Notes under the pieces: generated by a model
What the model was told of the DNA's origin: nothing
The model's database searches: none
Seen by the model: only the letters and a program-made list of their open reading frames with translations
Shown: piece by piece, positions 1 through 64,000 of the stretch
Layout: every line of letters begins with the position of its first letter
Numbering within the stretch: position 1 is the stretch's first letter
Position numbers and translations under genes: made by a program
Assembly (NCBI GenBank): GCA_009193035.1
Contig: SWDT01000018.1
Location: forward strand, 1 to 64,000
DNA length: 64,000 nucleotides
Reading direction: 5' to 3'
Source of the DNA: Halicephalobus mephisto
Lineage: Eukaryota > Nematoda > Chromadorea > Rhabditida > Panagrolaimidae

Positions 1-2047
1 TCTATTTTCTAATTTTAGTTACCGAAGACAGCAAATCAAGAAAGCTAAATGAAGCTCTGGAAGATCGCCTTTATCGCAACTTGACAAACCCCATAAAAGC
101 AAGACTGGGTTCCACAGTGAACGCTCACTTCAAATCGAAGCACTCAATTCAACGAAGATGACTCTGGAGAGTATGTCGGAATCAAGAATTACAACTACTC
201 TTTACTTCCGACATGAACCTGTAGCAGCACGAAAGTTCCAGACCAAATGGTCCTCCAAGAGAAAGATTACGAAGAACTCCGAAAGGTCTTTAGAAATCTT
301 CGAAACACTAATCAAAAGCAGTTTAGATGACCCGAATGGACTCTGACAACTGCAACCGCTTCTTGGATTATGTTTGGATGGTCCTCAGGTTGTTCGCCAT
401 TTGGAAGTACTGTAGTCGAGGGTCATTGAAAGACGTCATCGCTAAAGGGATCCTACAACATGGACGCCTTCTTCGTCCTCTCCATCATTGAGGACTAATC
501 TCCGACGGACTCAGCTACATCCACTCCACAGAACTTCCTTCAATTCCACGGCCGTCTGACCTCGAGAAGAACTGTGTGGTGGATGACAGATGGGTTGTCA
601 ATTGAGTGACTTTGGATGTGACAAATTCTACGCCAAGAAAGAAACGAAGAATGGGTGTGGATCTGTCTTTATATAACAATACATGATTCATTTCAGATTA
701 TCTGTGGATGGCTCCAGAATGATTGAGAGCGCTTTCTCTGTAGGGACCAAGGCTGGGGATTTTATAGCTTTGCAATTATCTTCCAGTGAAGTTCTCACAA
801 GGAAATCCCTTTGACTATGAAAACCGAGCGGCTGGTGTGGATTGGTATTTCCATTACTGTTCTAATAACTTTCATTCCTATCTTTTTTAGAATTGCTTTA
901 CTTGATCAAAGAAGGAGGAGTAGCTCCAATAGACCAAACTGAACGATATCGACATCCCTGATCTGAATCCAGCTGTCCTTCATCTGATTCGGGACTGCTG
1001 GCAGGAGGACCTGATAACGACCGACATCAACCAAGTCAAGACCCTGATGAGGTCTATGAGCGGAAAGAACCAGAATCTCATGGACCATATCTTCAGCATG
1101 GTTGAGCAGTACGCGGACAACCTGGCTGAGCGAATCGCCGAAAGAACCAAGGAACTCGTCGAAGAGAAAAAAAGAAGTGATGTCCTGCTCTACCGAATGC
1201 TCCCAAAGTTTGTTTCACTGGTCGATTCATTTAGTAATGGTTGTTTCAGACAAGTGGCTGACAATCTCAAAGTTGGGAAATCAGTGGAACCAGAGAACTT
1301 CGAGTGTGTGACTGTGTTCTTCTCCGACGTAGTCCAGTTCACCAATCTCGCAAGCAAATGCAGTCCTCTCCAAGTCGTCAGTCTGCTCAACGATCTGTAC
1401 TCCCTGTTCGACGGCTGCATCGAATCCTATGATGTCTACAAGGTGGAGACCATCGGAGACGGCTACATGTGTGTCTCCGGTCTGCCTCATCGGAATGGAA
1501 ACGAACATGCGAAAGAGATTGCCAATCTGTCTCTGGTTCTGGTAGAAGCAATCAAGTCCTTTAGAATCCCCCACTTGCCCTCTGAAAGAGTAAATATCAG
1601 AGTCGGGGCTCACACCGGGCCTTGTACAGCTGGGGTCGTCGGGTTGACGATGCCTAGATACTGTCTCTTCGGAGACACAGTCAACATAGCCAGCAGAATG
1701 GAGAGCAACGGCAAACGTGAGTTGAATATTTATCCCGGAATTTCAACCTTAATTCGATCTTTGCAGCCGGAAAGATTCACATTTCTCCGGAATTGAACAA
1801 CTTCCTACATATGTTGGGAGGGTTCATTACTGAAGCCAGAGGAGAAGTGATCATCAAAGGCAAGGGTGTGATGGAGACCTTCTGGCTCGTCTCCAGAATC
1901 GACAATGGTTTCGCTAGTGGGAGAACGGACCGTATAGAAGCGGATTCTGACCACATGTTCTTCGAGAGAACGGATAAGAATCGAATGACCAACACGAGCT
2001 CCATGTACAAGGATTTCATCGACAAAACAGCCGTCGAAGAATTCTAA
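1..2047 (+). pseudogene. Receptor guanylyl cyclase (gcy family), 3' portion, kinase-homology region decayed
   Basis: Receptor guanylyl cyclases are membrane proteins with a ligand ectodomain, one TM segment, a kinase-homology domain and a C-terminal cyclase making cGMP; nematodes use many in chemosensory neurons. The window opens in an intron; an acceptor at about 18 leads into a kinase-homology-like frame (YRRQQIKKAK) that hits a stop, and the homology then jumps frames repeatedly. Recognisable pieces are DSGEYVGIKNYNYSLL near 165, KDYEELRKVFRNLRN near 265, YCSRGSLKDVIAKG near 410, LSYIHSTE near 505, CVVDDRWVVN near 570, YLWMAPE near 700, LLYLIKEGGVAPIDQTERY near 895 and IRDCWQED near 985. 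At least six frame changes or stops separate them. The cyclase part from 1047 is open. Either this is a dying gene with a preserved 3' end, or the 5' part contains sequence errors. The ectodomain lies upstream of the window. Confidence 0.75.
1047..2047 (+). CDS. Guanylate cyclase catalytic domain, intact two-exon part of the gcy gene
   Basis: Exons 1047-1716 and 1767-2047 join over a 50-bp intron (gtgagt...ttgcag) and read continuously to a TAA. The join restores the typical MESNGKPGKIHISPELNNFL; the unspliced frame would stop. Order of elements: dimerisation coiled-coil (ADNLAERIAERTKELVEEKK), then the class III cyclase core. Visible catalytic features are the first metal-binding Asp in FFSDVVQFTNLA, the second in VETIGDGY, the cysteine and following loop of YCLFGDTVNIASRME, and the conserved Arg in that loop, so nothing essential is missing. 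The C-terminal tail continues about 70 residues past the core. 1047 is only where the frame opens, not a biological start; the reading belongs to the larger decayed gene beginning at or before position 1. Product if made: cGMP-forming cyclase domain. Confidence 0.7.
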
Positions 2048-2236
2048 TCTATAATTATAACTTACCACAACTCAGTTATTTGGATTTCACATTATTTGGC
2101 ACTCAAGTATACCGAAATATGAAGTAGAAGTTAGTGATCATATGATTTATGTAAAAGAATTATTGTTAAATTTTCGGACTTAATGTAAACTTTGTTTATT
2201 GGAAGTAATAATATTTTTATTTTTATAGAAAACTAA

Positions 2237-2479
2237 TCGCTGCTTAATGAGCAGAGAGAAGAATTCTACAGTAATCTCCATAAGCTTCTGGAAGAGTATG
2301 ATGTCGGTTTGATAAGCGTAATAAACAGATTAAAATGGAATTGGGATAGAAAAAGGACGAAAAGGACTTTGTGGGAAAATAGATTATCAGTTGTAAATGA
2401 AACCTTAAGAATACCAGATGACTTTGTTGATGCAAGAAATTACTTCTTGAAAATACTTTCCTCCAAAATGATAAAGTAG
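2237..2479 (+). CDS. Short open fragment, unknown protein (possible exon remnant)
   Basis: An 81-codon open stretch follows an intron-like acceptor (atttttatag, ending at 2228) but has a stop at 2234-2236 between the acceptor and the frame, and no ATG near its start. The encoded peptide is charged and helical in character (EQREEFYSNLHKLLEEYDVG, later KWNWDRKRTKRTLWENR). It lies just past the end of the guanylyl cyclase. I do not recognise it. It could be a remnant of an AT-rich gene family or a chance frame. Confidence 0.2.
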   Translation, partial: SLLNEQREEFYSNLHKLLEEYDVGLISVINRLKWNWDRKRTKRTLWENRLSVVNETLRIPDDFVDARNYFLKILSSKMIK

Positions 2480-3913
2480 AAATTATTTTCACCAAACTTG
2501 GTTTACAAAAAAGTACCGTTAGATATATGCATAATTACTCGAATTAAAGTTGACATTAATCAGCGCTTGATCCAACATAATTCTAGTCATTAGTATTGCA
2601 GGGAAAAGGCTGGGACCCGTGATGGAAGTTCCCTGTATCAGTGTGAAATTTGAAATCTGGAGATTCCTCTTGTACCCGCGAGTTCTAACCGTGTTTCATT
2701 CCCTTCATGGTAGTTGCAAACCAAAGAGAGCCTCAGTCTAACCAAGGCGGACTCGGACTGACTTTCACTCTTATTTTGGTTCTGGAATGGGTGTCTTGAA
2801 ATACAGACTGATTGGGCGGTGTCCTAGCGCTGTCGTGTGCGTCTTCAATTGGCTGAGTGGCATTCTTCGTCCTTGTACTACCATATGACAAGATTCCAGA
2901 ATCACAGAAAGAAGACCATCATGTAGGATTTTTGCGATGGATGTAAACAGCCCAATCCGAGGATAATCCGATGAAACATAATCAGAACGAATATTAAGTG
3001 TATGGAAGAGAAGACCGTAAGTTCGTTTTAGAAGTATGTTTGCTTTGTTAGATTTTAATTCCAGTGATTAATATTTCCGACCTAGTGTTTTTGTACAATT
3101 GAGTACAAAAATAGAAAATTAAGAGGACGATTATCTATGACGAAGTTATAGATTTTCCGTGTTTTCGTGTTAGGACCACAGATTTCTTAGTGATTGGAAT
3201 CATTCATTTCTGATCGTTGTTACTTAGTTATTTCAATATATTTTACAATTTCTCCCATCTCCATACCTAGTACTAATCATTCAAGCGCATTTTGGCAGGA
3301 AAACTCAATGTATGCCCTTGTTATCATAGATTTATTGAGTTGCAAAATAATGAATGCTTTGCAGTAAAGCTCCATATATCAACTTGAGTCCAGTTGAAAA
3401 TCACGTCTACTGACTAAACTTGATTAGCCGCTAGTGAATCCTGTCTGTCTGAATCAAGGGCTTAGGAAACGCTCAAAGTATAAAATCATGAACTTAACGA
3501 TGTTGGTCGTTCATTCTTGATCACTAATAAGTACTAGGTAAAATGATCAGTTGTTCAGAGCCCCTATAATTACCTTGTTGCAATTACGGCAATTGATAGA
3601 TCTGGGAGATTTCCTTTAAAATCTTGATAAGGTACATTGTAGCTCATAGGTGGGGGCAAATCTAGTGGTACTGATGTGGAAAGTGATCCTTTTCGATTTC
3701 CGAATGTTCCATCGTAAAGGACATAAAAAGTAAATTTCCATCTGTGATTCGAAAAACCTTAATAATGGTTGGAAATAAAACTTGAATGGTGCTAATACGA
3801 AAACAATAAATCTACGTCCCTATTTCGGGTGAACTGAGCCGTGAGCAGTCGTCATCGCACTGAATTAGTGGTATTTGATTTCAAAGCTTTGGTTTCAAGG
3901 GAAAAAAGGAAAC
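2480..3913. other. Intergenic, no supported gene
   Basis: Mixed-composition sequence between the guanylyl cyclase region and the tRNA gene. No open frame of useful length, no repeat array and no recognisable RNA gene was seen. Confidence 0.5.
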
Positions 3914-3998
3914 TCCGGCCAACCGGATTCGAACCAGTGACCTAAGGATGTCCGCGTAACTCTACAGTCCTCCGCTCTACCAACTGAGCTATGGCCGG
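3914..3998 (-). tRNA. tRNA-Tyr (GTA anticodon) with a short intron
   Basis: Read on the minus strand, the acceptor stem CCGGCCA pairs with TGGCCGG, followed by discriminator A. The D arm is GCTC AGTTGGTA GAGC. The anticodon stem GAGGA pairs with TCCTT around loop CTGTAG/A, giving anticodon GTA. The T arm is ACTGG TTCGAAT CCGGT. A 12-nt insertion lies directly 3' of the anticodon, between positions 37 and 38, the usual place for tRNA introns; eukaryotic tRNA-Tyr(GTA) genes normally carry one. Length is 85 nt including the intron. CCA is not encoded, as expected for a eukaryote. Confidence 0.93.
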
Positions 3999-4574
3999 GC
4001 GTTCGGGAAGTTGCCAGCTGACTTTATGAATATGTGCTAAAATGACTGGTTTTTTTAAAAGGAAAATGTGATTATAATTTTGTTTGAAGTTTTTTCTTTT
4101 TAAGTAATTTCTTTCTTATTTAATTGATATATTAAAGAAATTTAACTAGCGAAAAAAGTTGTGTAAAATAAATATTACGAAATAAAAAAGAGCGACTATG
4201 GAAACGGAAGGTTGTCTCTTGTCCTTTCCCGGTTCCGCGGCGTCGTCGGTTGTGGTTAAATTTTCCCTAGAGTTTTTGTATCGCAATTAATAAGCTTAAA
4301 TAAATAAAAATATCTCTTTACTCAACTAAGATAAAAATAATCGGAACACTTGAATATCCACGACTAAAGATTACTTTCGGAAATTTAGTAAACAGATTTT
4401 CTAGAATAATTTTGCATCGAGAAAACCTTCTTAAAATACACTTTAACAGAGGATTAATATATGATTTCTCGAAAAACTACATCTAATCCAAAATATTGAA
4501 TAATGAAAACAAATTATTTAAAATTAAATTTAAAAAATGACGTCATGATTTTCAACTTTTATTTTTCACTTTTT
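3999..4574. other. AT-rich intergenic stretch
   Basis: No open frame or repeat array. One short GC-rich patch near 4196-4260 interrupts an otherwise AT-rich spacer. It includes the 3' flank of the minus-strand gene that begins at 4575. Confidence 0.4.
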
Positions 4575-5351
4575 TCAAACGACATATTTGAAAACGTCTA
4601 ATCCACAGATATGTTTGTCAAACGACAATTTTAATAAAAAACGAACAAAGTCCTGTTCTTGTCTGTACATGTGGGAGATGATGCAGCTCAGAAGTGCCCA
4701 CTTTCCCTCTGGACCTCCACCGACGGCCCGAACTCGGAGATAATTCTCCTTCACGGTCTCCCATTGCTCTGGGTACTCATCCCTTATCGAACCCTCCACG
4801 GACTTTGTGAAGAGACTGCGGTGCTCGGGGCCTCCGAACACCCGACTGCCTCCCAGCTCCCTCAACTGCCAGATCCCGAAGGCGATAGTCGTCTCTGTGC
4901 CGTCCACCCACCGGAATCTGTCGTTCACGAACTCGATTCTGTCTTTCGGAAGGGAGTAGATCCAGTCCAGCAACATCGCATGCACGTGGGAGCCGTCGTT
5001 CTCCTCCAAGTCGGCGATGACTTCGGGTTTGATTCTCCGGAAAGAAAGCTGCGCTTCGGGGAAGTCGGCATCCGCCGCGAGTTCAACGGCCTTCACCAGA
5101 GGGTGTTCCGTGCAGCGCCCCTGGGGACAACCAGCGAAGGGCCGATCCGGATTCGGGTGCAATTCGGCGGCGAAGAACCTAATCAAGTTGAAGAACCATC
5201 CGATGGGACGAATCTCCTCGAGCATTAAAGCCCCGAACATCTCCTTCTCCTTGATTGCGTAATAGGCAGTGGTGTAGGCGACTTCACGGTGAGGGTGGCT
5301 CGTCTGGACATCCTGGTGCTGGACTCTGTTGAGGTAATCCCGGTACCCGCT
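4575..5351 (-). CDS. Hypothetical protein, 3' exon of about 259 codons
   Basis: The frame runs 259 codons to a TGA at 4575-4577, from an acceptor CTCCTTTCAG at 5352-5361. The frame remains open upstream to 5408 and beyond but without an ATG, so the true start is probably in an upstream exon I could not fix. No signal peptide or TM segment is visible. The protein is soluble-looking and rich in aromatic and charged residues; notable stretches are CPQGRCTEHPLVKAVELA, HVHAMLLDWIYSLPKDRIEF and the C-terminal SCIISHMYRQEQDFVRFLLK. I do not recognise the family. The exon is markedly GC-rich, like the adjacent module gene at 5.8-8.1 kb and unlike most of the window. An antisense frame across the same bases looks like a composition shadow. 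Confidence 0.55.
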   Translation of the reverse strand, partial: SGYRDYLNRVQHQDVQTSHPHREVAYTTAYYAIKEKEMFGALMLEEIRPIGWFFNLIRFFAAELHPNPDRPFAGCPQGRCTEHPLVKAVELAADADFPEAQLSFRRIKPEVIADLEENDGSHVHAMLLDWIYSLPKDRIEFVNDRFRWVDGTETTIAFGIWQLRELGGSRVFGGPEHRSLFTKSVEGSIRDEYPEQWETVKENYLRVRAVGGGPEGKWALLSCIISHMYRQEQDFVRFLLKLSFDKHICGLDVFKYVV

Positions 5352-5785
5352 CTGAAAGGAGAAAATCGATTTCCGTCCCTTGTTTGTCCGTCCCCACTTC
5401 GATGTCACTTTGCTCCCCAGGGTCCGTCCCCCGCGCTCCGTCCTAGTTTCTTTCAGAGTGCGTGCCTGCTGGCTGTGCGACAGTTGCTCCCCAGTGACAC
5501 TGCGCCCCTGCCCGAGGCTGCTTTATTCCGCTTCCTATTCATTTCTGGCGACTGCATTAGCTCGATGTACCCGCAAAACCTGGGGATTGATTCGAAGGGA
5601 TAAGTCCCGGAACCAGCGTGAGTTGGAGTGACTGTCCCTTGGATAGTCGGTGAGAAGTATTTAGAATATCCCATAAAATTGACAGAACTCGCTACTTTGT
5701 GGTTATTTATGACCTACTTGCAGATTCCGTGTTTGCCCGGCACTCTGTTACGAAATCCATATATGAAAGTCGTTTTCAGACAATG

Positions 5786-6867
5786 ACCGAGTTCCCGGTC
5801 TCCCAGACGACTCTGACCAGAAGCGGGAGGGAGTCCTACTGCTACGACTCCAAGGTCCATCCGGGTGTTACCTACACCTTCATTGTGAAGGACACCACCA
5901 GAAAGAGCTGAAGTTGTGCTGTGCCGCCTGCACCAAGGTGAAGAGGAAGATCCCTTCCCTGAAAGCCCCGATCATCTACATGGCCAACGAGACCACCTTC
6001 GACCGGGATCGGACGGCTTGAACCATTTGTGCACTTTGGGTCCGGCGAGCTGAGGGAGAGGCCCAGGAGGCCGTGATGGTGGAGGACGGGGACACTCCTC
6101 CGTCCACTTCCATCCCCACGGCCGAGGGGTTCCCCGTCTCCGAGTGACTCTGGCCGGAGGCAAGGAAGAGGCCTACTGCTACGACTCCAGGACCCATCCC
6201 GGAGTCACCTACGTCTTCATCGTGAAGGACGTGTCGGGGAGGGGGACGGAGCTGGTCTGCAGTGCCTGTTGAAGATGAGAAGAGCATCCCTCGGCCAAAG
6301 TCCGAACCTCCACTTGCTGAGTACTTTGTGTTCGACCGGGACCCCGACGGACTCAGCCACCTGTGCACCAGGGAGCTGACAGGGCGCAGGACGTGCCGGA
6401 CACGGAGGACTTGAAAGTGGAAGGGGACAGTACGGGGGAATCCATCTTCGACGTCATAGAAAAGCTGGCTTCGGGCGGCGAATCGTCGCCGAGGCGTCCA
6501 GCACCTACGCGACGGAGGTGAGTTGCCCGCTCGGGGTGCACATGAAGCCGCTTTGCAGACCCCCTCGTCCGTCTACCCGGTCTCCCGGATCGAGATGACC
6601 CGCTCGAACCGGAAGAACTACCAGTACGACTCCAGGGTGCACGAGGCCGTGACCTACGTGTTCACCGTGAAGGAGCACAAGCAGAGCAAGCTGAAGCTGG
6701 AGTGCTCCGGGTGCAAGAGAGCCAAGAGGACGATCAGGAACGGCAGGATCCCCATCATCTATCCGACGAGTCCACCTTCGACCGGGACCCCGACGCCATC
6801 AACCACATCTGTGTGGCTCTGCTGGCGAACACGTCGGCCCTGTCTCAGGCCCAGGCCCTTGTGGAGT
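5786..6867 (+). pseudogene. Decayed modules 1-3 of a tandem CxxC...HxC module gene
   Basis: Three repeat modules related to those at 6984-7890 are recognisable but broken. Module 1 starts FPVSQTTLTRSGRESYCYDS at 5793 and shifts frame after VKDTTRKS; the continuation KLCCAACTKVKRK then IIYMANETTFDRD is in another frame and meets a stop at its HxC end. Module 2 starts near 6130 (FPVS, then EEAYCYDSRTHPGVTYVF) with a stop in its first residues and later stops around CSAC. Module 3 starts YPVSRIEMTRSNRKNYQYDS at 6574 and is open through CSGCKRAKR to IPIIYP. A small deletion near 6763 then changes frame to DESTFDRDPDAINHICVALL. The end of module 3 splices cleanly into the intact downstream part, so this was one long gene. 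At least four independent lesions make a functional full-length product unlikely. Confidence 0.65.
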
Positions 6868-6906
6868 AAGTGGACGAGATAAGTGCGAACTAATCCCCCG
6901 TTGCAG

Positions 6907-8089
6907 CGCCGTGCTGGGAAACCTGCAAGGAGAAGAGCCGGTATGTGACTAATACGACGCTTCTCACATCACACTCGTTTCAGAGGACCTATCCGGTGTC
7001 CCGTGTTCAGGAGATACAGGGCAAGAACAGCATCTACTACTACGACTCCCAGACCCGCCCGGACGTCACCTTCGTCTTCCGTGTGAAGCAGAAGAGGAAA
7101 AACTCCATCATGCTGGACTGCAGAGGCTGTCGGAAGGCCAAGACCAACATCGGCGGACGGATCCCCGTCCTGAACCTGGTGGGGGACGAGTTCGACCGCG
7201 ACCCGGACAAGCTGGAGCACATCTGCCTGATCCCTGGCGCCATTCGGTGAGTGTTGGTGTGACGCCCAGTACGGAGCGAGTGTTTCAGCCCCGATCGTCC
7301 CAAACGACCTCCCGCAGCACCCGTCCCGGTCAGGAAACCACCCCTGGTCCCGTTCCCGGTGTCGCGAGTGGAGCAGACCTCGAGACTCGCCAATGCGTAC
7401 GTCTACGAGTCCCTCCGACACCCCGGGAAGAGCTTCACCTTCCACGTCAAGGAGAACATGGGTTGGAAGCTGAAACTGAACTGTGCCAGCTGCAAGAACC
7501 GGGTGGTCAGGACGGAGGACGGCAAGGTCCCGGTTCTCTACCTGGTCGACGACATGTTCGACAGGAACCCCGACGAGCTCAACCATGTATGCGTCCAGGA
7601 GTTGGACGAACCGGAGTACGTCCCGGTAGTCGAGGAGTGCCCCGTCGGGGTCTGTTCTTCGAGGAAGAAGAGCTGCAAGAGGGTCTACAAGTATGAGTCC
7701 AAGGTCCATCCGGACCTGGTGTTCTGCTTCGAAGTGAAGGAGGTGCTGATCGACGGCCGCATGAGGCTGGACTGCTCCGAGTGCAGGGCCGTCAAGGCGT
7801 CCCGGGGAGGACGGCTCCCGATAATCAGTCTGGTCGACGGCAAGTTCGACAAGGACCCGGACAAGTTGGTCCACATCTGTCTCCCCGAGCACCTGAGGAC
7901 GACTCAGACGTCTGCTAGCACGAGTCACGTCGAGTCAAGAGATCAGGACGACGAAGACAAGGCCAAGGACGAGTCCGGTGAAATCGAGTGAGTTTTCAGT
8001 TTCCGCGAAAGTTATGAGAATCCAGTTCCAGTGCTTCTGAGCTACTGGACATGATATTCAGACAGTTCTCCGACACTCCCGCGGCGTGA
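6907..8089 (+). CDS. Tandem CxxC...HxC zinc-binding-like module protein, intact 3' part (modules 4-6)
   Basis: Exons 6907-6940, 6984-7246, 7289-7987 and 8032-8089 join in frame over 42-44-bp introns (gtatgt/ttcag, gtgagt/ttcag, gtgagt/ttccag). The last join turns an immediate stop at 7989 into the tail DASELLDMIFRQFSDTPAA ending at a TGA. It holds three modules of about 80 residues starting YPVSRV, FPVSRV and the CSSRKKSCKRVYKYES segment. Each shows an aromatic-rich strand, CxxC (CRGC, CASC, CSEC), a basic segment, a PVL/PII strand, an acidic FDxxPDxL motif and HxC (HICL, HVCV, HICL). The spacing suggests a four-ligand zinc site. It resembles FLYWCH-type fingers in being an aromatic-rich C2HC module, but I cannot assign it to that family. 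A Pro-rich linker separates modules 4 and 5, and the C-terminus is acidic. The 5' end belongs to the decayed modules upstream. GC-rich. Confidence 0.6.
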
Positions 8090-8105
8090 CATCGTTTGTA
8101 CTTAC

Positions 8106-8360
8106 GACAAAACTGGAACCAACCGTGCTGCTCAAGTTCCTCTGAACACCGATCCTCTTCAATTCCCTGGTCAGAATGCAGTCCCCATCAGAGACCTTGG
8201 CAGATGCCATCAACTTCTCTTTGTAGAACTTGATCCTCTGGGCGTTCTGGTGATCACAGTGTTTGAAGTACTCCGGGTCAGTGACTTTGATTGATGTTGC
8301 AGTGGAATAGGAGAGCTGGGGGAGACAAAGGAAGAAGACGAGCAGCGGTTTCATGGTCAT
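8106..8360 (-). CDS. Small secreted protein, copy 1 of a duplicated pair
   Basis: From ATG at 8360 (or a second ATG at 8354) the frame encodes a clear signal peptide, MKPLLVFFLCLPQLSYSTA. A charged mature part follows with two cysteines, in KHCDHQ and DGDC. After SSTVGSSFV there is a strong donor (gtaagt at 8100-8105). The frame continues open past it to 8058, so the 3' end is uncertain: either a further exon follows or the protein ends shortly after. It converges tail-to-tail with the module gene ending at 8089. The signal-peptide segment and 5' flank are almost identical to the gene at 9661-9825, but the mature parts differ. Function unknown; presumably secreted. Confidence 0.5.
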
Positions 8361-8520
8361 GGTGAAGGACTGAAACAGTTGTGTTACTTGCTGCATTTCA
8401 TTTGGTTCAAGTGCAGGTTAGGCGGTTTATTGTGTTCAGAACGGGAATAAAATTATGACAATTTCGACTTGTTTCAATTCTGCAACAACCAGAACCGATC
8501 TGCGGACATCGTTTTGGAGA
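8296..8520 (-). repeat. Duplicated block, copy 1 (signal-peptide segment plus 5' flank)
   Basis: About 225 bp here is nearly identical to 9763-9985 in the same orientation. It covers the signal-peptide coding part of a secreted-peptide gene and about 160 bp upstream, including the promoter side. Only a handful of substitutions and one indel separate the copies, indicating a recent duplication. Homology ends abruptly after the codons for STAT. Confidence 0.85.
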
Positions 8521-9660
8521 TTTATCGGAATATTTAGTCTCACGAGAAGAGGAGTAATGTAAGGGCTAAAACAAAAATCAACCTAATTAAAATAAAATAG
8601 AAATTAAATTTGATAAAGACTGAGTAGTCGGGGAAGAGTGAGAAAGGTCGCTACAAAATGAAAATTCCACTTTTGCAAGAAATTAGGAATTATAGTTTCT
8701 CTTCTGTACATTTCATTAGACCTTTGGTAACTTTCATCATGAAAAGCAACTGATGAAATCCGAAGAGAAGCTGTCACAAGTCCACGAAAACAAAAACAGA
8801 CCGGATGTACTCAGGAACAGAGAGTAAAATGATGTTCGAATAAGGAACGTTAAAAGAAGTCAATTTCTCTTTCGACAGACAGTTGATCAACATATTTTCT
8901 ACCATTTCCACTTGCAAGTATCCTACTTCCATCTTCATCTCCTCTTATGCTGGAAAGTTAATATTCATGATATAATATGCACTTAAAAAAGTCTACATTT
9001 CCCCTTTTTGACGATGAATAGCAGTAAAGACTGAGTTGTCGGTTCCTAGCTGATTCAAGTTAGAGATTAAACTGAATTAATTCGATTCGAAAACAGACAA
9101 GTACATAAGGATGAAAATTCAGGATTTAGTCTGCCTAAACTTGCAGACCAAATATCCGTCACTCGAAAAATGATGAAAGAGAACAATAATGGTGCAGTTG
9201 CTTTATTACTCTCTTTAACACTTTGGGATTAAAGCTCAATTTTCTACATAGATTAACCCAAGTATGATAAAGTATCGTATGATCTACTATAGCTTTATGT
9301 GTTCGCTTTATCTCAAGTTTCCCACGGATAATTAACGTTAGGCGTGGCTGCATTTCCCAAGGGTCAGGTGCAAATCGATTAAGAGGTCTGTTTATGTAAT
9401 AATTTTTAATAAGAATATTGTTCTATTCCGTTTAACTGAAGTTTTGCAATACTCAGAATGCACTTAATGCTTTTTCTCTTATGATTGCAAAATCTATACG
9501 ATAGAAGATAATTAATAATTAAATTTATATAATCTAACCAAAATCTACTACAGGAGTAATATCATTAAATAACGTATGACCAGCTTGAAATGAATTTTAT
9601 ATTTCGAAGACGTGTCAAGTAGAAAGATTTTAACTTTTAGGCCAATTATTGTAAATATAT
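8521..9660. other. Intergenic spacer between duplicated peptide genes
   Basis: No supported gene. AT-rich, with no tandem array or inverted repeat recognised. Short frames present, for example on the minus strand near 9159-9353, show no signal peptide or family features. Confidence 0.45.
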
Positions 9661-9825
9661 TCAAACTAAATGATTATTAAAGATAAGATTCAAGCGTTTA
9701 GCTGTGATTTCCACATGAACAAAAGTCATATCGTCTTCATCACGGTCTTCAAGGACTTTTGTTGCAGTGGAATAGGAGAGCTGGGGGAGACAAAGGAAGA
9801 AGACGAGTAGCGGTTTCATGGTCAT
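9661..9825 (-). CDS. Small secreted protein, copy 2 of the duplicated pair
   Basis: 54 codons from ATG at 9825 to a TAA. The signal peptide is identical to that of copy 1 (MKPLLVFFLCLPQLSYSTA). It is followed by a different, short acidic mature part (KVLEDRDEDDMTFVHVEITA) with no cysteine. Two readings are possible: the duplication captured only the first coding segment and landed in front of unrelated sequence, giving a chimeric peptide, or this is a truncated copy on its way to being lost. No splice donor like that of copy 1 is obvious. The shared 5' flank suggests both copies have the same promoter. Confidence 0.4.
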   Translation of the reverse strand: MTMKPLLVFFLCLPQLSYSTATKVLEDRDEDDMTFVHVEITAKRLNLIFNNHLV

Positions 9826-9985
9826 GGTGAAGGACTGAAACAGTTGTGTTAACTTGCTGCATTTCATTTGGTTCAAGTGCAGGTTAGATGGTTTATTGTG
9901 TTCAGAACGGGAATAAAATTATGACAATTTCGACTTGTTTCAATTCTGCAACAACCAGAACCGATCTGCGAACATCGTTTGGGCG
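9763..9985 (-). repeat. Duplicated block, copy 2
   Basis: Second member of the near-identical pair with 8296-8520, same orientation, about 1.47 kb away. It carries the signal-peptide segment and upstream flank. Confidence 0.85.
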
Positions 9986-10486
9986 TTTCTGATATGTGAT
10001 TTGTAAATTCTTTTAAAATCGCAATCAGCATGTTTTTGGAAGAGAAATGGTCCCTCGTGTGATATCTTTCAGTGGTTGAAGACTAATAAAACTAGACGGT
10101 TCCTTGGAAGTTATTAATATCAATATAAGTATAAAGCACAATTATCGTTATCGATGTTCTTCATTCACTTAATGTTTTTTTTAGATATATTTAGAAAATA
10201 TTTCGAATGAAATATATTACATAATTTTAATTCTGATATGCTATTGTAAAATTCTTTAAAAAAATAAAAATCATAAAACTATAAAATGCAATAATTTGAA
10301 ATTAATAATATTTTACTTAATTTTGAACTCGATATTTTGGTCGATGTACAGTAGATACTAAAAACTACAATAAAGCAAATCGCAGATTTATTATATTAAT
10401 TTTCTGAATAAAACGATAAACAATTAAAATTCTGAATCATATAATTTCCGGGATGTTAGTCATGATATAATGAATAAACTCATTTA
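9986..10486. other. AT-rich intergenic spacer
   Basis: Very AT-rich, with no gene or array seen. It lies between the second secreted-peptide gene and the 3' end of the Hsp70-like pseudogene, both on the minus strand. Confidence 0.45.
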
Positions 10487-12747
10487 TCATTGATATGAAG
10501 GTGTGTTTAATGCAATTTCAAGATCATTGCTTCCGAATGAAGACTGCAACGGATCTTTTAAGAGATTCAAGATACCGGAGTCCAAGTCCGCATTTAGGTA
10601 ATCCTCTTTCTTTTTGGAAGAGAATTTTTTAAAATTTCCTCCGATTTGGTTGATGATCACCTTTTACTGTGAGATAGTTGTAAAGCATAAATAACAGCTC
10701 CAACTGATGTAGCGTATTCAGAATCTGTTCCATAGTAATGTTCGCTTTTTGGAAAAATGTCTTTCAAACTTTTCAGGATCATTGGCATTTTTGAGCCTCC
10801 TCCAACGTAGACTACTTTGTCGATTTTCTCAATCCCCGACTCAAGCAGCGCATCTCTGATTTTGTTGTTGATTCTGGTTAGGAGACCCTTGGAGAGATCT
10901 CGAACTTTCCTGGTTATTTCGATAGGTGTCCATTCATCCTCCCCTACTTCGCTAATATCAACCCTAAAAGATAAACATGAATTAATGATTTGTTGTATTC
11001 AAAACTTACTCTGTTTTCTCCGTTATGCTGAGATCAAATTTGGCATTTTCTATCATGTTCATCAGCTTGAACTTTTTCTTCTTGTTTTCCAAAAGTGTGT
11101 TGTATTTGTTCTCCAGGATTGTTGAAACGTAAGTAGCCAAAACTTCATCAAAATCTCTTCCACCGAGATGCGAGTCTCCAATTCTACCTATTTCGCTTAA
11201 TTTTTCGTCCTTTACTTGCATAATAGAGATGTCCAGAGTCCCTCCACCAAGATCGAAAATCATGATGTTTTGATTTTCTAAAGATTTAGAATTATTGGTT
11301 TGTTTCTTATTAGCGATGTAAAGAGAGCTCCAGCAACAGGTTCTTCCAGTAAATCCAGGACTTTGATCCCGGACAGTCTCGCAGCTTCCCTAGTTGCTTC
11401 CCTTTGTTCTTCATTGAAAAAACTAGGAACAGTAATGACTGCTTCTTCTATAGAGTTTCCATTGTTGTAGGCTTCTTGGAACTCTGTCGCCATCCTCTTC
11501 ATCTCTGTGAGTAGAATAGCACTTAATTCAATGGCACTGAATGCATTTTTGCCTGAGTTTGTTTTTGTAACAATCTCTACTCCATTTTCAGAATCCCTGA
11601 TTTGAAATGGCCATAGATCATTTCTCTCTATGTATTGACATGCCGGCTTTCCGATCATTCGTTTGACGTCGAAAACCACGTACTCTGGCTTGTCCCGGAG
11701 TCTTTTGAAGGCTACACCACCGGTGATAGGTTTGGATTGATCAAAGGAGATGAAAGAATTGAAAGAGCGATTACCGTTGTTGTCTTGAACCGCTTCTATT
11801 TCATGGTTCCTGGAGACAGCTACGGAGCACCGCGTTGTTCCTAGCATCTATTCCCATTATAGATGTCTTAGAAGGATACTTATTGATTGCCATAGGTATT
11901 TCGTAGACTTTCTTTTCAAATGCGCTATCTTTATGAGATAATCTATTTGGTATGTTGATAGCTGACTTTGTATTACGATATACGACTTGGTTGTTTGATT
12001 CTGTTTTTACCTGTACTGGGTTAATATGGTTCTTTAACTTGTGGTCGAAGAGCGGGAATTTATCCATGATTCCCCTGCTCAGGAGTCCTTCACATGCATC
12101 ATTCCTTGACCATTCGATGAATTTGTACTCATAATTATTCTCTTTAAATTCCGATTCTACCTTATCCTTAAACTTGAGGTACTGTCTCTCGTAGACAATA
12201 ATAAATCTCGTAACAGTTTTTCCTTCAACTAAATCCTGAATAAGTTTATTAAATGTGCCTTCTGTAATTTCGCCTTCATTTCCTTTGTTGCTAACATTGA
12301 TTCTATTTCGTAATCTGTAGAGGTGATCATCAAGTTGATAAATATACCCAGTAGAGTTATGTTCACCAACTTCGGCATAGAATACATAATCGTTCTCTTC
12401 TATATTTTCTAATTGGAGATGTTTGAAGTAGTATCCCAATGTAGCAGATCTCCTGTCGAGGTAGATGACTGGGATGTTTCTGCTTTGAAATTCACTCTTA
12501 GAGATCAGTCGGTTGATGTCATTTTTTAGCTCTACATTGGAACATATGAGAAAGTCTTTGGTATGCATTTCCTTTTGTATTTGTTGTTCAAGAACTTCCC
12601 TCCAATTGGTGTCTGAAAACTTATGAAAATTAAATATACTTCGAGTTAAAGAGTAAGCTTACAATTACACTTGAGATCATCATCAGGTTTGATTTTTGTT
12701 GATTTAATGAAAAAATTGTTACGAAAAATATCAATAGCTATTACCAT
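10487..12747 (-). pseudogene. Hsp70-like gene with degenerate N-terminal NBD copy, frameshifted
   Basis: Exon 1 (12747-12663) begins MVIAIDIFRNNFFIKS; exon 2 starts at 12612; the last intron is 11009-10964. The first ~240 residues read as a degenerate Hsp70 NBD: KDFLICSNVELKNDINRLI aligns with the 'AVITVPAYF' segment, RRSATLGYYF with '[10 protein letters not shown]', YVFYAEVGEHNSTG with phosphate-2, and RFIIVYERQYLKF then DACEGLLSRG with the adenosine motif and end of the NBD. A real NBD follows, with phosphate-1 IMGID/LGTTRCSVAV, Lys in FDVKRMIGK, Glu in LLEEPVAG, phosphate-2 MIFDLGGGTLD and adenosine motif VVYVGGGSKMP. There are three single-base lesions: an extra base inside GIDLGTT near 11847, a missing base near 11316 after ALFTS, and a missing base in an A-run near 10661. 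After the last, a C-terminal tail stays open to 10487. No substrate-binding domain is seen. Either a pseudogene or three assembly errors. Confidence 0.7.
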
Positions 12748-15411
12748 TTTTGATGAGAAATAATTCAAAATCACCATAATACTTCAACAGCCCTTTTCAG
12801 ACTGATTTTAATATTACCGTACCGGACTCTAGTTTATAATTTAGTATTAAAATTAACAAAAATCAGAAATAAATTGAAAGCAGAAAACTTCTTTCCTCAA
12901 TGAAATCAAATTTATACAATTGATAAGAATGATCAATACTGCTTATGAGAAAGAAAATATTTTTCACAAAGCGATGATTTTTTTTCCTCCCACTTATTTG
13001 AAAATCAGGAATTCAAAATACAAAAATCCTTCTTTGGGGAATTTCGAAATGTTAAAACTGATAATAATTTTTTGCTAACATACCAGTGATGATTAACCTA
13101 AGTATTTCGACAATATGATGATTTTGTGTTTCGCAATACTTGTGAAATTTGAGATGTGATAGTTTTTTTGGTTAACTTTTAAAAAAAGTTGTCGTCTATT
13201 ATAATATCGAAAAATATCGATGTAGAGAAGTGGGGTAATTATAAACAACAAATTTTCCTTTGAGGTAAATCAAGGGGTTGATAACATGAAATAATCATTT
13301 ACGGCTTTCAACCACAAAGAACAATAGACATTAACTATTGATGGCGTTAGTTTTTTTTCTAAAATTTCATACATCGATGAACAGTGATGTACTTCCATTT
13401 AATTGAGAAGCAGAATTACAAAAATTTATTGAATTTGAACAAATTTATAAAGGAAAATAATGCTTTTTTGAAAAAAGTTTTTTAAATTGAGAAATTAGAA
13501 GTACTTTGTCCTTTATGAAGCTCGAATAATCAAGTGAATTCGAGGAAGAAGTTGTTAAATATATATTTTCAATCATATTAAAATTTATGTGAATAATTAG
13601 ATTTCTAGATTAACTTTGAGAAAATTGATCCATAATAAATGCTTAATTACTAATAGGAGAACGAAAATAAAGAACTTGTTTTACTCATCTATGAAATTCA
13701 CTAATTACCATCTATCAAAACAAAAACAGTTATTAATTCTCATATTGTAAAAAATCTAATTATTCAATTCTTAATAGTTGGAAATTCTACAATGAATCGA
13801 AACAATAACAGTGAATTTTTCATATTCAGGTTCAAGACTAGACATCATAGTTAATATTAGCTTTATATCGAACAACTACAGTCCTTTACATCATAAAATG
13901 AAAAACTGAGACCATAATAAATACAACTACTGTTGGAGAAATCCATTAAGATATCTATAATATTCACTAAATCTACAGTGAGTTTCAAAGTTAAAAAAAA
14001 ACTTTTTTTTCGACATAGATAACACGTTTCTGATATTTAGTTGAAAAAAATCTTTGAGCTCATCACAAAATGATTTCATATTATCATCAAGGATAAATTT
14101 AGATAACTATTTGACGTCAGTTTTGATTTCTTTAAAATATGTGAAATGATGACAAAATTATTATAGATGACTCTTAAACACAGTTTTAGAAATGATAAAA
14201 GACACACCTGTTTTCAAAGTACGTGAGTTCGAATGAGGGAACATAAAAGATTTGATATCTACACGAATCAAACTTATTGCTTCTATGCCATACACAGTAA
14301 TTCAGTCATAGTAACTGCAATTGACACCTAATTAGAGCTACATTGTTATGAAAATAGATCTTCGTGTGGAATCAGACAAGCTTCTGATTGTTAAACAGGT
14401 GATCCAGATTGGAAATAAATAACTTTTTGTAATTTATCATTGGCATAATAGCTATAAACTTGAATTAGAAATCAGTACCGTCCCTTCCAAGGACATGATG
14501 AACTTTACAGTAAGTGTCGTTATCTATCAACGTTAAAATCAAAGTTGACCTTACATATTTAACTGTATATGGTACTTTACAACTATCCGCCAAATATCGA
14601 GTAGAACAATAAGTCAGTAAATACAGTATGTAGATCTTGAAGGATATTGCGCAAATATTTCGAAAAATTACATACTAACGATATTTCTGTTGAAACTTCT
14701 GAATAATGGAATGATTTACAAAAATAATAAAAGTACATTAAGATGTCTGTAAACTGTTCAACAAATATTTTATGTTTAATGTTAAGTAGGAAAAAAGCCA
14801 ATATATAACCTTGGATATTAATATTTAGGAAATAGATGTTAATATCATGTTTATTTTCATCTAAAAATCACGACAAAATTACCAATAATAAATGTGATTT
14901 TTATTCTTTTCGATTATTTAAAACACTTTTATTGAATTAATTACATTATTAAATATTTCCTGAAGTACATTTTCCTAACAGTTAATACGTTTTTAGGTAT
15001 TAAAGTTATCGTATTAAAATTAATTTTCAAAAAATTTTAAAACTATAATTATGTACTATTTTGAAGATTTTATAAAATTATCTTTTATAGTCAGATTTTT
15101 GGATTTCTAGAATCCATCTTTAGAATAATGATTTATAATTTAAACTTTTTTCGACATTTTTATATAAATTAAAACAAAAAATAAAAAAAAATAAATTTTA
15201 ATGTTTGTAATAAAAAATATCAAAAAATATCGAGCCGAAATTTTGCCATTTTCGAGTTGTGGTTCTTTGATTACCTTAATGAATAAAAAAAAATTTATCG
15301 CAAAACATCCAGACTATGGGCACTGATCATTTTGATAAAAATAAAAGCATAAATTTGATCATAAGGTAGTAATTTGAAATCACGCGGGAGAAATTTTTGA
15401 AAAAATCAATA
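12748..15411. other. Gene-poor AT-rich stretch
   Basis: About 2.7 kb with no supported gene, RNA or clear repeat array. The first few hundred bases are the promoter side of the Hsp70-like gene on the minus strand. Short minus-strand frames (for example near 14583-14801) have no recognisable features. Confidence 0.45.
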
Positions 15412-15413
15412 TA

Positions 15414-15584
15414 CAGTGAAACCTCGCTAAAAACACCCTCGATAAAAGCAAATTTTCTTTAAAGACAACTCGTTTCCGACTCCTACTGTGGATTTTCCCC
15501 TAGTTAAACCCCTCGATAAAGGCAACTCCTCTGTAAAAACAACATTTCTGCCGTCCCTTCGGGTTCTTTTTAGCGAGGTTACTG
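15414..15584. mobile_element. Short TIR element (pogo/Tigger-like MITE)
   Basis: 171 bp with inverted ends: CAGTGAAACCTCGCTAAAAA at the left matches TTTTTAGCGAGGTTACTG at the right. It is flanked by TA on both sides (15412-13, 15585-86), a TA target duplication. Internal repeats of the type CTCGATAAA(A/G)GCAA are visible. The CAGTnnAACCTCG start and TA duplication fit non-autonomous pogo/Tigger-type Tc1/mariner relatives. No coding capacity. Confidence 0.75.
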
Positions 15585-15659
15585 TATGTGAAAATGACTT
15601 CTGGATTCAAAAATTATAGAATTCAAAAATCTTATCTTAATCTTAATCGACCCGTACTT

Positions 15660-16145
15660 CGCATTACTTTACCTTGCGGTTAGTTTTGCGCGGGTCCCAG
15701 GACAATTTCCAGTTATCTCGCTCTCTGGCTAAAGTTATCCAGTGTTTGTAATTTCCCCTTTCGCGAGTATACTGAATTTCTATGTGCCAACGGATCGGAC
15801 CATCTTGTGGGTGGTCGGCCCGTTGGTCTTTTTTGCTCTCGAGGGTACCAGTTTAGTACCCTCGTACTCCATCTGTTATCGTTACGCCTAGCTACGTGCC
15901 CTGCCCATCGGTGCTTTGCTTTGTTCACAAATTCAAGGGCATCTTTGACTCTAGTCTGTTTTCTAATGTCAGCATTGTGTAATTCTCTACTACTTGTTGT
16001 TGTAGTGTGATACCAACCAGCCGCCTTTCTAGCGAAACTTGTATTTTAGTTAGGCGATCTTCGTGTCCTTTGCTTGCATAGCCCAAGTTTCCCCTGCATA
16101 CGTAAGAGCTGGGAGAACTGTGCTATTGAATAAATTAGCACGAAG
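15660..16145 (-). mobile_element. LINE reverse-transcriptase 3' fragment (RTE/endonuclease-type LINE)
   Basis: Minus-strand pieces in successive frames read NSTVLPALTYAGETWAMQ, then LTKIQVSLERRLVGITL, then KHRWAGHVARRNDNRWSTR, RPTGRPPTRWSD and RARDNWKLSWDPR. These are the characteristic C-terminal region after the reverse-transcriptase core of non-LTR retrotransposons: a 'TYGxETW' segment followed by 'WxGHvaR...GRPpxRW'. The copy is 5'-truncated, as usual for LINEs, and contains frame changes, so it is dead. No long poly-A was identified. Confidence 0.8.
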
Positions 16146-16890
16146 ATCTGCAGAATTCAAAAATGTAAAATTGATTTTCCTCAAAATAATTTACTGATAA
16201 AACTAACATGATAGAGAAAATGAGAAATTATGATTTGAGGAAACATGAATCTACGACATCAGAGAAAACCTAGGTGTGGAAAATGGGACTTAGTTTATCC
16301 GATAACTTACATAAAACCAGGGATATTTTCCAATCAATTAATGCATGGAAATACTAGATCAGTGAATCTGATTTTGAATATTTTTTCACAATTGTTTTGC
16401 AAAAAAATAAAAAACCAATCAAGAAGTACTAATACAGTAAATATCTACATTCATGTTTGTAATGTGAAATTTCTATTCCTAGAGTTAATGTAAAAAATGA
16501 AGTTTAACTCGTCTGACAACTTACTCAAAATTTAAGATGTTGTTTAATAAGTAGATACATAAAAAAATTAGTCGACAAAACTGCATCAAAATCATTTTTT
16601 TTTAGTTTTAACTACTGTGAAAAAACTAAACAATAATCAAGAATTAACAATACAATAATTATTTGCAACCTCTACTTTTATAATGACAACCTTCAATTAA
16701 GGAAGAAAGCTTCTTTTTTAAAACAGAAAAGAAGCAATTTTTTCAGATAAAATAGAAATTTTCAGATTTTCTAGTTGTTTTTCATCATCAATTGACGTCA
16801 TACTTCCATCAAGGAAGCGATAAAATAAGTTTTCTAAAATCAATTATAGAAATCCGACAACAAACAAAATTTAAAAATTAATTTAATCAT
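16146..16890. other. AT-rich intergenic spacer
   Basis: No supported gene; an 82-codon plus-strand frame at 16245-16493 has no recognisable domain, and its start is not preceded by a splice-type acceptor. No repeat array seen. Confidence 0.4.
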
Positions 16891-16893
16891 ACA

Positions 16894-17090
16894 TGTTAAG
16901 ATAGAAACCAGAAGTGCATTAATAATCTTTACTAGAATAATAAGACAGAACACAACTACAACCTAGAGTGTCGTTTATGCTCTACAGTACTCCACATTCC
17001 CTGATATTCACTATTATTGTGACTTGGTGTACGACGAATAGGGAGAGATGTACTTGGGTCCTCATAAAACAAGTCATAGTCTTTCATAGA
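16894..17090 (-). mobile_element. Dispersed small element, copy related to 61.9 and 62.2 kb; holds a 43-codon ORF
   Basis: The left edge (TGTTAAGATAGAAACCAG) is the reverse complement of the end of the elements at 61877-62062 and 62158-62347. Homology continues through CTTTACTAGAATAATAAG to the segment encoding SEYQG. On the minus strand an ATG at 17087 opens a 43-residue frame to 16956 (MKDYDLFYEDPSTSLPIRR ..., ending VEHKRHSRL). Its second half is shared, with a stop, by the 61.9-kb copies (SEYQGVWGIVEHK). Either the element family derives from the 3' end of a host gene, or this copy carries the best-preserved remnant of an element-encoded protein. No second inverted end is clear here. Confidence 0.5.
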
Positions 17091-17130
17091 AAAATAATAT
17101 TAAATCGTAAACAGAAAAATGTAAGATGGA

Positions 17131-17280
17131 AAAAATATAAGATATGAGATAAATTACTAATTATATGTGGAAATCGGTTTTTGGGATTGAATTTAGACAT
17201 CTAGGCCATGGTGATAACAACACTATGCAAAATTTCGGGATACCATAATTGGTTTAATATTTTTTCCTACTGCCTATTAA
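17131..17280 (+). repeat. Dispersed ~150-bp repeat, copy 1
   Basis: About 150 bp is roughly 90% identical to 24370-24510 in the same orientation. Shared landmarks are the GAGATAAATTACTAATTAT start, TAGGCCATGGTGATAACAAC and TTTCGGGATACCATAATTGG. It abuts the small element at 16894-17090. Coding capacity and ends are not evident. Confidence 0.75.
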
Positions 17281-17294
17281 ATCACAGGATAACG

Positions 17295-17395
17295 ATATAA
17301 ACCTCGTAAGGTTACGGTGGTCGTGCTAAGACCACCTAATCAGGGAGCGCTACCTGCATGACATCTCCTCAAGTCCTATCTCTACCGTAAAAAAC
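17295..17395. other. GC-richer patch with consecutive hairpins, possible structured RNA
   Basis: In an AT-rich neighbourhood this ~100-bp patch contains three adjacent short perfect hairpins: AACC/GGTT around TCGTAA, GGTGGTC/GACCACC around GTGCTAA, and CAGG/CCTG around GAGCGCTA. It does not match any spliceosomal, SL, SRP or tRNA sequence that I recognise. It could be an unannotated small RNA or a repeat fragment. Confidence 0.25.
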
Positions 17396-17765
17396 AGAAA
17401 ACGATTAAGAAACAATCACAACAACTACAGTAAGAATTCAATCCTCTCCACTACAATGATGAATCAAATTTTCAAGTTTCAAATATTTCTATTTTATTAC
17501 TTTTTATCTAAAACAACAATTTTCCACATTTAATAAATTCATTATTTTATTTACAAGAAATACAATTCGATTTCAAATTCTATCTCGAGGCACTAATACT
17601 CGCAACAAAACACTCGGAAGCCGTAATCATTTCCACGGAATAATAATAATAATAATAATAATAAAACAATTTTCTAATTAATACTGAGAATGTTTGCAAC
17701 GAAAAATTTGCTGATTATCAAAAATTAAGAAATATCAATTGTGAAAATTTACAAGATTAATATTT

Positions 17766-20307
17766 TTACTTTTTTCTTTTGATATTTTTTTTGTTTTGAT
17801 CCGCCATTTCTTTTCTCTTCTTTTCGTAATTGGCCAATTCATCTTCGACTTTGATTATTTCCTCAGGTGCTGTTCTCCAATGAGTAAAAGTAGAACAAGT
17901 TTCAGGTTTAGTAAAATTAGTGCTCATCTTTTCTGTTTTGTTTATTACTTGTCCATCATATGACAATCTTCTTTTACATGGAAGCAAAGGAGGAAACAGA
18001 TAATCTACAGTTTCCACTGCCATTGAAGAATACGAAGAAACAAAACCAATGTGATCAGCTCTTTTAACATCTCCTGATGGATTAATAATTAGGATTCTTT
18101 CTGGAGGTATATCTACTGCAGCATACGATTTTACATCTGTTTCACGATTTCCAAATCCGGCATAAAATGGATGTTTTACAGGAAATAGAGCCTTCAAATC
18201 AGAGAGACAAGCTATTTTGAATTCTTCTGGTTTTCTTTCAATAACTTCTTTTCTAAATGCCATCAAAACAGAAGTCGGAGATAACAACACAGGTCCATCT
18301 GGAAGATTTCTTGATCCTTGAGCCAAACTTTGCAAATAACTTTTAGTATAATGTGATTGACCTATTGCTCTGGACGAGAGATATACGATCTTATATCCGT
18401 TTTCTTTTATCCTTGTGTAGAGTTCAGTAACTCCCGTATGAGCCCATTGACCTCCAATTGCTGGTATAACATGACCCAAAACATCCGATTTCGTAATTGT
18501 TCCATCAATATCAGATATCACTAATTTCTCAGCGTATTTGAAAAGATATATATGACAAGAACACCACGAAGTACCCTAAAATAAAATTATTCATTTAATT
18601 TATAAAAAATTTCAAACCTGAAATTTCGTTGTAATACTAAATCTAGCTTCATTTGGTCCATACTGTAATTCTAACGACTTCAACTCATCACTGGATAATC
18701 TTAGAGATCTAATATACTTTGTTTTTTTAACGTTATTTTCATCATCACTCAATCCCGAAGTCTCACTTGTAGACGCTACTGATGTTCCACTTTTTTGTCT
18801 AGATTTAACTTCTTCCAATTTATTATTCATCGAATTATTTCCTTCATCCAATCCTGATAATTCTTTTTCATTATTTTTCTCTAATACAGTTTTAATTTCT
18901 CCAACTACAGGAGTTGAAACATCTGCAACTTCAGAATTCAATGAATCCATAGACAAAGCTGACGGAGAAGCCGGAGATTGAACAGAATGACCATTACCTG
19001 AGTCAGTAACACTTGATCCAGTAGATGGAGCTGATTGTTTACCTAGATATTTTTCAAGTTCTTTAGAATCATCTTTATTCATCAAATCCGTCAAATAAAC
19101 TCCTTCTTCTCTTGGTGCTGTAGATCTACCCCATGAAAACCAGCTCCAATAAGAATCTGTTTTCGTCGGTTTTGATTCTTTATTTTGTTGTTTTGACGAT
19201 TCTGGAAATTCTCCCCATTTCCACACGGTGTCATTATTGCCTTCTGAATTCCTCGTTCTATCAACTTCTGAATCCGACAAAGCTCCATCTGCAATCATGT
19301 CCAAATTCGCAGATGATTGTTTTTTTCCAATTCCAGAATTCGATTCTTCCGATTTCATTGTTGATCCATCTGAATCCGAATCATCTGAAGCCGCAAAAGT
19401 AACTGATTTCACCGGAGTTGTTGGTTCTGTTTTCATTCCATCATCATTTCTAAATGATTTAACTTCAGGAGAAAGTAATTCTTCCGATTTCTTTGGTGAA
19501 GACAAACTTCTAGAATTAGTAGAATGAGTCGGCCAAGGTTTCAACAAACTTGTATCTTTCGGATTCAGACTTCCTAGAGTCATCTTCCTCATGTGACCTT
19601 TCTGGAACGTAGGAGTCGATTCTGTATGAGTCAAACTGTTACTTATACTTGACAAATCCGGCAGTGATCTATATCGACGAGTTGAGAAAATACTCGACGA
19701 AAAAGCAAGTTTCATTTTCGCTTTTTGATCTAGTTCCTGTTGAGTAAGAATTGCTTCTGGAGTCTTGTCCGAATCCATAATTTTGCCAATTACAGAATAT
19801 TTTGTTCTAAAAGTAGGACTTGGAGATCTTGAAACAGATCCAGTTACAGGTGGATTTCGTTTTTTCTCATAGTCTTTTCTCGATTCTCTTTTTTGTTGTT
19901 TCTTCAATTTTCTCATATTTTCTTCAAGTACTGAGTCTACAGGACTTCCAGGAACAGGACTAGACGCCAAGTACTCCGGAACATCGAGGTCTGTTTCTTG
20001 GACGAAATACGCTACTCCATTTTCGGCAAGTTTCATTTTTAATCCTTTGATTTCCTCGCCATTTATCATTATGTCGATATATTTCTCGTTACTATTGAAT
20101 ACGCCATATTTTCCAAAACGAACATGAAACGGAGTAGATAACAACGATCCATCAGGTTGTTCAACGACAATGACGTCAATAGCACCTGAAATTACGAAAT
20201 TTCGGATATTTCATATATGGATAATAAAACATACCAGAAAGTGTGGCTGAATTCATGTTGTTATAAAAATAACGAATATTATCGAATGTTGATTGAAGAT
20301 AATTCAT
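17766..20307 (-). CDS. lpin-1: Lipin, Mg2+-dependent phosphatidate phosphatase
   Basis: Exons 20307-20235, 20185-18618 and 18575-17766 join in frame to 816 residues. The enzyme converts phosphatidic acid to diacylglycerol at the ER and nuclear membrane; in nematodes it is also needed for nuclear-envelope breakdown and fat storage. The N-LIP domain opens the protein (MNYLQSTFDNIRYFYNN, then SATLSGAIDVIVVEQPDG, then PFHVRFGKYGVF), with exon 1 ending inside TLSG as the family motif requires. A basic segment (KKQQKRESRKDYEKKR) and a long Ser/Asp/Glu-rich linker follow, probably phosphorylated. The C-LIP phosphatase domain carries the DxDxT motif as SDIDGT near residues 569-573, then SDVLGHVIPAIG and a strongly conserved core to about residue 745. 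The tail ends in a Lys-rich stretch (KKNIKRKK). Introns are 49 and 42 bp. All catalytic features are present and the gene looks functional. Confidence 0.95.
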
Positions 20308-23300
20308 TTTTTCACTGGTATCAATACAACGGTCAGTTTCGAAACACCCGTGGAGATACCCGGCAGCTACAGTGTAACACAGTAATCACAGAAGATGGAT
20401 TTCTTCAACATCCGGCTTGTTAGATAAGCCTTGAGGAAATGCAACAGAAAAGGAATGGAAATTTGAATAAACTTGACTCTGAAAAAAGCATTAAAATCCA
20501 TTGAAAATTCCGTCACGCAACCGCGATTAAGACCGATTTCATGATAAAAATAAAAAACTCGCTAAATCTGAAAAGTCCACATATAAAGTATTTTTAGAAT
20601 TATATAAAAACCACAAATAAAATTGAATTTACGGTAAAAATGGAAAATTCATATATGAAATACTTCCAAAATTGCATGAAAATCAAAAATAAAATAAATT
20701 TCATCATAAAGCCAATTCAGTTCCCTAAATCAGGAGAAATTCATATATCAAGTTTTTTTAAAATTATATAAAAACACTAATTTCGTCATTAACAACGGAG
20801 TTCAGTGGAAGAGAAACAATCTCAAAGCGGTTAACAAGCAAAAACGAAATCTTCGTGAATAAAAGTAAACATCAATTTCCTGATTTTTTTGCAGAAAAAA
20901 AAATAGTTTCTCTCAATGTAACGTAAATTTTAAACAAATGAATGAAATTAAAGAAAATTTCGAAATTAAAACAAATTTTTAAAAAATTGAAAAAATTTAA
21001 TTTTGAATTTGAAAAATAAATAATTTAACAATTGTAATTTTATATAAAAATATTTTTTAAAATTTAAAAAGTAATCCGAAAATCAATTTTAGAAACTGCT
21101 GGTCAAAAAGAGAAGCGGATGTAACAGACCGCGAGTCGTTTTCGAAAGAGGAAAGCCAGTTCGTTCTATGGTCCTCGAAAAGCAATGCCCGAGGCAATGA
21201 ACAAAAACGGCAGCAGCTTGTTGATGAAAAGACGGCGCAAGGTGGAGACTGGGACGACCAACTCTGAGAAATGGTCAGCAAAGGATGAGCAACTCTGAAG
21301 GAGCTGTCAAAAATGAGTTCATATATCAATTCACGACTAAATTGGAAGAGATTCGACTGGATATAAATCAAATTATTTTGAAATTAAAGGAACTTTAAAA
21401 ATTTAATGTAGTTTAAAGTTTTCATATATAAACAACTAAATTCAAAAATATTTAATTAAATTTTATTCGATTTAAATCCAGCAATTTTGAAAACTAAAAA
21501 TCGGAAGTTTTTATATAAATTCGAAAATATTCAATTAAATTCGAAATATTTAATTAAATATTACTCAAATTTTACAGACTTTAAAATTGAAAATTTCCAT
21601 ATATCGATTCTACTGGGGATTGTCCAAAAACCTTATAAATCCCTCATTATCGGGATATAATCTCGACGGGATACGGATTTGACATCTTTAAGACTATCCC
21701 GAAGAGAAGCTAATGGGAAACTCATGCATGTCAAGAAGCCAGATCCGCGAAAAACATCCGAAAACAAAAAAATAAAAAAAATATTTAAAAACATTAAATA
21801 CTAAAAAATGAAAAATTTTTAAAAAATAAAAATTTGTAATTCAAAAATTTCAAAATGAAAAAAAATTTTGAAATTTATGATTCAAAAATTTTTTAAAAAA
21901 TTTAAAAAAATTTAAAAATTAAAATTATTTAAAAAAAATTAAAATAATTTAGAAAAATTTCAAATATTTTAAAATATAAAAACAACTGTTTCGAAATCGA
22001 TAGACTGAGAAAATTGTTTTTTACAAGACTTTGAGGAATTTGATCCTGTAAAAGTAATCCAATATGGTTTTTACAATAACGTGGAATTTGTCACGTAAGA
22101 AATTTTATAAAATATTTTTTTATAAATAATCGAGCTTCCGGAAGGTTTTTATATTTTTCAAACACGTGAACTCAAAGTTCCGAGAGGCGAATTTTAAATA
22201 TTTTTCGTTTAAAAAAATGGAACATTTTTGAACGACCAAAAATCGAACATGTGTTTTTTGAGATGTAAGACAAATGTTCCTTTTTGACTCGCACTGGTTT
22301 CAGAATTATTTTCGAATCAGTGTATTTTTTACTTAATTGATATATGAAGTTAATTTAACTACCGAAAAAACGATATATAAAAATTACGAAATATTCATGT
22401 TCCAATTTTAAATTTAAAACCTTATAAAAAAACATTTATAATACTGTAATAAAACCCATAGATTCTGAATTTTAAATCAGAATTAGAAGTTGATTTTTAT
22501 AATCCTGGATTCTGAAATCTAATTTTGGATTTTAAAGATACTTGAAATTCTATATTGAAATTTTATTTTAAAAAATCAAAATATGTCTAAAATGATTTTC
22601 GAAAACTATATGACAGATACAAAGTCATTTAAAATTGTTTTTAATTTTTAAAATTGAAACAGAAATATTTGGGACAAAAATGTCCCATCACGGCTGAGAA
22701 CCAGAATTGCCGATTTCGGACTTGAAATCGAGAAATTCAAACTAGAAAATTAAAAAATCTAAATTCGAAAATCGGAAAATTCAAAATCGAAAATTAAAAG
22801 TTCAAATTTAAACAGAATTAGTTCGATTCGAAAATTGAAAAATCTAAATTCGAAAATCGGAAAATTTAAAATCGAAAATTAAAAGTTCGAATTCAAACTG
22901 AATTAGTTTGATTCGGAAATCGAAAATTTAAAAAACCGACAGCTCTGCTGAGGACCGACTCCGAAGGCGCGTGGTCTCATGACGACAATAAGCCCAGAAA
23001 TACGTGATGTTTAAGTTCAAAGAACAAAAACGTGTTTTGAATGACCCACCGTAGAGGACGGATAGGGTACATGATTTCGAAAACGATAAAAATCAATCAA
23101 TTTAAAAAAACAAATTTCATTCAACTTAATTTTTCAACAATTTTGAAAATTTAACAAAAAATACAAAAAAATTAAAAATTTTTATATATTTTATATTTTT
23201 TCTTTTGTCCTATTGAACGGCTCTAATAGTGTATCTACGTTCAATGTCACGCAGAAATTTCACTTTTTTCATTGAAAAATCTCCGAAAACTGAGAATTTT

Positions 23301-23990
23301 TATTTTTGAAATTGACCACTTACCGCAGGGACAAACACGATAAATAAAAATCCGTCTTCTGATGAATGTCTAAAAACGAGGAAATAAAAATAAAAATAAT
23401 GAAAAAAAATAAAAATAAAAATGAAAAAAATGAAACAATGGATGTTTGCAGAGTGAGAAAAGACGGATCGATTGGCGATCGGGTCCGAGGACAGTGCGCG
23501 AAGAAAACAAGGAACCGGGATCGATATATGAAATTCAAAAAAGTTCTTTACAAATAACTTTGCAAAAATTAAATTCCACAAATAAACTTCAAAAAATAAC
23601 AATTTCGTAATTTAGAAATAACTATAAAATTAAAAAGTTTACAATTTTGAAATTGGGAAAAATTAATTTTCATACATCGATGTTTGTGTGCTGATATATC
23701 ATTTTTCCGATCTATATAGTCATTAAATTCCTGTATAATCACAACAAAACCAGACTTTTTTGATAAGAACCACGAGACCACCTGATTATATAGATTTCGC
23801 TGTTTGAATTCGAACGTCACGAGAAGATCAAACTTCAAACTGTGGAGAACACTGTCAATCACATCAATCTGGCGTGATTCTGCAACAGAAGGCGCCAAAC
23901 GGAACATGAAAACGAGAACAAAAAACTGGTCTTGGCAACGATCATTAGAGTGTTTCAGAATGGGAGTAATTGTTGTGACAGAAACTACAC
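20308..23990. other. AT-rich region upstream of lipin, no supported gene
   Basis: Long low-complexity A/T sequence with islands of normal composition at about 21100-21370, 22920-23060 and 23420-23530. The islands have no convincing exon structure; the one at 21.1-21.4 kb could be lipin promoter or 5' UTR. Short palindromic TTCATATAT motifs recur from 20.2 to 21.6 kb. Near-repeats of AAAATCGGAAAATT and GAATTAGTTCGATTCG occur at 22740-22930. Confidence 0.4.
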
Positions 23991-24020
23991 AGATTCTCTG
24001 AAATCATCCTTAACTAAATA

Positions 24021-24297
24021 CAGTAAATACGTAAGAATTCCTGACCATAATTTTCACATTATTTGATTTTAACTGATTACAACCGATGGCAAGATTGCAA
24101 TACAACAGAAGATTGATTCTAATTGAGTATAATCAACGTGTTTGGATCATGTTTGTTTCCAGTTAAAAAGGTATTATTACATTGATTATACTCAGTTACG
24201 ATCAATTTTCTGTTGGATTATAATCCTGCCATCGATTGCAATCAGTTAAAATCAAATAATGTGAAAATTATAGTCAGGAATTCTTACGTATTTACTG
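24021..24297. mobile_element. Foldback MITE with ~90-bp inverted ends and TA duplication
   Basis: 277 bp, of which about 90 bp at each end are nearly perfect inverted copies. The left end begins CAGTAAATACGTAAGAATTC and the right end finishes GAATTCTTACGTATTTACTG. TA flanks both sides (24019-20, 24298-99). The long terminal inverted repeats and TA duplication fit a Tc1/mariner-type MITE. The transcript would fold into a long hairpin. No coding capacity. Confidence 0.85.
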
Positions 24298-24369
24298 TAT
24301 TGAGTTAGGCTTGATTTCAGAAAACCTATGTATACTAGATTAGAAAAGTGAACGGAAGAAATATAAAAG

Positions 24370-24550
24370 GAAAAATATAAGGTATGAGATAAATTACTAA
24401 TTATGTGTGGAAATCGGCTTTTGGGATTGGATTTAGACATCTAGGCCATGGTGATAACAACAATATACAAAATTTCGGGATACCATAATTGGTTTGATAT
24501 TTTTTCCATCTTATATTTCTTCCGTTTTATATTTTTTCGTCTTATATTTT
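24370..24550 (+). repeat. Dispersed ~150-bp repeat, copy 2
   Basis: Second copy of the repeat at 17131-17280, about 90% identical, same orientation, directly following the foldback element. After the shared part, short CTTATATTTT(C/T)TTC units repeat three times before CTACTGCC, which is also present after copy 1. Confidence 0.75.
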
Positions 24551-24639
24551 CTCCTACTGCCGAATGGAGAACACCTAAAGCGATAGCCTGAATATCAAAG
24601 ATTATAGAATATTATAGAGCATGGATGAAACCTTCAGTT

Positions 24640-24728
24640 GTTTTTTGTGGTGTGATGTATAATCATTATCTATGTCTTATTGTTGAGTAAAGATTAGTTA
24701 TATTCTTCCTATTTCTACCTTAACAGTA
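24640..24728 (+). mobile_element. Divergent remnant of the 61.9/62.2-kb small element
   Basis: The segment reading through TTATTGTTGAGTAAAGATTA to TTTCTACCTTAACAG is a diverged match to the 3' end of the elements at 61877-62062 and 62158-62347 (TTATTCTAGTAAAGATTA ... TATCCTAACAG). Confidence 0.45.
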
Positions 24729-24959
24729 ATTAATGCAGTTTCTGATCTGGGGAAATTAATAAAGATTACAGAACATCATGCTATTGTAAAAAATAAAAAA
24801 TCACCGCGAAATTAGGTCTAAATTCGTGAAAACGATCATCGAAAAACATTTGAACGTTTTTCTGCACACAACGTGATCTGTTTAAATTTGAGAAAACTGC
24901 TCATGATAAGGATTAGAGAATTGTCCCATTTTTTTTCGCACAAAATTATCCAAAAAAAA

Positions 24960-25210
24960 TTACTTTTCATCAAAATTTTAAAAATTTATTTTTCATCAAA
25001 ATTAAAAAAAATTACTTTTCATTAAAATTAAAAAAATTTATTTTTCATCAAAATTTTAAAAAAAATATTTTTCATCAAAATTTAAAAAAATTTATTTTTC
25101 ATTAAAATTTAAAAAAAATATTTTTCATCAAAATTTTAAAAAATTTATTTTTCATTAAAATTTAAAAAAAATTACTTTTCATTAAAATTTTAAAAAATTT
25201 ATTTAAAAAG
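24960..25210. repeat. Tandem simple repeat of TTTTTCATCAAAATTTTAAA type
   Basis: About nine tandem, slightly varied copies of a roughly 26-bp unit TTACTTTTCATTAAAATT(TT)AAAAAA. Intergenic; no coding meaning. Confidence 0.8.
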
Positions 25211-25369
25211 TGAGGTCTTCAGAAAACGCGATAATTCGTCAACGAGACGGTTTTCATCGGCGAAAAATTAATGATAAGACAAAATTGAGGAGTAAAATTA
25301 CGCTTTTGATCTTTGACCAAATTAGAATTTCCTAGATTTTAAAAATTTTTAGAATCTTACGGATGATTC

Positions 25370-26060
25370 TGGAGTTTTTAAAAATCGAATAGGACTTTGC
25401 GAAATTTTACGAAAGATTCTGAAAATTAAAAATTTTCCAGAATCTTATATGAATTTTTATAAATTTCTAGAATCTTATAAAAGACTCTAAACCTTTCTAG
25501 CATCTTCCAGAATACAGTAGAAGTTTCCAAAATTCAGCAGAAAGTTCTGAAATCTTCAAAAATTTCGTGAAAAATTCTAAAAATTTCACAAAAATTTTCG
25601 GAAATTTCAGAACTTTCTACCGAATTTTGAATACTTCTAGAACCTTCTAGAATCTCGTAAAAACTTCCAGAATACAGTAGAAGTTTCCAAAATTCAGCAG
25701 AAAGTTCTGAATTCTTCAAAAATTTTTAGATTTTTCAGAATTTTTCACGAAATTTTCGAAGATTTCAGAACTTTCTGCTGAATTTTGGAAACTTTTACTG
25801 TATTCTGGAAGTTCTTACGAGATTCTAGAAATATTCAAAATTCAGCAGAAAGTTCTGAAATTTTCAAAAATTTCGTGAAAAATTCTGAAAAATTAAAAAT
25901 TTTCGAAAATTTCAGAACTTTCTACCAAATTTTGAATATTTCTAGAACCTTCTAGAATCCAACAAAAATTTCTAGACTGGTTTAAAATCTCAGAAATTTT
26001 CAGAATTCAATAAAATTTCACAAATTTAAAAATTAATAATTTCGAAATTTCCTGAAAATT
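25370..26060. repeat. Degenerate repeats rich in TTCTAGAA / TTCCAGAA blocks
   Basis: A roughly 700-bp array of imperfect direct and inverted copies of segments such as AGTTTCCAAAATTCAGCAGA, AAGTTCTGAAATCTTCAAAA and TTCTAGAACCTTCTAGAATC. The TTCnnGAA blocks resemble heat-shock-element half-site pairs. Similar sequence occurs at 27490-27740, 28910-29060, 32040-32530 and 38020-38400. Confidence 0.7.
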
Positions 26061-26449
26061 TCGCAACAATGACCGTTTCTGATACGGTTATTCAAATAGA
26101 TTTCAACAATGTTTTTCCAACTGCAAAAAGTTGTAAAAACTTTTTTGATCAAAGTTGTTGATGTTCAAAAAAATAAACGTCAAAATTTTCGCGTGATGGG
26201 TTTTTCCAAAAAAAAAAAGAATTAGATGTTTGAAAAAAAATAAAAAATTAGAGAATTTGAAAAAATTGAAGACAAAAAATTTTATGATTGTCATTTTGGG
26301 ATTAGTTATGGTCTCAAACCAAAGATTAATGTTTCTTTGTCGAGCTACTCAAAAAATAAAATTTGTTTTATAGCTTAATTTAGGGTCTTAAATTAAAATT
26401 AATTTTATATTTTCGTTATAAAATTAGGTGGTTATAAAATAAAAATGAA

Positions 26450-26850
26450 TTTTTTTGCTGTGGGACCATCTAAAATCCTGAAACGAAAATAAGTTTTAGT
26501 TTTCGTTATGGGATTATTTAGAATTCTGAAAGTAAAGCAACTTTTAGTTTTCGTTGTAGGACCATCTAGAATCTCGAAACGAAAATAAATTTTATTTTTT
26601 GCTGTAAAAACATCTAGAATCTCGAAACGAAAATAAGTTTTAGTTTTCGTTATGGGAGAATCTAGAATCTCGAAACGAAAATAAATTTTATTTTTCGTTG
26701 TGGGACCATTTAAAATTCCAAAACGAAAATAAGTTTTATTTTTCTTTTTAGGAAAATCCAAAATTTCAAAAGAAAGATAAATAATATTTTTTTATGTAAG
26801 ATCACTTAGAATTTCGAAACTAGGATAAATTTTATTTTTTATAAAATTTA
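26450..26850. repeat. Minisatellite, unit about 60 bp, seven degenerate copies
   Basis: Units of about 60 bp built on GAAACGAAAATAAGTTTTAG, TTTTCGTTATGGGA and CATCTAGAATCTC repeat about seven times. Because the unit is a multiple of three, the minus strand shows a 109-codon repetitive frame (TYFRFEILD repeated); this is a by-product, with no start context, signal or splice sites supporting a gene. Confidence 0.8.
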
Positions 26851-26859
26851 CATAAAATT

Positions 26860-28420
26860 TAAAAAAAAACTAATTTTTGTTTTTTAAAATAACACATTTT
26901 TTAACCATGAAATATCTCTAAAAAGCAACTCTGACCTTGCCAATAAACAGAAAACAAATTTTTGATTGATTTTTTTTTTTGCAAAAAAATCGGAGATGGC
27001 GAAACAGAACAAAGTCCATTTTTTTGTTCAAAAAAAAATCGATTTTTGATTTTAGAACATTTATTCGATTTCGAAACCTTCCATGGTGTGACTGACCATC
27101 TGATGGTCAGCTGAAAGTGGTCCGATCATGTCGAACACGCCATCCCCTGAGGCTATTTCTAAAAAATCAATTATTTTTGACCGGATTTTTGGGAAATGTA
27201 AATGAAACAAAAATATTGAAAACTATAGTTGACCTAGTGGTCACTCGAAGGAGGTTTTAGAAGTATGTTTGTCCAAGCTTTCACGGAGCTTTTGGAAGAG
27301 CGGTGTCCTGGAAGGCTTCACGGTCACAAGCCGAGTTTTATTTGATCTTTGAAAATGAAAACCACATAATTTCAGAAATTATAAATGATCATTGTTACGA
27401 AATTTTATCCAAAGCAAATTTTTTTATTTTCTCGATAATTTCAAAATTATTAATTTTAAAAAAATAAATTTAAAATTTTATAGAATTCTGAAATTTTCTA
27501 AAAATTGCCAGAGGATTCTGAAAGATTTTAGAAACTTATATGTGGTTTTAGAAAATTTTAGAATGTTTTATTAGATTTGGGAAAATTCAAAAAAATTCTG
27601 TAAAATTTCGGAAAATTCAAAAAAATTCTATAAAATTTTGGAAAGTTTCAGAAGTTTCTAGATACCTATATAGGATTCTAGAAGCTCCTACAGAATTCTA
27701 AAAAATTCTAACAATTTCTACTGGATTCTGGGAAATTGAAAAATTTGTGATTTTAAAAAATTTTAGAGAATTTTATAAAAATCAAAATTTTAAAAAACTT
27801 TTGTTAAAAATTGGAAAAATTTAAAAACTGAAATTGGGATTTGGATTATCTAAAAAATCTTATCCTTAATTATTAAGTTTTAAATAAAATAGTTTTGTTT
27901 ACTATTTTCACATGACAATTGAGATCTATAAAAACAAAAAAGTGTATTTTTTAATTTTTAGGAATTATAAAATATAATAATCGTCAATTTTTTTATAAAT
28001 ATTCGATTTTTGTGAAGAAAATATAACTTAATAATGACGATTTATATTTTTTACTGAATTAAAAGTTACACTTTTTTGTACAAACACGGTAATTTAATCA
28101 TTTTTTAATATCGTAAAAATCGCGTTGTGTACTCAACGAGCACATGGTCCGATGTTGTCAGACGGAAAATTTCGATCATTGCTCCTTTAGCCGGAACCAC
28201 GTGGTCCGTCGTTTTTTGTCTGGCAGTCGGCCAGTTTTGTCCCGAATAATGGAGGATGAACCAGGCAATAAAGGCTTCTTAGAGTGGTTCCGGCTCGTTC
28301 TTCTCATGGAATACGACACAGTGGCGTGATTTTTTACACTGCTGATAGTCTTTGGAGTTTGGAGGATGAAGATTTTCAAGAAACTCAACAGCAAAAACTA
28401 ACAAATAAAACCTTAACCCT
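26860..28420. other. AT-rich intergenic with two islands of normal composition
   Basis: Islands at about 27060-27350 and 28120-28330 stand out from A/T low-complexity sequence. No exon with consistent splice sites could be built in either. Between them lie TTCTAGAA-type degenerate repeats (27490-27740). Confidence 0.4.
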
Positions 28421-28429
28421 AAATCATAC

Positions 28430-28805
28430 AATATATTAAAAAAACTAAAAAATAAATTCATTAAAAAATTTAAAATTTAAAAATAAAAAAATAAATTTAT
28501 CTAAAAATAAAAAAAATAAATATATTAAAAAATAAAAAAAATAAATTCATTAAAAAATTTAAAATTTAAAAATAAAAAAATAAATTTATCTAAAAATAAA
28601 AAAAATAAATATATTAAAAAATAAAAAAAATAAATTCATTAAAAAATAAATTTATTAGAAAATTTAAAATTTAAAAATAAAAAAATAAATTTTATTTAAA
28701 AATTTAAAAAATAAATTCATTAAAAATTTAAAATTTAAAAATAAAAAAATAAATTTATCTAAAAATAGGAAAAAAATAAATTTTATCCAAAAATAAAAAA
28801 AATAA
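28430..28805. repeat. Tandem AAAAATAAATT-type array
   Basis: Low-complexity tandem array of AAAAATAAATTTATCTAAAA and AAAAATAAATTCATTAAAAA units, with a ~120-bp higher-order period visible twice (28450-28560 and 28555-28670). Confidence 0.8.
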
Positions 28806-29289
28806 TTTTTTTTTAGAATTTTATAGAAATTTCGAAATTTTATAGATTTTTAGAAACTTTTGGAGCTTTATAAAAATATTTAAATTTTTTAGAATATCAA
28901 AAACTTGAAATTTTTGAAAATTTCTAGAATCCTACAGATACTTCTGGAATCTAGTAGAGGATTCTGAAGTTGCTTGAAGTCAGAACTTTGATATTTTTAG
29001 AATTCTGTAAAAATTTCTAGAATTTAATAAATTCTAAAATTATACAGAATTTTATAAATTTTGTAAAATTTTAAAATTTCCACATTAATGTACAAAATTA
29101 AAATTATTCAAAATTCATAAAAAAGTTTAATTTTTACGATAATATTAGTTTTTATTTTTTTCAAAAGTCAACAATGAGTAATTTTTCGTCGATAAAATTT
29201 AAAAAATAAATCTGAAAATCTTAATCTGGATTGCATTACAGAAATAATTGCTTTAGGATTAGTCATCAGATTTACCCGATTTTCAAGAG

Positions 29290-29995
29290 CCCCTATCATT
29301 GACCACGTCATCGATGACGAGGCAAAATTTGACTTGATTACTTGGATTTTATCACTGAAATTTGATCATTTTTACTTCGTCAGTTAACTTGATTATTTGG
29401 ATTTTGTCATTTGGATCTGATCACTTAGATTTGAACACTTTTATTTTATCATTTAACTTGGTCACTTAAATTTTATAACTTTTACTTCAGTATTTAGATT
29501 TGATCACTTAGATCTGATCACTTTTATTTTATCATTTAACTTGATCACTTAAATTTGATAACTTTTATTTCAGTATTTAGATTTAGTTACTTAAAGTTGA
29601 TCACTATTACTTAGTCATTTTTACTTCAATATTTAGATTTGATCACTTTTATTTTGCCACTTAACTTGGTCACTTAACTTAGTCACTTTTGCTTCAATAT
29701 TTAGATTTGATCACTTAAACTTGATCACTCTTACTTGATCACTTAACTTAGTCACCTAAACTTGATCACTCTTGGTCACTTAACTTGGTCATCTAACTTT
29801 ATTACTTTTATTTCATCATTTGACTTGATTACTTTGATTTTGCTACTTAGACTTGATTACTTTGTCACTTAGCTTTATTATTTTCACTTCGTCATTTTTG
29901 TTTTATTACTTAACTTGATCAGTTAACTTGGTCACTTTTATTTCATCACTTGACTTCATCTCTTAAACTTGATCATTTAGACTCATCACTTAACT
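29290..29995. repeat. Degenerate short tandem repeat built on TTGATCACTT
   Basis: Roughly 700 bp made of variable ~12-bp units: A(A/C)TTGATCACTT, with TCATTT, GTCACTT and TTCAATATTTAGA variants. The palindrome TGATCA recurs over ten times. Intergenic, ending just before the promoter region of the Kunitz gene at 30145. Confidence 0.75.
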
Positions 29996-30144
29996 TTGAG
30001 TTGTTTTCATTCCAATCTCTCACAGCGCAAATCTACGTGGGAGCAAGAATGCGGCCGATTCAGTTGACAAACTGGCTCCGATCAAAAGCCGGAGTATCTC
30101 AATAAAAAAGGTCGAGGAGGACCAGTTCCTCATTGGTGTCGAAA

Positions 30145-31854
30145 ATGAAATTGATTTTAAGTTTTATTTTATTTATTTTTATTCAATTTACTTCCGGTCA
30201 AATTTCACAGTGCACCTACGTCCCGAATAAGGGGTATTCTTGTAACGGATTCCAACCGAGAACTTTTTACTACTACCATGTTGCCTCGAGTAATTTTTTT
30301 AAAAGTTTAAAAAATTATTTTTATTAAAATCTTTAAAAGTCAATTTTTTTAAATTAAAAAATATAAAAATTATTTTTATTAAAATCTTTAAAATTCAATT
30401 TTTTAGATTTTTGTGAAAAAAAATTATTTTCTCTAACATCTTTAAAATTCAATTTTCTTTAAATTAAAAATTAAAAAAAATTTAAAAAATTATTTTTATT
30501 AAAATTTTAAAAATTTAATTTTTTTTTAATTAAAAATTTGAAGAATTATTTTTATTAAAATTTTCAAAATTTAATTTTTTTAATTTTTGTGAAAAAAAAA
30601 TTATTTTCTCTAAAATTTTTAAAATTCAATTTTTTTTAAATTAAAAAAATATAAAAATTATTTTTAGTGAAATTTCGATTTTTTAGAATTTTGGAAATTG
30701 ATTTTTTAAATGTTATAAAATTTTGATTTTTTTAAAATTTATTTATAGTGATTTTTATTTTAGGAACTTGTCAACCTTTTGTTTATTACGGTTGTGGAGG
30801 AAACGGTAACAGGTTTAGTACGGTAGCTGACTGTAATAAAGCCTGTAAACCTGGAGCGACTATCATCAGCGGTCCTGGAATCGGAAGTGGAACCGCTTCT
30901 GGGAACGGTAATCAGCCTCCTGTCGGAAGTGGAACGAATTCCAATAATGGAAGTAACCAAATTGGAGGAGGTACTGTACCTCTGAATCAGATGAACATGG
31001 GGTCGAGGATGGGACAAGGAACTAATCCTGGAAATCCGATGCTGGTGAACAACGCGGCCAGAGTGAATACGGTAAATAATGGTTTTGTCGGGGGCATCAG
31101 ACCCGTTACACCAACTTTCAATCAAAATACAATGAGTACTGTAACCACAACCCCGTTATCGATGGAAACAACGACAAAACAGTTCATCAACGGATACGGT
31201 AGGGACTTTAAGAAGTTCATTTCTCACAACGAAAATGTTAAAAATCAAATTTTTTCTTTAAAAATTTCAAAAAATTAAATTTTTTTATATAATGAAAAAT
31301 AAGATTTTTTCTTAAAACGAAAATTTTTAAAAAATGAGATTTTTTCTGAAAACAAAAATTTTTTAAAAATGCAGTTTTTTCTTAAAACGGAAGTTTTTAA
31401 AAAATGAGATTTTTTCTTAAAACGAAAATTTAAAAAAAATCAAATTTTTTTCTAAAACAAAAACTTTTTAAAAATCAAATTTTTTCTTAAAACGAAAGTT
31501 TTTAAAAAATGAGATTTTTTATATAATGAAAAACAAAAATTTCCAGCTCAAATGTGCGATCAAATATTTGCCGTCGTTATTAATAGACCTACAGTATGTG
31601 GAGAAAACGATGCTTGTCCGACAGGATATGTTTGTTCCGGAAGTTATTGCTGTCCGACGAAGTCCACAGTATGCTCCCAAGATTACGACTCCGGAAAGGA
31701 ACTCGCTGAGAAGGAACTCCAGCACATCGGGAGATACGCCTTCAACCCCCGTACCCAGCAGTGTTCCAAATTTTCTTATTTCGGAACAGAGGGAAATTTT
31801 AACAACTTCAAGTCCTACAACGACTGCATGCAGTACTGTGCAGGGTCGAATTAA
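30145..31854 (+). CDS. Secreted two-Kunitz-domain protein with Gly/Asn linker (gene 1)
   Basis: Exons 30145-30289, 30764-31198 and 31547-31854 join in frame to 295 residues. Signal peptide MKLILSFILFIFIQFTSGQ. Kunitz domain 1 is split by intron 1: CTYVPNKGYSCNG, RTFYYYHVASRTCQPFVYYG, CGGNGNRFSTVADCNKAC. A linker of about 100 residues rich in Gly, Asn, Thr and Met follows. Exon 3 carries a short Cys-rich (lustrin/EB-like) motif, CGENDACPTGYVCSGSYCCP. Kunitz domain 2 then begins CSQDYDSG, with RYAFNPRTQQCSKFSYFG and a final CMQYC; it has Gly-Thr-Glu-Gly where domain 1 has Cys-Gly-Gly. Such proteins are extracellular protease inhibitors or cuticle/matrix components in nematodes. Exon 2 donor gtaggg and the intron-1 acceptor ttttattttag were chosen because only they keep the domain frames. 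Tandem with a related gene at 33409. Intron 2 holds a simple tandem repeat. Confidence 0.88.
31290..31520. repeat. Intronic tandem repeat, ~36-bp unit
   Basis: About six copies of a unit GATTTTTTCTTAAAACGAAA followed by TTTTTAAAAAAT within intron 2 of the first Kunitz gene. Confidence 0.75.
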
Positions 31855-31899
31855 GGCTCTCTCGGAAGGAAAATGTCCATACCTGTATTACTGCTGAAT

Positions 31900-33300
31900 C
31901 CGGGATCTTCAAAAGTAAACCACAATGTTGTAAAAATCGGAAATAAAAATTATTACGGAAATGTCTCGAGGGAAATTTTAAGTTTCATAAGTTTTTGAAA
32001 TTTTTGGATTTTAATTATTTTGAACGCTTTTGTTGGATTTAGAGAAAGTTTAAAAAATTTAGGAGGTTCCAGAAGGCTTCTGAGGTCTCTATGAAGCTTT
32101 AGAAGATTTCTAAGAATTCTGTGAAGCTTTAGAAGATTTCTGAAATTTTGCATAATTCTAGAAAGTTTCTGAAATTTCTTTGAATTTTTAGAAAGTTTTT
32201 ACGAAATTTTAGAAGGTTTCTACAAAGTTTCAGAAAACTATTATGAAATTTTAGAAGATTTCTACAAAGTTCCAGAAAATTTTTATGAAATTTTAAAAAA
32301 TTTCTCCAAAGTTCTAAAAAGTTTCTGAAATTTCTTCGAATTTTCAGAAAATTTTTATGAAATTTAAAAGTTTCTGAAATTTCTTCGAATTTCTAAAAAA
32401 GTTTCTACAAAGTTTCAGAAAATTTTTATGAAATTTTAAAGTTTCTCCAAAGTTCTAGAAAGTTTCTGAAATTTCTAAAATTTTTAGTCTTAAAAAATTC
32501 TGAAAATTCTGTAAAATTTCAAAGCATTTTAAAAAGTCTAAAATGTTTTAAACTCTTCCATAAGATGTTCAAAAATTTTTGAAATTTTTTGACTTTTGGA
32601 AATTTTTAGAATTTTCTATAAAATTTTCGAAAATTTTAACATTTTTCAAATTATTTTAAAATACTTTAAAAATTTCCACAAAATTCTAAAATTTTTTAGA
32701 AAATTTTAAAAATTCCAAAAATTTCACAAAATTTTAAAAATAAATTTGAAATTTTTTAAAATAAAAAAAATTGAAATTTTTGAACGCAAAATTTTAAAGC
32801 TTATGTTTGCACTTCTTCTTTAAAATATAAAAAAGCAAGTTTGTTGAAAACGAAAAATTACGTGGGTCTTTTGGAATCTGGATCCAAGTATCCGGGACAC
32901 GGGTTTTTTTAATTAACTATTTTTGAACCAGTTTTTAAAGACTATTGTTATCTTAGAACTTTTTGTTTCAAAATTATGTGAAAAAATAATTTTTTTTATA
33001 AATTATATAAAAAAAATTATTTTTTTATAAATTATGTAAAAAAATAATGTTTTTTATAAATTATATAAAAACTATTTTTTATAAATTATGTAAAAAAATA
33101 ATTTTTTTTATAAATTATGTAAAAATTATTTTCTTTAAAATATATAAAAAATTATTTTTTTATAAATTATGTGAAAAAAAATTTTTTATTATGTGAAAAA
33201 CAACTTTTTAGTTTTGAATATTTTTAACCTTATTATTTACTTTATTTTTTATAAAAACAAGTTTCTGTTGATTGAATTCTAAGTAACTTTGGCTGTTTCC
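31900..33300. repeat. Low-complexity spacer: TTCTAGAA/TTTCTGAAATT repeats, then ATTATGTAAAAA repeats
   Basis: From 32040 to about 32530 the sequence is a degenerate array of GAAGCTTTAGAAGATTTCT, AGTTTCTGAAATTTCT and AATTTTTATGAAATTTTA units. From 32980 to 33200 it is a tandem ATAAATTATGTAAAAAAATA array. No gene between the two Kunitz genes. Confidence 0.7.
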
Positions 33301-33384
33301 GACCTGTAAGGCGTGACCTTTTTCAGAATACGTGCTTCGTGCATTGTTTGGCTTCTGTCTGAACTTGAATCATTGAATTAATAT

Positions 33385-33390
33385 TTTCAG
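33385..33390 (+). promoter_or_regulatory. Putative spliced-leader acceptor TTTCAG upstream of Kunitz gene 2
   Basis: An intron-type acceptor (ATATTTTCAG) lies 18 nt before the ATG at 33409 with no upstream exon in frame, as expected for SL trans-splicing. The leader RNA itself is not in the window. Confidence 0.45.
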
Positions 33391-33408
33391 CAATCAGCTG
33401 GCTGCAAC

Positions 33409-34483
33409 ATGAATTCTATCTTCCTTCTGGTCGGATTCGTCGTCGTTGTCTATGGACAAGGTAGGATTTCTTAATAAAACAGAAAGTTAACTAAAAAATT
33501 AATTCAAAAACTTTCTTCTCGAAAAATAAACTTTATCTAAATTAGTAATTTTTCGTCTCAGGAGTAAGTTAAAACTTTCTTCTCGAGAAATAAACTTCAT
33601 TCAAATTAGTAATTTTTCGTCTCAGGAGAAATCTAGACTGAAACTTTCTTCTCGAGAAATAAACTTCATTCAAACTAGTAGTTTTCGTCTCAGGAGAAAT
33701 TTAAAACTTTCTTCTCGAGAAATAAACTTTATCCAAATTAGTAATTTTCGTCTCAGGACCACTTTTACCTGAAATTTTCGCTCTAAGATGTCGAGTATTT
33801 CTGATATCAAAATTTCATCAATCCTAAAAATCTCTAAATTTTCCCTCTGAGAACTACTGTTTTCAAATTGATATTTTCGTTCCAAAACCTATTGTTCAAA
33901 GTAATTTTGGAGTTTTTAATTTTTAAGATTGTACTCTTCGTCGAGATGCCGGGGAATCTTGTGGCGAAAACGCGTCTTCTAGAATGTTCTACTTCGACAC
34001 TCGGATGAGTGTTTGTCAACCGTTTTTCTACAAAGGTTGTGGAGGAAATTCGAACAAGTTTAGTTCAGCTCAGGAATGTAAGGATGCTTGTTCAGCTTCT
34101 CGGAAAACCGGGGCAGAAATCAGAAATGGGGGTCAATGGGTGTTGGCAGATAAATGTGGAGCTCAGTACTTGGTCCCGAACGGAAAATACATCCAATGTT
34201 CTGAAGGATGTCCCAGTAACCACAACTGTCAAAACGGAGTTTGTTGTCCAACAAAAGGTTTTATTTAATTTTAAATTAAAATTTATTTATTTTTTTAGAA
34301 TATGTCTGTTCTTTGAGAGACGATTCTGGAGTCTTTGCCTCTGGCATTCCAGACAAGCCAAGATTCGCTTGGTCCGACGAAATCCAATCTTGTTGGAGAT
34401 TTTCGTATTTCGGAGCTAATGGAAATTACAACAATTTTCCGACTTTTCAATCTTGTCTGAATTACTGTAGCGACAAAAACTAA
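33409..34483 (+). CDS. Secreted two-Kunitz-domain protein (gene 2)
   Basis: Exons 33409-33460, 33928-34257 and 34299-34483 join in frame to 188 residues. Signal peptide MNSIFLLVGFVVVVYGQ. Kunitz domain 1: CTLRRDAGESC, RMFYFDTRMSVCQPFFYKGC, GGNSNKFSSAQECKDAC. A lustrin-like Cys-rich segment follows (CGAQYLVPNGKYIQCSEGC, NHNCQNGVCCP). Kunitz-like domain 2: CSLRDDSGVFASG, CWRFSYFGANGNYNNF, CLNYC. Domain 2 lacks the central Cys-Gly-Gly and has Gly-Ala-Asn-Gly, the same change as in gene 1, so the pair arose by duplication of one two-domain ancestor. This gene lacks the long Gly/Asn linker of gene 1. Intron 1 contains a 66-bp tandem repeat. Likely an extracellular protease inhibitor or matrix protein. 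Confidence 0.87.
33500..33765. repeat. Intronic minisatellite, ~66-bp unit, four copies
   Basis: Four copies of AACTTTCTTCTCGAGAAATA followed by AACTT(C/T)ATTCAAATTAGTAA and TTTTCGTCTCAGGA, inside intron 1 of the second Kunitz gene. Copies 2-4 contain TTCTCGAGAA, a perfect palindrome with a TTCnnGAA core; copy 1 has TTCTCGAAAA. Confidence 0.85.
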
Positions 34484-34837
34484 AATTTTAATTAATTTTA
34501 AAAATTAAAAATTGATAATTTTCAAAAACGAGTTTGTCAACTGTTAAATTGCAATATGTTTTAAAATTTAAAAAATTTGTTTCTAAATAAAAACGATGTT
34601 TGAAGTCTAAAATAAGACCAATTACCAGTGATCGATCAATGTCCATGATGACGTACGAAATACGACGAATAATTTGGGCCAAATCTGAAACCTAAAGTCA
34701 AAAGTCAAGGTTCCTGAAATTTACAAACTGAAAATTTTAGAGAATTAGTAATGTAAAAGTTGAATTGCGATAAACATTTTTAAAAAAACAGAGTTAACGA
34801 TCGTCATGAATTTCCTATGATCATGATGAGACCTCTT
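34484..34837. other. Intergenic, 3' flank of Kunitz gene 2
   Basis: AT-rich, no gene seen. Contains an AATAAA at about 34585. Confidence 0.4.
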
Positions 34838-34931
34838 AGGGAGCTTGCCTAAAGTATGTAAAGCTTATATGGTGCTTTTCTGGGACCCCCCTTCTCCTGT
34901 AAGCCTTACATATTTTAAGCAACCTCCCTTA
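34838..34931. repeat. Short inverted repeat (hairpin)
   Basis: GGGAGCTTGCCTAAAGTATG pairs with CATATTTTAAGCAACCTCCC across about 40 bp of loop. Possibly a small MITE; no clear target duplication. Confidence 0.55.
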
Positions 34932-34969
34932 GTTGAAGTACAAGTAATATTTTACGTAAAAAAGAAACA

Positions 34970-35465
34970 AAAGATTGGGATCTTATCTCATCGGGAAAAC
35001 CCCTAAAGATCATCTCAAGATGGTTTTTTTTTAGATAAGGACTGTATTTTGGATAAAAAATAAAGAAAATGCTGAGTTTATATCACATTGCAAAAATCCC
35101 TGATGATCATGAAGTTACTCCCTGTAGGTAAAAGTAGTATTTTAGGTAAAAACCAACAGACAAAAAACGTTATATAACATCGCGAAAGTCCCTAAAGATC
35201 ATGTCGAGATCATTTATTTTTGGATACAAGTTGTATTTTAAGTAAAAAAATAAACAACTGAATTCATATAACATCGCGGAAATCCGATGAACATGTCAAA
35301 GTGGTTTGTCTTCCGGCAAAGGTAGTGTTTTCATAGAAAGTGAATAAATAAAGTCATATAACATTGCAAACACCTTCAATATTCATAATAAAATCAATTG
35401 TTTTTAAATACAAGCAATATATTGCATAAAAAATAAATAATTCAAGTCATATCACATCATGAAAG
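34970..35465. repeat. Degenerate minisatellite, ~93-bp unit, about five copies
   Basis: Recurrent order of segments: TCATATAACATCGC, GAAA(G/A)TCCCTAAAGATCATG, TACAAGTTGTATTTTAAGTA, AAAAAATAAA. Units start near 34980, 35078, 35172, 35264, 35355 and 35446 (partial). Confidence 0.7.
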
Positions 35466-35600
35466 TTGGATGATCATATTGGACGTTTTCTAAAATGTAA
35501 GGTTTCGGATCAAAAAGATAACCAAGAACATTGTTCATAAAAAACGGTGCGTGATATGTGATGAATCGACAGATTAAAACGACTTTGACGGATGGACGTA

Positions 35601-35903
35601 CAGTGGAATCTCGATATAACGCACCCAGGTATAAGACACCCCATACTATAAGACATCCCAGGCTATAAGACACGATTTTAAGGAATTTTAGTCATATTCG
35701 ACCCTCGATATAAGACATCCCAGGCTATAAGACATGATTTTAAGGAATTTTAGTCATATTCGACCCTCGATAAAAGGCACCCATACTATAAGACACGATT
35801 TTAAGGAATTTTAGTCATATTCGACCCTCGGTATAAGACACCCCTCGATATAAGGCACGATTTGTCCGGTCCCTTGAGGGTGCCTTATATCGAGATTCAA
35901 CTG
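35601..35903. mobile_element. TIR element with internal tandem repeats (pogo/Tigger-like MITE)
   Basis: The left end CAGTGGAATCTCGATATAAC matches the right end TTATATCGAGATTCAACTG in inverted orientation, flanked by TA (35599-600, 35904-05). Inside, a ~65-bp unit (GATTTTAAGGAATTTTAGTC, ATATTCGACCCTCGATA, TATAAGACA) repeats three times. Same broad class as the element at 15414-15584. Confidence 0.8.
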
Positions 35904-35905
35904 TA

Positions 35906-37727
35906 CTTATATTTTATACATTTATACACTGAATATACTCCATTGATTCTTCTGCTCAATTTATCCACCGATATTAAACCTACTTTTTGTTCAAAGTCTT
36001 GGATATATACTTTAATACAGCATCGGATCTGTCTTCATATACTATTGAAAACAATTCTAAATACAGTATCAGAAACATTTTAACACACAAACGATACATA
36101 GTACACACAAAAAGAAGCGTAACTTTTGGTTCAGTAAAAAATGCAAATCGTCACTATTTCGTTACAATTTTCGTCACAAATGCCAAATATTCATAAAAAT
36201 GTGAAGATTATGGTACATTTCGCAATTGTTACGAAACTAAACATTATTCTTTTTTTGTGTATATAATTTACTACTACATTGAAGTAATTCTAACATATCG
36301 CGTATACTGTATTTTGTGTACCTATTTACTGAATACAATTCAATTACACAATGTGCTAGATTTATTTACCGATATTTTGGAGTTATTTTTATACTTAATC
36401 AATAATAAAAAAAATAATTTTCAATGATGTGTTGAAATTTTTACATTGTATTGAATTTATTTTTTACATACTTTTTTAGATATGTTCCTAATGAGAAATT
36501 TCCACTGATCGGGTACTGAAAAACGTAAATTATGTCATTAGTTCTGCGATATTTTTTAACTTATCTGATATCTGATCTTATGGAAAAATTCAAAAAAGAT
36601 ATATCTACATTTCTGCAGGAATTTAGGGACTTTTTTTCAGTTAATTTTTCTCTTTTTTATTTTGAAAAATAAGTCTAATTGATCGGACAATGAAATTTGT
36701 TCCAGAAAAGGCCGTTCCATCGTCTTAATCGAATCCACCCGAATTCGGCCATGTTCTGGATCACTGCCTCCAGACAAAGTCCCCTGACAAAATGATACGT
36801 CAAATTTGTTGCTTTTTGATTCAGGGCGTATTCTGAAAATTGAATAAAGTTGCTTCTTTCCAGATTTTTTTAATATCGAAAATGAAAAACGATCGCCGTC
36901 ACGGAACCAGTTTCGTTTTTTTGAAAAGGCTTTTTGTCCTTGGAGAAAATCAAAAAAGACATGTTTGTCGAGATGTTCCGACCTTTGGGCATCTTCATCA
37001 GAAGGCTATTAATATAAAAACCGAAAATTGACGGAAGCGGATTCACTCTGGACCGGTATCCGAAATGTAAAAGATCACCGGTCCTGAGACGAATTTTCAT
37101 TCTCAAAAATTTTTTAGGATTTTTTAAATAAAAAATTTTATCGATTAATTTTGAAGAAGACTGATTTTGACGAATTATTGAGAATCATATTTTCGAAAAC
37201 TGGTTCAAAATTATTGAATTTAAACTTTCGCTTTTATTTTTCGGAGATAAATTGCGCAATTTATTCAAAATTAAAATTTTTGAATTTCATTTAATTTTAA
37301 ATTTTTTCAAATTAAAAAAAAATAAATTTTAAACTTAAAAAAAAATTATTTTAAATTTTCTAAAAAGTTATTTTTAAATTTTTAAAAATTATTATAATTT
37401 TAAATATTTTTTAGAATTTTATTTTTTTAATTTAAATTTATTAATTATTCGATACCGTAATTGTGGAAAAGTTTGAATGTTGAATATTTGTTTGATTTTT
37501 AAATTTTTTGTTTTTTTTTAATTTAGTAATTTTTTTAAATTTCTTTAATAATTTTTTTGTCTTGAGATTTTCGAAAAACATTTTTCTCAAAAATGAATTT
37601 AAATTGTTTCAATGTTCATCGGTGTTATCATTTCTTGACCGGTTTATCCACTCCTCCCAAATGTCATAAAAGTGAAAGTTTGATCATCCGGTTGAACCAT
37701 TTTTATTATTTTATTTTTCATTTCTCA
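35906..37727. other. Intergenic; AT-rich with one island at 36680-37110
   Basis: No supported gene. The island of more normal composition (36680-37110) has a 78-codon minus-strand frame (37106-36870) with no recognisable features or splice signals. Confidence 0.4.
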
Positions 37728-37733
37728 TTTCAG
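37728..37733 (+). promoter_or_regulatory. Putative spliced-leader acceptor TTTCAG, 11 nt before an ATG
   Basis: CATTTCTCATTTCAG ends at 37733 and the ATG of the nitrobindin-like gene is at 37745. There is no upstream coding exon, so this polypyrimidine-TTTCAG looks like a trans-splice acceptor. Confidence 0.5.
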
Positions 37734-37744
37734 GTCAGTCAAAA

Positions 37745-39005
37745 ATGATCAAATATCTCCTACTTTTTGGAATATTCGTCGGAAGCAGTCTTGGCAGATA
37801 CGAAGACCGTATGTCATTGATATTATTGTTAATTCTCAATTTTTATAAATTAGGATTTTAAAAATCTTAAAAAATTTCATAGGTTTTTAAAATTTTATAA
37901 AATTTTTAACACTTAAAAATTATAAAATTTGAAAAATTTTTAAATTATAAAATTTGAAAAATAAAAAATTCTAAAATTTTGTGAAAATTTTTAAAACTTT
38001 TCGGAATTTATTTTAAGATTCTGAAACTTTTAAAAACTTCGTAGAAGCTTTTTGGGATTTTATAAAATTCTTTAAAATTTTCCAAAATCTAATAAAACTT
38101 CTAGAATCTTTAGAAATTTCATGGGAGTTTTTGTGCGTTTCTAGAATCTTGTAGAATTTTTCAGAACATTCTGAAACCTTCCAGAATCCGGTAGAATGTT
38201 TTGCAATTTTCAAACATTTAATAGGAACTTCTGGAAGTTTGTGAACTCCAGTATAAGATTCTGAAGTCTTCGAGAACATTTCAGCATTCCAAAGAAGCTT
38301 CTAGAATTTCCAAAACTTCCATAAAAACTTCTGAATTTTTCTAGAATCCGATGAAAACTAAGAACTATCCGGAATTAAAAATTTAAGGATTTCTTCAAAA
38401 TTCCAAACATTGATATTGAGAAAATTTCGCAATAATAACGGTTTTTAACTTTTTATAACAATGTGGTTTTCTTTCCAGGGTACGATATGAACAATCTTCC
38501 TTGGGATTTGAGGCCGGTTAGGGACTTTATCGGACTTTGGGAGAGAGAAGGCCAGGTGTCTGGACATTGGAGGGACCTCCCTGCCCCTGACCTCATTGAC
38601 TTCGCGATTAACCCTATTCCTAAATTCGGGGCCAGGACAGTGAACATCACTCATACCTTCTTCGATGCGAACAAGAACGTCATCCGAAGCGACTACGGAT
38701 TCATGCCGGTCAAGAACGCCACTAGAAGAGATCCTAGAATCCACATTGCTTATCTGACAACCAGCAGCGAAGGATACTCCATGATGGAACAAGGATTCGT
38801 CAGAGGAAGCAAGATCATCTGCCATCTGAAGCAGTTCTTGAGGAGGAGCTTCGACGTCGGAAGCAATGGAGTCGACTTGGACATCAGGGAATTCGAGAGA
38901 CAGTACGAGCAGATCGACTTCCACCACATGACGATGCGGGTCAGGGCTGAGACCAATGTGGAAACCGAAGCCTATACTGCTCATTACAAAAAAGTGGTGT
39001 ACTAA
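37745..39005 (+). CDS. Secreted THAP4/nitrobindin-like heme-binding beta-barrel domain protein
   Basis: Exons 37745-37808 and 38479-39005 join in frame (EDR|YDMNNLPW) to 196 residues. A signal peptide (MIKYLLLFGIFVGSSLG) is followed by one domain with the order of the nitrobindin/THAP4 family: PVRDFIGLWEREGQ (family 'LxWLiGtWrGeG'), INPIPKFGARTVNITHTFFD, RRDPRIHIAYLTTSSEGYSM, EQGFVRGSKIICH, FERQYEQIDFHHMTMRVRAE and a C-terminal YTAHYKKVVY. Intracellular members bind heme; nematodes have secreted relatives of unknown role. Length fits one barrel plus leader. The 670-bp intron contains TTCTAGAA-type repeats. A trans-splice-like acceptor lies 11 nt before the start. Family assignment is from residue pattern, not a search. 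Confidence 0.72.
38020..38400. repeat. Intronic degenerate TTCTAGAA-rich repeat
   Basis: Within the intron of the nitrobindin-like gene, segments such as ACTTCTAGAATCTTTAGAAA, GTTTCTAGAATCTTGTAGAA and CATTCTGAAACCTTCCAGAA recur, as in the arrays at 25.4-26.0 and 32.0-32.5 kb. Confidence 0.65.
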
Positions 39006-39479
39006 GGGTAGTAAAGAAGTTTTTGTACATAAATGTCCAATCACGTCGGAAAATAAATCAAAATTTCTAATTTTGGAAGTTGTCATTCACAAAAAACAGA
39101 TTACAGTAATACTGTTTGAGACGTATATTAATCGTGATTTGGAAAAGTAAAACTACTTTTTACTAAGTTCGGTATTAAAATTTTAAAAAACATCGCGATT
39201 TAAACGAATTACGAAGTTTAATTCCTTATATTTTAAGTTAATTTAGGGCAAATATATGTAAATGAAGAAAATTGTGTCGTTCAAGATGGAAAACATCACG
39301 TTGAGGACCACATTCATGAAATAGATCTTCATATAAATAGTGTATAAATTCATCTGTGAAAATATTTGTCTTCTTTGTTTCATCATCTTGACTTATGAAT
39401 CTACAATCGACTTAGAAGTGAAATATGCTGTAATCTTCTGTTGCATTTCATCGTATACTTTGCACAAAAATGGATACAT

Positions 39480-39960
39480 GATATATAATGTATAGATACG
39501 TTATAATAGGTCTGATTTATCAGATATTTTACATTCAATGCATCAATACATCAAATTGATATTAGTGTATTGTATATGATGTATAGATACGTTATAATAG
39601 CTCTGATTTATCAGATATTTTATATTCAATGCATCAATACATCAAATTGATATTATTGTATTGTATACAATGTATAGATACGTTATAATAGGTCTGATTT
39701 ACCGGATATTTTATATTCAATGCATTAATACATCAAATTGATATTAGTGTATTATATATAATGCATAGATACATTATAATAGCTCTGATTTACCGGATAT
39801 TTTACATACAATGCATCAACACATCAAATTGATATTAGTGCATTGTATATGATGTATAGATACGTTATAATAGGTCTTATTTACCAGATATTTTACATTC
39901 AATGCATCAAATCGATATCTGTATATTGTATATGATGTATAGATACAATAAATATAATAT
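39480..39960. repeat. Minisatellite, 91-bp unit, about five copies
   Basis: Units begin near 39491, 39582, 39673, 39764, 39855 and 39938 with (T/C)ATAGATACGTTATAATAG, followed by TCTGATTTATCAGATATTTT, ACATTCAATGCATCAA and ATCAAATTGATATTAGTG. The unit contains several short palindromes (TGATTTATCA, ATCAAATTGAT, TTGATATTAGTG variants). The first four periods are exactly 91 bp. Confidence 0.85.
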
Positions 39961-40205
39961 ACCTGATACATTAGTCGTTTTAATATACCTTTTTTGTTAT
40001 CTCGGTAATCTTTGCCTATTAATAGATTTAAAACTTGATCAACATGATTACCTTTACTGTGACATTTATTAGCTTCTCCGTTAGCATTTACACATGAATT
40101 TGAGAAAGTAATTTCTGGTAAAATTCCTCTGGATTTTGTATTCGAGTTTATTTTTTAAAAATGTTTTTAGATTCAATAATTCAAAAGTGATAGTCATTTT
40201 CCAAG

Positions 40206-41066
40206 TTGAAAAAGATTAAAAAAGACTCAATGGACCTCTACAGACATGTTCGAATACTACACTTCACAAGGCTGGGTTATAAGACCTCCAAGGGCATAAA
40301 AATGGACATAATGTTCCTTATAAGCTCAGTGACATCTGGTCATCTATCGTATCTTTGTTCTTTTCAATTTTCTCCAACTGTATACGATATGTCGATTGCT
40401 GAAGTCTCTGTATACTCAACTGGTCGGGGATTCAGAATCCCTTTAAGAGATCCTAGTTTCTTCTTTGAGACTCTGCCGTACGGAATCAGAGATAGATTCG
40501 TTCAACTCCTACCTTCAGAAATCCATCGTCATTTGTTTTCCTTTACTTCGAAATCTAACTATTACTCCACCATCAGACATCACGGGATTACGGTGGGGGA
40601 GATCTATTCTGAACACTTAGGGACAGTTCTCTACGGAGACGGATCTCTGGGACTTTCTCTACCTGATTTTAAGAAGGAAATCCCTACAGATCGGCCGATT
40701 AGGAAACTTGTACCTGTTTTGAACTTCAAACGAGACACCAAACTGCGGGCTTCTCTCCTGCCAGAGGCCCTTGTAGAGGTATTCAGAGACATCTCAGATC
40801 GAGTAACAGTCCACTATGACGCCAGACTCTCCACATCCAAAGCAGAAATGCTCTTCAGCTTCCGTGGATCAGTAAAATCAATCAACATCAAATTCTACAG
40901 AGGAATTCTAAATTCAGAAATAAAAAAAACCTTAATCCTGGTCAGAAATGTCGAGAAAATCCATCTTGTTCTACCTTCGAAATCAGAAGTCTACATGAAC
41001 TGGATCAAAGAAGTCTTTTCAGAGACGGAAATTAAACAAAAAATAAAATTTTCACATCTTTCGTAA
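40206..41066 (+). CDS. Hypothetical protein, possibly F-box-like
   Basis: An uninterrupted 286-codon frame. Starts at 40206, 40230 (MDLYRH) or 40389 (MSIAEVSVYSTGRGF) are possible; the last fits best because the segment RDPSFFFETLPYGIRDRFVQ and LLPSEIHRHLFSFTSKSNYY would then be near the N-terminus, where an F-box lies. That segment has the LP...(I/L)...L...S(K/R).(Y/W) rhythm of nematode F-boxes but is atypical, and the rest (HHGITVGEIYSEHLG, VTVHYDARLSTSKAEMLF, KTLILVRNVEKIHLVLPS) resembles only loosely the C-terminal parts of such proteins. No intron, signal peptide or TM segment. If it is an F-box protein it would be a substrate adaptor of an SCF ubiquitin ligase; this is an inference. 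Confidence 0.5.
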   Translation: MKKIKKDSMDLYRHVRILHFTRLGYKTSKGIKMDIMFLISSVTSGHLSYLCSFQFSPTVYDMSIAEVSVYSTGRGFRIPLRDPSFFFETLPYGIRDRFVQLLPSEIHRHLFSFTSKSNYYSTIRHHGITVGEIYSEHLGTVLYGDGSLGLSLPDFKKEIPTDRPIRKLVPVLNFKRDTKLRASLLPEALVEVFRDISDRVTVHYDARLSTSKAEMLFSFRGSVKSINIKFYRGILNSEIKKTLILVRNVEKIHLVLPSKSEVYMNWIKEVFSETEIKQKIKFSHLS

Positions 41067-41932
41067 AATATTAGAAAATAAAAAATTTCATTATAAAATT
41101 GGAAGGATTGTTGCGAAATTGTGTCGACGGGAATTTTTAGAAACTTGTTAGAAATTAAAAATCTAAGTGATACTTTTAATTTCGGTAAGTAGTTGTAATT
41201 TTGTAGTCTTTCGTAATCAACAACATCAATAAAAACTAAAAATAAAGTTTTTACGAAATTTTCTCGACGGGATTTTCTGAAACCTTCCAGAACCCAAGTT
41301 AGCCTACGTGACATTTTTGATTTTCCGTGATAGTTGTGATTTTAGACTATTTCGAAATCAACATCCCCGAATTTGCTGTTTTTATGGATCCAAAGACTCC
41401 CAGATCAGAGTCATGCAGCATAAACCTTTTCTTCTTTTAGGGATAGTGATTACACATCGGACTACTGGTCGGTGTTCTATAAACGTTAATTAATATTACA
41501 GTAATTATTTAAAAGTGGATTTTTTGTGAAAATTCAAAAAGAACAAATTTGAAACCAGAGATTCCATTTGCCTTGGCTGTAATGATGGGAAGTTAGTCCT
41601 TAGTTCCCGGGTTCTCGTCGCGAAAAAGCTCTTTCTAGACAAACGTTCGTCCGTTAGCCTATCATTCGCTCCTTTGCCCTGTCGAAGGTTCTGAAATTCA
41701 TCTTCTGTTTGATTTACCGTTTTACTCCTTTCTTTTACATCATTTTCATACTTGTAATATCGATTACCATGTCTCACATCGTATAGTAGCGATTCATTGT
41801 CCCCGTAACTCGAATACAGCGTGTTTTGGTCATGCGCGAATTACATCATCCTATGTCGAAATCCTGGTTCCTCCCAAAATACATCTTAATGATCCAGTTC
41901 CTAGGTTTTTAGGTAATCGACAGCTTTCAATC
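41067..41932. other. Intergenic, 5' flank of mitochondrial Hsp70
   Basis: No gene seen. The last ~60 bp before the ATG at 41933 hold GGTTTTTAG (ending about 41912), a possible trans-splice acceptor. No clear array of heat-shock elements was found upstream. Confidence 0.4.
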
Positions 41933-44075
41933 ATGTTCTCCATGTTCCGTTCCGTCGTGTCAGCGAACAAACTGGCTACAAGCAGTTTTTACAATGTGAG
42001 CAGGAGATTGAAGTGGGTTTAAGTTTCATATATAAAAGTGACTCCCTTGACCTGTTCCATTACAACTACACCCATTTTAGGTCAGATGCAGTTCGTGGAG
42101 CAGTCATTGGAGTCGATTTGGGCACAACCAACTCCTGTGTGGCTGTTATGGAAGGAAAACAAGCTCGTGTTATTGAAAATGCCGAAGGTGTCCGTACAAC
42201 TCCTTCTGTCGTTGCGTTTACCAAGGATGGTGAAAGACTTGTTGGAGCCCCTGCCAAACGCCAAGCCGTGACAAACAGCCAGAATACTCTTTACGCCACG
42301 AAGAGATTAATTGGCCGCCGTTTTGACGATGCAGAAGTCCAGAAGGACATGAAGGTTGTGCCATTCAAGATCGTTAAAGCTCAAAATGGTGATGCTTGGG
42401 TCGAAGCCCAGGGTAAAGTGTATTCACCTTCTCAGGTCGGAGCTTACATTCTAATGAAGATGAAAGAAACTGCTGAAAGTTACCTCGGAACTGGTGTTTC
42501 CAACGCAGTTGTTACCGTTCCCGCTTATTTCAATGATTCTCAGCGTCAAGCAACCAAGGATGCCGGTCAAATTGCTGGTTTGAATGTATTGCGTGTTATC
42601 AATGAACCCACAGCCGCTGCTCTCGCTTATGGTCTCGACAAATCCGATGATAAAATGTAAGTTAAGGTTACTGCAGGCTTTTCCCAACAGGTTGTTTCAG
42701 CATTGCTGTTTATGATTTGGGTGGCGGTACTTTTGATATTTCTATTCTTGAAATCCAGAAAGGTGTCTTTGAAGTGAAGTCCACAAATGGTGACACATTC
42801 CTTGGTGGTGAAGACTTTGACAATGCACTTGTACGTTTTCTTGTTGATCAATTCAAGAAGGACCAAGGTGTTGATCTCCAAAAAGACCCTATGGCTATGC
42901 AACGTGTTCGTGAAGCTGCCGAGAAGGCCAAGTGCGAACTTTCTTCAACCACTCAAACTGATATCAACTTGCCTTACATTACTATGGATTCGTCTGGACC
43001 TAAACACATGGCTCTTAAGATTACTCGTGCTCAATTCGAAAAGTTGGTTGATGATTTGGTCAAACGTACTGTCGAGCCTTGCCGTAAAGCTCTGCACGAT
43101 GCTGAGGTTAAAGCCTCGGATATCAAGGAGGTTTTGCTTGTCGGTGGTATGAGCAGAATGCCCAAGGTCCAAGAACTCGTTCAACAAACCTTCGGTCGTC
43201 AACCAAGCAAAGCTGTGAACCCAGATGAAGCTGTCGCTATCGGAGCTGCTATTCAAGGAGCCGTTCTCGCTGGTGATGTTACTGATGTCTTGTTGTTGGA
43301 TGTTACTCCTCTCTCCCTGGGTATCGAAACTCTTGGTGGAGTCATGACCAAGTTGATTACTAGAAATACCACGATTCCAACCAAGAAGAGCCAGGTCTTC
43401 TCCACAGCTGCTGATGGACAAACTCAGGTCGAAATCAAAGTCTACCAAGGTGAACGTGACATGGCCACTCACAACAAGATCCTTGGACAATTCTCCCTTG
43501 TCGGTATTCCTCCTGCTCCACGTGGTGTCCCTCAAATTGAAGTCACTTTTGATATTGATGCTAATGGTATTGTCAATGTGTCTGCACGTGATCGTGGAAC
43601 TGGAAAGGAACAGCAAAGTAAGCGTTGATTTTGTTTTACTGGTTCTGTAATTTTCACTTTAGTTGTTATCCAATCTTCTGGTGGTTTGAGCAAGGACCAG
43701 ATCGAGAACATGATCCGCGAAGCTGAGAAGCATGCTGCCGAAGATGCTGAACGCAAGGAACTCATTGAAGCTATCAATCAGGCGGAATCCGTTATCCATG
43801 ACACTGACACAAAGATCAACGAATATGCTGATCAGATCAACGCTGACGAGGCTAAGGTCATTAAGGAAGAAATCGAAACCCTTCGCAAGAAATTGGCTGA
43901 CAAAGACAACTTGAAGGCTACTGAGGTTCGTGAGCTCATTGGTCAACTCCAGAACAAGTCACTCAAGCTCTTCGAAGCCGCTTACAAGAAGATGGCTGAA
44001 CAAAACAGTGCCAATAATCAGAACACCTCTTCCGAACCTCCCAAGGAGGAAGAAAAGAAGGAAGAACAGAAGTAA
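41933..44075 (+). CDS. hsp-6: Mitochondrial Hsp70 / mortalin
   Basis: Exons 41933-42012, 42081-42656, 42701-43617 and 43663-44075 join in frame to 661 residues, close to known mortalins. The N-terminus [20 protein letters not shown] is basic and amphipathic, a matrix-targeting presequence. NBD motifs are complete: [54 protein letters not shown] (rebuilt by the 42657-42700 intron), [14 protein letters not shown] and [13 protein letters not shown]. The substrate-binding domain ([17 protein letters not shown]) and lid ([20 protein letters not shown]) follow, ending in an acidic/Gln-rich tail. It drives protein import through the inner membrane with TIM44 and folds matrix proteins; in C. elegans hsp-6 is the classic mitochondrial unfolded-protein-response target. 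Codon use is visibly optimised compared with neighbours, as expected for high expression. Fully intact. Confidence 0.97.
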
Positions 44076-44759
44076 AATTGTTATAAACTTAGATTAGGAC
44101 TTTGTTATCTTCAATCTCATTGCATATTTCTTAGACCTTGGTAGCTCGTTAGAATTGTTGAATTTCATTCAGTGCCCCTAATGAACGTTTATTTGTTTAG
44201 AGACTGTCAATTGACCGTTTCTGTCAAATTTAGCGGTCGTGATCGACGTTGACAGATGACAGTGAGGTGGAGTCTGAATGGCTTTATAAGACGAGGTCAA
44301 ATCTGATTTTTGTCTTTCGGAAGGCTGGCAGAGGACTGATTGGTCGACAGTACTTTTGTTGTTATTCAATGTGAGTTGAAGGCTGGAGATTTGGTTTCTT
44401 CGAAGTTGACTTCAGAAGCAGATTTGAAGTTGAGGAATAAGGTAAGAAATCAGATCGGTTTTAAGGGGGTTTATAAAACTTAAAACTGAAATGGTTTGTT
44501 ACAGGTTTCTGGAGATGTCATTTGAAAATTCTTCAACGATGGATACTGTAATGGAAAATTGAAATGAAATTAATTTTGAAAATTTTATTTTTTTTTTCAA
44601 TGTTGTTGATTTTTTTGAAAAATTAATAAAAAATAAATAATGAATTATTGTGTATTTTCAAAATTGCCTCAGGGGATAATCGATAAATTCAATCGAAAAG
44701 ATCAAATTTCACTTTAAAAATGAAAAAAAATTATTTTTTTGAATAAACTAATTTCAAAA
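44076..44759. other. Intergenic between hsp-6 and the hormone gene
   Basis: AT-rich second half; no gene seen. A possible small minus-strand frame (44178-44369) has no features. Confidence 0.4.
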
Positions 44760-45219
44760 ATGTCTAAAATTGTTGGAATTTTTATTTTTGTAAGTTTTTA
44801 AAGAATTTTAAAAATAAAAAATTTTTAAATTATTTAAAAAGTTAAAAATATTTGAATTTTTAAAAATTATAAATTTTTAGGTAACTTTCATTTCAGTTAT
44901 CTTCTCAACTGAACATGAAATCTGTACTCGTTTCGACAATCATACTGTACCTGTTTCCAAAGAAGACCAAAATGGAAAAAAATGTCGAGGAATCGTGAAA
45001 GTCCTCATTTGTGGTGGTCTCTGTAAGACCTCTGAAAAAGGAAGTCATATATTTCCTAATAAAGAAAATGAAAATTCTGCTTGTGTCCCGATAAACACTG
45101 CGATTGTAGAAGAAGAATTAACTGATTGTGATGATGGAGCTTTGCCTGAGGCTAGAACTCTCAAATTCAATAAAATCACTGAATGTGGATGTCGGAATAT
45201 CCATTCAATTGTTAATTAA
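44760..45219 (+). CDS. Secreted cystine-knot hormone, glycoprotein-hormone beta-5 (thyrostimulin beta)-like
   Basis: Exon 1 is only 30 nt (44760-44789, MSKIVGIFIF). Exon 2 (44881-45219) continues VTFISVIFSTEHEIC, so the splice completes a signal peptide; total 122 residues. An alternative acceptor 16 nt downstream (TTTCAG at 44896) would break this frame, which is why the upstream one (TTTTTAG) is chosen. The mature protein has eight cysteines in cystine-knot order: EIC, KKC, CGGLC (the CxGxC knot), SAC, DC and CGC near the C-terminus (the closing CxC). The segments CRGIVKVLICGGLCKTSE and LTDCDDGALPE match the beta-5 subunit pattern. One N-glycosylation site, NHT, is visible. Nematodes have one such beta-like gene and a GPA2-like partner (FLR-2) acting through an LGR receptor. 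Other cystine-knot hormones are possible. Confidence 0.68.
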
Positions 45220-45309
45220 TTGTAAAAAACAAAATCTATTATTTTGAATAAAAACCAACAATTATCAGATCATTTTCACTAGCGATCACTAAATCCTTAA
45301 AAGCCCCGT

Positions 45310-45923
45310 TTACTCCAAATCGTCGTCGTCGATTGGCTGAACTGTTGGACCTTGATCTCCAGTGTCTCTGTTGAATCCTCCACGTGAAATATGCTCACCA
45401 ACACGTTCTTTGACGACTTGAAGTTTCGAAAGAACAAGTTGATAATGATTTGGTGGGAAGGTCTGTTGGAAAATCGCCAATAGTTGTTCGGATTGACCAC
45501 AAAGCAAGACGGCATAGGCCAGATGTTCAGCTCCTTCTGCTACCATTGCTGGATTTCCTGTAAACAACGAAATTCATATATCAATTAGCTTCAAAATCAT
45601 ACCAGAAGCCATCATTTCTTCTCCGATCTGGACTTCTTGCAGGAAGAAAGCTTGGACTTCTTCTGGATTATTCAAATTAGGTAAAGTAATCTGAGCAGCC
45701 GAAACGGTGGATTTGTTCTTTTTAGCCCGATCTAAATTCACATATAAATTACAATCTATAAGCAATAAAGTATATACTTACTTTCTCTAATGTGCTTCTG
45801 ATAGTCAGGATGAGTAGTTCTCTTGTAATCGAAGTAGACGGCATACGCAGCGAAAGCCGCAGCTCCACTTATCAAAATCTTGCGCCATGGCAGATTGACG
45901 ATTGTTTCAATAGTTTGATCCAT
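45310..45923 (-). CDS. tomm-20: TOM20, mitochondrial outer-membrane import receptor
   Basis: Exons 45923-45782, 45731-45603 and 45557-45310 join in frame to 172 residues. The N-terminus MDQTIETIVNLPWRKILISG is followed by an Ala-rich TM anchor (AAAFAAYAVYFDY) and a basic flank (KRTTHPDYQKHIREN). The TPR-like receptor domain has the family signature FFLQEVQIGEEMMASGNPAM and GAEHLAYAVLLCGQSEQLLA, then FQQTFPPNHYQLVLSKL, ending in a short acidic tail (DDDDLE). TOM20 sits in the outer membrane and binds presequences in its hydrophobic groove before handing them to TOM22/TOM40. The ATG lies 10 nt after a splice-type acceptor and 182 nt after the stop of the upstream ARP gene on the same strand, suggesting an operon with trans-splicing. 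Gene intact. Confidence 0.93.
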
Positions 45924-45932
45924 TTCAATTAT

Positions 45933-45940
45933 CTAAAAAC
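45933..45940 (-). promoter_or_regulatory. Putative trans-splice acceptor between ARP and TOM20
   Basis: On the minus strand, GTTTTTAG ends 9 nt before the TOM20 ATG, with a U-rich stretch upstream and no coding exon. In nematode operons the downstream gene is trans-spliced (SL2-type) at such sites, typically about 100 nt after the previous gene's 3' end. Confidence 0.5.
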
Positions 45941-46105
45941 AAAAAATTATAAAAATAATCAAAGAAAATCGAAAAAAAAACAATGGAAAGTTTTCGCAAA
46001 AAATCGCAAATTTCGCTTCAAGAATCAAACCGCGATTCGGATAAGTTCGAATTCCTTCAGTTTAAAGTACAATTTTATATAAACAATTTTCACAATGTTT
46101 GAATA

Positions 46106-48055
46106 TTAATAATGGTACAATTGTTCCCGTTTTGTCGAATTTGTGTATTGTTCTTTCGAAAACCACAATTGCTGAAAACTTCCCGTTCCGACAAGCACCG
46201 AGGCTCCTTTCCAAGCGTCCAATGACGGCAGATGATGAGCTCCCGTGTAAGCATTCACCGCGTAATGAAGTCTATGGGACATTTTCATATTTCTTAATTT
46301 AGCAATAAAACCTGGAGTTTCACTAACACCACCAGTTGTCATAAAAGAACTGCAGCATTTCTAAAAATTACAAAAATTTTAAAAATAATTAATTTTAAAA
46401 ATTACTCTTTTTATATCGACATCAATGTTGTCTATGGCTCTCATGATCATATCGGGCAATGTCACAGCACCTTCGTGGTATTTTTCTGGAAGATATTTTA
46501 AATCGAAAAATCCTTCACATGCTCGGGACCTCTGAGGTCCGGTGAACTTCTGGATTACCCTGTCGATTTCGTAATCCACATCTGGAAGACCCGGATGTTT
46601 CTTGTCGATCTTGTGATCAAATTCATAAGGATTAAATTCCAAAAGTTCCATCGCAATTGTGTTCAAGGTTTTTTTTTCTTTGATTTCATCTACGGATTTA
46701 TTCCCTGTCGGCTTATATGGAACTTTGAGATTTAATTCAGTTAAAAGATCTTTTGCTGCTTGTGCTAGGTAATCTCCTCCTAAATTTGATGTTTGGATTG
46801 CTAAAAAATCAAAAAATATATATAATTTTAAAATCGACTTGCATTTCCTCAACATGTACAGTTGGTAAACACAACTGATCGTCGTTCCAGAAGCTCCCAC
46901 GTCGATTACAGCTCCGGAAATTTTCTCTTTACTTAATCTAAAAAAATATTTAACAAGTTTTTTTTAAATAAAAACTCACAATGCCAACGGTGCATTTGGC
47001 CAGATTGCGATCGCTTTCGTGTTGAATTTTTCGAACATTAATTCCGCAATTTTGTCTCTCTGTTTCTGATCATAAACAGAATGTTCTGAAAAAAATATCG
47101 GAGTTGTCGATGGATCTGCTTTGATGAAATTTTTCATGAGGATATCAAACGCCGATTCGAAGGCTTCCCAATTATCTATTTTTCCATTTTTGATTATCTG
47201 AACGTATTCTCCCGAGTCTACCGGAACAGCATTTAGCTTTGTTGTTCCGAAATATAACTTTCTATCAGAAGATTCTGGTTGTGAAGCATATCCAAGAACG
47301 GAAGGGAACACGAACTAAAAAGACCGGCAATGATTAATTTTATATAGCAACGAACGGCTGTCAGATTTGAAATAATCCATTCCAGTAAAATCCAGCGTAA
47401 TTTTTATTGTTTTGAAGACCTCTCAAGTCCTGATGTAATTTACCTATTTAAATTCATAAATGTTAAAAGTTCAACATATACCTAAAATCAGTTGATTTTT
47501 TGTTTGTTGCGAGTGAACTCTCTCGCACGCTTACGAACTGGTAGTTCCCGAATGAAATGGTAAATCTGGCTAATTAGTGAAATTTTTGGAGATAAAAATG
47601 AAGCAGTTTTTTGCAACTCATCCAATTTGCAATCACATCTGACTGAACGTGATCAACAGTGGAATTGTAATCCAACGAAAATTGAGTCTAATTGAGCACA
47701 ACCAACATGTTCAGGTTATTTTTCCTCGGAATTAGAAATATATAAACAAGTTGATTGTGTTCAATTAGGATCTACCTTAGAATTCCAACCCTATCATCTG
47801 TTACGGTCATCTAGAATCCAACGAATACCGTAATTGACAGTTCTTACGTGTTGATTAAGTTCAGTCAGACGTGATTGCAAATTACCTGTGAAAAATGCAC
47901 TTACATTAGGGGTTTCGTGCAGTCCTCCATAACCGGCTCGAATTGAGTGACTTCCTAAATCAAACACAACAGCAGAAACGTCTTCTGAAAATTCCAAAAT
48001 TATAAATTAAATTCAAAAAACACCAACCTCCGGTGTAGAAGTTCTCTTGGAGCAT
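46106..48055 (-). CDS. swsn-6: Actin-related protein, BAF53/ACTL6 (ARP4) type
   Basis: Six exons (48055-48028, 47984-47905, 47314-46980, 46937-46843, 46800-46406, 46360-46106) join in frame to 395 residues. The start MLQENFYTGEDVSAVVFDLG and SHSIRAGYGG is the actin phosphate-1 strand in BAF53-like form. FVFPSVLGYA replaces the actin 'PRAVFPSIVG'. IFFSEHSVYDQKQRDKIAEL is the 'LLTEAPLNPKANREKM' equivalent, and GAVIDVGASGTTISCVY is phosphate-2. NLGGDYLAQ, a long insertion, then FMTTGGVSETPGFIAKL and the C-terminal DAWKGASVLVGTGSFQQLWF (actin 'WIGGSILASLS') follow. ARP4/BAF53 pairs with actin in SWI/SNF and INO80-type chromatin-remodelling complexes. Intron 4 uses a GC-AG boundary (AAAT|gcaagt). 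Intron 2 (590 bp) harbours a foldback element. Followed 182 nt later by TOM20. Confidence 0.8.
47624..47883. mobile_element. Foldback MITE inside the ARP gene's second intron
   Basis: About 260 bp with inverted ends: AATTTGCAATCACATCTGAC at the left and GTCAGACGTGATTGCAAATT at the right. Imperfect inverted matching extends further inward (ACTGAACGTGATCAACAG against TGTTGATTAAGTTCAGT). It resembles the 24.0-kb element in build (a central TTAATTGAGT-like part) but has different ends. Not in coding sequence. Confidence 0.75.
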
Positions 48056-49287
48056 CTTGAAAAAATTGAATTAAAAATAATTTTAAAAAAAATAAAAATG
48101 GTCAATAACCGTTAATTCATCGAGGATCTTTAACATTATGTTTATTAACATTGAAATTAATAAAAAATAATTTTTTTCAAAGTTCCGAAGAAAATCGGAA
48201 ATGTCGATATATGGGTTTCTTATTTTAATGAAAATAATTCTTCTTAAATAATAATCATTTTACTTAATTTTGCACGAAATTTAGATATTTTTAAATTTAA
48301 GCAAGTATTCAGAATAAAGTAATAAAATCCAGATTCCGAATCTGAAGTTAGAATTGAAAACAGACCTTCAGAATCCACGAGTTTGATTACTTTAGATATT
48401 TTTTAAAGTTCAAAGATATCTGAATTTTGGACTAGAATTTCATAAAAAAGTGCAAAATTACGTAGAATAATCCCCAAAAATAAACCTCGAAAATTTCCTT
48501 CTTGATAGTTTTGTCAATTTCTCATTTTTAGTCACTTTTTTTTAGAAAATCCCTCATCTAGTTCGATAACCACTTCAATAGCAAAAGTATATGGATTCTT
48601 GCCGGATTTGAGAAAATAAAGAGGTATTCTGTAGTTGATTCTTCCACTAAAGTCCCTTATTCTCATTTCCCCTATTCTTAGACTTCTAACTAACTCGTCT
48701 CAATACCTAAAACGAAAATAAACAATGATTAAAACATACTAACTAGAATTAGCTCAAACAGAACTCAATTCTGTCCCTAACAACCCGACTAAACCACCTT
48801 CATCGTCTACGTTTCCTTTTAATTAATTTTTGGCTTCTTAGTTTAATACAGACCTGTCGAATTTCATAATTCCATCATCTAATTTAAGCTCTAGGATCAG
48901 GATATTTATAAATTTATATATGGATAACGCAAAAGAAATGAAATAAAAGAGAAAAATGAACGACACAAATGAGAAATCTGAGACAAAAGAACCGCGCTCA
49001 GAGGTGGTTCAGAACAGAATGCCAAAAACCGCATTTCTATGAGATTTAAAAATATTAATTTCACTGCTTAGAAAACTAATTTTATTTATTGTTTTCATAT
49101 ATGAATTCTATATGATTTGCAGTTACATTAGAGTGTAGATTGTAATCAAGTTAAAATATCATGTGTGAATGCTTAAGATCAACGAGGCATTTCATTGTTT
49201 ATATTTCTTCCATTCTGTGCGTCGCTGATAACACGACTTTCTTTGCTGTTTTTCCTCTCATGAATCAGTTGAGATCAATATTTACCA
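48056..49287. other. Intergenic between divergent genes (ARP and Hsp70-like)
   Basis: AT-rich, with no gene or array. It contains the divergent promoters of the ARP/TOM20 unit (leftwards) and the Hsp70-like gene (rightwards). The palindrome TTCATATATGAA is at about 49097. Confidence 0.4.
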
Positions 49288-51383
49288 ATGTATCTCGCCG
49301 TGGATCTTGAAAAAGGCTACGCTATTTCCGACGATGAAAGTAAAAAATTCCAAATTCAGGATATTTGTAAGTTTGTTGTTAATTTAAAATTTAAAATTAT
49401 TCTTTTTAGTTATTGATGAATCGTTGTTTATAACTCTTGAAAATACTTTTAACAATCTCAGAACTAGGTTAAAATGTGACACAATCAAAAAATTAGTTTT
49501 GTGTTGTACTGAGAAAATGTTACTCGACAAAGATTACGTCATCCACGTTGCTTCTGATTGCCTGCGGATTTCTATGGACAAAATAACTTTAACCGAAATC
49601 AATGCTCCTAAATATGATTACTGGATAAGCCAAAGATACAATAATATTAATGTTTGTGATATTTATGTTTTATTAAAAATAGAAATCAACGGAAAAATTA
49701 CGAAATATGAAGCCGCATTTTTCAACATGAAAGAAGAGAATCTAGGTTCTGGGAATCCTAAAAACATTGAACGATATATGATTTATTTTAATCATATAGA
49801 AAGTATTGAAATAGAGGAATTTGTGAATCAATTTAAAGAAATTAAAAAAGAATATAATGAATTTAATTTTGTTGTTCTTTGTCATAAAAACAAACATGTG
49901 CCTGAAGGAAACTTAAAATTACTGAAAAAAGATATCCAGATTTCGAAAATGATCAAATCCGACGAATACGATGGAGTCCGAGGGGCTTTGGTGAGATTCA
50001 AGAAAAATAAATTTTTATATATTCCTTGTGAAGAATACGTTGATTTAAATTACAAACCAAAATGTGAGTTAAATTTGAAATGATTTTAAAAAATAATAAA
50101 AATCTGAAAGTTTTACAGATATTCAAAATCGACGAAATTTAGTCAACAAAGTTACAGATGATTCTGATTCTGATAATTCAGAAAATAAAAACGAAAATGG
50201 TTATAAAAATAACGAATTTTACATCGGCATCGATCTCGGTACTACGTCTTGTTCGATTGGAATTTTGTCGACTTCGGATATGGACAACATAGATTCCACC
50301 ATTATGGTCCCCTCGAGAATCATCATCGACAAAAGCGATACTGTAGAAATCGACAAAACCTTCAATACTGAAGCCATCTTCGACGTGAAGAGGATTATCG
50401 GAAAAAATTTTGAAGAAATCACAAAAATGGGCTGGAAATGGCCCTTTGAAATTATCGAAAATCGAGGAAGAGTCAAATTGAAACCAATTAACACAGATAA
50501 AACTTATTCCCCAGAAGAAATACTTTTAAAGTTACTTAATGAATTACTGTATTTAGCTGAAAAAAAGTACAACATATCCATAAGAGAAGCAATAATTGCT
50601 GTACCAGTGTATTTCACTGAAAAACAAAAAGAATCCATATATGCAGCTGCTACTTTCGCCGGAATCCATGTTCCTGAACTCATCCAGGAACCTGTTGCTT
50701 CTTTTTTCGAATATCGTTATAATCGCGGAATTATCGCAAATGAAACAGTCGTATTAATATTGGATCTGGGAGGAGGAACTTTCGATGTAGCTCTTCTAAA
50801 ATACGAAGAATCCAAGTATGAAATTGAAAGTACAGGTGGAGATGGATCTCTCGGAGGAATCGAATTCGATGGCAAAGTCGCGGAGTTGATTGAAGGCTTT
50901 ATACCAAAAAAGTACTCAGAACAGTTGAAAAATGCCGACGTCAAAGCTAGGTTGATCAAGGAGAGTGAAAAAGTAAAACGAGAATTATCAGAGAAAAAAA
51001 GCGTACAGTAAGTTTCAAATCTTACGAGTATTCCAAGTCCTAATTTTCTTTCCAGAATCCCTTTGTCTTCCTTAATCCCTTCTTCACAAGACGATATCCA
51101 CATCACAGTAACTAGAGAGAGCTTCGAAATAGCAGTACAACCTCTGCTTACGAAAATGAAAAAAGCGATCCAGAAGACTATCCAAAAATCGAATGAACAA
51201 GACATCAACGTCGTCCTTTTCACCGGAAGAGGTTGTAAAATGCCTTGTTTCGAGAAAGATATCCTTGGGGACATTTTTAAAAAGGACCCCAAGATTTTCA
51301 AATTTGTAGAAAATTCTGTCGTCAATGGAGCTGCCAGATATGCCTTTGAGTTTTATAAGGAAAAAGCTAATCAATCTGTTTAA
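49288..51383 (+). CDS. Hsp70-like protein with degenerate plus intact NBD in tandem, no substrate-binding domain
   Basis: Exons 49288-49366, 49410-50063, 50119-51007 and 51056-51383 join in frame to 649 residues. Residues 1-~245 form a degenerate NBD: MYLAVDLEKGYAI is the phosphate-1 strand without Gly-Thr-Thr. KKLVLCCTEKMLLDKDYVIH corresponds to '[15 protein letters not shown]', EINAPKYDYWI to '[10 protein letters not shown]', YEAAFFNM to the phosphate-2 strand, NFVVLCHKNKH to the adenosine motif and DGVRGALVRF to 'DEAVAYGAAV'. An acidic linker (DDSDSDNSENKNENG) leads to a normal NBD: FYIGIDLGTTSCSIGI, Lys in FDVKRIIGK, Glu in [38 protein letters not shown] and VVNGAARYAFEF. The protein stops there; no SBD or EEVD tail. 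The second NBD looks able to bind and hydrolyse ATP. Shares architecture with the pseudogene at 10.5-12.7 kb. The role is unknown; a chaperone-regulator or scaffold function is inference. Confidence 0.82.
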
Positions 51384-52274
51384 TGTTTTCATCATAAAGT
51401 TTTGAAATTTTTCAAGTCGTATTAGAGGAATTTTAATGGATATAATATAGACTTTCATAATTGCAAAGTATTTAAGTTATTCTTCAGCACATTTACAGAA
51501 TGTTACAACAGTACATGTGAAAATAGCTCTAATATACCTGTACATAAACTTAGCACAACGTATGAGTACGTTACATTAGAAGAACCAATCGAAGAAGAAG
51601 TTTCACGAAACAAGTAAAAAACTCTGAGCAATTCTGATCTCAGGCTTTAGGACAAACTAATTCATTAGAAGGAAAATCATATCAAAACATATCTGCGATG
51701 AAAAATTGCAAATCTGAGTGTTTAGTTTGTCTTTATACCGTACAATATTGTACTAAAAAGCGAACTTTGCACAGTATGGGAAAAACACCAAAAAATATAA
51801 GTACATTATATTCATCATATAGGTATATAAAATACAGTGTACCCGATGCATCAGAGCTATTTCAATGTATCGACAAACTGTATATCATGTACCGTTCTTT
51901 GTGTGCATCCACTTTGAAAACTTGCTTCAATGGCAAAGACAAGTCCATTATTCAAATCAATCACCAACCAGGAAAACGTTTCTATAAAGTTAATTCTAAT
52001 CACCTCAGATTCCCCGATTATTCAAAAAACAATCTGAAAACAAACTTCTTACAACTATAATTAAATATATATAACTTTGCAGTTTATTACTCCAGAGTCG
52101 TCAATCTGTATTCGTTACTACGACTGTCTTAGAATATTTTTCAATTGAAATTTAAGACTAGCAACATCGATGTTGTTTTACCGATTTAATCAATATCTGA
52201 CAACCAATGAAAAGGGATTACATCATCAGGATTATAGTTTAGCCTTATCTCTTTGCTTTATATTCATCCCGTGG
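51384..52274. other. Intergenic between convergent Hsp70-like genes
   Basis: AT-rich. A 120-codon plus-strand frame (51698-52060) overlaps sequence related to other repeats in the window (TGTATATCATGTACC..TTTGTGTG also at 62090) and is not accepted as a gene. Confidence 0.4.
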
Positions 52275-53841
52275 TTAGTCGAATTGATATCGGCACTTGA
52301 CTTGAGTTATCAATTCATTCTTTCCTTTCACTTTTGCCGTCGTGTGTAACATTCCACTTTTATCTAGTAGGAAGTCAATAATCACTGTTACTTTTCCTTC
52401 TGGGATATTTTCCATCACAAGATCAGCAAACGGTGTGGTTTCTTGTATTCTTGACGATAACACTTCATAGATCTAAAGTTGTTTATTATAAAAATATGTT
52501 CAAAATTAAATTACCGGAATAACTAGACGATCTTGGTTGACCACTTCAAAATCAACAGAGATTGTTTTAGGTAGTGGAAGATTCTTTTCAAAAATAATCT
52601 TCGGTCCTTCATTTGGAAGTTGGATTCCGATAGGATAATAAGATATGTTTTTTACTTTGAATAAAGGAGAAAGCGCTGCTCCTCTTGCAAAATCCAGTGT
52701 CATTCCTGTGGATTTATGAATTTTAACTTCACTTCCGAAGAATTCTTTCATCATTTCTTTAACAAATGCCATGCTAGAAGCCATCCCAAACAAAAGTACC
52801 TCGTCGATTTGAATTTCAGCCTTTTTAGCTTCACTTACTGTAAGTTGGCAAACTTTTCGAATCCGCTGAATAAGATGTTTACTTTTTTCGTGAAACTCTG
52901 ATCTTAGGATTTCGTCATCTTTAGCATCGTGATAAATGTCACTTAGTGGAAGAGTCTCGCTTTCAGTTTCACTCAGGTCTTCTTTGATTCCTGAGGCTTT
53001 CTGGAGGATCTTCAATCGGGTTTTGGCTTTTCGCTTTAAACCTTGGAAATGATTAAAATCTACTTGACTACTTAGTTTCTCCTCCATGATCTTGACGACA
53101 ACGAGATCAAAGTCCCTTCCACCCAGTTCGGAATCTCCATTTGAAATTAAGACTTTGTAGGTTTCTGACGAATGAAGATATTGAACAATAGTAGTGTCTA
53201 ATGTTCCTCCTCCAAGGGTGAAAATAAAACTAGTTGTGTCTTTAGTAGATTTCATTCTATCATGGTAAGAGATCAGTCCGGCAATTGCCTTTGGCACTAG
53301 TCTATCAACTTTGGCATTTGTTTTTTCAGCAGCTTTTATTAAAGCTAGTTTTTGGATCGAAGTAAAAGCTGCAGGATAGACAATTCTGACTTGAATTTCA
53401 GATTTGTTCTGGATGATTAAATTTAACCAATCCGCAATTACTTTTACCGGGCAGATTAACTCTCCATCACTGTTTTTGTAATACACTTTTCCGGATTTAT
53501 CATCAAGTTTGGAGTCGATGGAGAACGACCAGTAATTTCTATAGGTATTGATTAACTTAGAATTTATGCACTGACCAATTAGTCGCTTACTATCATAGAA
53601 AATATGTTCATAGTTACGTACAGAAACTTCTTTGGCTTTTCTGCCATATATCTCGACATCTTGATTTTGGTAATAACTGTAGGTAGGAGTAACATCTGAA
53701 AAGTAGACTTGTAATGCATAGGGATAATTGTAACTTACTTTTATTTTCATTATTTAGGATGAAAGTGAAAGTTCTTGAATGCAGTTGAGCAATAACGAGT
53801 TTCGTAGTTCCAATGTCTATCCCGAATACGGATATATCCAT
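52275..53841 (-). CDS. Divergent Hsp70-like protein with altered nucleotide site and truncated SBD
   Basis: Exons 53841-53739, 53695-52515 and 52472-52275 join in frame to 493 residues. It has an ordinary Hsp70 start, VFGIDIGTTKLVIAQLHS, and the Lys of SKRLIGQ. Key positions elsewhere are changed: the conserved Glu of 'NEPTAAA' becomes Lys (LVPKAIAGL), the first Asp of phosphate-2 becomes Thr (IFTLGGGTLDTT), and the adenosine motif 'VGGSxRIP' reads FGMASSMAF. SNGDSELGGRDFD and LDFARGAALSPLF are kept. After the NBD only the start of a beta-SBD remains (ISYYPIGIQLPNEGPKIIF, LPLPKTISVDF, then exon 3 PEGKVTVIIDFLLDKSGML), with no lid. So it folds like Hsp70 but probably has weak or no ATPase activity and an incomplete client site. 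It faces the gene at 49288-51383. All three exons are intact. Confidence 0.85.
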
Positions 53842-55814
53842 TTTGAATGAATCTAAAACTATAGAATTTTACAGTCATTATAGATTAATTTTTCTACTCG
53901 TTATTGGAAACGCTAGTGACTGAATCTATCTGGATGATTGAAGGTGATAATAATTATGGATATTATTTACCACTATGTATAACTAATGCTAAAATTTGAG
54001 AAAAATAAGAAAGCAATTAGTTTTAGAAGATTATTAATCAAAAATATGAGCAAAGGATCAAGCATAAGGAATCGAAATTTTCTTGATTAAAAAATGAAAA
54101 AATTTTCAGAAAGATTGATTTCGATACGAGAGATACTCGACTCATCATGAACTATAAGCTTGATTGCTGATCCTTTGATAACGCTGAATTTCACAAAAAT
54201 AAAGAAAACAATTAAATGATTGTATTTTGAGTAGAGATATCAAAAGTATAAAGCAAAGAAAATTAAACGTTCAAATAAACAGTAGTATTGCTCATGTTAT
54301 GATTGCTTATTAACACGACTTTCATTATATTTCTGTCTCGTATAAGTTGGTTCAGATAAGGTTGAAAATAAGGTATGAATGAAACACTTTCGATGATACG
54401 TCAAACAATAGTAATACTTCTGGAATAATGTTGTTTTTACTCATTCCTATTCTTTGCTTTGTTCTATATTCATTGAATATTGAGGATTAGTGAATTGTAT
54501 AGTAAAGTACACGAAAGAAGCTGATTAGAACTTCCCTTGTGTGTTTTATGTGCAAATTGTCTTTAAATAAAGGAAAACTGTTATCTAGTTCATCTCTGCC
54601 TCTTCAGAAAAGCATTGCCATACTCTTCCAATTAAAATAAAGGTGATAAACAAACGTATTTAAGAATCGTTTTGACTTTGTTCTATTTTCGAGAAAAATA
54701 AAAGCACTTCTTGTGAAATACAGACTATATTTTCATAATATCATGGAGTGTAATCATTAAGGTGTCATTTTGGATAAGAATGGAGCACTGATTGCTAATC
54801 AAAGATTAATTCAAAGTTCTAGTAATTTATTTAGAAGATTTGTTTCTCAAGGAAATAAGAGATTGGATATTAAAAATCATTTTAATGCAAAACTTATTTG
54901 AAATGCATTACAAAATTCTCTGATAATCCATCATTTTTTATAAACATTGAAATTTCAGTTGAAGTAATTTTTGCTTCGTTATAGATGTTTTGAAGGTTAA
55001 CTTAATGATGATGAAATGAAAAGCTTATAAATATTTGAAAATTATTACCGATAATCCAAACATTAATCGAAGTAACGATCAAAATTGATGATTTTTTGCT
55101 TAACAAAATGATATCAATTGGATATGATAGGGCATTTCCTGATCTGAAAGATTATAATAAATAAAATTTAAATCATTTTTATAGAAAGCTTAATAATTGG
55201 TAAGTGTTACTTTTTAAACATCTCAATTTCGATACTCAACTATTAAGAATCACATTTTCTAATATTAAATTGTGATTTTATTGATTGAAAATTATCAATA
55301 GCTATACATTCGGATGTGGATGTTCATAGAACAAGTAAATTATGGAGTTAACAAACTTAGAATCATAGATTCATAATTTAGTCATTACTAACTCGACTGC
55401 AAAGACTTCAAAAAAGTGAAAAATGTTCAGTCAAGAATTATTTGGACTTTTAATATATTTAATGAATTACAATGATTGAGATAATGAAATCGTATACAGA
55501 ATTACAACCTTATTTTGTAACTTACATGTTTATGTCCTTGAAAATAATTATTGAAAAAAAATTAGGAAGAAAATCGATGAATTCTGAGTGAAAAACTGTA
55601 CTTTCGGAAAAACAGATTTAATGAAGATGAAATTGGAGAATATTAGAAGAAATTTTGCCAAAAATTCCTCCTAGCATATCAGTATTTATTTAAAGAATGC
55701 TAGTTCGAAGATAGTCTTAATAACAAAATTAAAGTGACATACAATCGAGTCACCTTCACGACTAACGAAAGATATAAACATAAAACGGCCAGTGAAATTA
55801 TTGATTATAGTTCC
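53842..55814. other. Intergenic, AT-rich, between divergent Hsp70-like genes
   Basis: About 2 kb with no gene, repeat array or RNA recognised. It holds the promoters of two divergently transcribed Hsp70-like genes. No convincing heat-shock-element cluster was seen near either start. Confidence 0.45.
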
Positions 55815-56669
55815 ATGGCGGTACTTTTAAGCATAGATCTGGTTCATTATTTTTACGCACTTTATAACATTACTTCGAGAAAAGAAGAAGAGCCAGTGAA
55901 GTTCGTACATTCAGGTAAGGTTAATTTATATAAATAAATAAAGTTTTACAATTTCTAAAATAAAATACTCGAATTTCATTTCAAAATTTTTGATTATCTT
56001 TTAATGAAAATTAATGATTTTTCAGAAGATATAAACATCCTCTTCAGCAACCTGTCCTCTAGATTTTCGAAATTTGAAATCTCCCAAATAGTAATATCTT
56101 GCTCCGAGAAAGATCTACAACGCAGGAACAGAATCTTGATCTTAGCCAAAAAACACTTCAAAAACGCTCCTACTGAGATTATTCCTCCAAGAACTGGAAC
56201 CTATACTTACTGGCTATACAAGAAGAATCTAACGTTTGAAATTGGAAAAGTCGTCTATATCGTTAGAATTAAGCAGGACCATGAATCAAAGAATATTACG
56301 TACAACGCCGCGGCATTTACCTTGAACCACGGATGTATGGTTTACTTTAAGTATATTAATAGTATGGAAAACAAGACTGATTTTATAAACGAACTCAAAG
56401 AACAATTAAAAGTTTACAATAATTGTTATTTGATCTACAATTATGCCGAGAAGGATTGTGAAAAATACGTGAAGGAAATTAGTTATACCATCGGATGGAA
56501 ATATTTGGATTTCTTCCAGACGAATGATAAAGATGGAGTTAGAGGAGGTCTAATCATTGCAAAAAGTATCATTTTCAAATCAAGCATGCCTCACTTTTAT
56601 CCTGTAAGAGAATTAGCAGATTTCGGAGTGAGAGTGAAGAAGAAGACTAGGACACTTAATAATAATTGA
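55815..56669 (+). CDS. Stand-alone degenerate Hsp70 NBD-like protein
   Basis: Exons 55815-55914 and 56026-56669 join in frame to 247 residues. MAVLLSIDLVHYFYALYN matches the starts of the genes at 49288 and 12747 (MYLAVDLEKGYAI, MVIAIDIFRNNFFI). The body has the same order of degenerate Hsp70 elements: ISQIVISCSEKDLQRRNRIL ('AVITVPAYF.D.QRQA'), TEIIPPRTGTYTYWLYKK ('[16 protein letters not shown]'), VVYIVRIKQDHESKN (phosphate-2), NCYLIYNYAEKDCEKYV (adenosine motif) and DKDGVRGGLIIAKS ('DEAVAYGAAVQ'). No Gly-rich phosphate loop remains, so nucleotide binding is not expected. The gene ends cleanly at a TAA, with no second NBD downstream before 59 kb. Either a member reduced to the N-terminal domain or the ancestral unit later fused to a full NBD. 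Function unknown. Confidence 0.7.
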
Positions 56670-56899
56670 AATGATTTTTTGAAATTATCTGTATATGAAA
56701 TAAAAGTTTTTTAATGTTGTATTCAGAATCCGTCACATGAGATTATAAGGTTTTTGAAAAGAGATAATTCATGAAGTTTTGTGCTTTGTATTATCAAAGT
56801 GACTAGAGTTGTCGATTGTCGCGACATTAAGCGTAGCAAGAAAGGAGCGATCGTTCAGGAGAAACGATTCTGCTTCCAGGAATGGAATGGGAAAGGTCA

Positions 56900-56968
56900 C
56901 TCTCGTAGCTTAAGAGAAAAGCACTTCCCCGGATAGCAAGACGATGCGGATTCGATGCCTGCCGAGAG
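56900..56968 (+). tRNA. tRNA-like Pol III unit (degenerate tRNA or SINE head)
   Basis: CTCTCG at 56900-56905 pairs perfectly with CGAGAG at 56963-56968. Between them is a D-arm-like hairpin GCTT/AAGC, an anticodon-like stem CTTCC/GCAAG with one mismatch around CCGGATA (GGA in the anticodon place, but C instead of T at position 33), and a T-arm-like GCGGA TTCGATG CCTGC with one mismatch. TTCGATGC fits the B box. The acceptor stem is only 6 bp and the cloverleaf imperfect, so this is probably a tRNA-derived pseudogene or SINE rather than a working tRNA. Confidence 0.35.
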
Positions 56969-56971
56969 ACG

Positions 56972-56977
56972 TTTTTT
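56972..56977 (+). terminator. Oligo-T Pol III-type terminator
   Basis: A run of six T starts 3 nt after the acceptor-like stem of the tRNA-like unit, the usual RNA polymerase III stop signal. Confidence 0.4.
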
Positions 56978-59093
56978 CTTCCATATTAGTTTCGGACTAG
57001 ATGAGGCCAGATCTAGTTTTCCGACATCGATTTTGGACTAGCTCGAGTTCAGAAATCGAAAGCATTGATTTGAGATCGAAGTATTTAGTTAGAATTTGAA
57101 TGTTCCGAAATTTGAACTCTAATTTGTTCAAAATCGATTAGAATTGAAATCATTAGAATTAGTTCGATTTGAATTTCTCAATTTTCGAATTGAATCTAAA
57201 CGTAATAATCTTTCTTACTACTGATTTGTATCGGTTTCTTTGTTGTCCTCAAACTCGGGTAATTAAACGAAAGAAAGTTATAATTATAACAACCACGGTA
57301 AAGCAAAATATAATACATAAGACATTACGATTACTTGAAACATTGTAATTACGATAAACACAAAACGCGAATTAGATACATCAATAGTGAAGCGTAGAAG
57401 TCCGCTTGTCTCTTTTGCATTGATGATTCATCTGCCGTTCTCCATTGTTGCCATCTTCGACTGCATTGACAAAACCAATTCAGTTTGATCAAGATCTTTA
57501 GAATTCAGAGCTTGAACTCTTAAATTGGAAATTGATTCTTTCGATTTTTGAACTCAAGTTGGTTTAAAATTGATTCGAATTTAGTCCAAAATCAACTTAA
57601 AATTCAATGCAAAAGTTCGAAATTCGACAACTACGAAAGTGATAACCAGAGTCTGAAACTGAAATTTTGGACTTTCTTGTTAGAACACAACCTATAAGCC
57701 TAATCTTGATTGAGAAAATTTAGATAAAGTCCAATTTTTTTGAACAAAAGGTTTAGAAAGTTTAAAATAAAAAAATCTGCAGTTTTTAAAGGACAAAAAC
57801 CCAAATTTTAATTTCTGAATTTAACTATCGGGTTTGAAGTTGAACTTTAACGACTTTGATAATGGAAAACCTTAATCTCTGTTTTTTTAACTTTTTTTTC
57901 AGAAAAAATTGATAGTTGTAAGTGGTGCAAGAATGTTTAACTTTAGCATTTTATCGAACCCTTCTTGAATATATGTTATAATATATGACTAAATTACAAT
58001 TAATCTATACCAAATGTCTGCTTGTCCTCAATTGTCCACATGTATTCAGAGAATTTGTTAATGCTACCTCTTCAGTACTCCTCGACCGGTCTGCAATGAT
58101 TCTGGGTTCCTATTTTGCATCTGTTCTTGGGGTCTACTGTACTTGACTATTCCGACACAAGGTTGGTAGTTCATCAGCGTCGACAACCTAGTTCCTCAAT
58201 CAAAGATCGAATGCAGTTTCGTGATTGCCAGTCATGTATACTATTACTGTATTACCGAGGAACCGGAATATATCTCATTACGAAAAAGTTAAAATTAGTA
58301 AAGTTGGAGAAAAACAGAAGCTTCAAAAACATGATCTGCAATTCCGATAACAGGAAAGTTCTTGTTCGTTTTTACAACCTGCAAATATAAGATTTCATAT
58401 ATCCATCCAATTTGTCTATTTCAGAATATTTTAAAATAAAAATAACGGATTCTGAATAAGTACTCGGTAAATTACGAAATTTTATGAAATTTGTTTAAAT
58501 TTTCAATGTTAATAAAACTACTTTTTTGTCGTAAATGTAAGAAAATTTCCGATATTTTTGTGAATAATTAGTTGAGTAAATTTTTCTCAGATGAGCAAAT
58601 GAGGTCGGTCACGAAAATCCAAAGACTTGTCTGGCAATTGATTCATTGCTGTTGTTTCTGATCGATTGAGATTGGCGCCAATCAGATTTTTTTAGCCATT
58701 GGTTCTTTGGAAATCAGATAAACCAATTTTATTTTTTTAATATATACTAAATTTTTTAAAGTTAAATTTAAGCAGTTTTTCAAATGTTTTTAATTTTTGA
58801 AATTGTACTTTTTTGATTTTTTCATATATACTTCCCCAAGTCCGAATTTGGCTGCAAATTATGTGAAGTAAAGTTGGCTGTCTTCGACACGTGTTGTTAT
58901 CGCCTTCAGAAGCCAGTCCGTCTTTTATCTTCCAAAGCCCTATGTAAGACGTCCTATCAATCCCTTTGCTCCCATAGAAAACTCGTGTATTGTCAGTTTT
59001 TTATATTTACAGCCGATAGCGGTGAATTACGACTTGAACTTTGATTAAAATAGGAATAATTGAATGTGAATTCTAGGGTTGAGATTTCGAAAC
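56978..59093. other. Intergenic, no supported gene
   Basis: The segment 57000-57200 is rich in GAATTAGTTCGATTTGAA / AAAATCGATT-type repeats, similar to 22740-22930. A 91-codon plus-strand frame at 58115-58390 has no recognisable features. The last ~200 bp are the promoter region of the PLD gene. Confidence 0.4.
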
Positions 59094-59488
59094 ATGGCGA
59101 TCAGTTCCAATTTTTTGCCGTTTGTAATCATAGGTGTGACTGCCGTCGTCACTTCCGGCATGTGGATCGGGGTGGGTTCAATTTCTCCTCTGTCTACCGT
59201 ACTCAACCAACAAAACTCAAATTTAGTAATTTTAAGTCCAAAAATTTTTTATAAAACTTTAACTTTTCCTAAATAATTTTATACTTTTCTGAACCCTCGT
59301 AGACGATTTTAATATTTTCAGAAATCCCATAGTCTTCTGGAATCTCTCACAAATTAGGGGAAATTTTTGGTACTAAGATTTGCGACCTTAATTTTTGGAA
59401 TGCGCTGAAAATTTATAGAAATTTACGTCAAAAGAACTGCATCAAAATTTACGTTTTCGACGTCTGCAACAAGCTCTTGTGGCGCAAC

Positions 59489-59529
<41 letters not shown>

Positions 59530-61829
59530 GAATCCACCCAGGAGCGATTAATTTTTTCTTTTTCAAATTAAGTTATATAATTTTCATTGGTATATGAAAT
59601 CCATTTTTTACGAAAAATCAAGGAATTTGTGTTGAATAATTTTTTCATGAAGTTAAAAGTAAAATTTTCTGACCTTTTCGAAGATGCAAGTTTGCGGAAA
59701 TTAATTTTCTAAAGTTATCTTATTTTTAGGCTTATTACATCGGGATAAAACCGGACAAAACCACCGAGAAAATCTACAATACGACCATTGTAAACAGTGA
59801 AGGTGAATCTAAAAAATTAACTATAAGCAACATTCTACGTGATTTTTTGTCTTTTTTGGTAGAGCAAAAAAAAACTACTTTTAGATTGTTAAAAAACATT
59901 TAAAATAAAATAATTCAGACCTGTAGATTCACACTCTGACGTCATAGTTAGAAGTTAACCTTTAGAATCCGAAGATTCAGAAGTTAGGGTTCCGAAGGTT
60001 GACTTCCAATTATGACGTCAGATTGTGAATCTGCAGGTCTGAATTATCTTATTTTAAATGTTTTTTAACAACCTAAAAATAGTTTTTTTTGTTGTACCAA
60101 AAAAGACAAAAATTACAGAATTCCTTGTGAATGATTTTATTTTCACTAATTTTTGGAAAATTTCAGAGCTTCCAACTTGTGACTCTCCATGCAAGTAAGC
60201 TTTTTTGATAAAAATAAGAGGATTAGGTTTTTCACAAGTCAAGCATTATGGAATTTTTTTAGAGAATTACAGTAGCTATTTTCAGTTATAATTTGGTCGA
60301 ATCTATTCCTTGGGGATTGAAATTTCCGGGTCAGAAGGTGTACAACACTACTTCTTCGGCCTGGATTCAGTTGCTGAATTCTGCGAAGGAATCGATCCAC
60401 ATTGGATCGTATTATTGGACTTTGAACTACAACGACACTGGAGATGGATTTACGACTTTTGATCCGTCTTGTCAGCCTGGATTGGATGTCTTGAATGCAG
60501 TCATTGCCGCGGGAAAAAGAGGAATAAAGATCCACATAGCACAGAACGCAGAAGACATGCCTGAAACAGCAATGTTGTCCGAAAATGGATGGGCTGAAGT
60601 GAGATCGTTGAATTTTAGTCATTGGTATTCTGGCGGGATTCTGCATACCAAAACTATGATCATCGACAATAAGCATTTCTACGTTGGGTCCACCAACTTC
60701 GATTGGAGATCACTGACTCAAGTAAGGGGTTTATTAATTTTGATTAAAAATGTTCAACTTTGGGATTTAAAAAATGAGGTTTTCGAAAAAGTTTGAAAAA
60801 ATTTTTTTTTAAATTTTGTGTAGGATTTTGGAACTTTAGATAATAGGGATTGATATTTATCTTCAAGATTTTGGAATTTAAGAAAAATAAGAACTTTGAA
60901 GAAAGTGATTTTAGAACTTATTAGAATTCTGAAGGTACTTGTTTAAGAATCTTGAATGACATGCAAAATTTAAAATCTTGATGATTCTGAATTCATTGAT
61001 GAAAGTTTTAAAATTCCGATTAATTTACTGTATTCAGGTCAAGGAACTCGGAGTAGCGGTTTTCGATTGTCCTTGTCTTGCTGCTGATCTCGACAGAATC
61101 TTCCAAGTCTACTGGCAAATGGGACTTCCTAAGGCTCAACTCCCGGTTTCTTGGCCTAAGGACTACTCTACTCCTTTCAACTCTCTCAATCCTCAACCAG
61201 TGAAATTGAACGATCATCCATCGGTAGCTTACTTCAGTGTCTCTCCTCCAGAATTCAGGGGATCTGGAAGAGAGAACGACATCGATGCTTTTGTGAAGGC
61301 CGTGGACGCCGCGAATAACTTCGTTTATGCTGCTGTCATGGACTATGCCCCCAGGTCATTGTATCTGTCCAAGAATTATTACTGGAACGTTATTGATTCC
61401 GCTTTTAAAAGAGCTGCTTTCGAAAGACACGTCAATGTTCGGTTATTGATGTCCAGATGGCCCCACACTTGGGAGGAGTTTTATTCTTATCTCTATTCCC
61501 TCCAAGACTTTAACACGAGTTTGGCCGGGAATGGATCCATTGAAGTCAGACTTTTCCAGGTTCCTGATTACAATATAACGATTCCCTACAGTAGAGTGAA
61601 CCACAACAAGTACATGGTCACGGACAACACTGCTCTCATCATGACCAGCAACTGGTCCGCAGATTACTTCACCAACACTGCCGGAATCTCGATTGTGATC
61701 CAAGGAGAAGATTCCACTCAAGCCAGTCCAGTGGTCAATGACATCAGAGATCTGTTCCTGAGGGATTGGAACAGCGAGTATTCGAAGAGTATTTACGACT
61801 TTGACATACATGGAAATCCGAAAAACTGA
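59094..61829 (+). CDS. Phospholipase D family protein, PLD3/PLD4-like, type II membrane protein
   Basis: Exons 59094-59171, 59730-59802, 60167-60194, 60286-60721 and 61038-61829 join in frame to 468 residues. One N-terminal TM segment ([19 protein letters not shown], continuing AYYIGI) with a short cytoplasmic side predicts a lumenal catalytic part. Two PLD half-sites are present: HKD1 as [20 protein letters not shown] with SLTQ, and HKD2 as [19 protein letters not shown]. Flanking family landmarks are [88 protein letters not shown] and [12 protein letters not shown]. Mammalian PLD3/4 are lysosomal 5' exonucleases of single-stranded nucleic acids; the nematode relatives are less studied. Several N-glycosylation sites (NDTG, NTSL) fit the lumenal location. 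Intron 1 contains a tRNA-Asn and intron 2 a long foldback. Exon 3 is only 28 nt. Confidence 0.93.
59473..59546 (+). tRNA. tRNA-Asn (GTT anticodon)
   Basis: Acceptor stem GCTCTTG pairs with CAGGAGC, discriminator G. D arm GCGC...GCGC, anticodon stem TCGGC/ACCGA region around loop TGTTAAC with anticodon GTT. T arm GGTGG TTCGAAT CCACC. 74 nt, no intron, all stems paired. It lies inside intron 1 of the PLD gene on the same strand. A T-rich stretch (TTTTTTC) follows within 7 nt as a Pol III terminator. Confidence 0.95.
59843..60113. repeat. Long foldback inverted repeat in PLD intron 2
   Basis: About 110 bp arms: TTTTTTGTCTTTTTTGGTAG, then CATTTAAAATAAAATAATTC and AGACCTGTAGATTCACA on the left; their inverse TGTGAATCTGCAGGTCTGAA and ATCTTATTTTAAATGTTTTT, then ACCAAAAAAGACAAAAA on the right, around a small centre with its own GACGTCATA symmetry. 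It could be a MITE that fills the whole intron. Confidence 0.8.
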
Positions 61830-61876
61830 AGTTTGTTGTAATGTAGATGTGAAATAAAATCGAAACCTTGAAAGGT

Positions 61877-62062
61877 TCTGTTGGGACAGAAACTAGACTA
61901 GGAAGGGAATACTTGAAACAAAAGTGTGAATATCAGGGAGTATGGGGTATTGTGGAACATAAGTGACATTCTTGGTTGTAGTTATGTGAGGAATATATAA
62001 TAATAGTTATCTATACCTTATTATTCTAGTAAAGGTTATATATTTTTGTTTTCTATTTTAGC
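61877..62062 (+). mobile_element. Small TIR element, copy A
   Basis: Starts TGTTGGGACAGAAACTAGAC and ends GTTTTCTATTTTAGCA, a diverged inverse of the start. It is nearly identical over ~150 bp to copy B at 62158-62347. The internal segment (GTGTGAATATCAGGGAGTAT, GGAACATAAGTGACATTC) is shared with the element at 16894-17090. Confidence 0.65.
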
Positions 62063-62157
62063 AATGTGTATATAATATATCGATACACTATATATCATGT
62101 ACCATGTTTTGTGTGTATGTAATATATCGATACAGTATATATCATGTATGATTTTTT

Positions 62158-62347
62158 ATGTTAGGACAGAAACTAGACTAGGAAGGGAATACTTGAAACA
62201 AAAGTGTGAATATCAGGGAGTATGGGGTATTGTGGAACATAAGTGACATTCTCGGTTGGTTGTGTGAGGAATATATAATAATAGTTATCTATACCTTATT
62301 ATTCTAGTAAAGATTATTGTAATATTTCTGGTTTCTATCCTAACAGG
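62158..62347 (+). mobile_element. Small TIR element, copy B
   Basis: Starts ATGTTAGGACAGAAACTAG and ends GGTTTCTATCCTAACAGG, giving inverted ends TGTTAGGA.AGAAAC of about 15 bp. Same orientation as copy A, separated from it by about 95 bp of TATATCGATACA-type sequence. Confidence 0.7.
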
Positions 62348-62600
62348 CTGATAAAAAGTAAAAGTAGCGTTTGAGATAGATGGAGTTCCTAGTGACAAGA
62401 AGTTTTTGAAGGAAGGATAATTCAAAGATTTTATAACAGTTCCTCCCTTTGATTCCTGCTAATTTCGAAATTGTTTTACAATTAATTTTTGTTTAACAAG
62501 TATGTTAATTTAATTATGAAGAAAATATAAAAACAAAAAAATGAAATAGATTTAACAAAATAAGGAACTATTTTATAGTTCGTTTAAGTTGTTTATTTTT

Positions 62601-62829
62601 TTAACACATTGTGAACATAGAGGTCATATGTGGTACACAACCTCTGTATGGTACACAATATTTCGTAACAGATTTCTTTTTGTGATTTCGGATTTTCTTT
62701 GTTTTTATAACTAACAAATACCTCGAGATTGAACGAAACATTGACGGATTTGGGCCAGAGAGAAAAAAATATATCACATTGGATCCACGGGACAACATAC
62801 AAAAACATACATTGTCCGCAATGTGTTAA
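62601..62829. mobile_element. piggyBac-like MITE with TTAA duplication, copy 1
   Basis: TTAACACATTGTGAACAT at the left and TTGTCCGCAATGTGTTAA at the right form inverted ends, bounded by TTAA on both sides (62601-04, 62826-29). A TTAA target duplication is the hallmark of piggyBac-type transposition. The interior (about 220 bp) has no transposase; the minus-strand frame across it is not a gene. Confidence 0.7.
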
Positions 62830-62911
62830 ATAGTCTTCGACTACGTTTTTGTTGAAATAGTTACTGCAAAAGTCCATGAAAGTTTTTGTACATTTAACAT
62901 GTCTTCCATCT

Positions 62912-63137
62912 TTAACACATTATGGACATAGAGGTCATATGTGGTACACAACCTCTGCATGGTACATATAATATTTCGTAATAGATTTCTTTTTGTGATT
63001 TCAGATTTTCTTTGTTTTCTTAACTAATACCTCTAGATTGAACGAAACATTGACGGATTTGGGCCAGAGAAAAAAAATATATCACTTTGGATCCACGGGA
63101 CAACATCCAAAAACATACATTGTCCGCAATGTGCTAA
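62912..63137. mobile_element. piggyBac-like MITE, copy 2
   Basis: About 92% identical to copy 1, same orientation, 82 bp further on. The left end TTAACACATTATGGACAT is intact; the right end TGTCCGCAATGTGCTAA has lost the last T of TTAA by substitution. Confidence 0.7.
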
Positions 63138-63670
63138 TACTGATTGTTACTTTGCTGGTTTAAATGTTTTTGAGATTTTTCTTTATTTTCAATAGAGATG
63201 TAATCTCAGAAGATCCCTAATCTATCAATCTCGATGAAAAATCAGTTTTATCAATTATCCGAAGATACTTGTACTTTCTGACCTACTGCCGATGTTGATT
63301 TATAAAAAATAATCAATTTTTTAAATAATTCTAAAAAACCATCTAATTAAATTTTCGAAAATTTAAATTCTTTAATTTTGTTGGATTTTTATTATTTTTT
63401 TATTTTAAAAAAGAAAATTTTAATTGTTTTAGGTTTCAACCCAAAGATTACATAAATGAATTTTTCGGAGCATTTCTGCAAAAAATCAAGTAATTTAAAT
63501 TGATTAGTCTCGAATCTTTCATCCTGAAAAAGATCCAACTTTAAGTTTCAAATTCGGTCTGTGATTTAACTAATCTGTTCGCCCACAAGAAATGACCCGA
63601 TTTAGCAACTGGTTTTATGCAAGTGGATGAAACTAATTTACGCAATTTTCACTCTCGCTTTTCTCGGAAA
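63138..63670. other. Intergenic, upstream of a secreted-protein gene
   Basis: AT-rich, no gene or repeat recognised; promoter side of the gene starting at 63671. Confidence 0.4.
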
Positions 63671-63861
63671 ATGAAAGTGCTGATTTTTACATTATTGTTA
63701 CTTTCGGTAGAAAATAGTTATGGATGTATGGCAACAGGAGGAGGAGGTGGAGGAGAAGTAGAACCTACAACTTGTCCTGCTATCGATGGCCAAGTTTTGA
63801 TGTTCCAACAAAACGATCACGAACTTCAACCTGAAGTCTGGGGCGCCGTTGATCCTACTTG
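63671..63861 (+). CDS. First exon of a secreted nematode protein (partial)
   Basis: ATG at 63671 opens a signal peptide (MKVLIFTLLLLSVENSYG) followed by CMATGGGGGGEVEPTTC and a Pro/Glu segment ending VWGAVDPT. A donor (gtgagt) lies at 63862, phase 2. The rest of the gene is beyond the window. A start with CMAT...TTCP just after the leader is common in small nematode extracellular Cys-rich families, but I cannot assign one. The frame continues open beyond the donor into A/T sequence, which looks intronic. Confidence 0.65.
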
Positions 63862-64000
63862 TGAGTTTTCTAACATCTTAAAACTTAAAATTCAAATTTA
63901 TAAAATTATATTTTTTATTAATGATTTTTTGAAAAATTAATAATTGTCAAATTTCATGATTTTTTTGAAGATTAATGATTCTTAAATTTCATGATTTTTT

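Follow-up and report, generated by a model that had tools for sequence, protein, structure and literature searches.

Gene A, on the forward strand of the window (the whole 64,000-nucleotide stretch analysed), is a real reading frame consisting of an N-terminal domain (N-domain), an acidic linker, an Hsp70 nucleotide-binding domain (NBD) and a stop. This architecture stands, and similar architecture is common in the genome. Our best explanation, to which we give a probability of slightly under one half (about 0.48), is that gene A encodes an Hsp70-type ATPase lacking a substrate-binding domain (SBD), in which an inactive ASKHA-like N-domain is joined in cis to the NBD, and that a set of genes in this genome shares the layout, gene A being a member or an analogue of that set.

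Gene model and Hsp70 domain

The coding model of gene A was obtained by splice joining of the window letters. As the earlier note had described, its four exons are uninterrupted, with 649 codons plus stop, GT..AG introns and no internal stop (Table 1), and an acidic linker precedes the NBD (by eye). Residues 280-634 match the Hsp70 family PF00012 at E 2e-60 (Pfam, profile positions 2-369 of 599), and when the exon-3 part of the NBD was compared with PDB sequences, Hsp70-2 and Hsc70 chains were matched at E 1.6e-38 to ~3e-37 (phmmer). In an alignment with 34 other NBD sequences, the catalytic and phosphate-binding positions are kept in 10 of 10 cases (equivalents of D10, T13, K71, E175, P176, D199, G201, G202, T204 and D206). 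The catalytic residues are intact, as previously described; in the adenosine loop, 3 of the 4 scored positions are changed (G-R-G-K vs G-G-S-R). The NBD is predicted to bind ATP. It was also correct that the protein ends at the NBD end. No SBD was recognised, as the PF00012 match of the last exon stops at profile position 369 of 599; the two plus-strand frames of at least 60 aa downstream (51383-52275) give no Pfam hit at E<=1, and the genome-wide PF00012 list (73 of 210 candidates scored) has no entry between the end of gene A and 52275.

Table 1. Features of gene A and of other genes and stretches in the window.
Feature	Position	Strand	Description
Gene A exon 1	49288..49366	+	Starts MYLAVDLEKGYAI...; putative first beta-hairpin, phosphate-1 equivalent with glycines lost (by eye)
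Gene A intron 1	49367..49409	+	43 nt, GT..AG
Gene A exon 2	49410..50063	+	Remaining N-domain, ending near residue ~245; possibly an ASKHA domain that has degenerated
Gene A intron 2	50064..50118	+	55 nt, GT..AG; separates N-domain from linker
Gene A exon 3	50119..51007	+	Acidic linker (by eye), then NBD from phosphate-1 (GIDLGTTS) to phosphate-2 (DLGGGTFD)
Gene A intron 3	51008..51055	+	48 nt, GT..AG
Gene A exon 4	51056..51383	+	Remainder of NBD, then stop; no linker-SBD
Gene B	10657..12747	-	N-domain (12610-11861, 58% identical to L024) and NBD; relative in the second subfamily
Gene C	55815..56669	+	Exons 55815-55914 and 56026-56669; lone N-domain; exon-2 part 30% identical to A
Gene D	52275..53841	-	Divergent Hsp70-like, 493 aa, no N-domain; between genes A and C
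Actin-family gene	46379..48006	-	Near gene A; PF00022 in two exons; actin-related protein by eye
Mitochondrial-type Hsp70	41917..44075	+	Mortalin-like by eye; PF00012 matches cover profile 1-598
GC-rich stretch	6460..7991	+	61% GC (6001-8000); repeated cysteine-rich module by eye; ORF 7263-7991 with zero Pfam matches

Recurrence of the layout in the genome

The assembly searched (59.9 Mb, 331 contigs, window included) contains at least 74 PF00012 matches counted per exon, a lower bound with 73 of the 210 candidates scored. One large subfamily has a frame of ~550 aa in which the NBD begins after ~260-290 residues. When the genome was searched with the L029 N-domain, 79 matches were obtained, of which 62 were entered, the remaining 17 being fragments or broken. 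Stop-free matches covering at least 200 of the 251 residues number 57 and lie on 39 contigs. The frames holding these near-complete copies comprise 47 of 500-610 aa, 9 of at least 670 aa and one of 382 aa; that is, the frame reaches 500 aa or more for 56 of the 57 copies. The NBD start directly follows the N-domain in all 16 loci that were opened, and frame length suggests the same for the other 41.

Some proteins are probably longer repeats of this unit. Three of the nine long frames (at least 670 aa) were opened, namely L017, L028 and L035, and each contains an NBD end, an N-domain and an NBD start, in that order; for eight of the nine, a further N-domain lies on the same strand within 3 kb upstream. 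Splice models, which were built with ad hoc splice scoring and obtained for 13 of the 14 ORFs tried, run stop-free in L017 and L035 through N-domain, NBD, N-domain and NBD start, giving four-domain proteins. In the models a short or charged tail lies 3' of the NBD (by eye), and the PF00012 match in two last exons extends to positions 379 and 425 of 599, the second slightly beyond the NBD end (Pfam). Separately, L030 and L032 show two consecutive NBDs, of which the first is degenerate and which have hardly any or no N-domain separating them.

Two further kinds of N-domain were found. The second subfamily (L024, L033 and gene B of the window) has a distinct N-domain with an exon 1 resembling that of gene A, while genes A and C (30% identity) represent the third kind. 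A short exon 1 followed by an intron is common to gene A, gene C, L024 and L033. Profile tests with hhalign do not link the three kinds, the A and C pair being at background against both the large subfamily and L024/L033.

Sequence and fold of the N-domain

In the earlier note, residues 1-245 were read as following the element order of an Hsp70 NBD with every Gly-rich nucleotide loop lost. The loops are indeed absent from residues 1-244 (translation, by eye), and the element order is plausible from predicted secondary structure, but it is undetectable by sequence statistics. Residues 1-244 have no match to PF00012, nor to any ASKHA family in Pfam, at E<=1. The profile comparison of the N-domain with NBDs gave no link: gene A scored at chance in hhalign with block shuffles and reversal, also after divergent members were added; a PSSM allowing gaps, controlled by shuffles and by 20 slices of unrelated sequence, gave chance values as well. 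With no Hsp70 model match and negative profile and PSSM tests, the motif walk through these residues lacks statistical support. For the other kinds, the N-domain of the L024/L033 pair is weakly positive against NBDs (hhalign), and the large-subfamily N-domain profile has no match among PDB sequences up to E 10.

Structure models of the gene A and gene B N-domains are of low confidence (pLDDT 46-48), and their predicted element order is near to (gene A) or equal to (gene B) that of the double RNase-H/actin-like (ASKHA) fold. The fold matches of both models are mainly RNase-H-like, ribosomal-S11-type and ASKHA proteins, middling in quality and chiefly covering the second half, and neither Hsp70 nor actin chains are among the matches listed, an absence that carries no weight according to the note of the search tool. 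A prediction without an actin-like fold, which the earlier note had named as refuting, did not result, and neither did a confident actin-like fold.

These results bear on a different explanation, that the N-domain is an unrelated alpha/beta domain put before the NBD, possibly just one RNase-H-like domain carrying additional helices. We consider it unlikely, though several observations favour it: no sequence test ties the gene A N-domain to NBDs; the best Pfam row for residues 1-244 is TANGO2 (E 0.007, under its own cut-off); the fold matches favour the second half; and among the 50 Foldseek matches listed for the gene A model, reverse transcriptase, integrase and Argonaute entries predominate and ASKHA proteins do not occur. 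On the other hand, an alternating helix-strand pattern is present in the first half of the models too, most clearly in gene B, a start resembling strand-Asp-strand is encoded at the phosphate-1 position by exon 1 of A, C, L024 and L033 (by eye), and several ASKHA proteins are among the VIA-align matches for both models. We regard this fold evidence for an ASKHA-like N-domain as no more than suggestive; it is plausible that the gene A N-domain is a degenerate NBD.

Phylogeny, selection and upstream elements

In two trees, the NBDs of L024 and the large subfamily form one clade (100/98 and 100/99). The gene A NBD comes out as sister in one of them (72/27); in the second it is without resolution and a single clade is not rejected (p-AU 0.37); its branch is long in both (1.78 and 1.94). 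Selection was evaluated from all 78 pairs of 13 large-subfamily members. The median dN/dS is 0.49 (0.31-1.12) for the N-domain and 0.31 (0.16-0.57) for the first-exon part of the NBD, where gene conversion may depress the values. It follows that both domains of this subfamily are constrained by purifying selection, the N-domain more loosely. Median dN is 0.30 for the N-domain vs 0.11 for the NBD, and median dS is 0.63 vs 0.36. A perfect three-unit heat-shock element lies 252 bases upstream of the canonical HSP70 (L001; 0 of 200 shuffles), and none of 12 other genes, including gene A and 8 of 8 large-subfamily members, has an element better than chance within 500 bases upstream.

The AIG1 family has 59 matches in the assembly; it also matches 12 of 14 prokaryote controls, in 8 of them above the cut-off, and so weighs little as a marker. 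At one locus (L052:460-2701 and L054:3-1157; G000 C147:41459-44756), an N-domain is followed by degenerate NBD-like sequence without a PF00012 match and then by an AIG1-type GTPase open frame (PF04548, E 1.4e-6); the locus may connect two gene families that have many members here. AIG1 genes as general carriers of the N-domain were rejected, as three of the four AIG1 loci opened have nothing Hsp70-like upstream (by eye) and only C147 does. SL1-like matches in the assembly number 47, the best reaching 49 bits vs a Rfam cut-off of 75, with none in the 14 control genomes; they suggest a nematode host.

The set could also be a fast-evolving recognition family, similar to immune receptors, whose variable N-domain would bind a ligand or microbial product and whose NBD would be the switch. 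The many copies in one genome, the faster evolution of the N-domain, the passage into a GTPase frame at L052/L054 and the heat-shock element results for gene A, the large subfamily and canonical HSP70 are all compatible with this. We nevertheless give it a low probability, for the median N-domain dN/dS is below 1 and Weinstein et al. 2019 (PMC6872716) report that heat mildly induces Hsp70 genes of Halicephalobus mephisto.

Proposed mechanism and known systems

In our preferred reading, the N-domain of ~245 aa would form a double RNase-H-like core that lacks insertions IB and IIB, and would pack on the NBD like a dimer partner within the same chain, comparable to TsaB/YeaZ with TsaD/YgjD and to the halves of hexokinase I. 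It may set nucleotide exchange or hydrolysis of the NBD and may present a variable binding surface. In a protein that has no SBD, turnover of ATP would power assembly or a conformational switch, not the release of peptides. We infer the packing in cis and the regulation by analogy with the known systems below. More tentatively still, the genes may constitute a novel class of ATPases with ASKHA domains in tandem, in which an SBD-less Hsp70 NBD is combined with a cis pseudo-NBD in dozens of genes of one nematode lineage, some as four-domain chains; they would be self-contained dimer switches, and lone pseudo-NBDs such as gene C would perhaps act in trans.

HSPA13/STCH, an ER protein, has a single Hsp70-type NBD without an SBD, as in gene A, but it has no front domain. 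Hsp110 and Ssz1/HSPA14 are also atypical Hsp70-fold proteins, but they act in trans and retain full or truncated SBDs. Hexokinase I is a fusion of an inactive ASKHA half before an active half, as proposed for gene A, but it is a sugar kinase and the sequences of its two halves still show a clear resemblance. TsaD modifies tRNA and is not an Hsp70. In fold terms the nearest precedent for the gene A N-domain may be YeaZ/TsaB, which passages of PMC2954210 present as a small ASKHA-type protein that has apparently lost ATP binding, dimerises and forms a complex with the homologous ASKHA protein YgjD/TsaD. TsaB and TsaD are two separate proteins, whereas gene A is one fused protein.

The statement that no such Hsp70 class had been described was too strong, since an Hsp70 expansion of 112 loci with a 37-member H. 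mephisto-only cluster has been published, in a genome of 61.4 Mb and 32.1% GC with 126 Hsp70 and 84 AIG1 domains, and the expansion was read as a higher dose of chaperones against heat (PMC6872716). The domain layout is nevertheless not described in its abstract or Hsp70 section: neither a front domain nor the lack of an SBD nor a tandem arrangement is reported there for H. mephisto Hsp70s, and the words 'tandem' and 'nucleotide-binding' are absent from the main text. The N-domain and NBD set is possibly the same gene set as the published Cluster II or that of a close relative; Cluster II resembles it in the ~60 Mb genome, the many Hsp70 and AIG1 genes and the long-branch members (PMC6872716). 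No description of an N-domain joined to an SBD-less NBD was found in the listed records of papers on tandem or pseudo-NBD Hsp70s or the architecture of Halicephalobus Hsp70s, with most subscription journals outside the scope of the search.

If an SBD is missing and an inactive partner domain present in many genes of the expansion, their products probably do not work as peptide-binding chaperones, and the N-domain and NBD genes scanned also lack the heat-shock element of canonical HSP70. If our reading is true, they offer a natural series of pseudo-NBD/NBD pairs for testing the regulation of one ASKHA domain by another.

Neighbouring genes in the window

For gene C, no NBD was seen downstream in plus-strand frames of at least 45 aa up to 59500 (by eye). 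An origin of gene C by truncation of a gene A copy, or of gene A by fusion of a C-like gene with an NBD gene, was rejected with the flanks mostly at chance: intron 2 of A and the 3' end of C have a borderline similarity, reached in 26 of 500 resamples, and the three other flanking comparisons are at chance. Gene D has lost part of its catalytic residues, with E175 replaced by K and D199 by T; its tail is SBD-beta-like by eye, and its last exon has no Pfam match.

That gene A is a decaying relic, or two genes mispredicted as one, would suit its long branch, the frameshifts in gene B and the N-domain without an NBD in gene C, but it is very improbable given that none of its four exons has an internal stop, the introns are GT..AG, the catalytic residues are kept, and relatives (L024 and the large subfamily) hold both parts in one open frame, for which reason two separate genes at this locus were judged unlikely. 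The frame of gene B breaks near the NBD phosphate-1 and again before phosphate-2 (by eye). Gene B and L033 (C219:129146-129895) are close copies that one contig carries at a distance of ~117 kb; their NBD frames break at differing places (by eye), which points to decay or assembly errors, and the N-domain frame is open in both.
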